DNA of 57,856 bases from Dehalococcoidales bacterium. GTDB lineage: Bacteria; Chloroflexota; Dehalococcoidia; Dehalococcoidales; UBA1222. This document shows, in pieces, positions 1-57,856 of the stretch. Location of the stretch: the NCBI GenBank assembly GCA_016286345.1, contig JAEESL010000004.1:1-57856 (forward strand). Direction: 5' to 3'. The first letter of the stretch is position 1; each line of letters starts with the position of its first letter. A program made the translations under genes and the position numbers. Below the pieces are notes generated by a model, which was given only the letters and a program-made list of their open reading frames with translations, made no database searches and was not told the DNA's origin.

Positions 1-73
1 AACCCCAAAAAGCACTTTATGATTATATAGATTTGAATAAAGAAGTGCAAAAAGAAAGAAGGATTGATTTCCA

Positions 74-457
74 ATGTCAACTTGTTTTATTAACAGCTTC
101 TTGTTTAAATACAAAATCAACAGTTTAGTCATCAGTTATGCATGTGATCTGACCCGCGATGATATGGCTGCTATTAAAATATCGAAGGTTTCCAAAGAGA
201 AGAATGAATTAATAAAGAAAGAAGTAGACCCTGAAATCGTAACCAGTATTGAACGTATTATCCGCGATAACAGGGCGAACTTATGGACAGATGAACCTCT
301 GGCCGAATCAGCTCAGAAGTCTTTGATAAAATACAGTCTCCAGGTCAGCTGCGACAGCGGACATAACCTTAAATGCAATAATGAAGAGTATGGATCTCTT
401 CCGGATACTTTCCTTAATTTCTGTACTGACATTGATGTGCTTTTTACTAAAGCCTGA
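74..457 (+). CDS. hypothetical protein
   Basis: Isolated ORF before rhomboid gene; no family recognised; start codon uncertain (internal ATG at MAAIKISKV possible). Confidence 0.35.
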   Translation: MSTCFINSFLFKYKINSLVISYACDLTRDDMAAIKISKVSKEKNELIKKEVDPEIVTSIERIIRDNRANLWTDEPLAESAQKSLIKYSLQVSCDSGHNLKCNNEEYGSLPDTFLNFCTDIDVLFTKA

Positions 458-525
458 TAACTTATTGTTTTATTAATGTATTCCTACTGCTAAAATCATA
501 TAAAAATAGATGAGGTCAATTTCGT

Positions 526-1086
526 ATGACAAGTGTCATCGTCATTATTGCAATAAACTTATTTATCTTTATATGCGCACAGTTTGTTCCTGACAATATC
601 ATTTATGATCTGTGTGTCAGCCGTGCATCATTTACTCATCCATGGCAGTTTATTACCAGTATGTTCCTGCATACGGAGTTTTTTCATATTCTGGGCAATA
701 TGTATACTCTTTATTTTTTCGGAACGGCAATATGCAGGTTACTTGATGAAAAGAAATTCCTTCTCATTTATTTCATAGGCGGTATTGCAGGCGGCATTTT
801 CTTTGCTTTGCTTGCTCCTCACTACAGCATTGCTCTCGGTGCCAGCGGTGCTATCTTTGCCGTAGGTGCGGCTCTGGCGGTACTGCAGCCTAAGATGAAG
901 GTCATGGTATTCCCGATTCCTGTCCAGATGCCGTTATGGGTCGCATTGCTGGGTGGCGGTATACTGATTTCTTTTCTGATGTCCAATATTGCCTGGCAGG
1001 CACATCTCGGCGGTGCTGTGGCAGGGGCTTTGTTTGGTTTGTATTACAGGAAAAAGTATCTTAAATCTTTCAGATATTACAATTAA
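526..1086 (+). CDS. rhomboid family intramembrane serine protease
   Basis: Multi-TM protein with catalytic GASGA motif, HILGNMY and C-terminal AHLGGAVAGALFG His motif. Confidence 0.93.
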   Translation: MTSVIVIIAINLFIFICAQFVPDNIIYDLCVSRASFTHPWQFITSMFLHTEFFHILGNMYTLYFFGTAICRLLDEKKFLLIYFIGGIAGGIFFALLAPHYSIALGASGAIFAVGAALAVLQPKMKVMVFPIPVQMPLWVALLGGGILISFLMSNIAWQAHLGGAVAGALFGLYYRKKYLKSFRYYN

Positions 1087-1088
1087 CA

Positions 1089-1116
1089 AAAAAGGCGAAC
1101 TGCAGTTCGCCTTTTT
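1089..1116. terminator. bidirectional intrinsic terminator between rhomboid and ccm genes
   Basis: Near-perfect palindrome aaaaaggcgaac-tgca-gttcgccttttt with A-tract and T-tract, between convergent genes. Confidence 0.85.
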
Positions 1117-1136
1117 GATCTGTTCTTAGTTATTTA

Positions 1137-1274
1137 CTATTTTTCAATTTTGTCTTTGAGGGTTTCGATTTCCTGTCGGTTTTTCTTCTGTTTTCGCATT
1201 ATATCAAAAACAAGAACACATAAACCGATCCAGATAAGTGTGTAAGCAGCGAATAAATATCCTAAATTATCCAT
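1137..1274 (-). CDS. ccmD: CcmD-like small membrane protein (45 aa), not in supplied ORF track
   Basis: Translated by hand: MDNLGYLFAAYTLIWIGLCVLVFDIMRKQKKNRQEIETLKDKIEK*. One TM followed by basic/coiled tail; ATG overlaps ccmC stop (TAATG). Confidence 0.8.
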   Translation of the reverse strand: MDNLGYLFAAYTLIWIGLCVLVFDIMRKQKKNRQEIETLKDKIEK

Positions 1275-1951
1275 TAGTCATTCTCCTTTAAAAGTCTTTT
1301 CTTCATTCTTGCAATTTCATATTCATCTGTTCTCAGATCGTAGTAGAGGAACATGAAAAGGAAATAGACTGCAAACATAGCGGCAATTGAAAGGAGTAGT
1401 GTAAGCAGCATCGTTCCATGAAGGCCGTCGTTGAAGATCATTGCTTTTGGATGGGTGGTAGGTGCCAGCTGGATGCTAAGGGCGACGATGGGAATATCAA
1501 TGAAACCGACAATGCCGATGATTGAACCGAATCTGTATTTTTTCTCTTCTTCAGAGATATATGATCTGATTATAAAGTAAGCAAGATAGATCAGCCACAT
1601 TACAAGTGAACTTGTAAGCCTGGCGTCCCATGTCCACCAAACGCCCCAGATAGGCTTTGCCCAGATCATTCCGGTAAGAAGGATCAATGTGGCAAATACA
1701 AGGCCTATTTTTGCGGATGATTCAGCAATAAAATCATATTTGGGGTTACGGGTCTTCAGATAAACTATTCCAAAGACAAATGTTACAAAGAATGAGAAAA
1801 ATGCATTCCATGCAACCGGGACGTGGAAATAGAAGATACGTTGAATATTGCCCATAGTGGCTTCTGTAGGACAAACAATAAAAACCATGACAAGCGCAAC
1901 AATAATCATTACTGCGCTTATACCGAATGCAATAAGTGTTCTACGTCGCAT
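1274..1951 (-). CDS. ccmC: heme exporter / cytochrome c biogenesis protein CcmC
   Basis: Tryptophan-rich WGVWWTWDARLTS motif, 6 TM, position in ccm operon. Confidence 0.95.
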   Translation of the reverse strand: MRRRTLIAFGISAVMIIVALVMVFIVCPTEATMGNIQRIFYFHVPVAWNAFFSFFVTFVFGIVYLKTRNPKYDFIAESSAKIGLVFATLILLTGMIWAKPIWGVWWTWDARLTSSLVMWLIYLAYFIIRSYISEEEKKYRFGSIIGIVGFIDIPIVALSIQLAPTTHPKAMIFNDGLHGTMLLTLLLSIAAMFAVYFLFMFLYYDLRTDEYEIARMKKRLLKEND

Positions 1952-1960
1952 AACTCCTCC

Positions 1961-2632
1961 TTATTCTTCAACAATATATCTAAATAAAATAAACGGGACT
2001 GTAACAAAGATGATGTCAAATGCCACAATAATCAGCATGTATTGTGTGATATCACTGAATTTGCCTCCGTCGAGAATGACGGATGTCGCAGATACGGCGG
2101 CGATAATCAGTGGTACCACTGTGGGAAGAAACAGAATAGGGAGTACCATTTCCCGTGCTCTCGTATTGACTGCAAGCGCTGAGAAAAGTATTCCTATCGA
2201 AACAAATCCGATCGTGGCAAGTAAAGTGACAAGAATAACAATGGGATTGATAACTGATACATTATATAAAAGTGTAAAAACAGGGAAGACAACGATTTCT
2301 ATGATCAGCATGAAAACAATGCTGCCTATTGCCTTGCCCAGGAAAATCGCATCCCTGCTTACAGGGCTTGCAAGAAGACCTTCCATACAGTTATCTTCTT
2401 TTTCAGAAATAAAGGCTCTGTTGATGGATAAGACACCTGAAAACGCAAACGCCACCCATAACATACCGGGAGCAAGCGAAAGAATTGTTTTCTGATCAGC
2501 TGTGAAAGCAAAATGGAAAATGATAAGTGTCAGAACAGCAAACAGCAGAACAGAGGAAATAATCTCTCTGTTTCTAAGTTCGGAAATAACATCCTTTTTT
2601 GCTATTGCGAAGACTGCTTTCCAGTAGTTCAT
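1961..2632 (-). CDS. ccmB: heme exporter protein CcmB
   Basis: EKEDNCMEGLLASPVSRDAIFLGK motif and TM pattern; 4-bp overlap with ccmA. Confidence 0.93.
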   Translation of the reverse strand: MNYWKAVFAIAKKDVISELRNREIISSVLLFAVLTLIIFHFAFTADQKTILSLAPGMLWVAFAFSGVLSINRAFISEKEDNCMEGLLASPVSRDAIFLGKAIGSIVFMLIIEIVVFPVFTLLYNVSVINPIVILVTLLATIGFVSIGILFSALAVNTRAREMVLPILFLPTVVPLIIAAVSATSVILDGGKFSDITQYMLIIVAFDIIFVTVPFILFRYIVEE

Positions 2633-3339
2633 TTTTTGCCTTCGTTGACTTCACTGTATATTTTTTCCAGATCACTCTCTGTGATGCCGTTATTATCCTG
2701 TCGGTGAACAACAGATCCCTTTTTCATGATTATAAATTCATCACAGATTTTTACAGTGCTCTGAAAATTATGACTTGTAAAAATAACTGTTCTTTCTGTA
2801 TCGTCTGTTCTGACGATTTCCCATAACAGCTCCATGCTGTCACGGTCCAGTCCTGTTTCCGGTTCATCCAGCAAAAGAATAGACGGCTGATGTAAAAGAG
2901 CTCTCGCCAGACTCAGCCGCTGTGTCATACCGCGCGAATATGTTCCGACACGATCGTTCCTTCTGTCATACAGATTTACTTTTTTCAGTATCTCATCGAT
3001 CCGTTTGTCCGGATCCTTTAAATTGTAAAGGCTGGAATAGAACTTCAGATTCTCCTTTGCGGACAGATTTGAATACAGGTAACTGTTATGAGACAGTAAA
3101 CCAATCTTGCTTCGCAGTAAAGTGTCATCTTCTTTCAGTTCTTTGCCGTCGATGAAGACTTTACCTTCAGTAGGGTGCATGATGGTTGACAGTACTCTGA
3201 TAAGCGTACTTTTTCCGGCTCCGTTATGACCAAGGATTGCAAGTATTCTGTTTTTGTCTACGGATAGATTGACGTTTTTAAGGGCTTTAAAATCCCCAAA
3301 CCGTTTTGTTAAATCCTTACACTCTATCGCATATGACAT
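2629..3339 (-). CDS. ccmA: heme exporter ATP-binding protein CcmA
   Basis: Walker A GHNGAGKST, SRGMTQRLSLARALL signature, LLLDEP Walker B. Confidence 0.93.
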   Translation of the reverse strand: MSYAIECKDLTKRFGDFKALKNVNLSVDKNRILAILGHNGAGKSTLIRVLSTIMHPTEGKVFIDGKELKEDDTLLRSKIGLLSHNSYLYSNLSAKENLKFYSSLYNLKDPDKRIDEILKKVNLYDRRNDRVGTYSRGMTQRLSLARALLHQPSILLLDEPETGLDRDSMELLWEIVRTDDTERTVIFTSHNFQSTVKICDEFIIMKKGSVVHRQDNNGITESDLEKIYSEVNEGKK

Positions 3340-3354
3340 CTGAATAATGTTGCC

Positions 3355-5310
3355 TTATCTTTCCTTGGAGAATGCAACCAATCCGCCCAGGACAAGAATG
3401 ATACCGCCGATCCAGATCCACAGTACTCCGGGATTGACTTTAACTGAGATAGTGGAAGTATTATCATCCCAGTCATCCAAACTGATGTATATATCATCAA
3501 TGAGTGTGGATCTGATTCCTATCTCTGATACCCACTGGGCCTGGCTTCTGTAGAATGATCTGTGAGGAGTTATTCTGCCGACGTATTTGCCATTCTTGGT
3601 GACATCATAGAATGCGTAATAGTTTATCTTGTTACCCATTCCTCCGCCTTCAGGTATCTGATCCATCGATAACTGCATTCCATCAAAGGTTATTTCATAA
3701 TTGCTGACTGTAAGTGATTCACCTATCGCCAGAGTATTTGATTCGCTTTCAGGGAAAACAGTTGATGCCATGATACCGAGAGCCATAATGGCAATACCAA
3801 TGTGTGCAAGATAAGAACCATATCGCGGTCTGTTTGTCTTGAATAAATTGCCAAGGGCTTCAAAGACGGTCTTATTTGTACCGCTGGCAGCCGTTTTGAT
3901 ATCCATGATCCATTTCCAGATGGTGCTGGCAATCATATAGAAGAATGCAAATCCGCTTACAATTACATACCATTTTGTCCAGCCAATGAAAGCCATGACA
4001 ACAGATGCGGCAATTGCTACCAGAACAGGGACCAGAATATCAAGTTTCATTTCTTTTGCAGATTTCTTCTTGAAATCAAACATAATGCCGATTCCGGCGA
4101 TTACAGCCAGTATTACAAATAAAGGTACATTTACTGTCTGGAAGAACGCCTTGGTCTGTTCAATTCGTCTGCCTGTCAGGATTTCTGAGAAGAAAGGATA
4201 CATTGTGCCAACCCAGGTAGCGAATGTTGAAAGAGAAAGAAGTACATTTACCAAAAGGAATGAAGTATCTGAAGAGAAGAAACTGTCTTCTTCTGATGTT
4301 GTCTTATATAGTTTTTTGTTTCTGATAAGTAAAGTCAGGGAAACACCAAGTGAAATAATCAGGAATACAAGGAAAGCAGGACCCATTGCGGTCGATCCGA
4401 ATGAGTGAACTGATTCCAGAATGTCGCTTCTGGAAAGAAATGCGCCAAACATTGTCATATTGAATGCAAAAATGATAAGGACATAATTCCAGATCTTGAA
4501 GGAATTGCGTCTCTTTTCCATGAGAGATGAATGGAGGAAAGCAGTGGCAAGCAGCCATGGCATCAGACCGCTGTTCTCAACAGGATCCCAGGCCCAGTAG
4601 CCACCCCAGCCGAGTTCCACATAAGCCCACCACATACCGAGAATGTTACCGGCTCCGAGGAATAACCATCCAAGCAGAGCCCATGGACGTGCTTCTGTAA
4701 TCCAAAGACTGTCAGTTCTTTTCTGTATAAGAGAAGAGACTGCAAGAGCAAATGGTACTGCAAGCAGTACATAACCTATCAACAATAGGGGAGGATGCAG
4801 GATCATTGCTATGTTTTCAAGGAGAGGGTTAAGACCGTGACCATTGGTGTACGGCATAGCTGCGGGAGTGAACGGGTTAGCTGAAAAAATAAGTACAATA
4901 AACAAAATATTGACCAGGAGCATTACAGGCATTGCCTGGGGAACTAATTCTTTAAGCCCCGGTCTCTTGATCTTAATAAGAAGGAAACTCAACAGACTGC
5001 ATATCCATGCCCATATAAGAAGTGCACCTGCATTACCTGCCCACAGAGCTGTAATCTTGTAAATAAGGGCTGTTTCATTTGATGTGTATTGATATACATA
5101 TTGCAGGGTATAATTGTCTGCGATAAGTGCTATCAGAAGCAGAAGCTCAGAGAGTGTTAAAATCGCAAAGATGGTTTTTATGCCAAATTCCGCATATTTG
5201 TTCAGTACAGTGGTATCCTTCTTTTTGTTCCATGACATAAAATAAAGAACACCTGTCATTACTGACACTATAAGTGCAATGACCAGCAGCAGATTTCCTA
5301 ATGTACTCAT
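3355..5310 (-). CDS. ccmF: heme lyase subunit CcmF
   Basis: GWGGYWAWDPVENSGLMPWL WWD motif, many TMs, operon context. Confidence 0.96.
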   Translation of the reverse strand: MSTLGNLLLVIALIVSVMTGVLYFMSWNKKKDTTVLNKYAEFGIKTIFAILTLSELLLLIALIADNYTLQYVYQYTSNETALIYKITALWAGNAGALLIWAWICSLLSFLLIKIKRPGLKELVPQAMPVMLLVNILFIVLIFSANPFTPAAMPYTNGHGLNPLLENIAMILHPPLLLIGYVLLAVPFALAVSSLIQKRTDSLWITEARPWALLGWLFLGAGNILGMWWAYVELGWGGYWAWDPVENSGLMPWLLATAFLHSSLMEKRRNSFKIWNYVLIIFAFNMTMFGAFLSRSDILESVHSFGSTAMGPAFLVFLIISLGVSLTLLIRNKKLYKTTSEEDSFFSSDTSFLLVNVLLSLSTFATWVGTMYPFFSEILTGRRIEQTKAFFQTVNVPLFVILAVIAGIGIMFDFKKKSAKEMKLDILVPVLVAIAASVVMAFIGWTKWYVIVSGFAFFYMIASTIWKWIMDIKTAASGTNKTVFEALGNLFKTNRPRYGSYLAHIGIAIMALGIMASTVFPESESNTLAIGESLTVSNYEITFDGMQLSMDQIPEGGGMGNKINYYAFYDVTKNGKYVGRITPHRSFYRSQAQWVSEIGIRSTLIDDIYISLDDWDDNTSTISVKVNPGVLWIWIGGIILVLGGLVAFSKER

Positions 5311-5322
5311 TGATTTATTCTC

Positions 5323-5709
5323 CTAAACTGCAGGTTCATATTTAGATGAGCATTTGACGATTAATTCATTTGCAATGAAAGTTGCTGTATTAGGATCGTA
5401 CTTTCCTGCGGCAACAACTTCATTGCCGATTTTGAATGTATCAGGAATTGAGCCTTCATAATAAGCATTAAGAACCAAGGATTCATCATTCATATCAGTG
5501 AGGACAAATGCCACTGAATTCTTATCTCTTTCTTCAGACAAAAGGGTTCCATTGACTTTGGTGTTATGCATCTGCTGTTCAACAGTCTGTGACAAAAAAT
5601 CACCGACTTCATAATAATATGCATTATCACCCATAAAATAAGCATATCCGAGTACTGCAATTGCAAACGCAACTGCTACTGATGAAATTACAATCGTTTT
5701 TGATTTCAT
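5323..5709 (-). CDS. ccmE: cytochrome c maturation heme chaperone CcmE, Cys (CxxxY) variant
   Basis: N-terminal TM, OB-fold-like body, C-terminal LIVKCSSKYEP where canonical CcmE has a heme-binding His. Confidence 0.9.
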   Translation of the reverse strand: MKSKTIVISSVAVAFAIAVLGYAYFMGDNAYYYEVGDFLSQTVEQQMHNTKVNGTLLSEERDKNSVAFVLTDMNDESLVLNAYYEGSIPDTFKIGNEVVAAGKYDPNTATFIANELIVKCSSKYEPAV

Positions 5710-5753
5710 TTCTTTGTCCTCACAATCATTTTGTCATTATATCACATTAATAT

Positions 5754-6206
5754 TTACACGTGTTCAATCTGGTGTTCTTTGATATCGTCCAGAAGCTCAT
5801 ACAACAGTGTATACAGCTGACCGGCTTTTTCCGGAGATAAGCTGATACAATTTTTCATGGAATCCGGGATGGTTGCGGCTTTCTCCCGCATTTCCCATCC
5901 TTTTGATGTCAGTCTAATTTTAACAATACGTTCGTCTGATAACTCCCGTGATTTGGTGATGTAACCATTTGATTCCATTCTTTTCAGCAATGGTGTCAGA
6001 GTACTGTTATTTAGATACAACTTTTCTCCAAGATCACCGACGGTTATATCATCTTTTTCCCAAAGAACCATGAAGACAATGTATTCTGTATAGGTTAGTC
6101 CGAGTGGTTTGAATGCCGGGTTATACAGATTTACAACCTGTCGTGCAGCTGCATAAAGAGGAAAACATAACTGATTTTCCAGCTTAAGCTTTAGATACTG
6201 ATCCAT
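5754..6206 (-). CDS. MarR family transcriptional regulator
   Basis: wHTH: LTYTEYIVFMVLWEKDDITVGDLGEKLYLNNSTLTPLLKRMESNGYI; same strand immediately upstream of ccmE. Confidence 0.92.
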   Translation of the reverse strand: MDQYLKLKLENQLCFPLYAAARQVVNLYNPAFKPLGLTYTEYIVFMVLWEKDDITVGDLGEKLYLNNSTLTPLLKRMESNGYITKSRELSDERIVKIRLTSKGWEMREKAATIPDSMKNCISLSPEKAGQLYTLLYELLDDIKEHQIEHV

Positions 6207-6320
6207 TCGAAATCTCCGAAATTATATTCATAAATATACGTTTATAATATATACGTATGTATCAAATACGTCAAGACTTAAATCATTGAATCGGGTGATT
6301 CACTGAGACCTGATGGCAAT

Positions 6321-6352
6321 AAAAAAACCGCTAGTGGTGTAGCGGTTTTTTT
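6321..6352 (-). terminator. intrinsic terminator downstream of small cytochrome gene
   Basis: aaaaaaaccgct-agtggtgt-agcggttttttt. Confidence 0.85.
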
Positions 6353-6376
6353 ATCAATATTCAATTGTAATGATTA

Positions 6377-6853
6377 TTAGATATTTGAAATATCGGTCAA
6401 ATCATGGCACATAGTGCACATATCATTACTATATGCCTTGTGGTTATCAGGAAGTGCACCAGCAACAGCACCGGTATGACACTTTCCTGCAAGTGATACA
6501 TCGAAGTTTGAGTGATCAGGAACAACTTTGTTGGGAAGTGCTTCGATGTTAGTTACATCATGACACAACACACACAGGTCAGTAGTAAAGTCTTTATGGC
6601 TTTCTGGAACAGCACTGGCCGATGAACCATCGTGGCATGCAGCACAAAGATCGCCGGAAGTGTATGAGGCGTGGCTGGGTGTTGGTTCAGGTCCGGATGT
6701 AGGAGGATTGGTTGTGGGAGGAGTTGTTGTAGGTCCCTGTGATGTAGGAGGATTGGTTGTGGGAGGAGTGGAAGTTTTCTTACCGCTACATGCAACAGAG
6801 AACAGTGAAAGAACCAATACTGTCACAGCAATGACTGTCAAAAGCTTTTTCAT
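6377..6853 (-). CDS. small multiheme c-type cytochrome lipoprotein (3 CxxCH + 1 AxxCH)
   Basis: Lipobox-like FSVACS, Pro/Thr linker, CAACH, CVLCH, CTMCH and LAGKCH at the remaining repeat position. Confidence 0.88.
   Translation of the reverse strand: MKKLLTVIAVTVLVLSLFSVACSGKKTSTPPTTNPPTSQGPTTTPPTTNPPTSGPEPTPSHASYTSGDLCAACHDGSSASAVPESHKDFTTDLCVLCHDVTNIEALPNKVVPDHSNFDVSLAGKCHTGAVAGALPDNHKAYSNDMCTMCHDLTDISNI
6696..6769. repeat. two perfect 29-bp direct repeats (6696-6724, 6741-6769) encoding the TPPTTNPPT linker
   Basis: gatgtaggaggattggttgtgggaggagt occurs twice with 45-nt period. Confidence 0.9.
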
Positions 6854-7018
6854 TTTGTCCGTACATTCATCCTTTCTTTAGATTTTACAATTTTCTATTC
6901 TAACAAACTCTTATCGTGTAGACAAGTACAGCTATTTTTTAAACAATCTTATTATTCCATCAATGATGAGTATTAGATATTACCAATGTCACATTTTTCC
7001 AGAACAGCAGGCAAATAA

Positions 7019-7044
7019 AAAGGCCCTTCAGACGAAGGGCCTTT
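7019..7044 (-). terminator. intrinsic terminator downstream of 12-heme cytochrome gene
   Basis: aaaggccctt-cagacg-aagggccttt. Confidence 0.8.
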
Positions 7045-7064
7045 AATAACATATGCTTTAGATA

Positions 7065-8072
7065 TTAGATGTTTGTAATATCGTTAATATCGTGGCAGGC
7101 GAAGCACATATCGTTGTTGTATGCCTTGTGATTGTCAGGCATTGCATTTGCAGCTGATCCATCGTGACAAGTTGCACAGATTGCAGGATCAGTGAAGGTT
7201 GAGTGATCAGGAACTGTCTGAGGATTTTCGATATCGTTTACATCGTGACAATTGAAACACTGATCAACAGAGTAGCCTGCATGATTCTCAGGGAGTGCAT
7301 TTGCAGCTTTGCCGTTGTGGCAGGTTGCACAGGTTGAAGGATCAGTGAATGCAGTGTGATCAGGCAGTGTCTTAGGATTCTCGATATCTTTAATATCATG
7401 GCAGGCGAAGCACATATCAGTTGCGAAAGCTGAGTGATCAGGGGTAGTGGGGAGAGCGCCTGCGGCTGAGCCGTCATGACATGTTGCACAGATTGCGGGA
7501 TTAGTGAATCCGGAGTGATCAGGAGTGGATTTAGGATTCTTGATGTCGTTCATATCATGGCAGTTGAAACACTTTGATTTGTCATATCCGGCATGATCTG
7601 CAGGAAGGGCATGAGCATAGCTGCCGTTGTGACATACTTCACAGTTGGCTGCTGAAGTGAATTTTGAATGATCAGGTGTAACTGCACTGTTAGGAAGTTT
7701 TTTGATGTCCTTGGTGTCATGACAAATCAGACACTGAGCTGCAGTGTACTTGCTGTGATCTGCAGGAAGTGCTGATGCTTGTTTTCCATCATGGCAGTAA
7801 GCACAGCCGTCACCAGTGGTCATCTGGGTGTGATCATACATACCGGAAGGATTATCAATTGTATGACACTGTCCGCAGTCCTGGTTGGTATACTGTGAGT
7901 GATCAAGACCGCTCATAGCGGTAGCACCGGCATGACATGCATTGCAGTCTCTGAAGAGCCATTCAGGGCTGTGAGGACCACCGTTCATCGATTTGTTGCC
8001 ACAAGCAGTGGCGCCCAAAGCCAATGCTGCGATAAGGAGTAAACCGAAAATTACTTTTTTGTTAGTTTTCAT
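7065..8072 (-). CDS. dodecaheme c-type cytochrome lipoprotein
   Basis: 12 CxxCH motifs counted (CNACH, CGQCH, CAYCH, CLICH, CEVCH, CFNCH, CATCH, CFACH, CATCH, CFNCH, CATCH, CFACH); lipoprotein-type signal with Cys. Confidence 0.95.
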   Translation of the reverse strand: MKTNKKVIFGLLLIAALALGATACGNKSMNGGPHSPEWLFRDCNACHAGATAMSGLDHSQYTNQDCGQCHTIDNPSGMYDHTQMTTGDGCAYCHDGKQASALPADHSKYTAAQCLICHDTKDIKKLPNSAVTPDHSKFTSAANCEVCHNGSYAHALPADHAGYDKSKCFNCHDMNDIKNPKSTPDHSGFTNPAICATCHDGSAAGALPTTPDHSAFATDMCFACHDIKDIENPKTLPDHTAFTDPSTCATCHNGKAANALPENHAGYSVDQCFNCHDVNDIENPQTVPDHSTFTDPAICATCHDGSAANAMPDNHKAYNNDMCFACHDINDITNI

Positions 8073-8084
8073 ATTTGTATCTCC

Positions 8085-8951
8085 TTATCTTCCTCTCAAT
8101 TTGTCATACCAAACCAAGAAGTGATGTTTGGTATCTTCCAGGGTCATATCAAATGTCCACCAGGACCAGAATGAAGCCCAGTGACCAAGAATTACGACGA
8201 TCATTACGTGAACACAGGTGTAGAAGATAATGAAAATACCGAAATAGTCATGGAGAATGGTAGCAATACCATCAATGATAGCCGGCATGCTAATGAGATG
8301 TGCACCAAACTTGACTGCACCGGATAAGAAACAAACAACACCGATTAAGAAGTAAGGTACAGCTGCAGCTTTCTGGCTGGCCATGTATTTGTCGGGTTCT
8401 TCCCAGTAATTTCTGTAAGTATATTTGCCGATGAAACCTTTGATAACTTCGTGCCATTTAGGAACGAGATACCAGATGTTCCAGTTTGCAATGTAGTCGC
8501 ATACGAATAACGCACCGCCAAAACAAATCAGACATACTGCAAAGTAATGGAAGTTAAGAGGTGCGACTGTTGCTCCTGCAGTTCGGGCAAACGGACCAAT
8601 CATACCGAAGCCGAGTGAAAGGCCGAGTATTGCACCGGATACTGCTGCAGCGAAGATGCCGAATGCAGTGTACCAGTGTTCAATAAATGAACCTATGCCA
8701 TGTCGAATCACTACGCCTTTCTCAATTCTTGACTGTTTCTTTAATCTGCCTCGCATGAAGCCCAGAATACATCCAAGAACGAATATGCCGATTAAGACAT
8801 ACTGTCCAATCTTGTTGTCCCAAAGAGAAACATCTTTGAGAACGGTGTAGGATGCAACAATGCCACCTGCCAGGGCAGCCAAAAGAACAATCGTCAGGAT
8901 AATAGCCTGTGGTTTAAAACGTGATGCATAACGTTTAAGTGTTTTGATCAT
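8085..8951 (-). CDS. membrane cytochrome b (formate dehydrogenase gamma / cytochrome b561-like)
   Basis: Multi-TM with conserved His (FIEHWYTAFGI, FHYFAV, FYTCVHVMIVVILGHW); adjacent to multiheme cytochrome. Confidence 0.8.
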   Translation of the reverse strand: MIKTLKRYASRFKPQAIILTIVLLAALAGGIVASYTVLKDVSLWDNKIGQYVLIGIFVLGCILGFMRGRLKKQSRIEKGVVIRHGIGSFIEHWYTAFGIFAAAVSGAILGLSLGFGMIGPFARTAGATVAPLNFHYFAVCLICFGGALFVCDYIANWNIWYLVPKWHEVIKGFIGKYTYRNYWEEPDKYMASQKAAAVPYFLIGVVCFLSGAVKFGAHLISMPAIIDGIATILHDYFGIFIIFYTCVHVMIVVILGHWASFWSWWTFDMTLEDTKHHFLVWYDKLRGR

Positions 8952-9203
8952 AAACCATCAATCTCCTTCGATTATTTTTTTGCCTGTTGTAAACCAAAAT
9001 CAATCGTGCAGAAATATTTGCACAATTTTGAACAATGATATTATGAAAATCACCCCAATGTCAATATTTTTAACATAGTTTTAGGCACAAAAATGCTTTT
9101 ATTTTTTTGATAACATTTATGACATTTTTTTCAGTAAATTTCATTTTTTTATAGATTTTTTTTGGACGGTTTATTGAACAGATTATTGAAGTTATAATAA
9201 TAA

Positions 9204-9830
9204 TTGATGTTATTACCTAATGATGTAAAAATACCGGCTATTCTCATGGCTGCCGGAATGAGTACCAGAATGGGAAGAAACAAACTGCTTCTTCCTTTTA
9301 ATGGACATACAGTTATTGCTGAGACTTGCGATAGGCTTCTGGCATCTCATGTAAGTGAAGTCATTGTCGTTCTGGGCAATGATCACGATAAGGTACTGAA
9401 CCAGGTCGCAGATAAAGGTGTCCAAATGGTCCTTAATCCTAATTTTGCGCGGGGTATGATGACTTCGCTGCAGACCGGTATCAGTTATCTTCCTGAGAAT
9501 ACCAGGTTCTTTATGGTTGCTTTGGGAGATCAGCCTCTTGTTTCTGTTGGAACTTATAATGCACTCATTGGTGCTACTGCCTATACCAGCAGGAAGATAT
9601 TTGTCCCTGTGTATGGAAGACAGCGTGGTAATCCTATTATTCTGTCTGCTGATTATATCCAGGAAATAATGGGTATGGATGGCGATATCGGAGGCCGTGA
9701 GATCCTGAGACGGTATCCCGGAGATATACAGGAAGTTGCAACCACTAATGAAGGTGTAATCATTAATATGAATACACCTGAAGAATATGCCCGCCGAAAA
9801 GCCGAATTTGATAAAAAGATGGGTTTATGA
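9204..9830 (+). CDS. MobA/MocA-like nucleotidyltransferase family protein
   Basis: IPAILMAAGMSTRMGRNKLLLPFNG and LGDQPLVS motifs. Confidence 0.85.
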   Translation: MMLLPNDVKIPAILMAAGMSTRMGRNKLLLPFNGHTVIAETCDRLLASHVSEVIVVLGNDHDKVLNQVADKGVQMVLNPNFARGMMTSLQTGISYLPENTRFFMVALGDQPLVSVGTYNALIGATAYTSRKIFVPVYGRQRGNPIILSADYIQEIMGMDGDIGGREILRRYPGDIQEVATTNEGVIINMNTPEEYARRKAEFDKKMGL

Positions 9831-10858
9831 CGAATATTTCTGATTATAGTCCGGAACAGCTAACCGAATATTTCAAATCAAAGAAAATACCTTCATTCAG
9901 AACCAAACAGCTTTTGGAATGGGTCTACAGAAAACCCGTGTTCAAGTTTGATGAAATGACTGATCTTCCCAAGACTCTTCGTGACGATCTGGCTGCGGAT
10001 TTCAGTCTTTATTCGGTCAGGGAACTTATCAGAAAAGTCAGTATTGACGGAACCAATAAAGCATTATTTGAACTGGGTGACGGGGAATCGGTTGAGACTG
10101 CCTTGATCCCGTCAGGTGATGGTTTCAACTATACGATATGTGTTTCATGTCAGGTGGGCTGCCCTATGGGCTGTGCATTCTGCTCAACCGGACATCAGGG
10201 CTTTCAGCGTAATCTCAGTGTCAGCGAAATTGTTGACCAGGTAAGATACTTTAATGCGTTGCTTGGATCCAATGGAAGAATAAGCAACGTTGTGTTCATG
10301 GGAATGGGAGAACCTTTTTCAAACTATGACAATGTCATACGTGCGGCAAATATTATGAACGCTGACTGGGGAATCAATATCGCTGCAAGATCCATAACTA
10401 TATCTACTGTGGGTGTAATCAGCGGAATACGAAACTTCATGAGGGAAGGACATCAGTTCGGTTTGGCAGTATCGCTTCATGCCCCCAGTGATCAGATCAG
10501 AAACCGTTTGCTTCCTTATAATAAATCAACGGGTGTGGACAAACTGCTCAAAGCCTGCCGTGATTATGTGAGCATCACAAACAGAAGGATCACTTTTGAA
10601 TACTGTCTGTTCAAAGGAATTAATGATACCCGTGAAGTGGCGGATGAACTAATAGATAAGCTTAAAGGACTTAACTGTCACGTCAATCTTATAGCCCCGA
10701 ATGCTACATTTGATCATGGCCTTCAGCCATCTGAATCTGTGCTTGACTTTGAAAACTATCTGAAGGATAACCATATCAATGTGACGCTGCGCAAAAGCAT
10801 GGGCAGTGATATCGATGCTGCATGCGGTCAGCTCAAGAGCAACAGCTACAGAACGTAG
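9827..10858 (+). CDS. rlmN: 23S rRNA (adenine2503-C2)-methyltransferase RlmN
   Basis: CPMGCAFCSTGHQGFQRNLS radical SAM motif, GMGEPFSNYDNV, FEYCLFKGIND. Confidence 0.96.
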   Translation: MTNISDYSPEQLTEYFKSKKIPSFRTKQLLEWVYRKPVFKFDEMTDLPKTLRDDLAADFSLYSVRELIRKVSIDGTNKALFELGDGESVETALIPSGDGFNYTICVSCQVGCPMGCAFCSTGHQGFQRNLSVSEIVDQVRYFNALLGSNGRISNVVFMGMGEPFSNYDNVIRAANIMNADWGINIAARSITISTVGVISGIRNFMREGHQFGLAVSLHAPSDQIRNRLLPYNKSTGVDKLLKACRDYVSITNRRITFEYCLFKGINDTREVADELIDKLKGLNCHVNLIAPNATFDHGLQPSESVLDFENYLKDNHINVTLRKSMGSDIDAACGQLKSNSYRT

Positions 10859-11802
10859 GTTACAAACAGAAACGCAATGAATGTTGTGGCAGCCAGCGGC
10901 GGCAGTGCCGGCATAGGCTTTCCATGAAGGATCTTTTCCTGGATGAAATAGACCAGAACAAGTCCGACAACAGAAGATAATCCGATAATAACTGATGCAA
11001 TAAGCTGGTGTCTGAAATAACAGGCTGCACTGAGGATGAGAGGAAATGCGATATCTCCGCCTCCAAGTATCGAATAATCTTTATCTTCCGGTTTCTGTTC
11101 TGCAATGACTTTGATATTGGGAGTATTGAGATTATCTTTTAATTCATCCGGTGTTGCAGGAAGAACGAAAGCAGGCAGACTGTTCACGTTGGACATTTTA
11201 TCGACCATCCAGAGCATAAGTCCTTTTTTGACAGCGATCTAGTCATAAACTGCCATAAGAATGAGCAGGATCATTGCTGTCCACGGACTGATGAATCTGC
11301 CGAAAATACTTGCAATGCTTACCATTGATGTGATCATGAGAGTATCATGAAGCCAAATCTTGGGTCTGATGAACCAGCATACTGCAAGGACAACTGCCAA
11401 TCCTATGGCCACCCAGATATTTATCCATATTCCGAGAAGAACTATTACGCCCCATGCAAACAGTATCGTAAACAAACATTTGAACACTACAGACAGGGCT
11501 TTAAGCGGAATGACTGCAAATACTATCGCAATAATAGCTATTACCACAGCAAAATAGATAACTATCACACCTATCGAAGAAGTCGGATCCGGTGCAGGTT
11601 CGATTATTTCTCCGGTATCAGGATCTGTAACCGGAGTCGGCCAGATAACGATATCTGTGTCAGGCTGTGTCGGAACATAAATCTGGTGATCGTCCAGAAA
11701 CGGCTGCTGGTGCCAGACCGACACAATCGTAAGCGCCTGGGCAATGATCAGAATTATTATGCTCCAGTACAGGGGCTTGATAAACCATTTTTTCTTAGTC
11801 AT
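10846..11802 (-). pseudogene. presenilin-like (A22/GxGD) intramembrane aspartyl protease gene with one in-frame TAG at 11239-11241 (pseudogene, split gene or readthrough)
   Basis: ORFs 11239-11802 and 10846-11217 are in the same frame separated by TAG + 7 sense codons; first ends ...LILMAVYD (YD motif), second carries LGGGDIAFPL (GxGD) and PALPPL (PAL) motifs. Confidence 0.85.
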
Positions 11803-11894
11803 TTCAAAAATGATAATAGCTTTATTGATTTGAACTGTTCAACTCTGACTGTATTCTGCTATGATTAACCTATAGATGTGAAAGGGAAAATGCC

Positions 11895-12401
11895 ATGAAG
11901 TATTGTTTGAATTGTGGACAAGAGAACCATACTGACGGGTTATATTGTGAAAATTGCGGCGGTACAGCAGTTACTTCTACCGTTGATCAAGTTAACACTT
12001 TTGACGAAGCAGTTCCCGAAGATGAAAAGGAAGATGTCATTGTTTTTGACGATGACAAAGAAGCAACAGCTGTTTCCTACAGTCCTGTTCCTGAAACACC
12101 GGTTGCTGAAACCCAATACGCTGCTGCTCCTGCAGAACCTGTATCAGGAAAGGTATTTGTACCTGCTGAAGATAAGCATTCACCTTGGTTTGGATTATTG
12201 TCTTTCTTCTATCCGATAGTGGGTTTCGCACTTTATTTTTCATATAAAAAGAATTACCCGATCAAAGCAGGACGAATATGTCTCTGGGCCTGGGTCGGGC
12301 TTGCTGCCAGAGTTATTTTCAATCTGTTGACAGATGCTTTTTTAATTGCAATGATTCTTTTTGCGATTAACTGGGGGTATGAGTTTATTAATGTATTCTA
12401 A
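11895..12401 (+). CDS. zinc-ribbon membrane protein
   Basis: N-terminal CLNCG...CENCG ribbon, acidic linker, C-terminal TM segments. Confidence 0.75.
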   Translation: MKYCLNCGQENHTDGLYCENCGGTAVTSTVDQVNTFDEAVPEDEKEDVIVFDDDKEATAVSYSPVPETPVAETQYAAAPAEPVSGKVFVPAEDKHSPWFGLLSFFYPIVGFALYFSYKKNYPIKAGRICLWAWVGLAARVIFNLLTDAFLIAMILFAINWGYEFINVF

Positions 12402-12403
12402 AA

Positions 12404-13045
12404 TCAGCAGATACTGTTGATGTATTCTGTGACGGTTTCCAAACCTGCCATTTTCGTGTATGGCAGGTTATTTTTTATATAGACCTGTTCAAGATCATCG
12501 CATGCGAATACCTTGTCGCACATTCTGGATGCGTTGAAATCGCTTGTGCCGTCTCCAAGGTATATGATCTTATATCCCTGCTCTTTGAATCTCTGTGTAT
12601 AAGAATCTTTGAACCCGTTAAGAACTCTTTCACCGTCAGGGTTTTCATACCAGCTTTTCATTCCTGAAGGATCATAGAGCGCTTTTGCTGCCGCATATTC
12701 GATTTCACCTATTCCAAGTTTTTCGATAAATGCATCAATATACGTTACGATTCCGTTGCTTACTATGTGGAATCGTATTCCTTTTCTACGGCATGTCTCT
12801 ATCAGTTCTTTGCATCCCGGTTTAATGACCATTTGCTCATATGAATAATTTCTGAATTCCTGCTCAGATGCCGTTACATAGCCGAAGGCCTTGGAGTTGA
12901 ATTCATCAAGTCCGAGTTTTCCGTTGCAGTAATCATCGTACAGATATCTCCATTTTTTGTCGGTGAAGTAATCTAACGTGATTAGTGCCATATCTCCTTC
13001 GGTGAGAGTACCGTCAAAGTCGCTTTGTATCATCAGCTTACACAT
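12404..13045 (-). CDS. HAD-superfamily phosphatase (phosphoserine phosphatase / MtnX-like)
   Basis: SDFDGTLTEGD motif I, HIVSNG motif II, YLGDGTSDF motif IV. Confidence 0.85.
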   Translation of the reverse strand: MCKLMIQSDFDGTLTEGDMALITLDYFTDKKWRYLYDDYCNGKLGLDEFNSKAFGYVTASEQEFRNYSYEQMVIKPGCKELIETCRRKGIRFHIVSNGIVTYIDAFIEKLGIGEIEYAAAKALYDPSGMKSWYENPDGERVLNGFKDSYTQRFKEQGYKIIYLGDGTSDFNASRMCDKVFACDDLEQVYIKNNLPYTKMAGLETVTEYINSIC

Positions 13046-13050
13046 ACCTG

Positions 13051-13677
13051 TTATTTTTTCCTTTCAGAAATAAAGCCTGCGATTGCATCCAGAATTCCGC
13101 TCCACGGAAATGTGATCATAACACATCCGACACAAATCATATGGATCATAAGTATGTATTTCATTGATGAAACTTCAATTGCCTCAGGAAATCCCGGTGA
13201 CAGGTGAATGACGTGCGAGATCATTTCTCTGTATATCTCCAGGGAATAGGGCTGACTGAACTGAAGTATTGTGCCAAGAGTTATTGTTACAAATGCAAGG
13301 ATAAAGAAAGCTGTCAGTCTTTTGCTTTTCTTTTGAGTGACTGACAGGTATAGAAACAATCCGATTAATACCATCAAAAATATGCCGAGTATGCATCCGA
13401 AGATATGACCTGCTGAATTCATTGTCTCGTAGGAGATGATTTTGAGTGTAAAAGGAATATCACCGAGCATACGGGAGTGTCCGAATATCAGAACTACGGT
13501 TCCGAGCATTGCGGCAATCAGCAGAATATAGCGGGTCGTTTTTTCCAGATCCAGCTTGTAGTCAAGTGCGAAGGAAGGGGATTTCTCTTCTTGACATAAT
13601 CTCACAACGTTGTAGATAAGCCCGAAAACAAAACCGATTATTCCTGCATACAAAAGAATGCTGATAAATCTAAACAA
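13051..13677 (-). CDS. hypothetical multi-TM membrane protein
   Basis: Long hydrophobic ORF, 5-6 predicted TMs by eye, abuts HAD gene. Confidence 0.6.
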   Translation of the reverse strand: MFRFISILLYAGIIGFVFGLIYNVVRLCQEEKSPSFALDYKLDLEKTTRYILLIAAMLGTVVLIFGHSRMLGDIPFTLKIISYETMNSAGHIFGCILGIFLMVLIGLFLYLSVTQKKSKRLTAFFILAFVTITLGTILQFSQPYSLEIYREMISHVIHLSPGFPEAIEVSSMKYILMIHMICVGCVMITFPWSGILDAIAGFISERKK

Positions 13678-13810
13678 TTATCTTACCTTTCTTACCTTTT
13701 ATTATATATTAACACTTGTTTACGACTGACAAATGGATTTTTTATCTGTTCAATGCTATATTTATAAACTTGTTGTGAAACGATTATCAAATTAAATATG
13801 GAACATAAAA

Positions 13811-13839
13811 TTGCTAATCTTCTTTGGTTAGTATATAAT
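13811..13839 (+). promoter_or_regulatory. sigma-70-type promoter of rpsT
   Basis: TTGCTA - 17 nt - TATAAT upstream of rpsT. Confidence 0.7.
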
Positions 13840-13871
13840 ATCAACTTGTTCTAAATAGAAGGAGTATTGTT

Positions 13872-14138
13872 TTGGCAAATATTAAAGCATCAATGAAAGA
13901 TATTCGCGTCTCTGCTGCACGAAGAGAACGCAACAAAGCTGCAAAAAGCAACTTACAGTCAACTGTCAGAAAGACCAGAACTGCAATCAATGAAAACAAT
14001 AGTGAAGCTGCAGTTGCTTCATTAAATGCATCGATTTCAAAGCTTGACAAAGCTGTTCAGTCAGGTCTTATTCACAAGAATGCTGCAGCCCGCAAGAAGT
14101 CACGTTTAACCAAGCAAGTAAACGCTCTTTCTAAGTAA
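13872..14138 (+). CDS. rpsT: 30S ribosomal protein S20 (TTG start)
   Basis: ANIKASMKDIRVSAARRERNKAAKS...LIHKNAAARKKSRLTKQVN. Confidence 0.95.
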   Translation: MANIKASMKDIRVSAARRERNKAAKSNLQSTVRKTRTAINENNSEAAVASLNASISKLDKAVQSGLIHKNAAARKKSRLTKQVNALSK

Positions 14139-14163
14139 TTAAAAGAACAATCGTTTTGATCAT

Positions 14164-14195
14164 AAGAGGAACACATCGTGTTCCTCTTTTTTTTT
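14164..14195 (+). terminator. intrinsic terminator of rpsT
   Basis: aagaggaaca-catcg-tgttcctctt followed by T-run. Confidence 0.88.
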
Positions 14196-14492
14196 ATCCG
14201 TTTGCTTAAATCTATGTGAAAATGGAGTTAGTAATGATATACTTTTTTTCAAAGTTGCAAGTATCAATTTGAACATTAAAATGATTGGCTTTTCAGTATT
14301 GATTAACACCCGGAATAATGTTGTTAATGAATTGCATTTGGTTATAGCAGTATCGGGTGGATGTATGAAAAAGCAACTCGGAGTTCCGTTTAATGTATCC
14401 GATAATGCATGAAACGGAAAATATGACAAGGAGTTGTTCGGTACAGGTTTATCATACGGAATTATGAGTACTTAAATTTCTGTATCGTAACA

Positions 14493-14936
14493 ATGGAAGT
14501 TATGAAAATGATATACAGATATGTTGTAGATGCAGTTCTTGAAAGTGTCACGGAAATAACAGATAAGGTTGACACGATACTTGATAGCAACGGATGCCCT
14601 TTGAAGGTTAAATCGCAGATCGATGTTGCGATAGATGAGTTGCTGGGCAATATTGTCATGTATGCCTACAGCGGCGAAAAGGGTAAAGCCATCATCACTG
14701 TGGATACTTCAGTCGACAATCAGATCAAGATTGTTTTTGCCGACGCAGGTATTCCGTTTGATCCGACCGCGAAGGAAGACCCCGATATCACACTTGAAGC
14801 TGATGAGCGACAGATCGGCGGTCTTGGTATTTTTATGGTCAAGAAAATGATGGATTCAGTAGTATACGAACGCAAAGATGACAAGAACGTTCTTACTATC
14901 GTTAAAAGTTGGGAGCCGCAGTCTGATGAAAAATGA
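14493..14936 (+). CDS. RsbW-like ATP-binding (anti-sigma/serine kinase) HATPase_c_2 protein
   Basis: N-box DELLGNIVMYAY, ADAGIPFDPTA, GGLGIFMVKKMMD, YERKDDKNVLTI. Confidence 0.92.
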   Translation: MEVMKMIYRYVVDAVLESVTEITDKVDTILDSNGCPLKVKSQIDVAIDELLGNIVMYAYSGEKGKAIITVDTSVDNQIKIVFADAGIPFDPTAKEDPDITLEADERQIGGLGIFMVKKMMDSVVYERKDDKNVLTIVKSWEPQSDEK

Positions 14937-15507
14937 TTCTAAACTGTTTGAAAAGGCATTGAAATTTGCGATTAAAGCCCACAGCGGCATGGTTCGCAAG
15001 AACGGTAATTCTCCTTATGTCCTTCATCCCATGGAGGTTGCTGTGATCCTCTCCAGTATGACTGAAGACAATGAGATCCTTGCGGCAGGACTCCTTCATG
15101 ATGTCGTGGAGGACACTGAGCATACACTGGATGAAATAAGAGAATTGTTCGGTGAAAGAGTTGCTCGGCTCGTGAGTTCAGAAAACGAAAACAAGCGCCA
15201 TGGTCAGTCATCTAAAAAAACATGGAAGATCAGAAAACAGGAATCTCTGGAAGAACTGAAAAACAGCGGTGATACAGCCGTTAAGATGATATGGCTGGCA
15301 GACAAGCTTTCCAATATGCGTTCATTTTACAGGCTGTATCTGGCTGAAGGTGCAGCAATGTGGAATCACTTTAATCAGAATAATCCTGTGGAGCAGGAAT
15401 GGTATTACAGAACAATAGCAGATAATATCTCAGAATTATCCGATACCAACGCCTACAAGGAATACTTGTGGATGGTTGATCAGGTTTTTGCTGATAATAA
15501 TAAATAG
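14926..15507 (+). CDS. HD-domain phosphohydrolase, RelA/SpoT-hydrolase-like
   Basis: HSGMVRKNGNSPYVLHPMEVA, LLHDVVEDTE, WLADKLSNM; start MKNDSK overlapping the preceding stop. Confidence 0.9.
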   Translation: MKNDSKLFEKALKFAIKAHSGMVRKNGNSPYVLHPMEVAVILSSMTEDNEILAAGLLHDVVEDTEHTLDEIRELFGERVARLVSSENENKRHGQSSKKTWKIRKQESLEELKNSGDTAVKMIWLADKLSNMRSFYRLYLAEGAAMWNHFNQNNPVEQEWYYRTIADNISELSDTNAYKEYLWMVDQVFADNNK

Positions 15508-15522
15508 TGAGAGAGATTGTTT

Positions 15523-16704
15523 ATGGATAATGTAAATGAAGTTTATCAGGATGGAGCACTGACAATCGCATTAAGCGGACACGTGGACACTAATAATGCT
15601 CCTCAGGTTGAGCAGGCTGTCAATGGCATGCTGGAAGCTCATCCTAAGGACAGCGTAATTATCGATATGGAAAAGCTGGAATATATCTCCAGCGCCGGAT
15701 TACGAATAATCCTCAGAGTTAGGAAAGCACATCCTGAACTGAGAATAATCAATGTCTCATCTGAGATCTATGACATTCTTGAAATGACCGGTTTCACTGA
15801 AATGATCACGGTTGAGAAAGCATACAAGCGTGTGAGTGTAGAAGGGTGTGAAACGATCGGGGAAGGCTCAAACGGTAAAGTGTACCGACTTGATGCCGAA
15901 ACAATCATCAAAGTTTATAAAAATCCCGATTCTCTCCCCGATATCAAGCGTGAAAGAGAGCTTGCAAGAAAAGCTTTTGTTCTGGGTATTCCAACTGCAA
16001 TACCTTACGGCGTCGTCAAAGTAGGCGACAGTTACGGGTCTGTTTTTGAGCTTCTCAGCGCACAGTCTTTCTCAAAGCTTATCGTCAAGGAACCTGAAAA
16101 TGCAGACAAATATATCGGCATATATGTCGATCTTCTCAAGAAAATCCATGGTACGGAATTGAAAAAGGGTGAGATGCCTGATATGAAGGAAGTTACCGTC
16201 GGACGAACAGAGTTTCTGAAGGATTATCTTCCTTCAGAAACATATGAAAAACTGCACAGTCTGATTTCTGATGTTCCTGATAATAATCATATGCTTCATG
16301 GGGATTATCATACTAACAATGTAATGCTCCAGAACGGAGAGGTCCTGCTTATCGATATGGATACTCTCTGCCTGGGAGATCCTATATTTGAATTTGCCTC
16401 AATCTATCTGGGATACCTAGGATTCAGCGAGATCGATCACAATGTGACCATGTCTTTCCTTGGCCTCCCGTATGAGACATGCAGATATATCTGGGATGAA
16501 ACACTGAGGCTTTATTTCGGCACTGAAGACAAGGATCTTCTTGCTTCTATCGAGAAAAAAGCCATTATCGTTGGTCAGCTCAGATTACTTAGAAGAACTA
16601 TCAAGCGTTTGGGAAATACAGAAGAAGGTAAAAGACAGATCGAATTATCCCGCAAACACCTGATTGAACTGGTTCCTCAGGTCGATTCCCTGTCTCTGGC
16701 ATAA
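15523..16704 (+). CDS. STAS domain fused to aminoglycoside-phosphotransferase-like (TIGR02172-type) kinase
   Basis: N-term VIIDMEKLEYISSAGLRIILRV STAS; C-term LHGDYHTNNVMLQNGEVLLIDMDTLCLGDP APH catalytic loop. Confidence 0.9.
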   Translation: MDNVNEVYQDGALTIALSGHVDTNNAPQVEQAVNGMLEAHPKDSVIIDMEKLEYISSAGLRIILRVRKAHPELRIINVSSEIYDILEMTGFTEMITVEKAYKRVSVEGCETIGEGSNGKVYRLDAETIIKVYKNPDSLPDIKRERELARKAFVLGIPTAIPYGVVKVGDSYGSVFELLSAQSFSKLIVKEPENADKYIGIYVDLLKKIHGTELKKGEMPDMKEVTVGRTEFLKDYLPSETYEKLHSLISDVPDNNHMLHGDYHTNNVMLQNGEVLLIDMDTLCLGDPIFEFASIYLGYLGFSEIDHNVTMSFLGLPYETCRYIWDETLRLYFGTEDKDLLASIEKKAIIVGQLRLLRRTIKRLGNTEEGKRQIELSRKHLIELVPQVDSLSLA

Positions 16705-16707
16705 CAG

Positions 16708-19416
16708 ATGAACACTAATAAGAAATCTAACAGACTTATTTACCTGGCAACCGTTTTATTAGTCCTGATTTCCGTATTAGGTACATTCACCGGCTGCAGT
16801 AAGGAAACCGAATCCAATGAGATCAAATATAAGACCTTTGATGATTTTGCAGGTACATCCATCGGCAGTTCTCTCGGTGATGATTACGAATCACTGATAT
16901 TCGATACATTTCATGATATCACTCATAAAGAATACACTGACTTTCATGCCGCTCTGGTAGGTCTCGAACACAGACAGATTTCAGCAATGCTGACCCAGAA
17001 GCCCTGTGCACTGGCAGTCGCCGCAGAAAACAGTGAACTGGCAGTATTTCCTATTGTTGTTGATACAGAAAACACAAGTTTTCTTTTCAAATATGGAAGT
17101 GAACTGACTGCTCCTGTTTCAGCAATAATGAAACAAATGGATGAAGACGGGACGATTGCAGCTCTTCAGGAAAAGTGGCTTGATTTCGAAGGTGAGGATC
17201 CTGTTATAGATCCCTCTTTGAGAGACACTTCAGGAAGGACCGGCGGAAAGATCAGATTCCTTATTGACATTGCCGGAATTGTTCCTTTCGGTTACTTCGA
17301 TGCAGACGGACAGCCTACCGGTTATGAAGTTGAACTATTCCTGATGATCGCACAGAAATTAAATATGGATGTCGATATCAAGAGCATGGATCTTGTATCT
17401 TCCATGCAGGCACTTAAACAGGGAAAGGCCGATATGCTCGGCAGTAACATCCCTTATACAGCTGAGCGTGCTGAAGAATTTGATTTCTCATATCCCGACT
17501 GGGTGAATGATATTGTCCTCCTCTGCCAGAAAGCAGATATTATGGAGGTCGAAGAAGAGGAACATAAAAACTTCTTCCAAAGCATTGCAGACAGTTTTTA
17601 CAAGACATTCATCAGAGATGCCAGATGGAAACTTGTACTCAATGGTTTGCTCATTACATTACTGATCACATTCCTTTCCGGTATTTTCGGAACTGTTGTC
17701 GGATTTTTCTGGGCGATTGGTTTCAGAGCAAAGAAAAAATGGATTTCAACACCTCTGAAGGTCATATCAAAGTTTCTGTCCGGAGTGCCGAGTATCGTTA
17801 TACTTCTGCTGACTTATTATGTCGTATTTAAATCGATTGATATTGCTCCGCTCGCAGTAAGCATAATTGCCTTTACGGTCATATTCGGCAATAAGATTGC
17901 AGGGATGATCGACGGCGGTATTGCATCAGTCGGAAAAGGGCAGTGGGAAGCTGCAACAGCTCTTGGCCTGACCAGAAAACAGACCTATAACAAAGTCGTA
18001 TTTCCTCAGGTGATCCGTGCGATACTTCCGTCATACAAGGAAGCTTTCGGCGGCTTGCTTGAATCAACTTCCATTGTGGGTTACATCGCAATTGCAGACC
18101 TTACCAAAGCGGTTGATATCATCAGAAGCAGAACGTATGAAGCTTTCTTCCCGTTAATTGCTGATGCAGCGATATATTTCATGGTTTCATGGCTGATCAT
18201 ATTTATCTTTACTAAGATTGAGATCAAAGTTGATGTTTATAACAGGAAGCGTGCCCTCACACGCGGTGTTAATAAAAACGTAACGATCAAAAAAGGTATT
18301 TCCAATGTCGAAGGTGAAAAAGGCGAGGAAATCATTCGTCTTGAACATATAAAGAAAGTGTATCCGAAGGTGACTCCTCTTGTTGATGTCAATGGTATGA
18401 TCAAGAGGGGAGACGTTATTGCGATAGTCGGCCCTTCAGGCACAGGAAAGTCAACACTGCTTCGATTGATCAACCGTATGGAAGACCCGACCGAGGGTAA
18501 GATATATGCATTTGGACAGGATACCGATTCCGAAGATTACGATCTTGTTGAACTTCACAAAAATATGGGAATGGTCTTCCAGCATTTCAATCTGTTCACT
18601 CATCTGAACGTAATTGAAAATGTAATGCTTGCTCCTATGGTGGTCAATCACATGTCGGCACAGGAGGCATATGAAGCAGGTATGGGCCTGTTGAAAACAC
18701 TTGGTGTTGCGGAAAAGGCTTTGGTTTATCCTGATGAACTGTCAGGCGGCCAGATGCAGAGAGTCGCAATTGCAAGAGCAGTTGCCATGAATCCCCAGGT
18801 ACTTCTTTTTGATGAGCCGACAAGTGCACTCGACCCTGCGATGGTGGATGAAGTTATTGCAAGTATGAAGATTCTTGCAAAACGTGGATTGACAATGCTT
18901 GTCGTAACGCATGAAATGCAGCTTGCACGTGATATTTCCACAAGACTCTTCTACATGGATAAAGGTGAGATCTATGAAGAAGGTCCGACTGAGGAGATGT
19001 TTGAGAATGCCAAGCGTCACAGAACTCTTGCTTTCATCAACAGAATGAGAGTGCTTGAACTCACCATCTTCAGTGCCGATTATGACTTCCTGGCAATGAA
19101 CAAAAGGATCACTGTTTTCTGCGACAGACATGAGATCCCTCATGCCAGAAATGAACAGATACTCAGATGCTTTGAAGAAATCGTTGCAGTCAACATCGTT
19201 CCTAAACTTGAAACAGGTTCAAAGCTTCATGTATTCATCGATTATCAGAGTGACAGAAAAGAGCTCTCCATGGTCTTCAACTGGCGGGGTGCAAGATTTG
19301 AGCCTATGGTCGACGGTGATGAAATCTCGGTTATGATCATCAGAAAGAGTATTACACGTGACGATTATCGTTATGATGATGCTGACACCAGAAATATTTT
19401 CAAAGTCGTACTTTAA
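16708..19416 (+). CDS. single-chain polar amino-acid-type ABC transporter: lipoprotein SBP(s) + permease + ATPase + C-terminal RsbW-like domain
   Basis: Lipobox TFTGCS; SBP_bac_3-like GYFDADGQPTGYEVELFLMIA; permease KQWEAATALGLTRKQTY-type EAA loop (GQWEAATALGLTRKQTYNKVVFPQ); ATPase GPSGTGKST...LSGGQMQRVAIARA...LLFDEPTSALD; C-terminal domain similar to the RsbW-like protein. Confidence 0.92.
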   Translation: MNTNKKSNRLIYLATVLLVLISVLGTFTGCSKETESNEIKYKTFDDFAGTSIGSSLGDDYESLIFDTFHDITHKEYTDFHAALVGLEHRQISAMLTQKPCALAVAAENSELAVFPIVVDTENTSFLFKYGSELTAPVSAIMKQMDEDGTIAALQEKWLDFEGEDPVIDPSLRDTSGRTGGKIRFLIDIAGIVPFGYFDADGQPTGYEVELFLMIAQKLNMDVDIKSMDLVSSMQALKQGKADMLGSNIPYTAERAEEFDFSYPDWVNDIVLLCQKADIMEVEEEEHKNFFQSIADSFYKTFIRDARWKLVLNGLLITLLITFLSGIFGTVVGFFWAIGFRAKKKWISTPLKVISKFLSGVPSIVILLLTYYVVFKSIDIAPLAVSIIAFTVIFGNKIAGMIDGGIASVGKGQWEAATALGLTRKQTYNKVVFPQVIRAILPSYKEAFGGLLESTSIVGYIAIADLTKAVDIIRSRTYEAFFPLIADAAIYFMVSWLIIFIFTKIEIKVDVYNRKRALTRGVNKNVTIKKGISNVEGEKGEEIIRLEHIKKVYPKVTPLVDVNGMIKRGDVIAIVGPSGTGKSTLLRLINRMEDPTEGKIYAFGQDTDSEDYDLVELHKNMGMVFQHFNLFTHLNVIENVMLAPMVVNHMSAQEAYEAGMGLLKTLGVAEKALVYPDELSGGQMQRVAIARAVAMNPQVLLFDEPTSALDPAMVDEVIASMKILAKRGLTMLVVTHEMQLARDISTRLFYMDKGEIYEEGPTEEMFENAKRHRTLAFINRMRVLELTIFSADYDFLAMNKRITVFCDRHEIPHARNEQILRCFEEIVAVNIVPKLETGSKLHVFIDYQSDRKELSMVFNWRGARFEPMVDGDEISVMIIRKSITRDDYRYDDADTRNIFKVVL

Positions 19417-19446
19417 GTTATAATATTTTTTGGAAGGAATAGATCT

Positions 19447-19749
19447 ATGGATATTTCAAAAAGTGTAGAAAACAATGTATTAACATTTAAAATCTCCGGC
19501 AGACTTGATACTGTAACTGCTCCAAGCCTGGAGGCTGCAGTCAAGGAAGCTGTGACTCCTGAAACTTCAGGTATGATCTTTGATATGAGTGATCTTGAAT
19601 ATACATCTTCTGCAGGCTTAAGAGTTATTCTGATGTCCCATAAACTTATGTCTAAAACTGCTGAGGGATTCAAACTGATTAACGTATCAGCAGATGTCAG
19701 GGAAGTTCTTGAAATGACAGGTTTTCTTGATATCCTGACAATTGAATAG
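19447..19749 (+). CDS. STAS domain anti-sigma factor antagonist-like protein
   Basis: MIFDMSDLEYTSSAGLRVILMSHKLM. Confidence 0.93.
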   Translation: MDISKSVENNVLTFKISGRLDTVTAPSLEAAVKEAVTPETSGMIFDMSDLEYTSSAGLRVILMSHKLMSKTAEGFKLINVSADVREVLEMTGFLDILTIE

Positions 19750-19760
19750 ATTTTGAATTT

Positions 19761-19826
19761 AATCCTTCTGCTGTTGCCTATAACATGAATATGGTCGTGT
19801 TGCATCAAACAGAAGGATTTTTGTTT
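19761..19826 (+). terminator. terminator-like long hairpin after STAS gene
   Basis: aatccttctg (19761-19770) pairs cagaaggatt (19810-19819), inner GU-containing stem, followed by T-rich tract. Confidence 0.6.
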
Positions 19827-19857
19827 TTGTATAATAGAATAAAGGATCGTAATAATA

Positions 19858-20088
19858 ATGCTTTCAGTTGTGGCATTGGTAATAAGCATAGTAGGCATAC
19901 TGGTATCACTGATACCGTTTGCCAATCTTTTTACTCTTTTTATTCCTCTGGTCGGAATAGTACTGGGGGCTCTGGCCACACATTTTTCAGACCGCAAGGG
20001 AATGGCGGTAGCCAGCATCATTCTTGGCGTGCTGGGAATAGGTGTTTCAGCCGCAGTTATGATCTGGGTTATTAACTTCTTATCCTGA
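19858..20088 (+). CDS. small DUF4190-like membrane protein
   Basis: 76 aa, two to three TM segments with GxxLGxLATHFSDRKGMAVASIILG pattern. Confidence 0.65.
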   Translation: MLSVVALVISIVGILVSLIPFANLFTLFIPLVGIVLGALATHFSDRKGMAVASIILGVLGIGVSAAVMIWVINFLS

Positions 20089-20099
20089 TAAGCTGACTT

Positions 20100-22757
20100 C
20101 TATTTTTCAAGGCTTTTGATGTGATCTCTGAGCTTTTCCTGCTTCTCAAGAACTGCATCGAGTCTTGCCTGTTCCTTATCAATGACCTGCTTTGGAGCTC
20201 TTGATAAGAATGACTCATCCTTGAGATGTTTCTCGAGTCTTGCCTGTTCGTTGACTGCTTCAGTTAATTCCTTGTTCAGTTTTGCAAGCTGTGCTTCAAG
20301 ATCGAACAGCTTTGCCATAGGGATAATGATCTCTGCATTGGGAAGAACTTCAACGATGGCCTGGCCGGGGGTTTCTTCATTTCGTTTTTCTTCAAATGAA
20401 ACATCTGCCTTGGCGAGTACTGAAACAGCCTTTGAATAGTGAGTGAAGGTTGATGCAAGATCACCGCAGTAGATGGTTGCACCGATTACTTTGTTGATAT
20501 CAACATCATATTCACTTCTGACATTTCGCAGAACACGGACGATCTCAGTAAGAGTATCCATTTTTTCTTCATCTTCAGAATAATCCCATGCTTCATTCCA
20601 CTGAGGATATTCCGTGATCATAACTGAAGAAGGAGTGTCTGTAAGATTGGCTGCCTTCTTTATTGACTGCCATAATTCTTCAGTAATGAAGGGCATAATA
20701 GGATGGAGCAGTCTGAGGGATTGTTCGATTACTGTGAGAAGTACAGGCAATGGTGAATTGGCATCATTGCTGTTAAGACGTACCTTTGCGATTTCAATGT
20801 ACCAGTCGCAGATCTCTCCCCAGATGAAGTCATGGATGCATCTGACTGCTTCACCGAACTGGAAATCCTGGAGCATCTGATTCATTTCTCTGGTTGTTTT
20901 ATTGAGGCGTGAAAGAATCCATTTGTCTTCAAGAGTAAGTTTTGAGGAATCAATTGCAGTTGTTGAATTTTCATCCGTATATCGCAGTACGAATCGTACG
21001 GCATTATAGAGTTTATTGGCGAAGTTACGTCCTGCTTCGATCTTTGTCTTTCCAAGTTTGGAATCGTTGCCGGGAGTGATACCTGATATGACAGAGAATC
21101 TTAATGCATCGGCTCCATATTCATTGATGACGACCAGAGGATCAATTACATTGCCTTTGGTCTTGCTCATTTTTTCGCCTTTTTCATCTCTGATGAGACC
21201 GTGCAGATAAACATGATGGAACGGTACCTTGCCGGTGTTCTCAATACCCATCATGATCATACGTGCGACCCAGAAGAAGAGGATGTCATATGCTGTTTCC
21301 ATAACGGAAGTAGGGTAGAAATACTCAAAATCTTCTGTCTTATTGGGCCATCCGAGTGTTGAATGAGGCCAGAGACCTGATGAGAACCATGTGTCGAGTA
21401 CATCATCATCCTGATGGATGTGTGTTGAATGGCATGCTTCGCATTCAGTCGGTGTTTCAATGGAACATGTCATATGCTTGCAGTCATCGCAATACCATAC
21501 AGGGATTCTGTGTCCCCACCACAGCTGTCTTGAAATACACCAGTCACGGATGTTTTCCATCCAGTTGAGATATACCTTGGTGAATCTCTCAGGAACGATC
21601 GTGATCTCACCGGATTTAACTGCTTCGATGGCAGGTTCTGCCAACGGCTGGATTTTTACAAACCACTGGCTTGATACCTGTGGTTCAATTGTTGTCCTGC
21701 ATCTCTGACAGTGTCCGACGGCATGAACATGGTCTTCGATCTTGGTAAGATAGCCCTGGTCTTCCAGATCTTTGACTATCTTGATTCTGGCATCTTCTCT
21801 GCTGAGACCTTTATATGCACCGCCGTTCTCATTGATGCATGCATGTTCATCGAAAATATTGATTATGGGCAGATTGTGTCTCTGACCGATCTCAAAGTCA
21901 TTGGGGTCGTGGGCAGGAGTGGTTTTTACTGCGCCTGTACCGAAATCGATGCCGACTACATCATCTGCAACAATAGGGATCCTTCGGCCTACCAGAGGAA
22001 GTATCAGTTCCTTGCCGATCACATCCTTGTATCTTTCATCTTCCGGGTTAACAGCAACACCGGTATCGCCGAGAATAGTCTCAGGCCTTGTGGTGGCTAC
22101 TGTAATGAATTTTGATGGGTCATCGGCAAACGGGTATCGGATATACCAAAGCTTGCCTTTTTCGTCCATATGATCGACTTCAAGGTCTGAGAGCGCTGTC
22201 GTACAGCGGGGACACCAGTTGGTGATCCTTTCACCCTTGTAAATAAGACCTTTGTCATAAAGATGCTTGAATGTTGTTCGTACAGCCAGAGATGGACCGG
22301 GATCGAGGGTAAATGCTGCACGTGTGTTGTCATAGGATACGCCTAATCTGGTGTGCTGATTTGCAATGTGTGAACGGCAGTTTCCGACCCATTCCCACAT
22401 TCTCTTCATGAATGCTTCTCTTCCGATTTCCTGTCGGGTCTTGCCTTCCTTGGCGAGAGCGCGTTCCACAACTACCTGTGCGGCAATACCTGCATGATCT
22501 GTGCCGGGAAGCCATAATGTCGGTTCACCCAGCATTCTGTGATATCTGACCATGATGTCTTCAAGTGTGGCGGTCAGTGCATGACCGAGATGAAGATCAC
22601 CGGTGATATTGGGAGGCGGCTGGATCAGGACAAACGGTTTTTTCGATTTGTCGATCTTGGGTGTGAAATAGCCGTTGGCCAGCCAGTAGTCATACCACTT
22701 CTTTTCATTCTGTTTTGCATCATATGCTTTTGGAAGTTCGCTCTCATTATCAATCAT
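20100..22757 (-). CDS. valS: valyl-tRNA synthetase
   Basis: PPPNITGDLHLGHAL (HIGH), GEKMSKTKGNVIDP (KMSKS), WLPGTDHAGIAAQ, C-terminal coiled coil. Confidence 0.97.
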   Translation of the reverse strand: MIDNESELPKAYDAKQNEKKWYDYWLANGYFTPKIDKSKKPFVLIQPPPNITGDLHLGHALTATLEDIMVRYHRMLGEPTLWLPGTDHAGIAAQVVVERALAKEGKTRQEIGREAFMKRMWEWVGNCRSHIANQHTRLGVSYDNTRAAFTLDPGPSLAVRTTFKHLYDKGLIYKGERITNWCPRCTTALSDLEVDHMDEKGKLWYIRYPFADDPSKFITVATTRPETILGDTGVAVNPEDERYKDVIGKELILPLVGRRIPIVADDVVGIDFGTGAVKTTPAHDPNDFEIGQRHNLPIINIFDEHACINENGGAYKGLSREDARIKIVKDLEDQGYLTKIEDHVHAVGHCQRCRTTIEPQVSSQWFVKIQPLAEPAIEAVKSGEITIVPERFTKVYLNWMENIRDWCISRQLWWGHRIPVWYCDDCKHMTCSIETPTECEACHSTHIHQDDDVLDTWFSSGLWPHSTLGWPNKTEDFEYFYPTSVMETAYDILFFWVARMIMMGIENTGKVPFHHVYLHGLIRDEKGEKMSKTKGNVIDPLVVINEYGADALRFSVISGITPGNDSKLGKTKIEAGRNFANKLYNAVRFVLRYTDENSTTAIDSSKLTLEDKWILSRLNKTTREMNQMLQDFQFGEAVRCIHDFIWGEICDWYIEIAKVRLNSNDANSPLPVLLTVIEQSLRLLHPIMPFITEELWQSIKKAANLTDTPSSVMITEYPQWNEAWDYSEDEEKMDTLTEIVRVLRNVRSEYDVDINKVIGATIYCGDLASTFTHYSKAVSVLAKADVSFEEKRNEETPGQAIVEVLPNAEIIIPMAKLFDLEAQLAKLNKELTEAVNEQARLEKHLKDESFLSRAPKQVIDKEQARLDAVLEKQEKLRDHIKSLEK

Positions 22758-22772
22758 GGGTACGTATCCTCT

Positions 22773-23960
22773 TTATTTAGTCCATTTTGGGTTTGAAACA
22801 AGCCAGTCGCAGATGACATCCGAGACTTTGCGCTTTGTCATTATGGGTAATTCGTTGATATTTTCATTGCCGTCAATAAGAGTGACCTTATTGTATTCGG
22901 AACCGAAGCCCCAGGCATCCTGCGTGATATCATTGGCAACGATCAGATCAAGCTCTTTCTTATGCAGCTTTTCGATTGCATTCCGGATGATATCATTGCT
23001 TTCTGCGGCAAAACCGATTTTTATCATATCTTCCTTTACCTGGGAAAGAATATCGGTATTCTTTGACAGATGCAGATCAAGTTCCTGATCGCTCTTCTTG
23101 ATTTTCTGTTTAGCAACATTGCTTGGTTTGTAATCGGAAACTGCAGCCGTCATCATCAGGGCGTCCGCATCCTTGCATGCCTTGACAACTTCGGCACACA
23201 TTTCGTCGGCTGTATTGACCGGAATAATATCCATGCCGGCAGGGTAGTCCATGGTGGATGCAGTTATAAGAGTGACGAGTGCGCCTCTGTCTCTTGCTGC
23301 TTCAGCAAGGGCATGGCCCATCTTGCCTGATGATCTGTTTGAAATGAATCTTACCGGGTCGATCGGTTCTCTGGTGCCTCCGGCTGTAATAACAACCTTT
23401 TTGCCGGCCATATCTCCGCTTCTTCCGATAACCGTACGGATTATTCCGAGTATGTGATGAGTTTCAGCAAGCTTTCCTTTACCGTAAACACCGCAGGCCA
23501 GCCTTCCTTCGACAGGCTCAATGAAGATAAAACCTCTGTCCTTGAGCTTCTGTATGTTCTCCTGGGTTATAGCATTTTCATACATGTTGACGTTCATCGC
23601 GGGAGCAATTACAACAGGTGATCTGGTAGCAAGCACCACATCGGTGAGAAGATCATCTGCATAACCGTTGGCAAGCTTTGCAATGATGTTTGCGGTTGCC
23701 GGTGCAATGAGTACGACGTCAGCTTTCTGGGCAAGATCGATATGAACGACACCTTCGTTGCTCTCATCCCACAGACTGGTATAGACTTTTCGTCTGGTCA
23801 AAGTCTGAAAAGTCAGAGGAGTGACAAATTCCTGTGCTGATCGAGTCATTACTACATCAACATTGGCTCCATCCTGTGTAAGTTTGTTGGCAATATCTAC
23901 AGCTTTGTAAGCAGCGATACTTCCTGTCACACCAATGACAATGTTTGAGTCTTTAATCAT
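22773..23960 (-). CDS. coaBC: bifunctional phosphopantothenoylcysteine decarboxylase/synthetase
   Basis: GVTGSIAAYKAVDI, APAMNVNMYEN, ITAGGTREPIDPVRFISNRSSGKMG. Confidence 0.96.
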   Translation of the reverse strand: MIKDSNIVIGVTGSIAAYKAVDIANKLTQDGANVDVVMTRSAQEFVTPLTFQTLTRRKVYTSLWDESNEGVVHIDLAQKADVVLIAPATANIIAKLANGYADDLLTDVVLATRSPVVIAPAMNVNMYENAITQENIQKLKDRGFIFIEPVEGRLACGVYGKGKLAETHHILGIIRTVIGRSGDMAGKKVVITAGGTREPIDPVRFISNRSSGKMGHALAEAARDRGALVTLITASTMDYPAGMDIIPVNTADEMCAEVVKACKDADALMMTAAVSDYKPSNVAKQKIKKSDQELDLHLSKNTDILSQVKEDMIKIGFAAESNDIIRNAIEKLHKKELDLIVANDITQDAWGFGSEYNKVTLIDGNENINELPIMTKRKVSDVICDWLVSNPKWTK

Positions 23961-24026
23961 GCCGACCTCCGTGCCAGTTTACTGAATAATTTTTAATTAT
24001 ATAACTTAATTACTGACCAACAAAAA

Positions 24027-24791
24027 TCAGATGTTGTTTTCAAATATAATTCTCAGTCCGTCAAGTGTAAGATACGGATTTATATCATCAAAAATGGCTG
24101 TGTGATGTCCGATAAGTGTTGCTCTTCCGCCGGTTGCAACAACAATACAGTCATCATTGAATTCAGTCTTTACTTTTCTGGTAATTCCTTCAATTATGCT
24201 TAAATAGCCGTTGAGAAGACCTGACTGCATTGCACTGGTCGTGGATTTACCGATAACAGGCGGTTTCTCGCTGACGTTGATCTGAGGAAGCAGAGCTGTC
24301 TTAGCCGACATGCTTTCAGCGATCATATCAATGCCGGGTGCGATGACACCTCCGATATATTCACCGTTTTCAGTAATGATATCAAATGTGGTTGCTGTAC
24401 CCATATCGACTGCAATCACATTTTTCTTGTACAAATGATGTGCTGCAACTGCATTGGCGATTCTGTCCGCACCGACTTCCTTGGGGTTATCTATCCTTAT
24501 TTTGATTCCGGTCTTTACCCCTGAAGCTACGATGAGAGGAGAAATCCGGAAATATTTATTCATGGTTTCATCGATGAGTTTTGTCAGTTTCGGTACTACC
24601 GATCCGATCGAACATTGGTCTATTTTGTTTATATCAATTCCGCTGAATTCAATGAGGTTTCTTATATCCAGCCAGTATTCATCCACTGTTCGGATCGTAT
24701 TTGAAGACAGGCTCCATGTGTGGAGCAGCTTATCCTTGTCGAATAAGCCCAAAACAATCTGAGTGTTCCCGATATCAATGGCTAATAACAT
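24027..24791 (-). CDS. coaX: type III pantothenate kinase
   Basis: LLAIDIGNTQIVLG, GADRIANAVAAHHLY, IAVDMGTATTFD. Confidence 0.96.
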   Translation of the reverse strand: MLLAIDIGNTQIVLGLFDKDKLLHTWSLSSNTIRTVDEYWLDIRNLIEFSGIDINKIDQCSIGSVVPKLTKLIDETMNKYFRISPLIVASGVKTGIKIRIDNPKEVGADRIANAVAAHHLYKKNVIAVDMGTATTFDIITENGEYIGGVIAPGIDMIAESMSAKTALLPQINVSEKPPVIGKSTTSAMQSGLLNGYLSIIEGITRKVKTEFNDDCIVVATGGRATLIGHHTAIFDDINPYLTLDGLRIIFENNI

Positions 24792-26343
24792 TCTTTTCTC
24801 CGTTTTTCATTGTCTTGATCGCTAATGGTATCTGTTTAATTAGATCTGATGCAATTATACCTGTATCTCCATATTCGGACCTGAGCTGTTCTGCAGTTTC
24901 CCCATGTATGCATACTCCTGCACAGGCAGCTTCAAATGATTCTAATCCCTGAGCCATAAGAGAAGCTATTATTCCGGCCAGGACATCTCCTGATCCGGCT
25001 GTTGCTAGACAGGGATTCGAATAAGGACTGACTGCGGCTCTTCCGTCAGGTGATGCGATCACTGTATGTGCGCCTTTGAGAACGACGATATGTCCCCATT
25101 TATCAGCAGCTTTTATTGCAGTGTCGATTCTGTTCTTATTGATCGTTTCTGTATCTGTACCGGTGAGTCTGGACATCTCTCCTGTATGAGGAGTAAGCAC
25201 AGCCGGTTTCTTAAAACCTTTCCACCAATTCTCCCGGGTTGAAAGAATGTTCAGCCCGTCTGCATCTATAAGACAGCTGATGCCGCTTTCCTTGACTGCA
25301 TCGATTGCTATGGTGACGGTATCTTCCGCAAATTGTGATCTTCCCAGGCCGCATCCGATCAGTACTGCCTGATGTCTGCATACTGCTTCTCTGATGCATT
25401 CAGGTCCGTTGTCTGTAATAAGATATGTGATTTCGGGGTAGACCGTTGCGACTACTGTCTGAAGCTGTTTTGATGCAGCCTGGGTAACAAGTCCGCATCC
25501 GCTTCTTATTGCTGAACCGCCGCTGAGAACTGCTGCACCGATGTACTGGTCTGATCCCGTAATCGAGAGAAGTTTGCCGAAAGTTCCCTTATGTGCATTC
25601 AGAGGTCTCTCGGGCAGAATGCCTTTTATCAGTTCATTCGTAAGATACTCAGATGAGTTATTCTTAAATGAATTATCCCTGGAAGGGGAGGAATAATGAT
25701 CTGAAATATCAGTGTTTGTGTAAAAAATATCTGAAACGATCAGTTTTCCGATATATGCAGAATTGTCTGCAGCCAGCAGTCCGTATTTGGGGAGCCCCAT
25801 AGTTACTGTGATATCTGCTGCAACGGTATGTTTATCAACGATTCCGTTATCATTGATCCCGGTCGGAAGATCGATTGCAATGACCTGTAAATTCTTTGTT
25901 TTTCTGACATCCGAAACCAAGTCCAGGATTTCTGCAATTGTTCCTTCAATTGGTCTGCTCTGACCGGTTCCGAGTATTGAATCAATAATGATATCAGATG
26001 TCAGCAGTACTTCTTTTGCTCGGTCTTCGTTTTCCCAGAAGTTGAACTGTTCGATCTTTGTCTGTCTGATCAGTGAGGTATTGAGGTCATCCTCTTTTCT
26101 TTCGCAGATAAAGATGACTTTGATATTGTATTTCTTTTCATTGAGAAGTCTTGCGATTACAAGTCCGTCGCCGCCATTGTTTCCCGGTCCTACGAGGATA
26201 GCGATCTGACACGGTCCGATCATTCCGCAGATGATGTCGGCAACAGCCTGCCCGGCATTTTCCATCAGGACATATTCCGGTATGCCGGCTTCAATGGCTT
26301 TCTTCTCGAAATTCTTCATTTCAGATGAATTGACTATCTGCAT
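24775..26343 (-). CDS. nnr: bifunctional NAD(P)H-hydrate epimerase / ADP-dependent dehydratase
   Basis: GPGNNGGDGLVIARLL, GSGDVLAGIIASL; start set at MQIVNSSEM. Confidence 0.95.
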   Translation of the reverse strand: MQIVNSSEMKNFEKKAIEAGIPEYVLMENAGQAVADIICGMIGPCQIAILVGPGNNGGDGLVIARLLNEKKYNIKVIFICERKEDDLNTSLIRQTKIEQFNFWENEDRAKEVLLTSDIIIDSILGTGQSRPIEGTIAEILDLVSDVRKTKNLQVIAIDLPTGINDNGIVDKHTVAADITVTMGLPKYGLLAADNSAYIGKLIVSDIFYTNTDISDHYSSPSRDNSFKNNSSEYLTNELIKGILPERPLNAHKGTFGKLLSITGSDQYIGAAVLSGGSAIRSGCGLVTQAASKQLQTVVATVYPEITYLITDNGPECIREAVCRHQAVLIGCGLGRSQFAEDTVTIAIDAVKESGISCLIDADGLNILSTRENWWKGFKKPAVLTPHTGEMSRLTGTDTETINKNRIDTAIKAADKWGHIVVLKGAHTVIASPDGRAAVSPYSNPCLATAGSGDVLAGIIASLMAQGLESFEAACAGVCIHGETAEQLRSEYGDTGIIASDLIKQIPLAIKTMKNGEKNVISH

Positions 26344-26455
26344 GATCTGTACCTGAAAAACAATTTGTCTACATATATTAATAAGAAACAATTGTCCTTT
26401 GCAAAATTATTGTGTAAAATAGGCAAGAATCTATGTCGGAGAAAGGACGCAAAAC

Positions 26456-27415
26456 ATGGCTGATATTGTTCGCGTTCATGAAGAAGACTTAAACGTAGAT
26501 AGGATCACTTACGGTGATCTTACATGGATTAGTATTATGCCTCCGACCACCAAGGAACTGGAGTACCTTTCAGCACATTTCGGATTCCATCCTCTCGATC
26601 TGGATGATACTCTCACCAGAACTCAGAGACCTAAAATCGATGAATACCGTGATTATCTGTTCATAGTCTTCAATTTCCCACGATATTTCAAATCAGATGC
26701 AATGATGGGGCATGCCCAGCTTTCAGTATTCATCAAGGATAATTATCTGATTACTATCCATAAGGGTGAACTCAAACCGCTTATCGGTCTTTTTGAATCG
26801 GTTGCAGAAGATAAAGAGCTTGCAGAAGATATAATGACCAAAGGCTCCGGTTATCTGCTGTATCGTGTTCTGGACAGACTTGTTGATTACTGTATGCCTA
26901 TTTTGAACAAGATCAGCGATAATATTGAGGATATTGAGGACGATATCTTCTCATCCAATAAGACCGAGACTTTGAGGGATATTACCAGAATCAGACGGGA
27001 TATCATTGCTTTCAGAAGAACTATCTGGCCTATGAGAACAGTTATTTCCAGCCTGGAACCGAGGATCAGGGAATACACAACTACAGATCTGACGGTTTTC
27101 TTCGGAGATATTTCGGACCATCTCGATAAGATATGGGATGGACTGAACGAACATAAGGAAGTTATTGAAAGTTTACACTCAACATATGACAGCCTTTCAT
27201 CCCAGCATGTTAATAACATCATGCGTATATTGACAATGTTTACAGCCATCGGTGCAGTATTGCAGATAGTTGTCGGTTTCTACGGCATGAATGTATGGCT
27301 TCCCGGTGGGAATGACATGGCAGGTTTCAGATATTCCTGGCTGATAATTGTCGGTGTAATGCTCGTACTCAGCCTTATCATTCTTTGGTACTTCAAACAC
27401 AAAGATTGGCTCTGA
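26456..27415 (+). CDS. corA: magnesium/cobalt transporter CorA
   Basis: C-terminal two TMs with YGMN motif (GFYGMNVW) and basic tail. Confidence 0.93.
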   Translation: MADIVRVHEEDLNVDRITYGDLTWISIMPPTTKELEYLSAHFGFHPLDLDDTLTRTQRPKIDEYRDYLFIVFNFPRYFKSDAMMGHAQLSVFIKDNYLITIHKGELKPLIGLFESVAEDKELAEDIMTKGSGYLLYRVLDRLVDYCMPILNKISDNIEDIEDDIFSSNKTETLRDITRIRRDIIAFRRTIWPMRTVISSLEPRIREYTTTDLTVFFGDISDHLDKIWDGLNEHKEVIESLHSTYDSLSSQHVNNIMRILTMFTAIGAVLQIVVGFYGMNVWLPGGNDMAGFRYSWLIIVGVMLVLSLIILWYFKHKDWL

Positions 27416-27417
27416 TA

Positions 27418-28173
27418 ATGCAGCTTCGATTCCTGGGTGCCCATAATTGTGAAACCAAAGACAAACTTTTACCGGGTTTGCTTCTTGACGGGCATATTGC
27501 ATTCGATTGCGGATCACTCAGCCGTTCCCTTACTGAAGAAGAATTGCTTGCAGTAAAAGATGTCTTTCTGACGCACCGTCATTTTGACCATATAAGGGAT
27601 GTTGTAACTCTTGCAATGACTGATCTTCAGTTCGGCGGTAAGTTTACTATATACGGAAACGAAGAGACTAAAGATGCTATTCAGTCTCATCTTTACAATC
27701 ATTGTCTTTATTCTGATTTTTTCAAAAAAGAAATCGCTTCTTATCACGTGATTGAAAACGGAACCCCGGTGATACTGGAAGACTATTCCGTGACTCCTTA
27801 TGCAGTTAATCATGGAGTCAAATCACATGGCTACCTGGTGGAAAAGGGTGGAAGATCTTTTTTCTATACAGGTGATATTTCATTGAAGAACAATGATACA
27901 TGGAGCCGGATCAAACCTGATGTTCTGATAATTGAAGTGACCTGTGATAATTCATTCACAGCGAAGTTTACCAGTGGTCCGCATCTAACACCGGAACTGC
28001 TGGGAGAAGAACTCAAGGTATTCAGGGAATTCCATGGATACATTCCCGAAGTTTATACAGTGCATATGTCTGCAAACAGGGAAGCGCAGATCAGAACTGA
28101 GATCGAAGATCTGGCCGCAGAACTGAATGCAGAAATCATTGTCGGGCATGAAGATCTAGTAATTGAAGTTTAA
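27418..28173 (+). CDS. MBL-fold metallohydrolase (RNase Z-like)
   Basis: FLTHRHFDHIRDV, FYTGD, VGHED; start MQLRFLGAHN. Confidence 0.85.
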   Translation: MQLRFLGAHNCETKDKLLPGLLLDGHIAFDCGSLSRSLTEEELLAVKDVFLTHRHFDHIRDVVTLAMTDLQFGGKFTIYGNEETKDAIQSHLYNHCLYSDFFKKEIASYHVIENGTPVILEDYSVTPYAVNHGVKSHGYLVEKGGRSFFYTGDISLKNNDTWSRIKPDVLIIEVTCDNSFTAKFTSGPHLTPELLGEELKVFREFHGYIPEVYTVHMSANREAQIRTEIEDLAAELNAEIIVGHEDLVIEV

Positions 28174-28179
28174 GCATTT

Positions 28180-28536
28180 ATGGATATCGAAAAGAAGAGA
28201 GAAAACGAAAAGAAGATTGTCGCTGATATGATCATGCTTTACTGCCACGGCAATCACGGGAAAGAACTGTGTGATGTCTGCAGGGAGCTGATTGCTTATA
28301 CCGCTGAAAGAAGTGACAAGTGTCCGTTTATGGAGAACAAAACGTTTTGTTCCAATTGCAGCGTTCATTGCTATAAACCTGAGATGCGGGAAAAGATCCG
28401 TGAGGTAATGCGATACTCAGGCCCGAGAATGATATTCCATCATCCCGTTGCTGCAATAAAACATATGGTATCGACAAGAACTGAAAAGCGCAGATTAAAA
28501 AGAGAAAATAAACATGCTTATGAGGCAAAAGAATAA
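28180..28536 (+). CDS. nitrous oxide-stimulated promoter (YgbA_NO) family protein
   Basis: MIxLYCxGxH...LCxxCxxLxxYAxxRxxxCPF...TFCxxCxxHCYxPxMRExIRxVMRYSGPRM pattern. Confidence 0.85.
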   Translation: MDIEKKRENEKKIVADMIMLYCHGNHGKELCDVCRELIAYTAERSDKCPFMENKTFCSNCSVHCYKPEMREKIREVMRYSGPRMIFHHPVAAIKHMVSTRTEKRRLKRENKHAYEAKE

Positions 28537-28546
28537 GGAGAATTAA

Positions 28547-28954
28547 ATGAAAAAGTTTCCATTTTTAGCTCTACTATTACTTGTGACAGGTATTGGTCTG
28601 ATCATCTGGTTTTTTGTTTCAGGCGGTGGCCCGTATTCAAAATATACTGAACATGTTACAGGCAAGGTTTATAACTGTGAACAAACGATTCAATCCATAG
28701 GCGAAGACTACTTTGAGTTCGAGGGAACAGTCAAATATACCGTTGATGGCAAGGATTATTCAGCTGACAATGTTATTTTCGGAAGTGATTATTACAACGA
28801 TGGCGAATCTGTTGAGTTGATTTATGAACCCGGTAATCCTTCCAAAGTAGTTACTGCAGATCAGGGAAAGAATCAGTTTCTTTGGGTGGTTATCGGCGGT
28901 GTAGCGATTCTCTTAAGTATCGTACTGTTCTTTAAATGGCTGCGCGGCAATTAA
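28547..28954 (+). CDS. DUF3592-like membrane protein
   Basis: Two TMs flanking a soluble domain with YTVDGKDYSADN...YNDGESVELIYEPGNPSKV. Confidence 0.75.
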   Translation: MKKFPFLALLLLVTGIGLIIWFFVSGGGPYSKYTEHVTGKVYNCEQTIQSIGEDYFEFEGTVKYTVDGKDYSADNVIFGSDYYNDGESVELIYEPGNPSKVVTADQGKNQFLWVVIGGVAILLSIVLFFKWLRGN

Positions 28955-28995
28955 TAATTCATTGATAAGTTTTGCATTTTAACCATGCTGTATGA

Positions 28996-29229
28996 ACCAA
29001 GGAAAATGAAACTATATTTTTTGAAACAGAGGATGGAAGTATTACATTACCTGTACAGGTAAATGCAGATACAGTTTGGTTGAATCGAAACCAACTGGCG
29101 GAGCTTTTTGGCAGAGATATTAAAACCATAGGCAAGCATATCGGAAATGCTTTGAGAGAAGAACTTGAGGAATCTGAGGTAGTCGCAAATCTTGCGACTA
29201 CCACTCGACATGGTCATGAATTGTATTGA
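28996..29229 (+). pseudogene. RhuM-family (virulence RhuM / Bro-N-like) N-terminal remnant
   Basis: Frame reads ETIFFETEDGSITLPVQVNADTVWLNRNQLAELFGRDIKTIGKHIGNALREELEESEVVANLATTTRHGHELY*, no in-frame start, premature stop. Confidence 0.75.
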
Positions 29230-29328
29230 TTGAAAAAATGACTATGGGTAGTACAATCAGAATCCAGTTGAGATAGATGGCAGAATTGAAATTGGAGTAA
29301 ATAATGATTATGGAGACCTCCATCTCGG

Positions 29329-30279
29329 TTATCGAACCTCGATTCGGATATCGCCCGAATCGGTGCTGATCTCGCATCTTCCTCCGGTGACACTTTTCGG
29401 CACCTCAACCTTGCCGGTGTCTGTCTTTGTAAGGAATACTTTCTCTGTGAGGAGGGTACCTGAGACATCGCCCGTGTCAGTCTGTACGAAGATGGATGCC
29501 GCGTCACTTTCAGAAAATTTTACATCGCCGGTACTCCTTGTGATGGAAATCGCGTCATCGACCACAACATGATCCAGCGTCAGGTCCCCGGTGGTACCTT
29601 CCGAGGTGAGATTTCGGCAGATTATATCCTGTAATTTCACTTCTCCCGTGTCCACATGGATGTACACGTCTCCTGCGCACTCCACAGATTCTGCGCTGAT
29701 CCTTCCGGTCGTCGTTTTAAGATCCATTCTTCCAGCTGTAACAGCCGATACAGTTATATCACCTGTCGTAATAGCAATTTTTATACCGTTTATTGCGGAC
29801 GCATAGCAGGCCACATCCGAAGTATCCCCGTTAATTGTGATGCTGTCAAATGTGAAACCCGTGGGAATATTGATATCTCCCGTATCGGTCTCTATGTGAA
29901 GATCGGAATAAACGCTTTCGGGCAGATAGACCGTGATCTCCGGTTCCTGGACGGAAAAGCCGAAGTGAAAAGAAGGTTTGCGACTCTCAACGCGTTTGAT
30001 CGTGAGCGTTCCGTCCGTCACGGCGACCTCATGCCTGCTGTTTTCTTCCTCGAGGCAGACGACTGTGCATTTCCCGTCTTTGGCGGGCTTGAAAAACACA
30101 TTTTCCGTGGATGCGGTGACAGATATGCAGAGGAAACTTTCACCGACCGTGTAGGTGTTGGTTTCGTATTTTCCGTTGTCCAGTTTTTTGAAATCGAAAT
30201 GCATGATTGCGGCTGCTGCAAAGCAGATGATTGCACCAACCATGATTATCGCAACAGCGGTGATGATCCACTTTTTCAT
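29329..30279 (-). CDS. DUF4097 family adhesin-like beta-repeat protein
   Basis: Single TM plus repeated xxTDTGDxxI / TGDITVSxV / TTTGRISAESV beta-helix motifs. Confidence 0.88.
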   Translation of the reverse strand: MKKWIITAVAIIMVGAIICFAAAAIMHFDFKKLDNGKYETNTYTVGESFLCISVTASTENVFFKPAKDGKCTVVCLEEENSRHEVAVTDGTLTIKRVESRKPSFHFGFSVQEPEITVYLPESVYSDLHIETDTGDINIPTGFTFDSITINGDTSDVACYASAINGIKIAITTGDITVSAVTAGRMDLKTTTGRISAESVECAGDVYIHVDTGEVKLQDIICRNLTSEGTTGDLTLDHVVVDDAISITRSTGDVKFSESDAASIFVQTDTGDVSGTLLTEKVFLTKTDTGKVEVPKSVTGGRCEISTDSGDIRIEVR

Positions 30280-30881
30280 CGTTCAGTGTTCTCCCTTCCT
30301 ATAAACATCGTCTTGACGCCTAAAAGTATTTTTTTAGTAAGCCGCAGCAGACCCCTCGACAATTCCAGGCAGCCGAAAAACAGAAGGATCGCAAGCCCGG
30401 CACAGACTAACGCAATGCCCAACATAAAAGCCCCTCCGGCCGGATTGCCTCTTATCAGGTCGAAGACGGCCATGAACAGACCGCCGACAGCGCTGACCGC
30501 AAGCGAAAGATCTACTGCCCAAAGGCTGCTCAGCACCGCCCATAATACGATGTAAAGCGAGAGGCAAACCGCGAAAGCGGCAATCAGCAGAGAAAGCCAT
30601 ACCGGCGAACCTAGCACTAACAAAAGAATCTCCCAGGCTTTCAGACCGCGCCTTTGCTGTATTTTTTCCTTTACGAGCCTTGAGAGCGGCGTCTCTGCCA
30701 TGATTTGCTCAACGATCTCATCCACGGAAGCGATCCCAGCGACAGCCTCCTCTTCCGTCAGACCATCCTCTATCCGATCGTCGATCATCTCGCTGTAAAA
30801 CAGGAGACGCTCATCCATATCACTTTGCGGTAATCCCGATAGCCGCCTCTTGAGTTCTTCCAAAAACTGAGTTTTATCCAT
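30276..30881 (-). CDS. DUF1700 domain membrane protein
   Basis: MDKTQFLEELKRRLSGLPQSDMDERLLFYSEMIDDRIEDGLTEEEAV. Confidence 0.92.
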   Translation of the reverse strand: MDKTQFLEELKRRLSGLPQSDMDERLLFYSEMIDDRIEDGLTEEEAVAGIASVDEIVEQIMAETPLSRLVKEKIQQRRGLKAWEILLLVLGSPVWLSLLIAAFAVCLSLYIVLWAVLSSLWAVDLSLAVSAVGGLFMAVFDLIRGNPAGGAFMLGIALVCAGLAILLFFGCLELSRGLLRLTKKILLGVKTMFIGRENTER

Positions 30882-31194
30882 TCAAGTTGTCCTCCTTGGT
30901 AATGAACCTATATATGGATATGATCTCTTTCCAGTCGTCCCTGAATTCATCCAGGCGGTTCAGCCCCAGTTTTGTGATGTGATAGTATTTGCGAAGCCGA
31001 CCATCGTGTTCCGCCGTCCGAACTGTGAGCATCTCCGCGGATTCCAGTCGCTTCAGGATGGTGTACAGGGTGGATTCTGACAGTTCCAGATAGGGCTTCA
31101 TGTCTTTAATGATTTTATACCCATAGGAATCTTCGTCTTTGATCGCGGCAAGCACACAAACATCCAACAGACCGCGTTTCAGTTGAATATCCAT
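30874..31194 (-). CDS. PadR family transcriptional regulator
   Basis: LKRGLLDVCVLAAIKDEDSYGYKIIKDM...LSESTLYTILKRLE. Confidence 0.95.
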   Translation of the reverse strand: MDIQLKRGLLDVCVLAAIKDEDSYGYKIIKDMKPYLELSESTLYTILKRLESAEMLTVRTAEHDGRLRKYYHITKLGLNRLDEFRDDWKEIISIYRFITKEDNLNG

Positions 31195-31218
31195 ATAATA
31201 CCTCCCTTAACGCTATAC

Positions 31219-31247
31219 ATCGTAACACGAAGTATTATCGTTATCAA
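31219..31247 (-). promoter_or_regulatory. sigma-70-type promoter for PadR-DUF1700-DUF4097 operon
   Basis: Minus strand TTGATA - 17 nt - TACGAT, then GGGAGG SD before the ATG. Confidence 0.7.
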
Positions 31248-31497
31248 GGCTCACTTTGAAAATAATGACAACTCCAAAAAGGAAAAACGGCTCTCCGCTG
31301 TTTGCCATATATTCCTGTATGAGAGGTTTTTAGCGTTATTGAAAAAATGCTTGGATAACTATATAATTCATGCGTTTTTTAAATTTTCTTTGATTATTTA
31401 GAAAAAATTGTTTTATTTTTAAATTTTTTTGTAGTTTCTTGTAGATTTTTATTAAATTTAATGTTATAGTTATCGCACTTTATAAAGTACGGTAGCT

Positions 31498-32511
31498 ATG
31501 GAAGGAAAGACAATGCTTGTTTCCTGGATGACAACAAACAAATGTAATCTTAAATGCAAACACTGTTATCAGAATGCCAAGGAAAAGTATGATGACGAGC
31601 TTACGACAAATGAAGCTAAAGAAATGATCGACGGCATCGCAAGAGCCGGATTTAAGATCATGATCTTCAGCGGAGGTGAACCGCTTCTCAGACCTGATAT
31701 TTTTGAACTTGTGTCGTATGCTGCATCCAAAGGACTCAGACCTGTTTTCGGCAGCAACGGAATGCTTATCACCAAGGACATTGCTATCAAGCTTAAACAA
31801 GCCGGAGCTTTGGCTATGGGTATAAGTATCGATAGTGCTGACCGTGAAAAGCATGATGAGTTCAGAGGTGTGCCGGGTGCTTTTGAAAAAACGCTTCAGG
31901 GCATACAGAACTGCAAAGAAGTCGGACTGCCTTTCCAGATTCACACAACAGTGCTTGAATGGAACAAAAAAGAGATTCCTGAGATTATTGATTTGGCTGT
32001 TGACCTGGGAGCAATGGCATCATACATTTTCTTCCTGATCCCGGTAGGAAGAGGACTTTATCTTGAAGATGATGCAGTCGGTGTCATGGAAAATGAAGAA
32101 CTTCTCCGAACTATTATGACTAAACAACAGTCGATACCCATTCCAATCAAGCCTACGTGTGCACCTCAGTTCACACGTATAGCAAAACAGCTCGGTATCA
32201 AACTTGATCCCAGATTCAGCAGAGGATGTCTTGCTGGTCTTACATATGCAATTATCAGTCCCAATGGTGTAGTCCGACCCTGCGCCTACATGACTGAACA
32301 GGCTGGAAATGTAAGAGAGCAGACCTTTGATGAGATCTGGAAGACAAGCCCCGTCTTTAATAAACTCAGAACGAAAGCATATTCCGGAACATGCGGAAAA
32401 TGTGACTACAACGATATCTGCGGAGGATGTCGTGCTCGTGCTGCCTATTATCATGACGGTGATATCCTTGCTGAAGACAGCTATTGCGCTTACGGAAGAA
32501 ATCTAATCTAG
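31498..32511 (+). CDS. radical SAM/SPASM protein, NirJ/AhbC/AhbD (heme biosynthesis)-like
   Basis: CNLKCKHCYQ, SGGEPLLRPD, C-terminal CAYMTE...CGKCDYNDICGGCRARAYY-type SPASM Cys; the ggaagg SD suggests start at 31513. Confidence 0.85.
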   Translation: MEGKTMLVSWMTTNKCNLKCKHCYQNAKEKYDDELTTNEAKEMIDGIARAGFKIMIFSGGEPLLRPDIFELVSYAASKGLRPVFGSNGMLITKDIAIKLKQAGALAMGISIDSADREKHDEFRGVPGAFEKTLQGIQNCKEVGLPFQIHTTVLEWNKKEIPEIIDLAVDLGAMASYIFFLIPVGRGLYLEDDAVGVMENEELLRTIMTKQQSIPIPIKPTCAPQFTRIAKQLGIKLDPRFSRGCLAGLTYAIISPNGVVRPCAYMTEQAGNVREQTFDEIWKTSPVFNKLRTKAYSGTCGKCDYNDICGGCRARAAYYHDGDILAEDSYCAYGRNLI

Positions 32512-32526
32512 CAAGGAATTAAATAG

Positions 32527-33507
32527 ATGAAAACAAAATTGTTATCTTTTGCCATGATGGCATTGGTACTCGTTTCCTGTTTCATGTCCGCCTGTACAAA
32601 CAAGAATACAACAACAACTGATACTCCTGATCCCACTCCTGTTTCCCGGGAATATACATTTACTGATGATCTCGGAAGAAGTGTTACTGTAAACAATCCT
32701 CAGCGGGTTGTTACGGTAATGGGTAGCTTTGCTGAAATCTATGCTTTGGCAGGTGGCGCAGAAACAATCGTTGGTTCAACCGATGATACGATTGATACCA
32801 GAGATCTTGGTATCCCCAGTGATGTTGCCAAAATCGGCAGCTATTTGAAACCTAATGTTGAAGCAATTATCGCCCTTAATCCTGATCTGGTCATCCTGAC
32901 CTCTTCCACAGCAGATACTGTTGCTGCCGATCAGAAGACATACAGTGATCTTTTCAGTGATGCCGGCATTAATACTGCATACTTTACAGTTACTCATTTC
33001 CCTGACTACTTACACATGTTAAAGATTTGTACAGATATTACCGGCAAAACCGATGCGTACAAGAAATATGGTCTTGATGTTCAGGAAAGAGTCAATAAAA
33101 TCATTGCGGATAACAAAGTTTCCGGTTCACCCACCTATATGCTGTTGATTACTTACTCTGCAGGTATCCGACCTCAGCAGACATCTTCAATGACAGGTAA
33201 CATGCTTACTGAACTTGGTGCACATAACATTATCGATGATCATCCCAGCTATTTGAGACAGCTCAGTATGGAAATGGTTCTTGAAGAAGATCCTGACTAC
33301 CTGTTTGTTATTGCAATGGGTAATGACAGTGAAGCAATGGAGAAAGCTCTGAAGGATAATATTACAAGCCAGCCCGCTTTCAACAGCTTGACTTGTGTTA
33401 AGGAAGGCCGATATCATGTTCTTCCATATGACACATTTATGTTCAAACCTAACGATAAATGGGATGAAGCATATCAGTATCTAGCGGACATTTTGAATGG
33501 AAAATAA
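32527..33507 (+). CDS. ABC transporter substrate-binding lipoprotein (iron/heme/cobalamin type)
   Basis: Lipobox MSACTN; RVVTVMGSFAEIYALAGGAETIVG; helical-backbone SBP pattern. Confidence 0.9.
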   Translation: MKTKLLSFAMMALVLVSCFMSACTNKNTTTTDTPDPTPVSREYTFTDDLGRSVTVNNPQRVVTVMGSFAEIYALAGGAETIVGSTDDTIDTRDLGIPSDVAKIGSYLKPNVEAIIALNPDLVILTSSTADTVAADQKTYSDLFSDAGINTAYFTVTHFPDYLHMLKICTDITGKTDAYKKYGLDVQERVNKIIADNKVSGSPTYMLLITYSAGIRPQQTSSMTGNMLTELGAHNIIDDHPSYLRQLSMEMVLEEDPDYLFVIAMGNDSEAMEKALKDNITSQPAFNSLTCVKEGRYHVLPYDTFMFKPNDKWDEAYQYLADILNGK

Positions 33508-34507
33508 TCCAAGACATTTTCGGGCATCACATGTTCTTATTATTGCAATTGTTCTTTGTTTCGTTGCTGTGGTGCTCGGAGTTTGCCTTGGTGCTATAAA
33601 GGTTTCACCTCTGGATTTTTTGCAGGACTGGATGAGTGGCAATAAGACATCCACGGCCTACAGAATTGTGATGTATACAAGAATCCCCAGAGTGTTCGGT
33701 GCGCTCCTTGCCGGATGTTCACTGGCTGTTGCCGGTGCAATTCTGCAGGCAGTGCTTCAGAACCCGTTAGCAAGTCCTAATGTAATTGGTATAAATTCCG
33801 GAGCAGGCCTGTTCGTACTGGTCTGCTCCTCATTTTTCCCTGCCCAGTTCGGTTGGATTTCATTTGCTGCATTTCTCGGGGCACTGTTTACGGCAATGTT
33901 TGTCTATGTCCTTTCAGCAGGAATCAATTCATCCAAGGCAACATTGATCCTTACCGGTATTGCTGTGACAAGCGTATTAGGCGCAGGAATGAACCTGATC
34001 CTTATTATTGATCCTGATGCATATGTCGGTGCCAGCAATTTCCTTGTCGGCGGATTCCAGACAATTACGATGAAGCAGCTGGGTTTTCCTGTCTTTTATA
34101 TCATTGCCGGGCTTATTCTTGCGATGTTCCTGAGACAGGATCTGAATGTTATCGGACTCGGTGATTCAAAGGCTCAGTCTCTTGGTATGAATGTACCTCT
34201 TGTCAGATTTGTCATGATAATGACTGCGGCACTGTTGGCCGGAGCTGCTGTAAGTTTTGCGGGTCTGATCGGATTTATCGGCCTTATCGTTCCTCATGCA
34301 ATCAGATTTTTAATAGGGAATGACAATAAATGGGTCATTCCTATCTGTGCTTTCGGAGGCGCAGCCTTCACTGTGCTGTGTGATCTTTTTGCAAGGACAG
34401 CATTTGCTCCTTATGAAATACCTGCAGGCATTATTCTTGCCTTGCTTGGCGGTCCGTTCTTCATCTTCCTGGTATTGAAGAACAGAAAAAAGGTGAGAAA
34501 TGATTAA
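33497..34507 (+). CDS. FecCD/BtuC family ABC permease
   Basis: RIPRVFGALLAGCSLAVAGAILQAVLQNPLASPNVIGINSGAG; GLIVPHAIRFL. Confidence 0.95.
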   Translation: MENNPRHFRASHVLIIAIVLCFVAVVLGVCLGAIKVSPLDFLQDWMSGNKTSTAYRIVMYTRIPRVFGALLAGCSLAVAGAILQAVLQNPLASPNVIGINSGAGLFVLVCSSFFPAQFGWISFAAFLGALFTAMFVYVLSAGINSSKATLILTGIAVTSVLGAGMNLILIIDPDAYVGASNFLVGGFQTITMKQLGFPVFYIIAGLILAMFLRQDLNVIGLGDSKAQSLGMNVPLVRFVMIMTAALLAGAAVSFAGLIGFIGLIVPHAIRFLIGNDNKWVIPICAFGGAAFTVLCDLFARTAFAPYEIPAGIILALLGGPFFIFLVLKNRKKVRND

Positions 34508-35267
34508 CGTAGATAATGTTTCTTTTTCTTATAACGAAAAGGTTCAGATTATCCGCGATGTTACCACTGAGATAGAGGATAAAAAGATCACCACTATCCT
34601 CGGACACAATGGCTGTGGAAAAACCACACTGCTGAAACTGATTGCTCATCTTATTCGTCCGCAGGCAGGCTCTATTTCGCTTGACGGCAAGGATGTCTCT
34701 GAGTTTTCAAATAAGAACCTTGCCAAACGTATTGCATTGCTTGCACAGAAGGATTATTCATCTGATATTACTGTTGAACAGCTGGTAAGTTTCGGAAGAT
34801 ATCCTTATCAGCGTTATGGTATGGGTCTGTCCCAGAAAGATAAGGACAGGGTGGATTATGCTCTCAGAGAAATACATATTGAGCAGTTCAGAAACAACAG
34901 CATTCTTCATCTGTCAGGCGGCCAGAAACAAAAGGTCTATATTGCACTGGCTCTTGCTCAGGATACCGATATTATTATTCTCGATGAACCGACTACATAT
35001 CTTGATATCAATGTCAGGTTTGAGATCATGGATCTTGTGAAACGCCTGAATCAGTCAGGCAAGACTATCGTGATGGTGTTGCATGATCTTGATTTAGCTT
35101 TGGAATACTCAGATAACATTATTCTTATGGATCAGGGAAGGATCGTGATACAGGGGCCTAAACAAGAAGTAATTGAATCAAAAATGATTGAAAAGATTTT
35201 CAATGTGGAACTTTATCCGATCAATTACAAGGGCAAGACTGTTTATCACTTTATGAGAAACGACTAG
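34500..35267 (+). CDS. ABC transporter ATP-binding protein (FepC/BtuD type)
   Basis: GHNGCGKTTLL, LSGGQKQKVYIALALAQ, IILDEPTTYLD. Confidence 0.95.
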   Translation: MINVDNVSFSYNEKVQIIRDVTTEIEDKKITTILGHNGCGKTTLLKLIAHLIRPQAGSISLDGKDVSEFSNKNLAKRIALLAQKDYSSDITVEQLVSFGRYPYQRYGMGLSQKDKDRVDYALREIHIEQFRNNSILHLSGGQKQKVYIALALAQDTDIIILDEPTTYLDINVRFEIMDLVKRLNQSGKTIVMVLHDLDLALEYSDNIILMDQGRIVIQGPKQEVIESKMIEKIFNVELYPINYKGKTVYHFMRND

Positions 35268-35614
35268 TCGTTATCTTCCTTTTCAGATTTGTTTTTCTCT
35301 TCCAGTTCATTGAATTTAGCCAGCAATTCATCTTTGTTTTCAACCAGATACTTAAATGTGGTCATCATTATATACACTCTCGCTTCATAGCTCTTGAAAA
35401 TGAAATAAGACGGTATGAGTGATATTCCGATTGAAAGCATTATGTAATGAATTATTGTCGGAAAATCAAACCTGAATGCCAGAAAGGCACTCCCGAAGAC
35501 AATTACTGACTCAATGATAAGATGAGTTGTGACAATGATGAAGTTTTCTCTGTTGACGTAATTGTTCGGATCTTCAATGTCTTTTTTCGTGAAAGCGAAA
35601 TCTATTTTCTTCAT
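35264..35614 (-). CDS. hypothetical two-TM membrane protein
   Basis: 116 aa with two hydrophobic segments and charged C-terminus. Confidence 0.6.
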   Translation of the reverse strand: MKKIDFAFTKKDIEDPNNYVNRENFIIVTTHLIIESVIVFGSAFLAFRFDFPTIIHYIMLSIGISLIPSYFIFKSYEARVYIMMTTFKYLVENKDELLAKFNELEEKNKSEKEDND

Positions 35615-35678
35615 GGCTTTTCCCAGGCTTATTATCCGTTTTTTGAGGTATTAATTACAATAGCTTTGTAATTAAAAA

Positions 35679-35709
35679 AGCCGTTCCGACAAATATATCA
35701 GAACGGCTT
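35679..35709 (-). terminator. intrinsic terminator of OFA transporter gene
   Basis: aagccgttc...gaacggctt with A-run (T-run on minus strand). Confidence 0.8.
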
Positions 35710-35730
35710 GAATAAGTCAGTGATAAGGTT

Positions 35731-36990
35731 CTATACGAATTTTGTTGTTCTCTTTGAAGCTGCAACGATCTGAACACTGATGAAAAGTGCGACCAGATAG
35801 AGGACTAATGTCGCAATCAGGATATAGTCGTATTTCATATTTGTGCTCTCGAGAATAATCTCTGACATATTGTTTCCTGTAAGACCGGCAACTGCCCATG
35901 CTGATAATGTAAGACCGTGGATCTTACTGATCTTGTCCATACCGAAACGGGCCTGCAGAAGTGCGGGCAGGGTGGAGAAACCGCCGCCGTATCCGGCGTT
36001 GACGATGAGAAGCAGTGCAATGACGATGATTCCGAAGATGAGTGACTTGGGTCCGTTGGTGATTGCAAACGTTGCCAGAGCAATTGCGGTGATTACTACA
36101 GAGCTGGTGAAGATGATCTTGTAAACAGTGTCACGGTCCTTCATGCCGTCTGATATTGTTGAATAACCGATTCGGCCGAGGGCGTTGAAAGCTGCTGTTA
36201 CTGAAGGAACAATGCTGACAAGAGCTGCAATCGTAGCTGCAGAAGATGCAGCAAATGCAGTTCTTACAATCTGTTTTTCATAAGTAATGAGGGCAAGACC
36301 GCAGTGGATATTGAGGAAGAACATGATCCATATACCGACATAAACGGGATCTTTGAACATTGAAAGGACATGGAATGAGCCTTTGACATCTGCAGGTTCA
36401 ACCCATCCTTCAGGTTTTTTGATGAGGAAATGACCGAGCATCATCATGGCAAAATAAACAGCACCGAGGATATAGAACATGGCAGAGATACCGAAACTAT
36501 TCTGAAGTGCTTCCATGATTGGGGTGGCAATAGCCTTTGCCAGACCGAAGCCCATGATAGAAATACCGGTTGCAAGACCTTTTCTCTTATCAAACCAGAG
36601 CATGAGTGTTTTGACAGGAGTCAGATAGCCGATACCAAGGCCGATACCCATAATGCAGCCGTATGATAAAAGAATACATACCAAAGCAAGAGGACCGGTC
36701 AGGAACTGGATCGACAGACCAGTGCCGATCATACCGGCAGTGAAACATAAACATGCGATGAGAGAGGATTTCTTGATGTCTCTCTCGACCATTCTGCCTG
36801 CGAACGCAGCAGACATACCGAGGAAGAAAATTGCCAGTGAGAATGCCCATCCCACTGCAAATGTGCTCATACCGATTTTAGTAGCGATTGCTTCTTTGAA
36901 TGTTGACCAGCAGTATACGGTGCCGATTGAACAATGAATCAGCAAGGCAGGAACTGCAGCCCGCATCCATTTGTTGTTTAGCCAGGTCAT
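35731..36990 (-). CDS. OFA (oxalate/formate antiporter) family MFS transporter
   Basis: VYCWSTFKEAIAT, GIGYLTPVKTLMLWFDKRKGLATGISIMGFGLA; start at MTWLNNKW. Confidence 0.92.
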   Translation of the reverse strand: MTWLNNKWMRAAVPALLIHCSIGTVYCWSTFKEAIATKIGMSTFAVGWAFSLAIFFLGMSAAFAGRMVERDIKKSSLIACLCFTAGMIGTGLSIQFLTGPLALVCILLSYGCIMGIGLGIGYLTPVKTLMLWFDKRKGLATGISIMGFGLAKAIATPIMEALQNSFGISAMFYILGAVYFAMMMLGHFLIKKPEGWVEPADVKGSFHVLSMFKDPVYVGIWIMFFLNIHCGLALITYEKQIVRTAFAASSAATIAALVSIVPSVTAAFNALGRIGYSTISDGMKDRDTVYKIIFTSSVVITAIALATFAITNGPKSLIFGIIVIALLLIVNAGYGGGFSTLPALLQARFGMDKISKIHGLTLSAWAVAGLTGNNMSEIILESTNMKYDYILIATLVLYLVALFISVQIVAASKRTTKFV

Positions 36991-37225
36991 ATGCGCTTTA
37001 CCTCCGGACTTAATATTTTGCCCAGACGGTCGGCACATACCGCAGAAGATCTGTGGACGCCTATCGCACTGTGTTAAATCACATAATCCGTCAGCGATAG
37101 GTGAATTTGATGCTAGGCATTATAACATAATAAAAAATAACAGACCAAACTATTCTTGTGCCTAGACATCACTTTTTTTGATTTTTTGTTATTCAATATC
37201 TTGTAGTTATGATAGAATTTTTCAT

Positions 37226-38467
37226 ATGAAATACTACTATATTTGGACAATCGGCTGTCAGATGAATGAGTTCGAATCGGAGGAACTGCAGTCCCGTATT
37301 GAAGCTGCAGGATACTGCGAGGTATTTCGACCTGAAGAAGCTGATCTTATCGTAATGAATACATGTATGGTCAGGCAGAGCGCCGAGACAAAGGCAATCA
37401 ACAAACTTGAAAACCTTAAACCTCTCAAGAAATTAAACCCTGACCTGAAGATCATTCTGACAGGATGCCTTGTCGGTTTTGAAGGAGCTACCGATGCCCT
37501 GAAAAAACAGTTTAAATATGTAGATGAATTCCTGCCTCCCGGCAAACTTCCGGTCTGGCTGCAGAGTTATGACCGTCAGATGAAAACCGGAATATGCTCG
37601 TTCGTTCCGATACAGGAAGGATGCGATAATTTCTGCACATACTGTATCGTTCCATACAGACGCGGCAGGGAACACAGTGTACCGCTTGACGAAATAGAAC
37701 GTAAAGCGAGAAAGATGGTTGCTCTCGGAGCAAGAGAAATAACTGCACTGGGACAGAACGTGAATTCCTATGGCAAGGATCTTGTGCCTCAGGCTGATAT
37801 CACGGATGTCCTTGAAACACTCAATGCCATAGAGGATCTCAAAAGAATAAGATTCCTTACTAATCATCCCAAGGATATGACACGTAACTTAATTGAGACT
37901 ATGGCAAGACTTCCCAAGGTCTGCGAGCATATCAATCTGGCTGTTCAGTCAGGTAATAATGAAGTGCTGAGAAGAATGAACAGGAATTATACTGTTGAAC
38001 ATTTTCTGGATCTCGTAGATATGATGCGTGAGATCATACCCGATATCGCAATAGTCACGGATATGATCGTAGGCTTCCCGGGTGAGACCGAGGAACAGTT
38101 TATGGATACCATCGGACTGATAAAAAAGGTCGGATTTGATGCCATACATATTGCTGCTTACTCTCAGCGGTCCGGAACTTATGCTTCCGAACATCTGAAG
38201 GATGATGTTCCGGAAGAAGAAAAGGAAAGAAGACTTCATATGGTCGAAGATATACAGAAGGATATTCTTACTGAGAAGAACAAAAAGTATCTCGGTCAGA
38301 GTGTTGAAGTGCTTTTTGAGAGTAAAAAGAACGGCAGGTGGCAGGGCAGGACCAGAAGTGATAAACTAACCTTTACTGAAAGTGAAAAAGATCTCGCTGG
38401 AATAGTAACGAGAGTCAATATCGATAGGACTACAGCTTGGTCGTTACACGGTAATTTGGAGGAATAA
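37226..38467 (+). CDS. miaB: tRNA-2-methylthio-N6-dimethylallyladenosine synthase
   Basis: YYIWTIGCQMNEFESE, QEGCDNFCTYCIVPYRRGREHS, TRAM-like C-term. Confidence 0.94.
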   Translation: MKYYYIWTIGCQMNEFESEELQSRIEAAGYCEVFRPEEADLIVMNTCMVRQSAETKAINKLENLKPLKKLNPDLKIILTGCLVGFEGATDALKKQFKYVDEFLPPGKLPVWLQSYDRQMKTGICSFVPIQEGCDNFCTYCIVPYRRGREHSVPLDEIERKARKMVALGAREITALGQNVNSYGKDLVPQADITDVLETLNAIEDLKRIRFLTNHPKDMTRNLIETMARLPKVCEHINLAVQSGNNEVLRRMNRNYTVEHFLDLVDMMREIIPDIAIVTDMIVGFPGETEEQFMDTIGLIKKVGFDAIHIAAYSQRSGTYASEHLKDDVPEEEKERRLHMVEDIQKDILTEKNKKYLGQSVEVLFESKKNGRWQGRTRSDKLTFTESEKDLAGIVTRVNIDRTTAWSLHGNLEE

Positions 38468-38824
38468 ATGTTTGATAGCCCTTACATCATGATTGTAGTC
38501 TTGGTGCTTATGATGGTTTTCTTTTATTTCATGATCATCAGACCCCAGAAAAAACAGCAGAAGGAAGCCCAGGATCGAATCAATTCACTCAAAGTAGGAG
38601 ATAAGGTCGTCACAATCGGTGGATTTTTCGGAACGATCAACCGAGTTCTTGATGACGGTTTTCTTCTCGAGGTAGCAAATGGCGTTGTCGTTAAGATTGC
38701 AAAGCAGGGTATTGCTTATCCCCAGAATCCTCCTGCAGCAACTTCTGAACCTGCTGCTGAAGAAACTGAAACTGCAAAAGATGACGACAAGAACAATCAG
38801 TCACCCATAGAAGATAAAAAATAA
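38468..38824 (+). CDS. yajC: preprotein translocase subunit YajC
   Basis: MVFFYFMIIRPQKKQQKEAQDRINSLKVGDKVVTIGG. Confidence 0.95.
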   Translation: MFDSPYIMIVVLVLMMVFFYFMIIRPQKKQQKEAQDRINSLKVGDKVVTIGGFFGTINRVLDDGFLLEVANGVVVKIAKQGIAYPQNPPAATSEPAAEETETAKDDDKNNQSPIEDKK

Positions 38825-38971
38825 ACGTGCTGATCAAATAAAGTTTACAGCGTCAGGCGTAAATCGCACTTGTAATTTAGTGCCATTTACTGATATTATT
38901 ACAAACTGTTGTATAACGGAATAAAACAGTTTTACGTTTGTTTGGCTGTAAGATAGTTAGGAGTTAGAAAA

Positions 38972-39334
38972 ATGGCTGAAGATACTCAGAATAATGTTGC
39001 AGTAGAAGAAGCACCCAAGTCAGTGGTTCCTGAACTGGCTTCCGGTGATACTGTCAAGGTAAGCGTCCGAATTAAGGAAGGCGACAAATCCCGAATCCAG
39101 GTATTCGAAGGTGTCGTTATTAAGATCGTCAACAGTGTTGACGGCGGTAACTTTACTGTACGACGTGTAGCATATGGCGTTGGTGTTGAAAGAACCTTCC
39201 CCAGAATGAGCCCTATGCTTGCCAAAGTTGAAGTACTCAGACATGGTAAAGTTCGACGAGCTCGACTTTTCTACTTGAGAGATCGATCCGGTAAGGCTGC
39301 TCGTATCAAAGAACGCCGTGTCTTTACCAAGTAA
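38972..39334 (+). CDS. rplS: 50S ribosomal protein L19
   Basis: [26 protein letters not shown]...[38 protein letters not shown]. Confidence 0.96.
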
Positions 39335-39358
39335 TTGGTATATTGAATCAGTAACTGA

Positions 39359-39391
39359 AATAGTCATGGAGAAATCCATGACTATTTTTTT
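39359..39391 (+). terminator. intrinsic terminator of rplS
   Basis: aatagtcatgga-gaaa-tccatgactatt + T-run. Confidence 0.9.
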
Positions 39392-39423
39392 ATTCAGCAG
39401 TTTTTCTTATTCGTTAATATATA

Positions 39424-41802
39424 ATGATATCTATGAGATACGCGGATGTATGTGTTGATTCCCCGGTATTGGCAAATGAGGGAATCTTTTCATATTCAGT
39501 GCCTGAAGGAATGTCTGTAAAGATCGGGCAGGCAGTTATCGTACCCTTCGGCAAAAGGATAATTCAGGGAATAGTAGTCGGCCTTCCTGACGAGCCGCAG
39601 GTTGAATCTGTTAAGGATATCGATGCTGTTATAGGTGATAACAACCTGATCAGACCGGATCAGATCGTGCTGGCAAAGATGATCAGCAATTATTACAAAT
39701 GTCCTTTGTATTCTTCAGTTTCTCTGTTCCTTCCGCCCGGTTTTAACCGTCAGTCAGTACAGTACGTATGGAAAACCGATAAGCAATCTGCTGCTGAATT
39801 ATCTGCAAACCAGCAGGAAATTCTGAACCAGCTGGACAATGGTCCGTGCAAGATATCCTTGTTCGATAAAAAGGATGTTCATTCCCTGATCGAAGCAGGA
39901 CTGGTCAGGACAGAATACAGACTGGGAATTCCGAGAGTCAAACCGAAGTACGAAGTAGTCTACAGATGTAAGCTTTCCAAAGATGCTTTTGATGAGAAAA
40001 ACAGATATCTTGTAGAGCACAGAATGTCAGCTCGTGCAAAACTGCTTTCTTTCATCTATTCTTCCGAAAAACCTTTGTCTATGACAGAGATAAAAAATGC
40101 CGGTTATACAAATAATCTTGTTAATCTTCTGGTTGCAGACGGTCTGATTGAAAAAAGACTAAGGGAAGTTATCAGAGGAACACTTAATTATCCCGCCACT
40201 TCGACTCTTCCCTATGAACTGACATACCATCAGAAGATTGCTCTCAGTGAGATCACCAAAGGAATATCAAAACAGAAGGGTGACAAATATCTGCTTCAGG
40301 GCGTAACGGGAAGCGGAAAAACTGAGGTGTACCTCAGAAGTGCGGAAGCTGCTTTGAATAAATCAAAGCAGGTTATTGTCCTGGTTCCCGAGTTAACTCT
40401 TGCGTCCCAGATAATAAAAGCCTTTTCACAGAGATTCCCGGGAAGAGTATCGATCCTGCACAGCGGAATGACTCTTGGTGAGAGATATGATCAGTGGAGA
40501 CAGATAAAAGCCGGTAAATGCGACATTGTGATCGGAGCAAGAAGTGCTGTCTTTTCTCCTGTCGAAAATATCGGACTGATAGTAATTGATGAAGAACATG
40601 AATATGCCTATAAGCAGAGCGACAGTCAGCCATTGTACCATGCCACAAGAATAGCTGAGACGATCTGCAAGATGACCGGGTGTGTCCTTGTTCTTGGCAG
40701 TGCAACACCTGATGTCTGTACCCGCTATGGTGCAGACCATAAAAGATACGAATTGCTCGAGCTTCCCAGACGGATCAATGGAAGCGACAAACTTGATTAC
40801 AGAATTGTAAATATGTGTGATGAAGTTAAGAATGGCAATACTTCGATTTTTTCCAAACTGCTCAGAGATAGTATCAGCGAAACACTGAAAAGAGGCGAAC
40901 AGGTCATTCTGTTCCTTAACAGACGCGGAGACGGGCAGTTCGTACAGTGTCATAACTGCGGATATGTGGTCAAGTGTAAAAGCTGCAATATTGCCATGAC
41001 ATATCATTCGGATATAAATAAGCTGATTTGTCACCGCTGTGATGCAAAAAAGAAATTGCCTGATATCTGTCCCAGCTGTAAAAAAAGTAAATTGACGGTG
41101 TATGGTATTGGCACTCAGACTGTGGAAAGAGAAGTCGCCCGTCTTTTCCCGAAAGCGAGAATGATGCGATGGGATGGCGATTCAGTAAAAAACAGTGTCA
41201 CGACTGAAAAGCTTATCTCAAGCATGGCCAATAAAGAAACAGATATTCTGATAGGTACCCAGTCTATTGCCAAAGGTCTTCATTTCCCTTTTGTAACGCT
41301 TGTAGGTGTCGTTTCAGCGGATATGTCGCTGAATATGCCTGACTTCAGGGCATGTGAGAGAACATTCCAGATCATCTCTCAGGCTGCCGGCAGAGCCGGA
41401 AGGGGAGATAAACCGGGGACTGTGATAATACAGACATATCAGCCTGATAATTACGCCATCACATCAACAAAAACTGAATATGATGACTTTTACAGAAAAG
41501 AAATAAAAATGCGTAAAGAGATGGGTTATCCTCCCTTCAGCAACATGGCCATAATCACCGGTGAAGAATCGGATGAGGAAAAAATAGTTGAGAAGATGCA
41601 GTCTTTGAAGGAACGGCTGATCAAACATGCCGGCAGTATGGATGTTTCGGTCAGTATCCTGGGACCGACTCCTTCATTCATCTCCAGGAGACGGGGAAAA
41701 TACAGGTATGAACTGAATATCTGCGGACAGGTCAACCGCTTGCTGGAAGGAATCAATATACCCAGGGAATACTTTATTAACAAAGATCCACTCGGTTTAT
41801 GA
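39424..41802 (+). CDS. priA: primosomal protein N' (replication restart helicase)
   Basis: LLQGVTGSGKTEVYL, IDEEHEYAYKQ, Cys-rich zinc motifs CHNCGYVVKCKSCN, GTQSIAKGLHFP. Confidence 0.96.
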   Translation: MISMRYADVCVDSPVLANEGIFSYSVPEGMSVKIGQAVIVPFGKRIIQGIVVGLPDEPQVESVKDIDAVIGDNNLIRPDQIVLAKMISNYYKCPLYSSVSLFLPPGFNRQSVQYVWKTDKQSAAELSANQQEILNQLDNGPCKISLFDKKDVHSLIEAGLVRTEYRLGIPRVKPKYEVVYRCKLSKDAFDEKNRYLVEHRMSARAKLLSFIYSSEKPLSMTEIKNAGYTNNLVNLLVADGLIEKRLREVIRGTLNYPATSTLPYELTYHQKIALSEITKGISKQKGDKYLLQGVTGSGKTEVYLRSAEAALNKSKQVIVLVPELTLASQIIKAFSQRFPGRVSILHSGMTLGERYDQWRQIKAGKCDIVIGARSAVFSPVENIGLIVIDEEHEYAYKQSDSQPLYHATRIAETICKMTGCVLVLGSATPDVCTRYGADHKRYELLELPRRINGSDKLDYRIVNMCDEVKNGNTSIFSKLLRDSISETLKRGEQVILFLNRRGDGQFVQCHNCGYVVKCKSCNIAMTYHSDINKLICHRCDAKKKLPDICPSCKKSKLTVYGIGTQTVEREVARLFPKARMMRWDGDSVKNSVTTEKLISSMANKETDILIGTQSIAKGLHFPFVTLVGVVSADMSLNMPDFRACERTFQIISQAAGRAGRGDKPGTVIIQTYQPDNYAITSTKTEYDDFYRKEIKMRKEMGYPPFSNMAIITGEESDEEKIVEKMQSLKERLIKHAGSMDVSVSILGPTPSFISRRRGKYRYELNICGQVNRLLEGINIPREYFINKDPLGL

Positions 41803-41826
41803 GTATGTGCTATTATCTCTAATAAT

Positions 41827-43308
41827 ATGCTCGATTTCATTAAATACATTGGTAAGCCTGAAAAGCAGGTATTAAACGATTGGGTATCTTCCTTCCCGGA
41901 CGTTCCATCATATATCGTAGGCGGCACTGTACGTGACTGCATACTTAAAAAGACGATTTCAGACGTTGATATTGCGGTTGAAAAGATCCCGTTCGAAGAT
42001 ATAGAACAGTTTGCCGTTCAGCATGAACTCAAGGCGATATGGCTTGACCGTGAAAACGGAGTGATACGCATACTTCCAAGGGATAATGAATGGCATATCG
42101 ATGTCGTTTATATCAGCAGTATTGAAGAAGATCTGAACAGACGTGATTTTACCTGCAATGCTCTTGCTGTAGACCTTAAAGAAGCATTGAACGGTGAACC
42201 GGAACTGATAGATTTCTGCGGAGGACTAAAAGATACTCTTGCTCACAAGCTCAGAGTTCTGAATGACAATACTCTTACTGAGGATCCTATCAGAATACTG
42301 AGAGGAATCAGGTTAAGTGCAACACTGGGTTTCTCTCTTACTCTTTCTGCCAGGAAACAGATAAAACGAGATGCATACTGCCTGGAAAAAAGTGCAGGCG
42401 AAAGAGTCAGAGACGAACTGCTTGCATTGCTGAGAGCCCAGGATTCATCAAAATACTTTCAGCTTATGCTTGATCTCGGAATCATTGACATACTCTTTCC
42501 TGAAATGCTGCCCTCGTTGGAAGTGGATCAGCCGGGTGAGCAGCAGTGGGATGTTTTCCACCATTCCATCAATACTATGGATGCTTTTGATTTTATTGCC
42601 CGTAAAGGTAAATGGCCATATACAGATAAAGAGGTTCTTAAATACTTTATATGGGATGATGAACTTGCTGATCATTTTAATGAGGAGATCAGTTTCGGCA
42701 GTACCCGTCACGAGCTTATGAAAATGGCAGCCTTCCTGCATGATGTTTCGAAGCCTGAAACAAGACTTGTAACACCTGAAGGAAAGATACGTTTTTACGG
42801 ACATCCGAAGAAAGGTGCTGAAGTCAGCCGTGAAATTCTGAAAAGACTGCGTTTCAGCAGTAAGGAAACTGATATTATCTGCAGGCTTATTGAACACCAT
42901 CTCCATCCGGTTCAGCTGTCAGGGAAAAGAGAAGAGGAATTCGTGCCTCCAACATCCAGATCGTTATATCGGTACTGCCGTGATCTGGGCAATGAGGCAA
43001 TAGATGCAACATATCTTTGTCTGGCCGATGAACTGGCGGCTGTTGGAGAGAGTTTAGATTTAACAAACTGGATTTGGCATGGTAAAATCAACAACTGTAT
43101 TGTTGAGTATTACCGTCAGATAAAAAGTGCCCCGTTAATTAAACTCATAAATGGCAATGACTTGCTGAATATGGGATTAAAAGGGCCTTTGATCGGACAG
43201 TTACTTGACCAGGTTAGGACATTACAGAGTGAAGGTACGATTCAAACTCGTTCCGAAGCTTTGGAATATGTAAATAAAATACTTGAACAGGGGCAAAATG
43301 AAACGTAA
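41827..43308 (+). CDS. cca: CCA tRNA nucleotidyltransferase with HD domain
   Basis: YIVGGTVRDCILKKTISDVDIAVE, RRDFTCNALAVDL, FLHDVSKPET HD motif. Confidence 0.92.
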   Translation: MLDFIKYIGKPEKQVLNDWVSSFPDVPSYIVGGTVRDCILKKTISDVDIAVEKIPFEDIEQFAVQHELKAIWLDRENGVIRILPRDNEWHIDVVYISSIEEDLNRRDFTCNALAVDLKEALNGEPELIDFCGGLKDTLAHKLRVLNDNTLTEDPIRILRGIRLSATLGFSLTLSARKQIKRDAYCLEKSAGERVRDELLALLRAQDSSKYFQLMLDLGIIDILFPEMLPSLEVDQPGEQQWDVFHHSINTMDAFDFIARKGKWPYTDKEVLKYFIWDDELADHFNEEISFGSTRHELMKMAAFLHDVSKPETRLVTPEGKIRFYGHPKKGAEVSREILKRLRFSSKETDIICRLIEHHLHPVQLSGKREEEFVPPTSRSLYRYCRDLGNEAIDATYLCLADELAAVGESLDLTNWIWHGKINNCIVEYYRQIKSAPLIKLINGNDLLNMGLKGPLIGQLLDQVRTLQSEGTIQTRSEALEYVNKILEQGQNET

Positions 43309-44611
43309 AAGCTACTGGCAGATTTCAGTGGTACTGGTTGTGCTTGTATTGGCATTACTGGTCGTGTTCCCTATTCATCGCGGCATTCTCGGTCATAAGG
43401 ATGTAGTTTTAGGTCTCGATCTTCAGGGCGGTCTCTATCTGGTATATGAAGCGGATCTTGAAAACATCGAAGACAAGAATGTCGATGATGTATTGAGCGG
43501 AATCACTTCAGTTATTCAGAACCGAGTTAATCCTCTTGGTTTAACTGAAGCTTCTATTGAACAGCAGGGCGAAAACCGAATTGCTGTCCAATTACCTGGT
43601 GCTACACTGACCCAGGATCAGATCGATGCGATCGGAAGGACCGCATTGCTTGAGTTCAGAGAACAGTCAACTGATGCAGACGGAAAATTAATCTGGATTC
43701 CTGCAACAGGTGAACTCAACGGAGAAACAGTTGTATTGTCATCCAATTACTTCAAGGATAATACCTATGTTGCAATGGATGATACGACAAAAGCAATCTA
43801 TCTTGTATTCAATTTCACTGAAGAAGGTGCCAAACTTTCAGAACAGGTTACCACCCGTTTGCTTCATAAACAGCTCGGTATCTTCGAAGGTGATCAGATG
43901 CTGATGGATGCTACCGTTCAGGCTGTTATTACAACCAGCGGTCAGATCACAGGTCTTTCTTCAGCAGAAGCTACAATCCTTTCAAAACAGTTGAATGCCG
44001 GCCGATTACCTGTCGCACTGGACATGGTATATCAGGAAACGGTCACACCGACACTCGGTGCTGATTTTGTCCGTCTGGCTGTTATTGCGGCTGTCATCGG
44101 AACCATCCTTGTGATGTTGCTGATGAGCTTATATTATAAAGTTCCCGGTATTGTTTCATCTGTGGCACTGCTTATATATGCCGTGATTCTTCTGGCAGTA
44201 TTTAAGCTTTTCAATGTTACATTATCACTGGCCGCAATCGGTGGTTTCGTAGTATCCATCGGTATGGCTGTTGATGCCAATGTTCTTATTTTTGAACGAT
44301 TGAAAGAAGAACTTGCCAATAAGAGAACCCTGAATGCGGCTTGTGAAGTTGGTTTCAGCCGAGCATGGTCCGCTATCTGGGACTCAAATATTACCACCAT
44401 CATTGCCTGTATAATCCTGGCAGTTATGGGTTCAAGCATCCCGGGCGGTGCCTCGGTTCAGGGCTTCGCTATTACTCTGCTCATCGGTGTGATCGTCAGT
44501 CTTTTCACTGCAACATTTGTCACCAGATCATTACTGAGACTTGTTGTTGCCACTCCTCTTTCAAACAATCCTGGTTTATTCACACCTGCAAGGAGGAGAA
44601 AAGATGCTTAA
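43298..44611 (+). CDS. secD: protein translocase subunit SecD
   Basis: LGLDLQGGLYLVYE, SLAAIGGFVVSIGMAVDANVLIFERLKEEL. Confidence 0.96.
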   Translation: MKRKSYWQISVVLVVLVLALLVVFPIHRGILGHKDVVLGLDLQGGLYLVYEADLENIEDKNVDDVLSGITSVIQNRVNPLGLTEASIEQQGENRIAVQLPGATLTQDQIDAIGRTALLEFREQSTDADGKLIWIPATGELNGETVVLSSNYFKDNTYVAMDDTTKAIYLVFNFTEEGAKLSEQVTTRLLHKQLGIFEGDQMLMDATVQAVITTSGQITGLSSAEATILSKQLNAGRLPVALDMVYQETVTPTLGADFVRLAVIAAVIGTILVMLLMSLYYKVPGIVSSVALLIYAVILLAVFKLFNVTLSLAAIGGFVVSIGMAVDANVLIFERLKEELANKRTLNAACEVGFSRAWSAIWDSNITTIIACIILAVMGSSIPGGASVQGFAITLLIGVIVSLFTATFVTRSLLRLVVATPLSNNPGLFTPARRRKDA

Positions 44612-45509
44612 TATTATCGGAAACAGATTCAAGTTACTCTTAGCAGGCATCGTTGCATTACTTGTCAGTGTTATTTTGCTGGTGATTTTCGGCCTTAAAC
44701 CGGGTCTTGAATTCACAAGCGGTACTATGTTTACTCTTCGTTTTGAAGATCAGACTGAACTTTCTGTAGCTGAAGTCCGTTCAGCTATGAATGATCTCGG
44801 TTATGCAAATGCTGTCGTTCAGTCCACATCCCGCGGCGATTTCCAGATCAGAATCAGCCTTGCGGAAAATGATGAAGTCAGCCAGATAGAAAACAAACTC
44901 GCTGAGAAATACGGCAAAGTGACCAGAGAAGGTATCACAAAGGTTGAACCTACTATTTCACATCAGACTGTCCGTGCAACTGTGATTGCTATTATTGCCG
45001 CATCCATCGGTATGCTGCTGTATATCACTTTTGCATTCAGAAGAATGCCTAATCCGTTCCAGTATGGTGCATGTGCTATCATCACTTTGATCTGGGACCT
45101 TACAATGGTCATCGGCACTTTCGCACTTATTGCCGGTATAGCCGACTGGGAAATCAACCTGATGTTCATCACCGGTCTCCTCTCAGTTATTGGTTACAGT
45201 GTCAATGATAAGATAGTTATGTTCGACCGAATCCGAGAGAACAAACGAAGATCAGTTTCAACCAACTTCTCCACTCTCGCAAATGTTTCTGTTGTTGAAT
45301 CGATCAACCGTTCACTTCTTACTTCAGTCAGTACAATGCTTGCAGTTCTTGCATTGATGTTCTTTGTCGGTTCATCTATCAAAACATTCCTTATGGTTCT
45401 CCTTCTCGGTATCATTTACGGTACATACAGCTCCATTTTCTTCTGTGTACCTTTCCTCACCGTTTGGGAAAACAGAGAATGGGGTAAGATCTTTTCCTTC
45501 GGTAAATAA
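44604..45509 (+). CDS. secF: protein translocase subunit SecF
   Basis: GLEFTSGTMFTLRF, LLSVIGYSVNDKIVMFDRIREN; overlaps secD stop by 8 nt. Confidence 0.95.
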   Translation: MLNIIGNRFKLLLAGIVALLVSVILLVIFGLKPGLEFTSGTMFTLRFEDQTELSVAEVRSAMNDLGYANAVVQSTSRGDFQIRISLAENDEVSQIENKLAEKYGKVTREGITKVEPTISHQTVRATVIAIIAASIGMLLYITFAFRRMPNPFQYGACAIITLIWDLTMVIGTFALIAGIADWEINLMFITGLLSVIGYSVNDKIVMFDRIRENKRRSVSTNFSTLANVSVVESINRSLLTSVSTMLAVLALMFFVGSSIKTFLMVLLLGIIYGTYSSIFFCVPFLTVWENREWGKIFSFGK

Positions 45510-45533
45510 CCGGTTGTTTTGGTTTGCATACAG

Positions 45534-45568
45534 GGGTTCCGATTTAAGATAATCGGAACCCTTTTTTT
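45534..45568 (+). terminator. intrinsic terminator of sec operon
   Basis: gggttccgatt...aatcggaaccc + T-run. Confidence 0.9.
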
Positions 45569-45596
45569 TAATTTCAGAAAACGGGTATCATTAAGT

Positions 45597-46784
45597 ATGA
45601 TTGATTTAATTGAAGAACAGCGTCTGAAAGAAGCAAAAAGAATTGAAAGGGTGCTGAGCTATCAGAGATGGCTTTATGTGCCTGCTCTTCTTCTGACAAC
45701 ACTGATGTATGACAGATTGTTTTCCATTTGGACACTGTTTCTTCTTCTGTCACTTGTCCTGACCAATGTTGCAGTGTGGTTTTTCAGCACACGAAGCGAT
45801 ACATACAGGAAACAGCTTGTTCTTGGTTGGGCTGTTCTGATCATCGATACTATCATTCTAATAGGACTTGCATTGTTCCTGCTTCAGGTCGGCAATTCAT
45901 TTATCATAGCTGCATTCTTCCTTATCGTAACTGAAGCATCTGTCCGGTTCGGGCTTAAGGGCAGTCTGATCGTAGATATTATCTGTGCAGCCATTATTGC
46001 ATTTCTGTATAAAGTTGCAAATGATAATTTCGGTGTTGAAATCAGTTTTGCAGATTATATGGTAAATATCGGCATCATGAGTTTTGTTTCATTGATGGTC
46101 GGAATGTCATCACGAAATTCATCCAAACTGAGAGAATCACTGAATCAGCTTGCCAGGGAAAGAGCTCTTATTGAGGAAAGACACAGAATGTCCAACGAAC
46201 TTCATGACAGCGTTCTGAAATCTCTTCAGGGCCTTTCATTGGAAGCATATGCATTTGGTGCAGGATCTGATGATGAAAAGATCAAAAAGGAATCCGAATA
46301 TATTGCAGGTGTCTGCCAGCAACTCAGTCATGATATCCGTAATATCATTCTGGAACTCCGTGAAGATTCACAGAAAGGTGATATTTCAGATCAGCTGCAG
46401 GTGATCGTCAATAAATACAATGGGCAGAAAGGCCTTCAGTGTGAACTGGAATGCAGTGAAAAAATAGATAATCTGCCGCTCAAACTGAGACATGATCTTA
46501 TCGAGATAACTCAGGAAGCACTTCATAATGTTATAAAGCATTCGTCTGCAACCAGTGCAAAGGTTACCCTGAAAAAACAGGAAGACGAATTGTGTCTTAT
46601 AATACGGGACAACGGAGAAGGCTTTAAAGAAGAAGTGACTGATTTCAATACTTTCGTGAATATGGGTAAAATAGGACTTGCTTCCATAAAAGAAAGAACT
46701 GACAGTCATAATGGTATCCTTTCAGTGGATAGTTCAGACCAGGGTACTGTGATCAGTGTTACAATACCACTCAAAAGCACTTAA
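45597..46784 (+). CDS. NarL-type sensor histidine kinase (HisKA_3)
   Basis: ERHRMSNELHDSVLKSLQGLSLEA, DLIEITQEALHNVIKHS, GKIGLASIKERTD. Confidence 0.93.
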   Translation: MIDLIEEQRLKEAKRIERVLSYQRWLYVPALLLTTLMYDRLFSIWTLFLLLSLVLTNVAVWFFSTRSDTYRKQLVLGWAVLIIDTIILIGLALFLLQVGNSFIIAAFFLIVTEASVRFGLKGSLIVDIICAAIIAFLYKVANDNFGVEISFADYMVNIGIMSFVSLMVGMSSRNSSKLRESLNQLARERALIEERHRMSNELHDSVLKSLQGLSLEAYAFGAGSDDEKIKKESEYIAGVCQQLSHDIRNIILELREDSQKGDISDQLQVIVNKYNGQKGLQCELECSEKIDNLPLKLRHDLIEITQEALHNVIKHSSATSAKVTLKKQEDELCLIIRDNGEGFKEEVTDFNTFVNMGKIGLASIKERTDSHNGILSVDSSDQGTVISVTIPLKST

Positions 46785-46803
46785 AAGCTGAAAAGGCGAA
46801 GTT

Positions 46804-47463
46804 TTGGAACAGATAAGATTATTTATAGTTGATGACAATTTTGTGGCCAGACGTGGTCTCAGGACCGTTTTGGAAAAAGAAGAGAGCTTCAGTGTGATCG
46901 GTGAAGCTGCCAGCGGACTGGATTTGCTGAAATCCGAAGAATTGAAAGATGCCGATATGGTATTAATGGATATCAGGATGGCCGGAATGGGTGGTATCCA
47001 GGCAACCGCAGAAGTTAAAAAGAAGTATCCTGAAATAACAGTACTGGCGATGACAAGTGTTGATGATCCGATCATTCTGGCGAATATCATAAATGCAGGC
47101 GCATGCGGATATCTGGTATATGGCCAGTTTCAGCCCAATGAAATGATAGATGCTATCAAAAAGGCGGCAGCCGGGGAAAAAGTGTTTATACCGCAGCTTG
47201 ATCAGTTCTTTGATTCAAACACAGTCAGTACACTGTATGATATAAAAACTTATTATCACGATCCTCTGACTGCAAGAGAGGAAGATGTTCTCAGTCTTAT
47301 CGGCAACGGATTCGATAACTCCCAGATATCAGCCATCATGGGAATCAATGAAAAAACTGTGAAGAATTATGTGACCCGTATCTATTCGAAACTCGGTGTG
47401 ACAAACAGACGTGAAGCTATTCTGTATGTTTTGAATCATATCCTGACGGGGGAAAACTACTAG
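46804..47463 (+). CDS. LuxR/NarL family response regulator
   Basis: FIVDDNFVARRGLRTVL, VLMDIRMAGMGGI, LTAREEDVLSLIGNGFDNSQISAIMGINEKTVKNYVTRIYSKLGV. Confidence 0.95.
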   Translation: MEQIRLFIVDDNFVARRGLRTVLEKEESFSVIGEAASGLDLLKSEELKDADMVLMDIRMAGMGGIQATAEVKKKYPEITVLAMTSVDDPIILANIINAGACGYLVYGQFQPNEMIDAIKKAAAGEKVFIPQLDQFFDSNTVSTLYDIKTYYHDPLTAREEDVLSLIGNGFDNSQISAIMGINEKTVKNYVTRIYSKLGVTNRREAILYVLNHILTGENY

Positions 47464-48248
47464 AATCTTGAGATAAATTCATCAAAGTTCTTGTAAAGGA
47501 TATTATCCAGTTCAAAGTCCTTCAGAGGTAAGCTTCTTAATATCTCAAGTTCATCTTTTGCATCCCACATGGGATAGTCAGATCCGAAAAATATCTTTTC
47601 AGAACCATATGTATGCAGAAGTTTTATGATCGTTTCTCTGTCAGTAAGCTGCATGGAAGATGAAGTGTCAACGTGGATATTCTCTCGTTTTGCCATTTCT
47701 TCAGCGTGGTCGCCCCAGATAGACCATCCACCGAAATGAGCAAGGATCATCTCCAGTTCAGGATGCTTGTCGCTGATATGCAGAAGTCGTTCGGGTCTTG
47801 AAAATTCTGTTCTGTAATCACCTGCATGAAACAGGACAGGCACTCTGCCGTTTATTATGGAATACAGTCTCATGGCGTCATCATTGTCGCAGTTGAATTT
47901 CTGAAAATCCGGATGGAGTTTGATGCCTTTGAGGCCGATTGCAATAAGATTTTCAACCTGTTCTTCCATGTCATCCGCACCTGGGAAGATAGTGCCGAAT
48001 CCGTAAAATTTATCGGGGTGTTCAGCAACACTGGCTGCAATGAAATTGTTGATCGAATGGACCTGTTCAGGTTTTGTTGCCACAGAACAAACCAATGCTT
48101 TGTCCACACCGGCTCTTTTGTGAACATCCAAAAGGCCCTGAACTGTACCCGGGCACTGTATGGTGATTTCATAGAAATCACCGATGCCTTTGACTGCTCT
48201 CTCTGCAATTTTATCGGGGTATATATGTGTATGTGTGTCGATTATCAT
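47460..48248 (-). CDS. amidohydrolase_2 family metal-dependent hydrolase
   Basis: MIIDTHTHIYPDKIA, GIKLHPDFQ, ILAHFGGW, FFGSDYPMW. Confidence 0.92.
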   Translation of the reverse strand: MIIDTHTHIYPDKIAERAVKGIGDFYEITIQCPGTVQGLLDVHKRAGVDKALVCSVATKPEQVHSINNFIAASVAEHPDKFYGFGTIFPGADDMEEQVENLIAIGLKGIKLHPDFQKFNCDNDDAMRLYSIINGRVPVLFHAGDYRTEFSRPERLLHISDKHPELEMILAHFGGWSIWGDHAEEMAKRENIHVDTSSSMQLTDRETIIKLLHTYGSEKIFFGSDYPMWDAKDELEILRSLPLKDFELDNILYKNFDEFISRF

Positions 48249-48249
48249 T

Positions 48250-49983
48250 CTATTCAGTCTTTATCTTTTTATTCTTCTCAAATAATGCATGTTTTACTGC
48301 AGAGAAGTACCTGAGATTCACGATCGTCCCAATCGGAATTTCGAGTTCAAGTCTTTCGGCAGCCTTAAAGCCGTTGATTCTGTCCATTTCGGGTTTGAGA
48401 GCCAGTAGACCTTCCTTATCGTTCTTGGCAACAAGTTCATCAATCTGTTTTTCGATCGCACGTGCATCATCAATTCTCTTGAGCTGCGTGTCACAGAGGT
48501 CCTGTGCCAGAAGACCGTGTTTGGCTTTATAAACGGTCAGCTGACGAATGGCATCATAAGTTACCTCGGTAATATCATCTGCAGGAAGCCATTTGGTTTC
48601 ATAGTTAAGTGAATATCTCCAGCTGGGCATTGCAAGTGCCTGGCGGTGTTCTTCAAGGGTCTTGAATCTGAGTTTGAATCCGTATCGTTCAGGGAAATCA
48701 AATGCAAGACAACCAGGTGCCATGAACGGTGCCTGATGTCCCATGAAGAGGAACAACTTGGGATTATCATGGAATTTAGTCATCAATTCATCACAGTAGT
48801 CGATATTATCCATGACATTTTTGCGGTCCTGTTTCCACAGGCCGATCATGAAGAAGATCTCGACTCTGCAGGCGCCGAACTCAAGTGCTGCACCTATCAT
48901 CTCTTCCATTGCTTCATTGGTGAAGTTTCTTCCGAGACTGACAGATCTTACTTCGGGATCATGTGATTCCGGAGACATATCGAGAGAGAAGCCCGGGCAG
49001 CAGTCGGCCACCTTCTTGGTGAACTCTCTTGTCCAAGGATTGAAAGCTTCGAACATAAGGGTATTCTTGACTTTGTTAAGCTTAATGAGGTCAAGGATCC
49101 TGTTGGCTCTTTCTTCTCCGCCTTCTCTGATATCACCCACAAGCAGGATCGGAGCACGGGTTATCTTGCTAAGGTGAACGATATCCTTGACGATATCTTC
49201 TGCTGCTCTTCTTGCAGGTCGTGTTCTGTTAAGGTAATTCGGAGTTGCATCTCTTGCTCCGCCGCAGAAAATACAGTTATACTGACAGCCTCTTGTAGTA
49301 AATACAGCTGTCACAGGGTATTTGATCCAGCCTTTGAACGGAACAACACTGGCAAAATCATGATACTTTATAACCTGTCTGACCATTTGTGAATAATGGT
49401 TGCCCATGACATGTCTGATGTCATTAGGCACGTATGAAAAGTCATTGAACTGAGGTTCGTTCCTTTCGTTTTTCCAGCATAAGTTAGGGATCTTCGAGAA
49501 ATCCTTGTTACCATTGAATTCCTTCATAAACTCAAGGAACGGAACTTCTGTGGAATCGCCGCGGAGGATAAAATCCACTTCGGGATATTGGATAAGCTCA
49601 TTATAGAAACGTGATGATGAATATCCGCCGAATATGATCTTTGAATTCGGATGATACTTTTTTACTATTCTTGCTATTTCAATTGAACCATGGCAGTGAA
49701 CCATCCAGTGGAGATCGATACCAAAAATCGGTGCTTCAAGCTTGGCTATGAATTTTTCTGCATCGAACTTTGCATTTCGGATCATTCTCCATGCAATGTT
49801 GACCACACGTGCATTGAATCCGCCTTTTTCAAGGTATTCGGAAATACTTGCCAGACCAACCGGATACATTTCAAAAACAGGTGTCGCAAGCACAAGATCT
49901 GAGACCGGTCCGTAAAGCTGTGGAATCTTTCTGAAATCATAAACATGAGGTGCATGCAGCAATATAATATCCGGTTTTGCCAT
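48250..49983 (-). CDS. B12-binding-domain-type radical SAM protein
   Basis: N-terminal B12-binding-like IFGGYSSSRFYNELIQYPEVDFILRGDSTEVPFLE; TRGCQYNCIFCGGAR radical SAM motif. Confidence 0.9.
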   Translation of the reverse strand: MAKPDIILLHAPHVYDFRKIPQLYGPVSDLVLATPVFEMYPVGLASISEYLEKGGFNARVVNIAWRMIRNAKFDAEKFIAKLEAPIFGIDLHWMVHCHGSIEIARIVKKYHPNSKIIFGGYSSSRFYNELIQYPEVDFILRGDSTEVPFLEFMKEFNGNKDFSKIPNLCWKNERNEPQFNDFSYVPNDIRHVMGNHYSQMVRQVIKYHDFASVVPFKGWIKYPVTAVFTTRGCQYNCIFCGGARDATPNYLNRTRPARRAAEDIVKDIVHLSKITRAPILLVGDIREGGEERANRILDLIKLNKVKNTLMFEAFNPWTREFTKKVADCCPGFSLDMSPESHDPEVRSVSLGRNFTNEAMEEMIGAALEFGACRVEIFFMIGLWKQDRKNVMDNIDYCDELMTKFHDNPKLFLFMGHQAPFMAPGCLAFDFPERYGFKLRFKTLEEHRQALAMPSWRYSLNYETKWLPADDITEVTYDAIRQLTVYKAKHGLLAQDLCDTQLKRIDDARAIEKQIDELVAKNDKEGLLALKPEMDRINGFKAAERLELEIPIGTIVNLRYFSAVKHALFEKNKKIKTE

Positions 49984-50088
49984 TATTAACTCCCTCTGGC
50001 TATAAACGCCATTTTTTATTATAGATTAAACAATGTCATAAACAAAATTGATTAAGTTTAAAAATGCAGTTATTATATCGGTGAAGTT

Positions 50089-50595
50089 ATGAGACTTATA
50101 TGTAATAAGCTGATGGTTGCTGACCTTGCGAAAGCAACAGCCTTTTATGAAGACGTCCTTCATCAGGAAGTTTATGAGGTATTTGATGATATGATCGTCT
50201 TCAAGTCGAATATTGCACTGGTGAGTCTCAGCCGCTGGAGTGAAAAAGCAGCATCATTCAATCAGAATGTAACGGTTGGTTTTGCCGATTCCATTCTTCA
50301 TTTTGAGGAATCTCACTTTGATCTGTATCTTTTTGAAATTGAAAGCAGGGGAGATATCAGATTTTTGCACAGGGTTGTCAAACGAAAAAATGGTCAGCGT
50401 CTGATAAGATTCTTTGATCCTGATAATCATGTTATAGAAGTCAGTGAGGCAAATAATCGTTTACCGGATGATTTAATGGCATCCCTGGTCGACTACAACG
50501 AAGAAGTCGATATCCTATCATGTACCGAACAGCCATGTATTTCACATTGTTCCGGAATTGCTTTCCTTGATAAAAAGACCGATAAAAAAGAATAA
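50089..50595 (+). CDS. VOC (glyoxalase/bleomycin resistance) superfamily protein
   Basis: MVADLAKATAFYEDVLHQEVYE...IRFFDPDNHVIEVSE. Confidence 0.88.
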   Translation: MRLICNKLMVADLAKATAFYEDVLHQEVYEVFDDMIVFKSNIALVSLSRWSEKAASFNQNVTVGFADSILHFEESHFDLYLFEIESRGDIRFLHRVVKRKNGQRLIRFFDPDNHVIEVSEANNRLPDDLMASLVDYNEEVDILSCTEQPCISHCSGIAFLDKKTDKKE

Positions 50596-50623
50596 CCCGA
50601 TAATTTTGAAATTATCGGGTTAT
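50592..50623 (-). terminator. intrinsic terminator (minus strand) after MBL hydrolase
   Basis: ataacccgataat...attatcgggttat; T-rich tract on minus strand. Confidence 0.75.
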
Positions 50624-50643
50624 CAGTAATCGGCTTAATTATT

Positions 50644-51279
50644 CTATTTGCTTACATCCAGCAGGGAAATTGTCGGGGTCAGAGGCAGTGACTGCTTGGT
50701 TACCGTAAGCTTTGCAAGGGGATCATGTTTGTTGGAGCCCATTTCCTTAAAGAAATTGTCAACAGGCTCAAGATCGGCTGAATACAGATCTCGGTTGTAA
50801 TGCATAGGGATAACGATCTTCGGTTCAATATGTCGGGTGATCGTTGATGCCTGTTTGGAATTGATCGTATATTTGCCGCCGACCGGAATCATCAGAATAT
50901 CAATGTTGTCGATTTCGTCAAATACTGATGATGTTACGATATGACCCAGGTCCCCAAGATGACAGATGGTGATCTCATCAATGGTGTAAACAAAGATGAT
51001 ATTCTTTCCTCGTTCTGCACCCTCCATGCCGTCATGGAAAGAAGGAATGCCGTTGATAAGAACACCAGAGACTTCATATTCTCCGCATCTGGAAATAACC
51101 TTGGTCACATTATCGACTGCCTGGGTATAGTTGTGGTCAGCGTGGTCGTGACTGACTGTTACAATGTTTGCAGACTGCTTGCCCATAAGCCCGAAATCCG
51201 GACCGTACGGATCGGTAATAATGGTTGCCTGCTTACCTTTGATTTTAAAACATGATCTGCCTAAATATGTTATGTCCAT
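50644..51279 (-). CDS. UlaG/UPF0173-like MBL-fold metal-dependent hydrolase
   Basis: MDITYLGRSCFKIKGKQATIITDPYG, TVSHDHADHNYT, ICHLGDLGHI. Confidence 0.9.
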   Translation of the reverse strand: MDITYLGRSCFKIKGKQATIITDPYGPDFGLMGKQSANIVTVSHDHADHNYTQAVDNVTKVISRCGEYEVSGVLINGIPSFHDGMEGAERGKNIIFVYTIDEITICHLGDLGHIVTSSVFDEIDNIDILMIPVGGKYTINSKQASTITRHIEPKIVIPMHYNRDLYSADLEPVDNFFKEMGSNKHDPLAKLTVTKQSLPLTPTISLLDVSK

Positions 51280-51316
51280 GCCTGTAATTATACCTTTTCT
51301 CGAAGAATTGGGTCAA

Positions 51317-53923
51317 TTATAACGATGCCTGATTTACTATATGATCCAGTTTCTTTTCCGGATAGTAATTGTATGTGAAAACCGGTACCACAGAATAGTG
51401 CTTCTCAGATGTTTTCATTACCTTTTCAGAGTCGTATGTGACGTTGTACCCCAGATCATCATACTCCATTGTTCTGACAAGTCCGCTCTCATCAAATACA
51501 TTAATGACATTGCCGTAATCATCATAACTGAACCTGACTGAATGATTTTTGTTGTCTTTTTTCGTCACAAGATGTCCATCGGAATCATATTCCATATCGA
51601 TGCGGTATCCTTCGGAGTCTTCTATTTTTATGATTTTGTTCTTCTCATTGTATTCAAAACAGGTTTCTTTTCCGTAATTATCTGTGAATCCGATCAGTCG
51701 GTTTGCTTCATCGAATGAATAAGAATAACTGTTTCCCTGATTATCGGATTTTCCAATACAGTTTCCGCTTGAATCATAGGAATACTCCTGGTCACCGATA
51801 ACAATGGGTTCATTTATGGCATCGTAGATTATTCTCATATGATCGCCGTCAAAAGAATCCACTGATATTGTCAGACCTTTCATATTCGTTACGGTGGCGG
51901 TACCTTTTTCTGAATCAATAATCTTTATTGTGGACATATCATCAAAACGCTGGAACAGGACTTCTTTTCTTGCAGAGTAGGTGATCTTTTCAATGACAGG
52001 TGCAAGGCCTCGTCTGTCGTATACAATGTCATACAGAACGTTATACGGGGAGTCGCTGATGGATGTAAGTAATCCGTCTGATGAATAATTGAAGAATATA
52101 TTCTTATTCTCTGTATCCGTGATACATGTCAGATTATCGAGATTATCATATTCAAACTTAAACATTGTTCCGTCAGACAGTTCCATTGAAATACATCTGT
52201 TTCTGTCATCATATTTGAAAAGGAATTTCCTGCCGGCTGTATCCATGATGTCCTTTATTTTCAGTCCGTCATATGTGAGTGTCAGAGCATTTCCATAAGC
52301 ATCGGAAACGTATTCAAGGTAATAATCGGCGGTATTGGTAAAGGATGAATACTTGTAATACATGTTATCAACGCCACGGTACACAAATGAATCATCACCC
52401 TGTACCAGTTCTCCGGTCTCATGCATGATAGGCAGAAGTACACGGGGCTTCTCATTGCTTATCTGTCTTGTGGTAAAACTGCTTGAATCTCCATCCCCGC
52501 TTGTCACTGTGAATGTATCGGCGCTGGATCCTCTGAATACTGCGGAAGAGTAATTGAAATGCCATCCGTTTCCGAACATGCCTGATTCGCTTGCCCGGTT
52601 TGTATTGAAGCTCAGACATGGTCTGATCGTAAGCCCGGACATATGTGTTTCAAGCATCTTGTAGCGGATGAACAAACCAAGATCTGTAGTGTTTATCTGG
52701 CATGACAGATGATGTGACAGCTTATGCTTCAGATACAGTGTCTGTTTGTTGAACTCGGGCGATGATGCACTGTTGGGAGTAAGGGGTTCGACTGACATGG
52801 ATACAAGAGCCTTCAGAGATTGCTTCAGTGAAGTCAGATTGGTATCGGTGCTGTACTTGTCAGGTCTGTTCTGTGAGGCGGCTTCATCTATTGCTTTCTG
52901 TATTGAAGCTATTTCATCTTCTTTATTTACAAATACGACCTTCTTCGGCTTGTATTCGATATCTTCAGGCTTGTCCTGATATTCGACTTTCGTTCCGCAG
53001 ATAGGACAGAATGCATATATATTCTTCAGTGCTGAATGACAATTGGAGCAGAAAATCACATTTTCATCATCAATAAATGCTTCCGGATTATTGTTGATTA
53101 TTACAGGAGCAGTTTCCGCTTTTACTGTCTGAATTGTCGGGTTCGGTGTTTCATTGAACTTACTTGTTTCAGATATTGGTGATGCTGATATAAATTCTTT
53201 TACTGTTTCCGGTTCTGATTCCACGGATGTTTCAGAAATATATTCAGTTTCTGTTCCTGTTTCCAGTACCGGTTCGTTGTATACAGGCTCAACAACTTCA
53301 GATTTGGTGTCTTCTACTGTTTCCTCTGTTTCAGAATATACCGGAATATCTTCAATCGGTGGTTCTTCTGTATATGATGATTCTTCAGCCTGTTCAATAT
53401 CAGTTGTACTTATTGAATTCTCTGAAATCTGTTCATCAGCAACAACAGAAACTGATGAATCACTGGTTTTGGGAATAATCGGAATGATCACTTCGGATTC
53501 AATAGGTTCGCGTACAGGCTGCTGATCACTGCCCTGGGTTTTTGCCTCTATTACATAAGTCTGGGTTTTCTCTGGCTGTGTTATTTCAGCTCCGCACCAG
53601 TGGCAGAACAGGGCAGACGGTCTGATCTTCTTTGAACAATTTTGACATTCGATCAGGTTTTCATCATTGATCACGGTTCCGCACCATCGGCAGAAAGTTG
53701 CGGTCGGTTTGATCTTTTCTGAACAATTGGGACAGTTTATCAGTGTTTCCAGATCAGTTCCGCAGAATCTGCAGAACTTTGCAGTTACAGATATTTTTTT
53801 AAGACAGACGGGACAATCTTTTTCCTGTGATTTGCCACAGAAATGACAGAACTTCGCATCAGAATTAATGCTGTTTCCGCAGTAAATGCAATCTTTCTCT
53901 GTTTCAGAATTATTCATAGCCAT
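51317..53923 (-). CDS. zinc-ribbon array / RHS (YD-repeat) fusion protein
   Basis: Four N-terminal tandem ribbons plus a fifth (CSNCHSALKNIYAFCPICGT), S/T/E-rich linker, then GMFGNGWHFNYSS and repeated YDxxGN/YDSDGHL YD motifs. Confidence 0.88.
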   Translation of the reverse strand: MAMNNSETEKDCIYCGNSINSDAKFCHFCGKSQEKDCPVCLKKISVTAKFCRFCGTDLETLINCPNCSEKIKPTATFCRWCGTVINDENLIECQNCSKKIRPSALFCHWCGAEITQPEKTQTYVIEAKTQGSDQQPVREPIESEVIIPIIPKTSDSSVSVVADEQISENSISTTDIEQAEESSYTEEPPIEDIPVYSETEETVEDTKSEVVEPVYNEPVLETGTETEYISETSVESEPETVKEFISASPISETSKFNETPNPTIQTVKAETAPVIINNNPEAFIDDENVIFCSNCHSALKNIYAFCPICGTKVEYQDKPEDIEYKPKKVVFVNKEDEIASIQKAIDEAASQNRPDKYSTDTNLTSLKQSLKALVSMSVEPLTPNSASSPEFNKQTLYLKHKLSHHLSCQINTTDLGLFIRYKMLETHMSGLTIRPCLSFNTNRASESGMFGNGWHFNYSSAVFRGSSADTFTVTSGDGDSSSFTTRQISNEKPRVLLPIMHETGELVQGDDSFVYRGVDNMYYKYSSFTNTADYYLEYVSDAYGNALTLTYDGLKIKDIMDTAGRKFLFKYDDRNRCISMELSDGTMFKFEYDNLDNLTCITDTENKNIFFNYSSDGLLTSISDSPYNVLYDIVYDRRGLAPVIEKITYSARKEVLFQRFDDMSTIKIIDSEKGTATVTNMKGLTISVDSFDGDHMRIIYDAINEPIVIGDQEYSYDSSGNCIGKSDNQGNSYSYSFDEANRLIGFTDNYGKETCFEYNEKNKIIKIEDSEGYRIDMEYDSDGHLVTKKDNKNHSVRFSYDDYGNVINVFDESGLVRTMEYDDLGYNVTYDSEKVMKTSEKHYSVVPVFTYNYYPEKKLDHIVNQASL

Positions 53924-53977
53924 AATTCACTGTCTTTAAGTGAAGTATAACTTATTTATCCCTTTGAAAGAAAACCC

Positions 53978-55918
53978 TTATCTGTTGGGATTGTCTTTTG
54001 GATGATATTCAGGTACAACAGTGCTGATTGCCTTGACAACAGCATTGCTGTCACCGGTTTCAATGGCCGCATTCAGTACATCAAAGTCCTTGGCTATATC
54101 TCTGAGAGCACTGTCTTCAGGTTGTCTTTCAACATAAATTCTGTCATTTGCTGTTTTATAGTGAATGTCATTCTGAATTAGAGTCTCTTCAAAAAGCTTT
54201 TCACCGGGACGTACGCCGATTTCCTTTATATCGATATCCTTGTACGGTTCGAAACCGGATAATCTGATCAAGTTTTCAGCAAGGTCAAGAATTTTAACGG
54301 GTTCGCCCATCTGTAACACATAGATTTCGGTTTTCTTGGCAAATGCACCTGCGGCAAGAACCAGAGAAGCGGCTTCCGGTATCGTCATGAAGTATCTGGT
54401 CATCCGTTTATCTGTAATAGTGACCGGTCCTCCAAGCTCGATCTGGCGTTTAAACAAGGGGATCACTGAACCGGATGATCCGAGAACATTTCCGAAACGT
54501 ACGGATACAAATTCCGTCTTGCAGGAAGGATCCTTAGACAGAGCGAATGTCATATATTCGCAGTAACGTTTTGTAGCTCCCATGACGCTGGTAGGATTGA
54601 CTGCTTTATCAGTGGAGATGAACACGAATTTGGGACATCCGAATTCCATTGCATTTTTCATCAGGTTGTAGGTGCCGAAAATGTTATTCTTTACTGCTTC
54701 TGCAGGATTGTGTTCCATCAAAGGAACATGCTTATGCGCTGCTGCATGGAATACAACATCAGGATTATATTTTTTGAAAAGATCTTTTACTCTCTTCTGA
54801 TCTCTTACTGAACCTATTTCAATAATAATCTCAATTTCATGGGTAATCAGCCTGTTGAGTTCATTCCTCAGGTCATATGCATTATTCTCAAAGATATCAA
54901 AGATGATCAGTCTGCTTGGTCTGTGTGATGCGATCTGTCTGCACAGTTCACTGCCTATTGAACCACCACCGCCTGTCACCAGAATAACTTTGCCTGTTAC
55001 ATATTTACGGACATCTTCGGCATTCAGCTGGACTTCAGTTCTTCCGAGAAGGTCTTCGACCTGGACGTCTCTGATCGCGGCACTGAGGTTGGTGTTTGCC
55101 ATTACCATCATGGTATCAGGGAGAATCCTCAACTTACATCCTGCAGATTTGCAGATGTTGACTATTTCCTGTCTTCTATTGACCGGAAGGGAAGGTATTG
55201 CAAGAATTGCATCGTAGATCTTGTTTTTCCTGAGGGTCTCATCAAGATCATCAATATTGCATTTGACTTCAATACCGTGGATGGTTTTACCTGTTTTCTC
55301 TTTATCGTCATCAACCAGACCCCAAACGACATATGGGCTCTTGTAGTTGTACATGAGTTCTTCCATTAGTGCTACACCTGATTCACCTGCACCGATAATG
55401 GCAACAGGCCTCTTTTCATCAGCGGGAACACTTGATTCGATCTGACCGGAAAGCTGATGACGGAAAATTCTGTAGCAGAATCGTAAGGAAAGGGAACCGA
55501 TTACGAAACAGGTCGCAACAGCCATGGTTGCAAAAGGTGTAGCCTGTCTCCAATCGATAATGTAACTGATCACAAGATACAGGAGAAATGAAATGATGTT
55601 GCTGAAAACAATAACAATATAGTCTTTTGCTTCACTGTATCTCCAGAGACGTTTGTATGATCCAAATGCAAAATCCATCAAAATAGAACAAACGCCGTAT
55701 ATGCCTACATTTCGTAAAAACAGAGGAAGTTCGGATCCTATCGTTTTGAAGTAGATTCTTGAGTAACCGTAGTCATGTGAAAGTTCAAGGTAAACATATA
55801 CCGCAACACATATGATTGCGTATGTCAGTATGTCCAAAACAAGGACTATATTTCTTCTGTATTTGCTAACAAATTTACTGCCGAATAGTTTATTGAAGAA
55901 TGAGTATAATTTGTTCAT
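53978..55918 (-). CDS. membrane NDP-sugar epimerase/dehydratase (CapD/WbpM/PglF-like)
   Basis: N-terminal TMs, CoA-binding-like GAGESGVALMEEL, VTGGGGSIGSELCRQI, FISTDKAVNPTSVMGATKR. Confidence 0.94.
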   Translation of the reverse strand: MNKLYSFFNKLFGSKFVSKYRRNIVLVLDILTYAIICVAVYVYLELSHDYGYSRIYFKTIGSELPLFLRNVGIYGVCSILMDFAFGSYKRLWRYSEAKDYIVIVFSNIISFLLYLVISYIIDWRQATPFATMAVATCFVIGSLSLRFCYRIFRHQLSGQIESSVPADEKRPVAIIGAGESGVALMEELMYNYKSPYVVWGLVDDDKEKTGKTIHGIEVKCNIDDLDETLRKNKIYDAILAIPSLPVNRRQEIVNICKSAGCKLRILPDTMMVMANTNLSAAIRDVQVEDLLGRTEVQLNAEDVRKYVTGKVILVTGGGGSIGSELCRQIASHRPSRLIIFDIFENNAYDLRNELNRLITHEIEIIIEIGSVRDQKRVKDLFKKYNPDVVFHAAAHKHVPLMEHNPAEAVKNNIFGTYNLMKNAMEFGCPKFVFISTDKAVNPTSVMGATKRYCEYMTFALSKDPSCKTEFVSVRFGNVLGSSGSVIPLFKRQIELGGPVTITDKRMTRYFMTIPEAASLVLAAGAFAKKTEIYVLQMGEPVKILDLAENLIRLSGFEPYKDIDIKEIGVRPGEKLFEETLIQNDIHYKTANDRIYVERQPEDSALRDIAKDFDVLNAAIETGDSNAVVKAISTVVPEYHPKDNPNR

Positions 55919-55920
55919 TA

Positions 55921-57708
55921 TTATTCAACCGTTACAGTTTTTGCCAAGTTTCTTGGGAAATCGACCGGATTGCCTTTCTTCACTGCTGTATAGTATGCAA
56001 GTAATTGTACTACAACCAGGTTCAAAATAGGAGATAATATCGGCTTTGTATGAGGAACAGTGATAACGTAATCTGCCAGGTTGGAAATAGTCAGATCATT
56101 CTCCTCTGAAATAGCTATCAGCGGGGCTTGTCTTGTTTTGACTTCTCTCAGATTAGTAACCAGTGAGTCATAGTTTTCATCATGCGATACGATTGCGATT
56201 ACCGGAACTTCCTTTCCCAGCAATGCAAATGGTCCATGTTTCAATTCCCCGGCTGCATATCCTTCACCGTGAATGTAGGATATTTCCTTAAGCTTCAGTG
56301 CTCCTTCAAGAGCTATCGGGTAGTTGAGTCCTCTGGCTATATAGATAGCATCCTTGAAGTCAGCAAGATAAGATGCAACAGATATAATACTGTCTACATT
56401 TTCAAATATCTTATTGATCTGGTCAGGAAGTTTTCTGAATGTATCCATGGCATCTTCTTTGTTAAGCTTGGATAAAGATGGATGTGCAAGTATAAGTGAA
56501 TACAGTGCTGCAATCTGGCTCAGAACTGTTTTTGTAGCTGCAACACTTACTTCAGGACCGGCCTTTGTTGTCCAAACGTAATCTGCTGCTCTGGCAAGCT
56601 GTGAATTCTTTACATTCGTTATTGCCATCAGCTTGTATCCGTTTGCCTTGGCTGCTTTCGCAGCTTTTATTGTATCTGCAGTTTCTCCTGACTGGGATAT
56701 GGCAATTGCAAGTGTGCCTTTTTGTCCTTTTGTAAGTGAGCAGTATTCGCTTCCAAGTTCTGCAAAAGTCGGGATTCCAAGGATCTGGGGTGCCAGATAA
56801 CGCATCATCAGTGATGCATAATATGAACTTCCGCATGCCAGCGTTTTGATCATTCGTATTCCGCCAAGATCCTTGTCGATCGTTGCAAGCAGAGTGGCAA
56901 GATCATCGAGATCATCAATGGTAGTGGTAATAACACGAGGCTCCTCATGGATTTCCTTGAGCATAAAATGAGGATATCCGTGAAGCTCTGCATCATTGAG
57001 ATTCTTATCGAGCAACTCTATTTCAGGTTCAGTTTCCTTGCCGTTTCTGAACAGCTTAATGCTGTCAGGAGTCAAAACAGCAGTATCGTGATCTTTCAGA
57101 TATATGAATCTGTTAGTGTATTTTGACAAAGCAGATGAATCAGATGCTACGTAGCATTCACTGTCACCGACACCGATTACAAGCGGGCACCCGACTTTGC
57201 CGACATACAGCTTGTTTTCATTCTGTACGATTGCAGCTACAGCAAATGCGCCCTGAATTGTTCCCAGTGCTTTTTTGACGGCATCATCTGCGCTCATTGT
57301 TTTCATGTTTTCTTCTATCAGATGCGGAATGATTTCTGTATCTGTTTCGGATTTAAAAACATGACCTTTGTTTATAAGATCTTCCTTTAACGGAATAAAC
57401 TGGTCAAGCGTTCCATTGTGAACGACTGCTACTTTATCTCCGCAGGAAGAATGAGGATGTGCATTTGCGGCAGTGGGCTCACCGCAGGTAGCCCATCTTG
57501 TATGACCGATTCCGATCTTGGAATTGACTTTCTTATGTTTTGCTTCAAGTTCTTTGACGCGACAGGTATCTTTTATTACTTTGATTCCATCAGATTGTAC
57601 CAAAGCTATACCACATGAATCATAGCCTCGGTATTCCAATCTTTTCAGGCAGTCAAATAATACTTTGTCTGCATTCTTATATCCGATATATCCTGTAATT
57701 CCGCACAT
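55921..57708 (-). CDS. glmS: glutamine-fructose-6-phosphate aminotransferase
   Basis: MCGITGYIGYKNA, GIGHTRWATCGEPT, SQSGETADTI, NLAKTVTVE C-terminus. Confidence 0.97.
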   Translation of the reverse strand: MCGITGYIGYKNADKVLFDCLKRLEYRGYDSCGIALVQSDGIKVIKDTCRVKELEAKHKKVNSKIGIGHTRWATCGEPTAANAHPHSSCGDKVAVVHNGTLDQFIPLKEDLINKGHVFKSETDTEIIPHLIEENMKTMSADDAVKKALGTIQGAFAVAAIVQNENKLYVGKVGCPLVIGVGDSECYVASDSSALSKYTNRFIYLKDHDTAVLTPDSIKLFRNGKETEPEIELLDKNLNDAELHGYPHFMLKEIHEEPRVITTTIDDLDDLATLLATIDKDLGGIRMIKTLACGSSYYASLMMRYLAPQILGIPTFAELGSEYCSLTKGQKGTLAIAISQSGETADTIKAAKAAKANGYKLMAITNVKNSQLARAADYVWTTKAGPEVSVAATKTVLSQIAALYSLILAHPSLSKLNKEDAMDTFRKLPDQINKIFENVDSIISVASYLADFKDAIYIARGLNYPIALEGALKLKEISYIHGEGYAAGELKHGPFALLGKEVPVIAIVSHDENYDSLVTNLREVKTRQAPLIAISEENDLTISNLADYVITVPHTKPILSPILNLVVVQLLAYYTAVKKGNPVDFPRNLAKTVTVE

Positions 57709-57710
57709 AA

Positions 57711-57854
57711 CTAAATTACTGTTGCCCCACTAGGGATTATACCAAAAAGCTTTTCATTATTATTAATTTTCACGTTATTGCCGATAACCGTACCGGCAGA
57801 TGCCGAGACATTGTCCATGATAGTGCACCCGTTACCTATCATGCTTCCGATCTG
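57711..57854 (-). CDS. hexapeptide-repeat (left-handed beta-helix) transferase, C-terminal fragment cut by window end
   Basis: Hand translation QIGSMIGNGCTIMDNVSASAGTVIGNNVKINNNEKLFGIIPSGATVI*; 2 nt upstream of glmS. Confidence 0.75.
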   Translation of the reverse strand, partial: QIGSMIGNGCTIMDNVSASAGTVIGNNVKINNNEKLFGIIPSGATVI

Positions 57855-57856
57855 CA

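Follow-up and report, generated by a model that had tools for sequence, protein, structure and literature searches.

A lineage-private TAG directly behind a catalytic aspartate interrupts a presenilin-like protease gene in a Dehalococcoidales bacterium

Two minus-strand open reading frames (ORFs) in a 57,856-nucleotide stretch of Dehalococcoidales DNA (the whole stretch analyzed, termed the window herein), one at 11802-11239 (187 aa, ending in MAVYD-TAG) and one at 11217-10846 (123 aa), share a single frame, and reading across the TAG at 11241-11239 continues with IAVKKGLMLWMVDKM. An earlier note, made from the sequence alone, had described them as one intramembrane aspartyl protease of the presenilin type, divided by a stop codon that directly follows one of the two catalytic aspartates, and had offered three explanations: a fresh nonsense mutation, amber readthrough or recoding, or a naturally split protease resembling the NTF and CTF of presenilin. 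Which of these accounts for the stop is the question addressed here, and the features concerned are the following.

10846..11802, minus strand: interrupted gene for a PSH-type intramembrane aspartyl protease (presenilin/SPP family), from the ATG at 11802 to the terminal TAG at 10846
11242..11802, minus strand: part before the stop, 187 aa, from TM1 through most of TM6, with the YD motif last
11239..11241, minus strand: in-frame TAG, codon 188, right behind D187 of the catalytic pair; the sister gene has TAT (Tyr) and 52/52 orthologues have a sense codon here
11222..11230 (approximate to 1-2 bases), minus strand: Shine-Dalgarno-like AAAAAAGGA run
10849..11217, minus strand: segment of 123 aa that begins with the downstream ATG (11217) and runs to the end of the frame, with GGGD (D250) and PALPP
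9827..10858, plus strand: rlmN-like radical-SAM gene, convergent with the protease gene and overlapping its 3' end; order kept in the sister genome

The full protease frame comprises 318 codons plus the terminal TAG and contains one internal stop, at codon 188, with LGGGDIAFPL (D250) and PALPPL both lying beyond it; the coordinates and motifs given in the earlier note, with the TAG as the codon right after the YD aspartate and GxGD and PAL downstream, were thus correct. Besides this TAG, the protease frame contains no stop or frameshift, and the YD, GGGD, and PALPP motifs are intact, which indicates that the stop is either young or spurious. An uninterrupted orthologue is found in a genus-mate of the window genome (termed the sister herein), on a contig of 10,119 bases (JAEEOC010000104.1, Dehalococcoidales bacterium Tb.RUG.278, an isolate name that by itself would suggest a rumen habitat). 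The sister gene aligns with the joined frame end to end at about 65-66% identity, showing that the two ORFs are one gene rather than chance neighbors, as had been claimed. The gene order (MobA-like, rlmN-like, protease, zinc ribbon, HAD) is identical in the two genomes, the sister gene being likewise flanked by the rlmN-like and zinc-ribbon genes, and in both genus members the protease gene terminates in TAG. As assembled, the TAG at codon 188 separates the two aspartates, and the window copy belongs to the A22 family in disrupted form. Elsewhere in the window, two multi-CXXCH cytochrome-like proteins adjoin a cytochrome b-like membrane protein (6377-8951, minus strand), with cytochrome c maturation-type genes beside them (1274-5709); the first three of these genes are retained in the sister genome.

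The family call of the earlier note was confirmed by HMM, PDB-sequence, and fold searches. The read-through frame scored 53.9 bits against Pfam SPP (cut-off, 23.9 bits), with a profile match that spans the stop, and a profile built from 34 orthologues matched, among solved structures, archaeal PSH (4hyc; E = 5e-12) as well as presenilin-1. An AlphaFold2 model in which the TAG was folded as Tyr reached a pLDDT of 89.7 and a pTM of 0.88, and its best fold matches in Foldseek were SPPL2a, archaeal PSH, and presenilin-1. Together, sequence and model place the gene as a bacterial presenilin/SPP homologue (PSH, A22). The motif residues are Y186-D187, G247-G248-G249-D250, and P298-A299-L300, all of them invariant or nearly so except L300. 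In the model, D187 lies in helix 173-192 (TM6), so that the stop truncates TM6 five residues short of its end, and D250 opens helix 248-290, which puts the pair in TM6 and TM7 as is typical of the presenilin fold. The archaeal PSH of Methanoculleus marisnigri (PDB 4HYG, 4HYC, and 4Y6K; NF041679; Pfam PF06550) shares the fold, the helix order, and the YD/GxGD/PAL-type motifs with the window protein, whereas the latter has a bacterial host, only ~17-18% identity in the fold alignment, a longer loop after TM1, a frame broken by TAG, and a score of 63.9 bits against NCBIfam NF041679, below the curated cut-off of 125 bits for this archaeal PSH equivalog. Human presenilin-1 and SPPL2a have the fold and the catalytic Asp pair in common with the window protease.

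The orthologues bear on the choice between the explanations. The protease gene was present in 62 of the 156 Dehalococcoidales genomes searched, and in 29 of the 52 best-quality genomes. All 52 other orthologues read in the order have a sense codon at position 188 (F in 23, V in 13, L in 10, Y in 4, and I in 2), and, unlike the window gene, none is internally stopped or split. Two candidate internal stops (TAG in G055 and TGA in G110) were absent on inspection and most likely represented the terminal stop of the query. A search of IMG/VR for the same species' stretch returned no match. The earlier note had proposed reading this codon in orthologues as sense or TAG, and sense it is throughout; since 0/52 related genomes carry the stop, the likeliest cause is a mutation that recently broke the gene or an error of one base in the assembly, rather than a new mode of making the protein. 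The stop is private to the window genome, and we consider it highly probable that it is a lineage-private nonsense codon (a recent pseudogene, a strain polymorphism, or a consensus error) in an otherwise normal PSH-type protease gene. Of the three explanations offered, a fresh nonsense mutation, or a base-call or assembly error, is the sole one that fits the comparison of orthologues.

The events would then be simple. A normal, single-copy PSH-type protease gene of Dehalococcoidales would have taken one private nonsense change at codon 188, most simply from a Tyr codon, the TAT of the sister being one base change from TAG. Translation of the gene as assembled would end at D187, D250 would not be joined to it, and no active protease would be expected beyond trace readthrough. 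Its patchy presence (62/156 genomes; 29/52 of high quality) indicates that the gene is dispensable and suggests repeated loss in Dehalococcoidales, and the stop's striking place beside the catalytic aspartate would then come down to a single base change, private to this genome, in a gene that the cell can do without. As an observation in its own right, PSH-type proteases are widespread yet patchy in this order (loci L047 and L048 among others), and their frequency provides many bacterial relatives of presenilin to study.

As for the source of the stop, a recent loss-of-function mutation that became fixed, a strain polymorphism taken up by the assembler, and a consensus error would all produce this gene. 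In the latter two cases, the TAG would be a minority strain allele or a one-base consensus error and most cells would carry an intact gene, a version to which we assign a substantial probability, if somewhat short of even. It is favored by the single base that separates the TAG from the sister's TAT, by the otherwise lesion-free frame, and by the state of the assembly (a draft genome of 115 contigs, 91% complete and 2.5% contaminated), but a contig of 57.9 kb points to reasonable coverage, and wrong bases in the consensus are rare in contigs of this kind. Relative to the sister, third codon positions downstream of the stop differ at 80 of 130 sites and first plus second positions at 48 of 260, and third-position changes well exceed those at other positions in both halves of the gene, which indicates that the protease was constrained through most of its history. 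When family outgroups were used to identify private replacements, the protease showed 37 in the window lineage and 21 in the sister, compared to 48 and 69, respectively, in three neighboring genes (MobA-like, cytochrome b-like, and rlmN-like). The difference is significant (Fisher p = 0.006), with only three genes as controls and saturated dS in the comparison, and it gives no date for the stop. Five replacements at conserved columns are private to the window genome (L95F, F120I, P128N, G266Q, and K293H). This faster change on the window branch hints at a real relaxation of constraint, which speaks against a mere error. The earlier note had linked an error or pseudogene to uniformly intact orthologues with decay signatures in this genome alone; the orthologues are indeed uniformly intact (52/52), while a search of the protease frame for a second lesion found none.

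Could the UAG be read as an amino acid (a Tyr-like residue, Pyl, or another), yielding the protease at its full length, possibly in small and regulated amounts? The open frame beyond the stop, with all motifs present, and the marked excess of third-position changes there would be expected in that case, but the stop is private to the window genome, and the downstream constraint may be older than the stop. In-frame stops are common in bacterial genomes and mostly short-lived, and it has been argued that some are tolerated briefly via readthrough (Belinky et al. 2021; PMC7918605). The decoding machinery of the window genome argues against recoding, one of the options of the earlier note. A PylS profile search of the genome gave a best score of 22.9 bits against a cut-off of 178 bits, and no CUA anticodon was found among 44 tRNA hits (43 anticodons assigned by ARAGORN; one tRNA is truncated at a contig end, and visual inspection of the part of its loop that can be read shows no CUA); pyrrolysine and a suppressor tRNA were rejected. 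This absence is strong evidence, though not absolute, since a genome that is 91% complete may lack small genes. Reassignment of TAG throughout the genome was likewise rejected: RF1, which reads UAG, is encoded, TAG is a routine stop that terminates 14 of 54 long window ORFs as well as the protease gene itself, and zero internal stops were seen in 72 matches across the genome (53 to ABC_tran and 19 to radical SAM). Nor did the region 3' of the codon-188 stop show an Rfam family or an unusual fold (z = +1.33), so an RNA element was discarded too. We therefore regard recoding at codon 188 as very unlikely, and low but functional UAG readthrough in the window species as slightly more doubtful still; were the latter true, leaky termination beside the catalytic aspartate would set the level of an intramembrane protease. 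There is no support for a new mechanism.

A natural split, in which fragments 1-187 and 196-318 (the latter by re-initiation at ATG 11217) would assemble as the NTF and CTF of presenilin do, has the position of the break in its favor: it falls between the two aspartates, near the end of TM6 and ahead of TM7, in the same inter-helix region as the presenilin cut. Presenilin is cut after translation, in the TM6-TM7 loop, whereas the break in the window gene is a stop codon inside TM6. The Shine-Dalgarno-like run that the earlier note had seen ahead of ATG 11217 is present, but it does not stand as a re-initiation signal: AAAAAAGGA consists of KKG codons, and the stop-free sister gene has AAAGAAAGG at the same place. 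The ATG itself encodes M196, which is invariant in the 34-sequence alignment, the triplet being ATG in every orthologue listed, that is, in genes that carry no stop. No in-frame ATG, GTG, or TTG occurs between the stop and M196, so residues 188-195, and with them the end of TM6, would be missing from both fragments; the loss of the invariant V191 and G194 makes a functional split unlikely. With 0/52 orthologues split, re-initiation was rejected, and of all the explanations considered we give this one the least credence. The private nonsense change thus stands as the preferred reading.

Two further loci of the window deserve mention. A regulatory cluster at 14493-19749 (plus strand) encodes an HATPase_c_2 (RsbW-like) protein, an HD/RelA-like protein, a STAS-APH kinase fusion, a lone STAS protein, and a polypeptide of 902 aa in which solute-binding protein, permease, and ABC ATPase are fused and whose ~140 additional residues at the C terminus appear anti-sigma-like on visual inspection; the cluster is possibly a partner-switching system tied to an amino-acid-type transporter. 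At 51317-53923 (minus strand), an 868-aa protein combines N-terminal zinc ribbons (DZR and Zn_Ribbon_1) with C-terminal RHS repeats.
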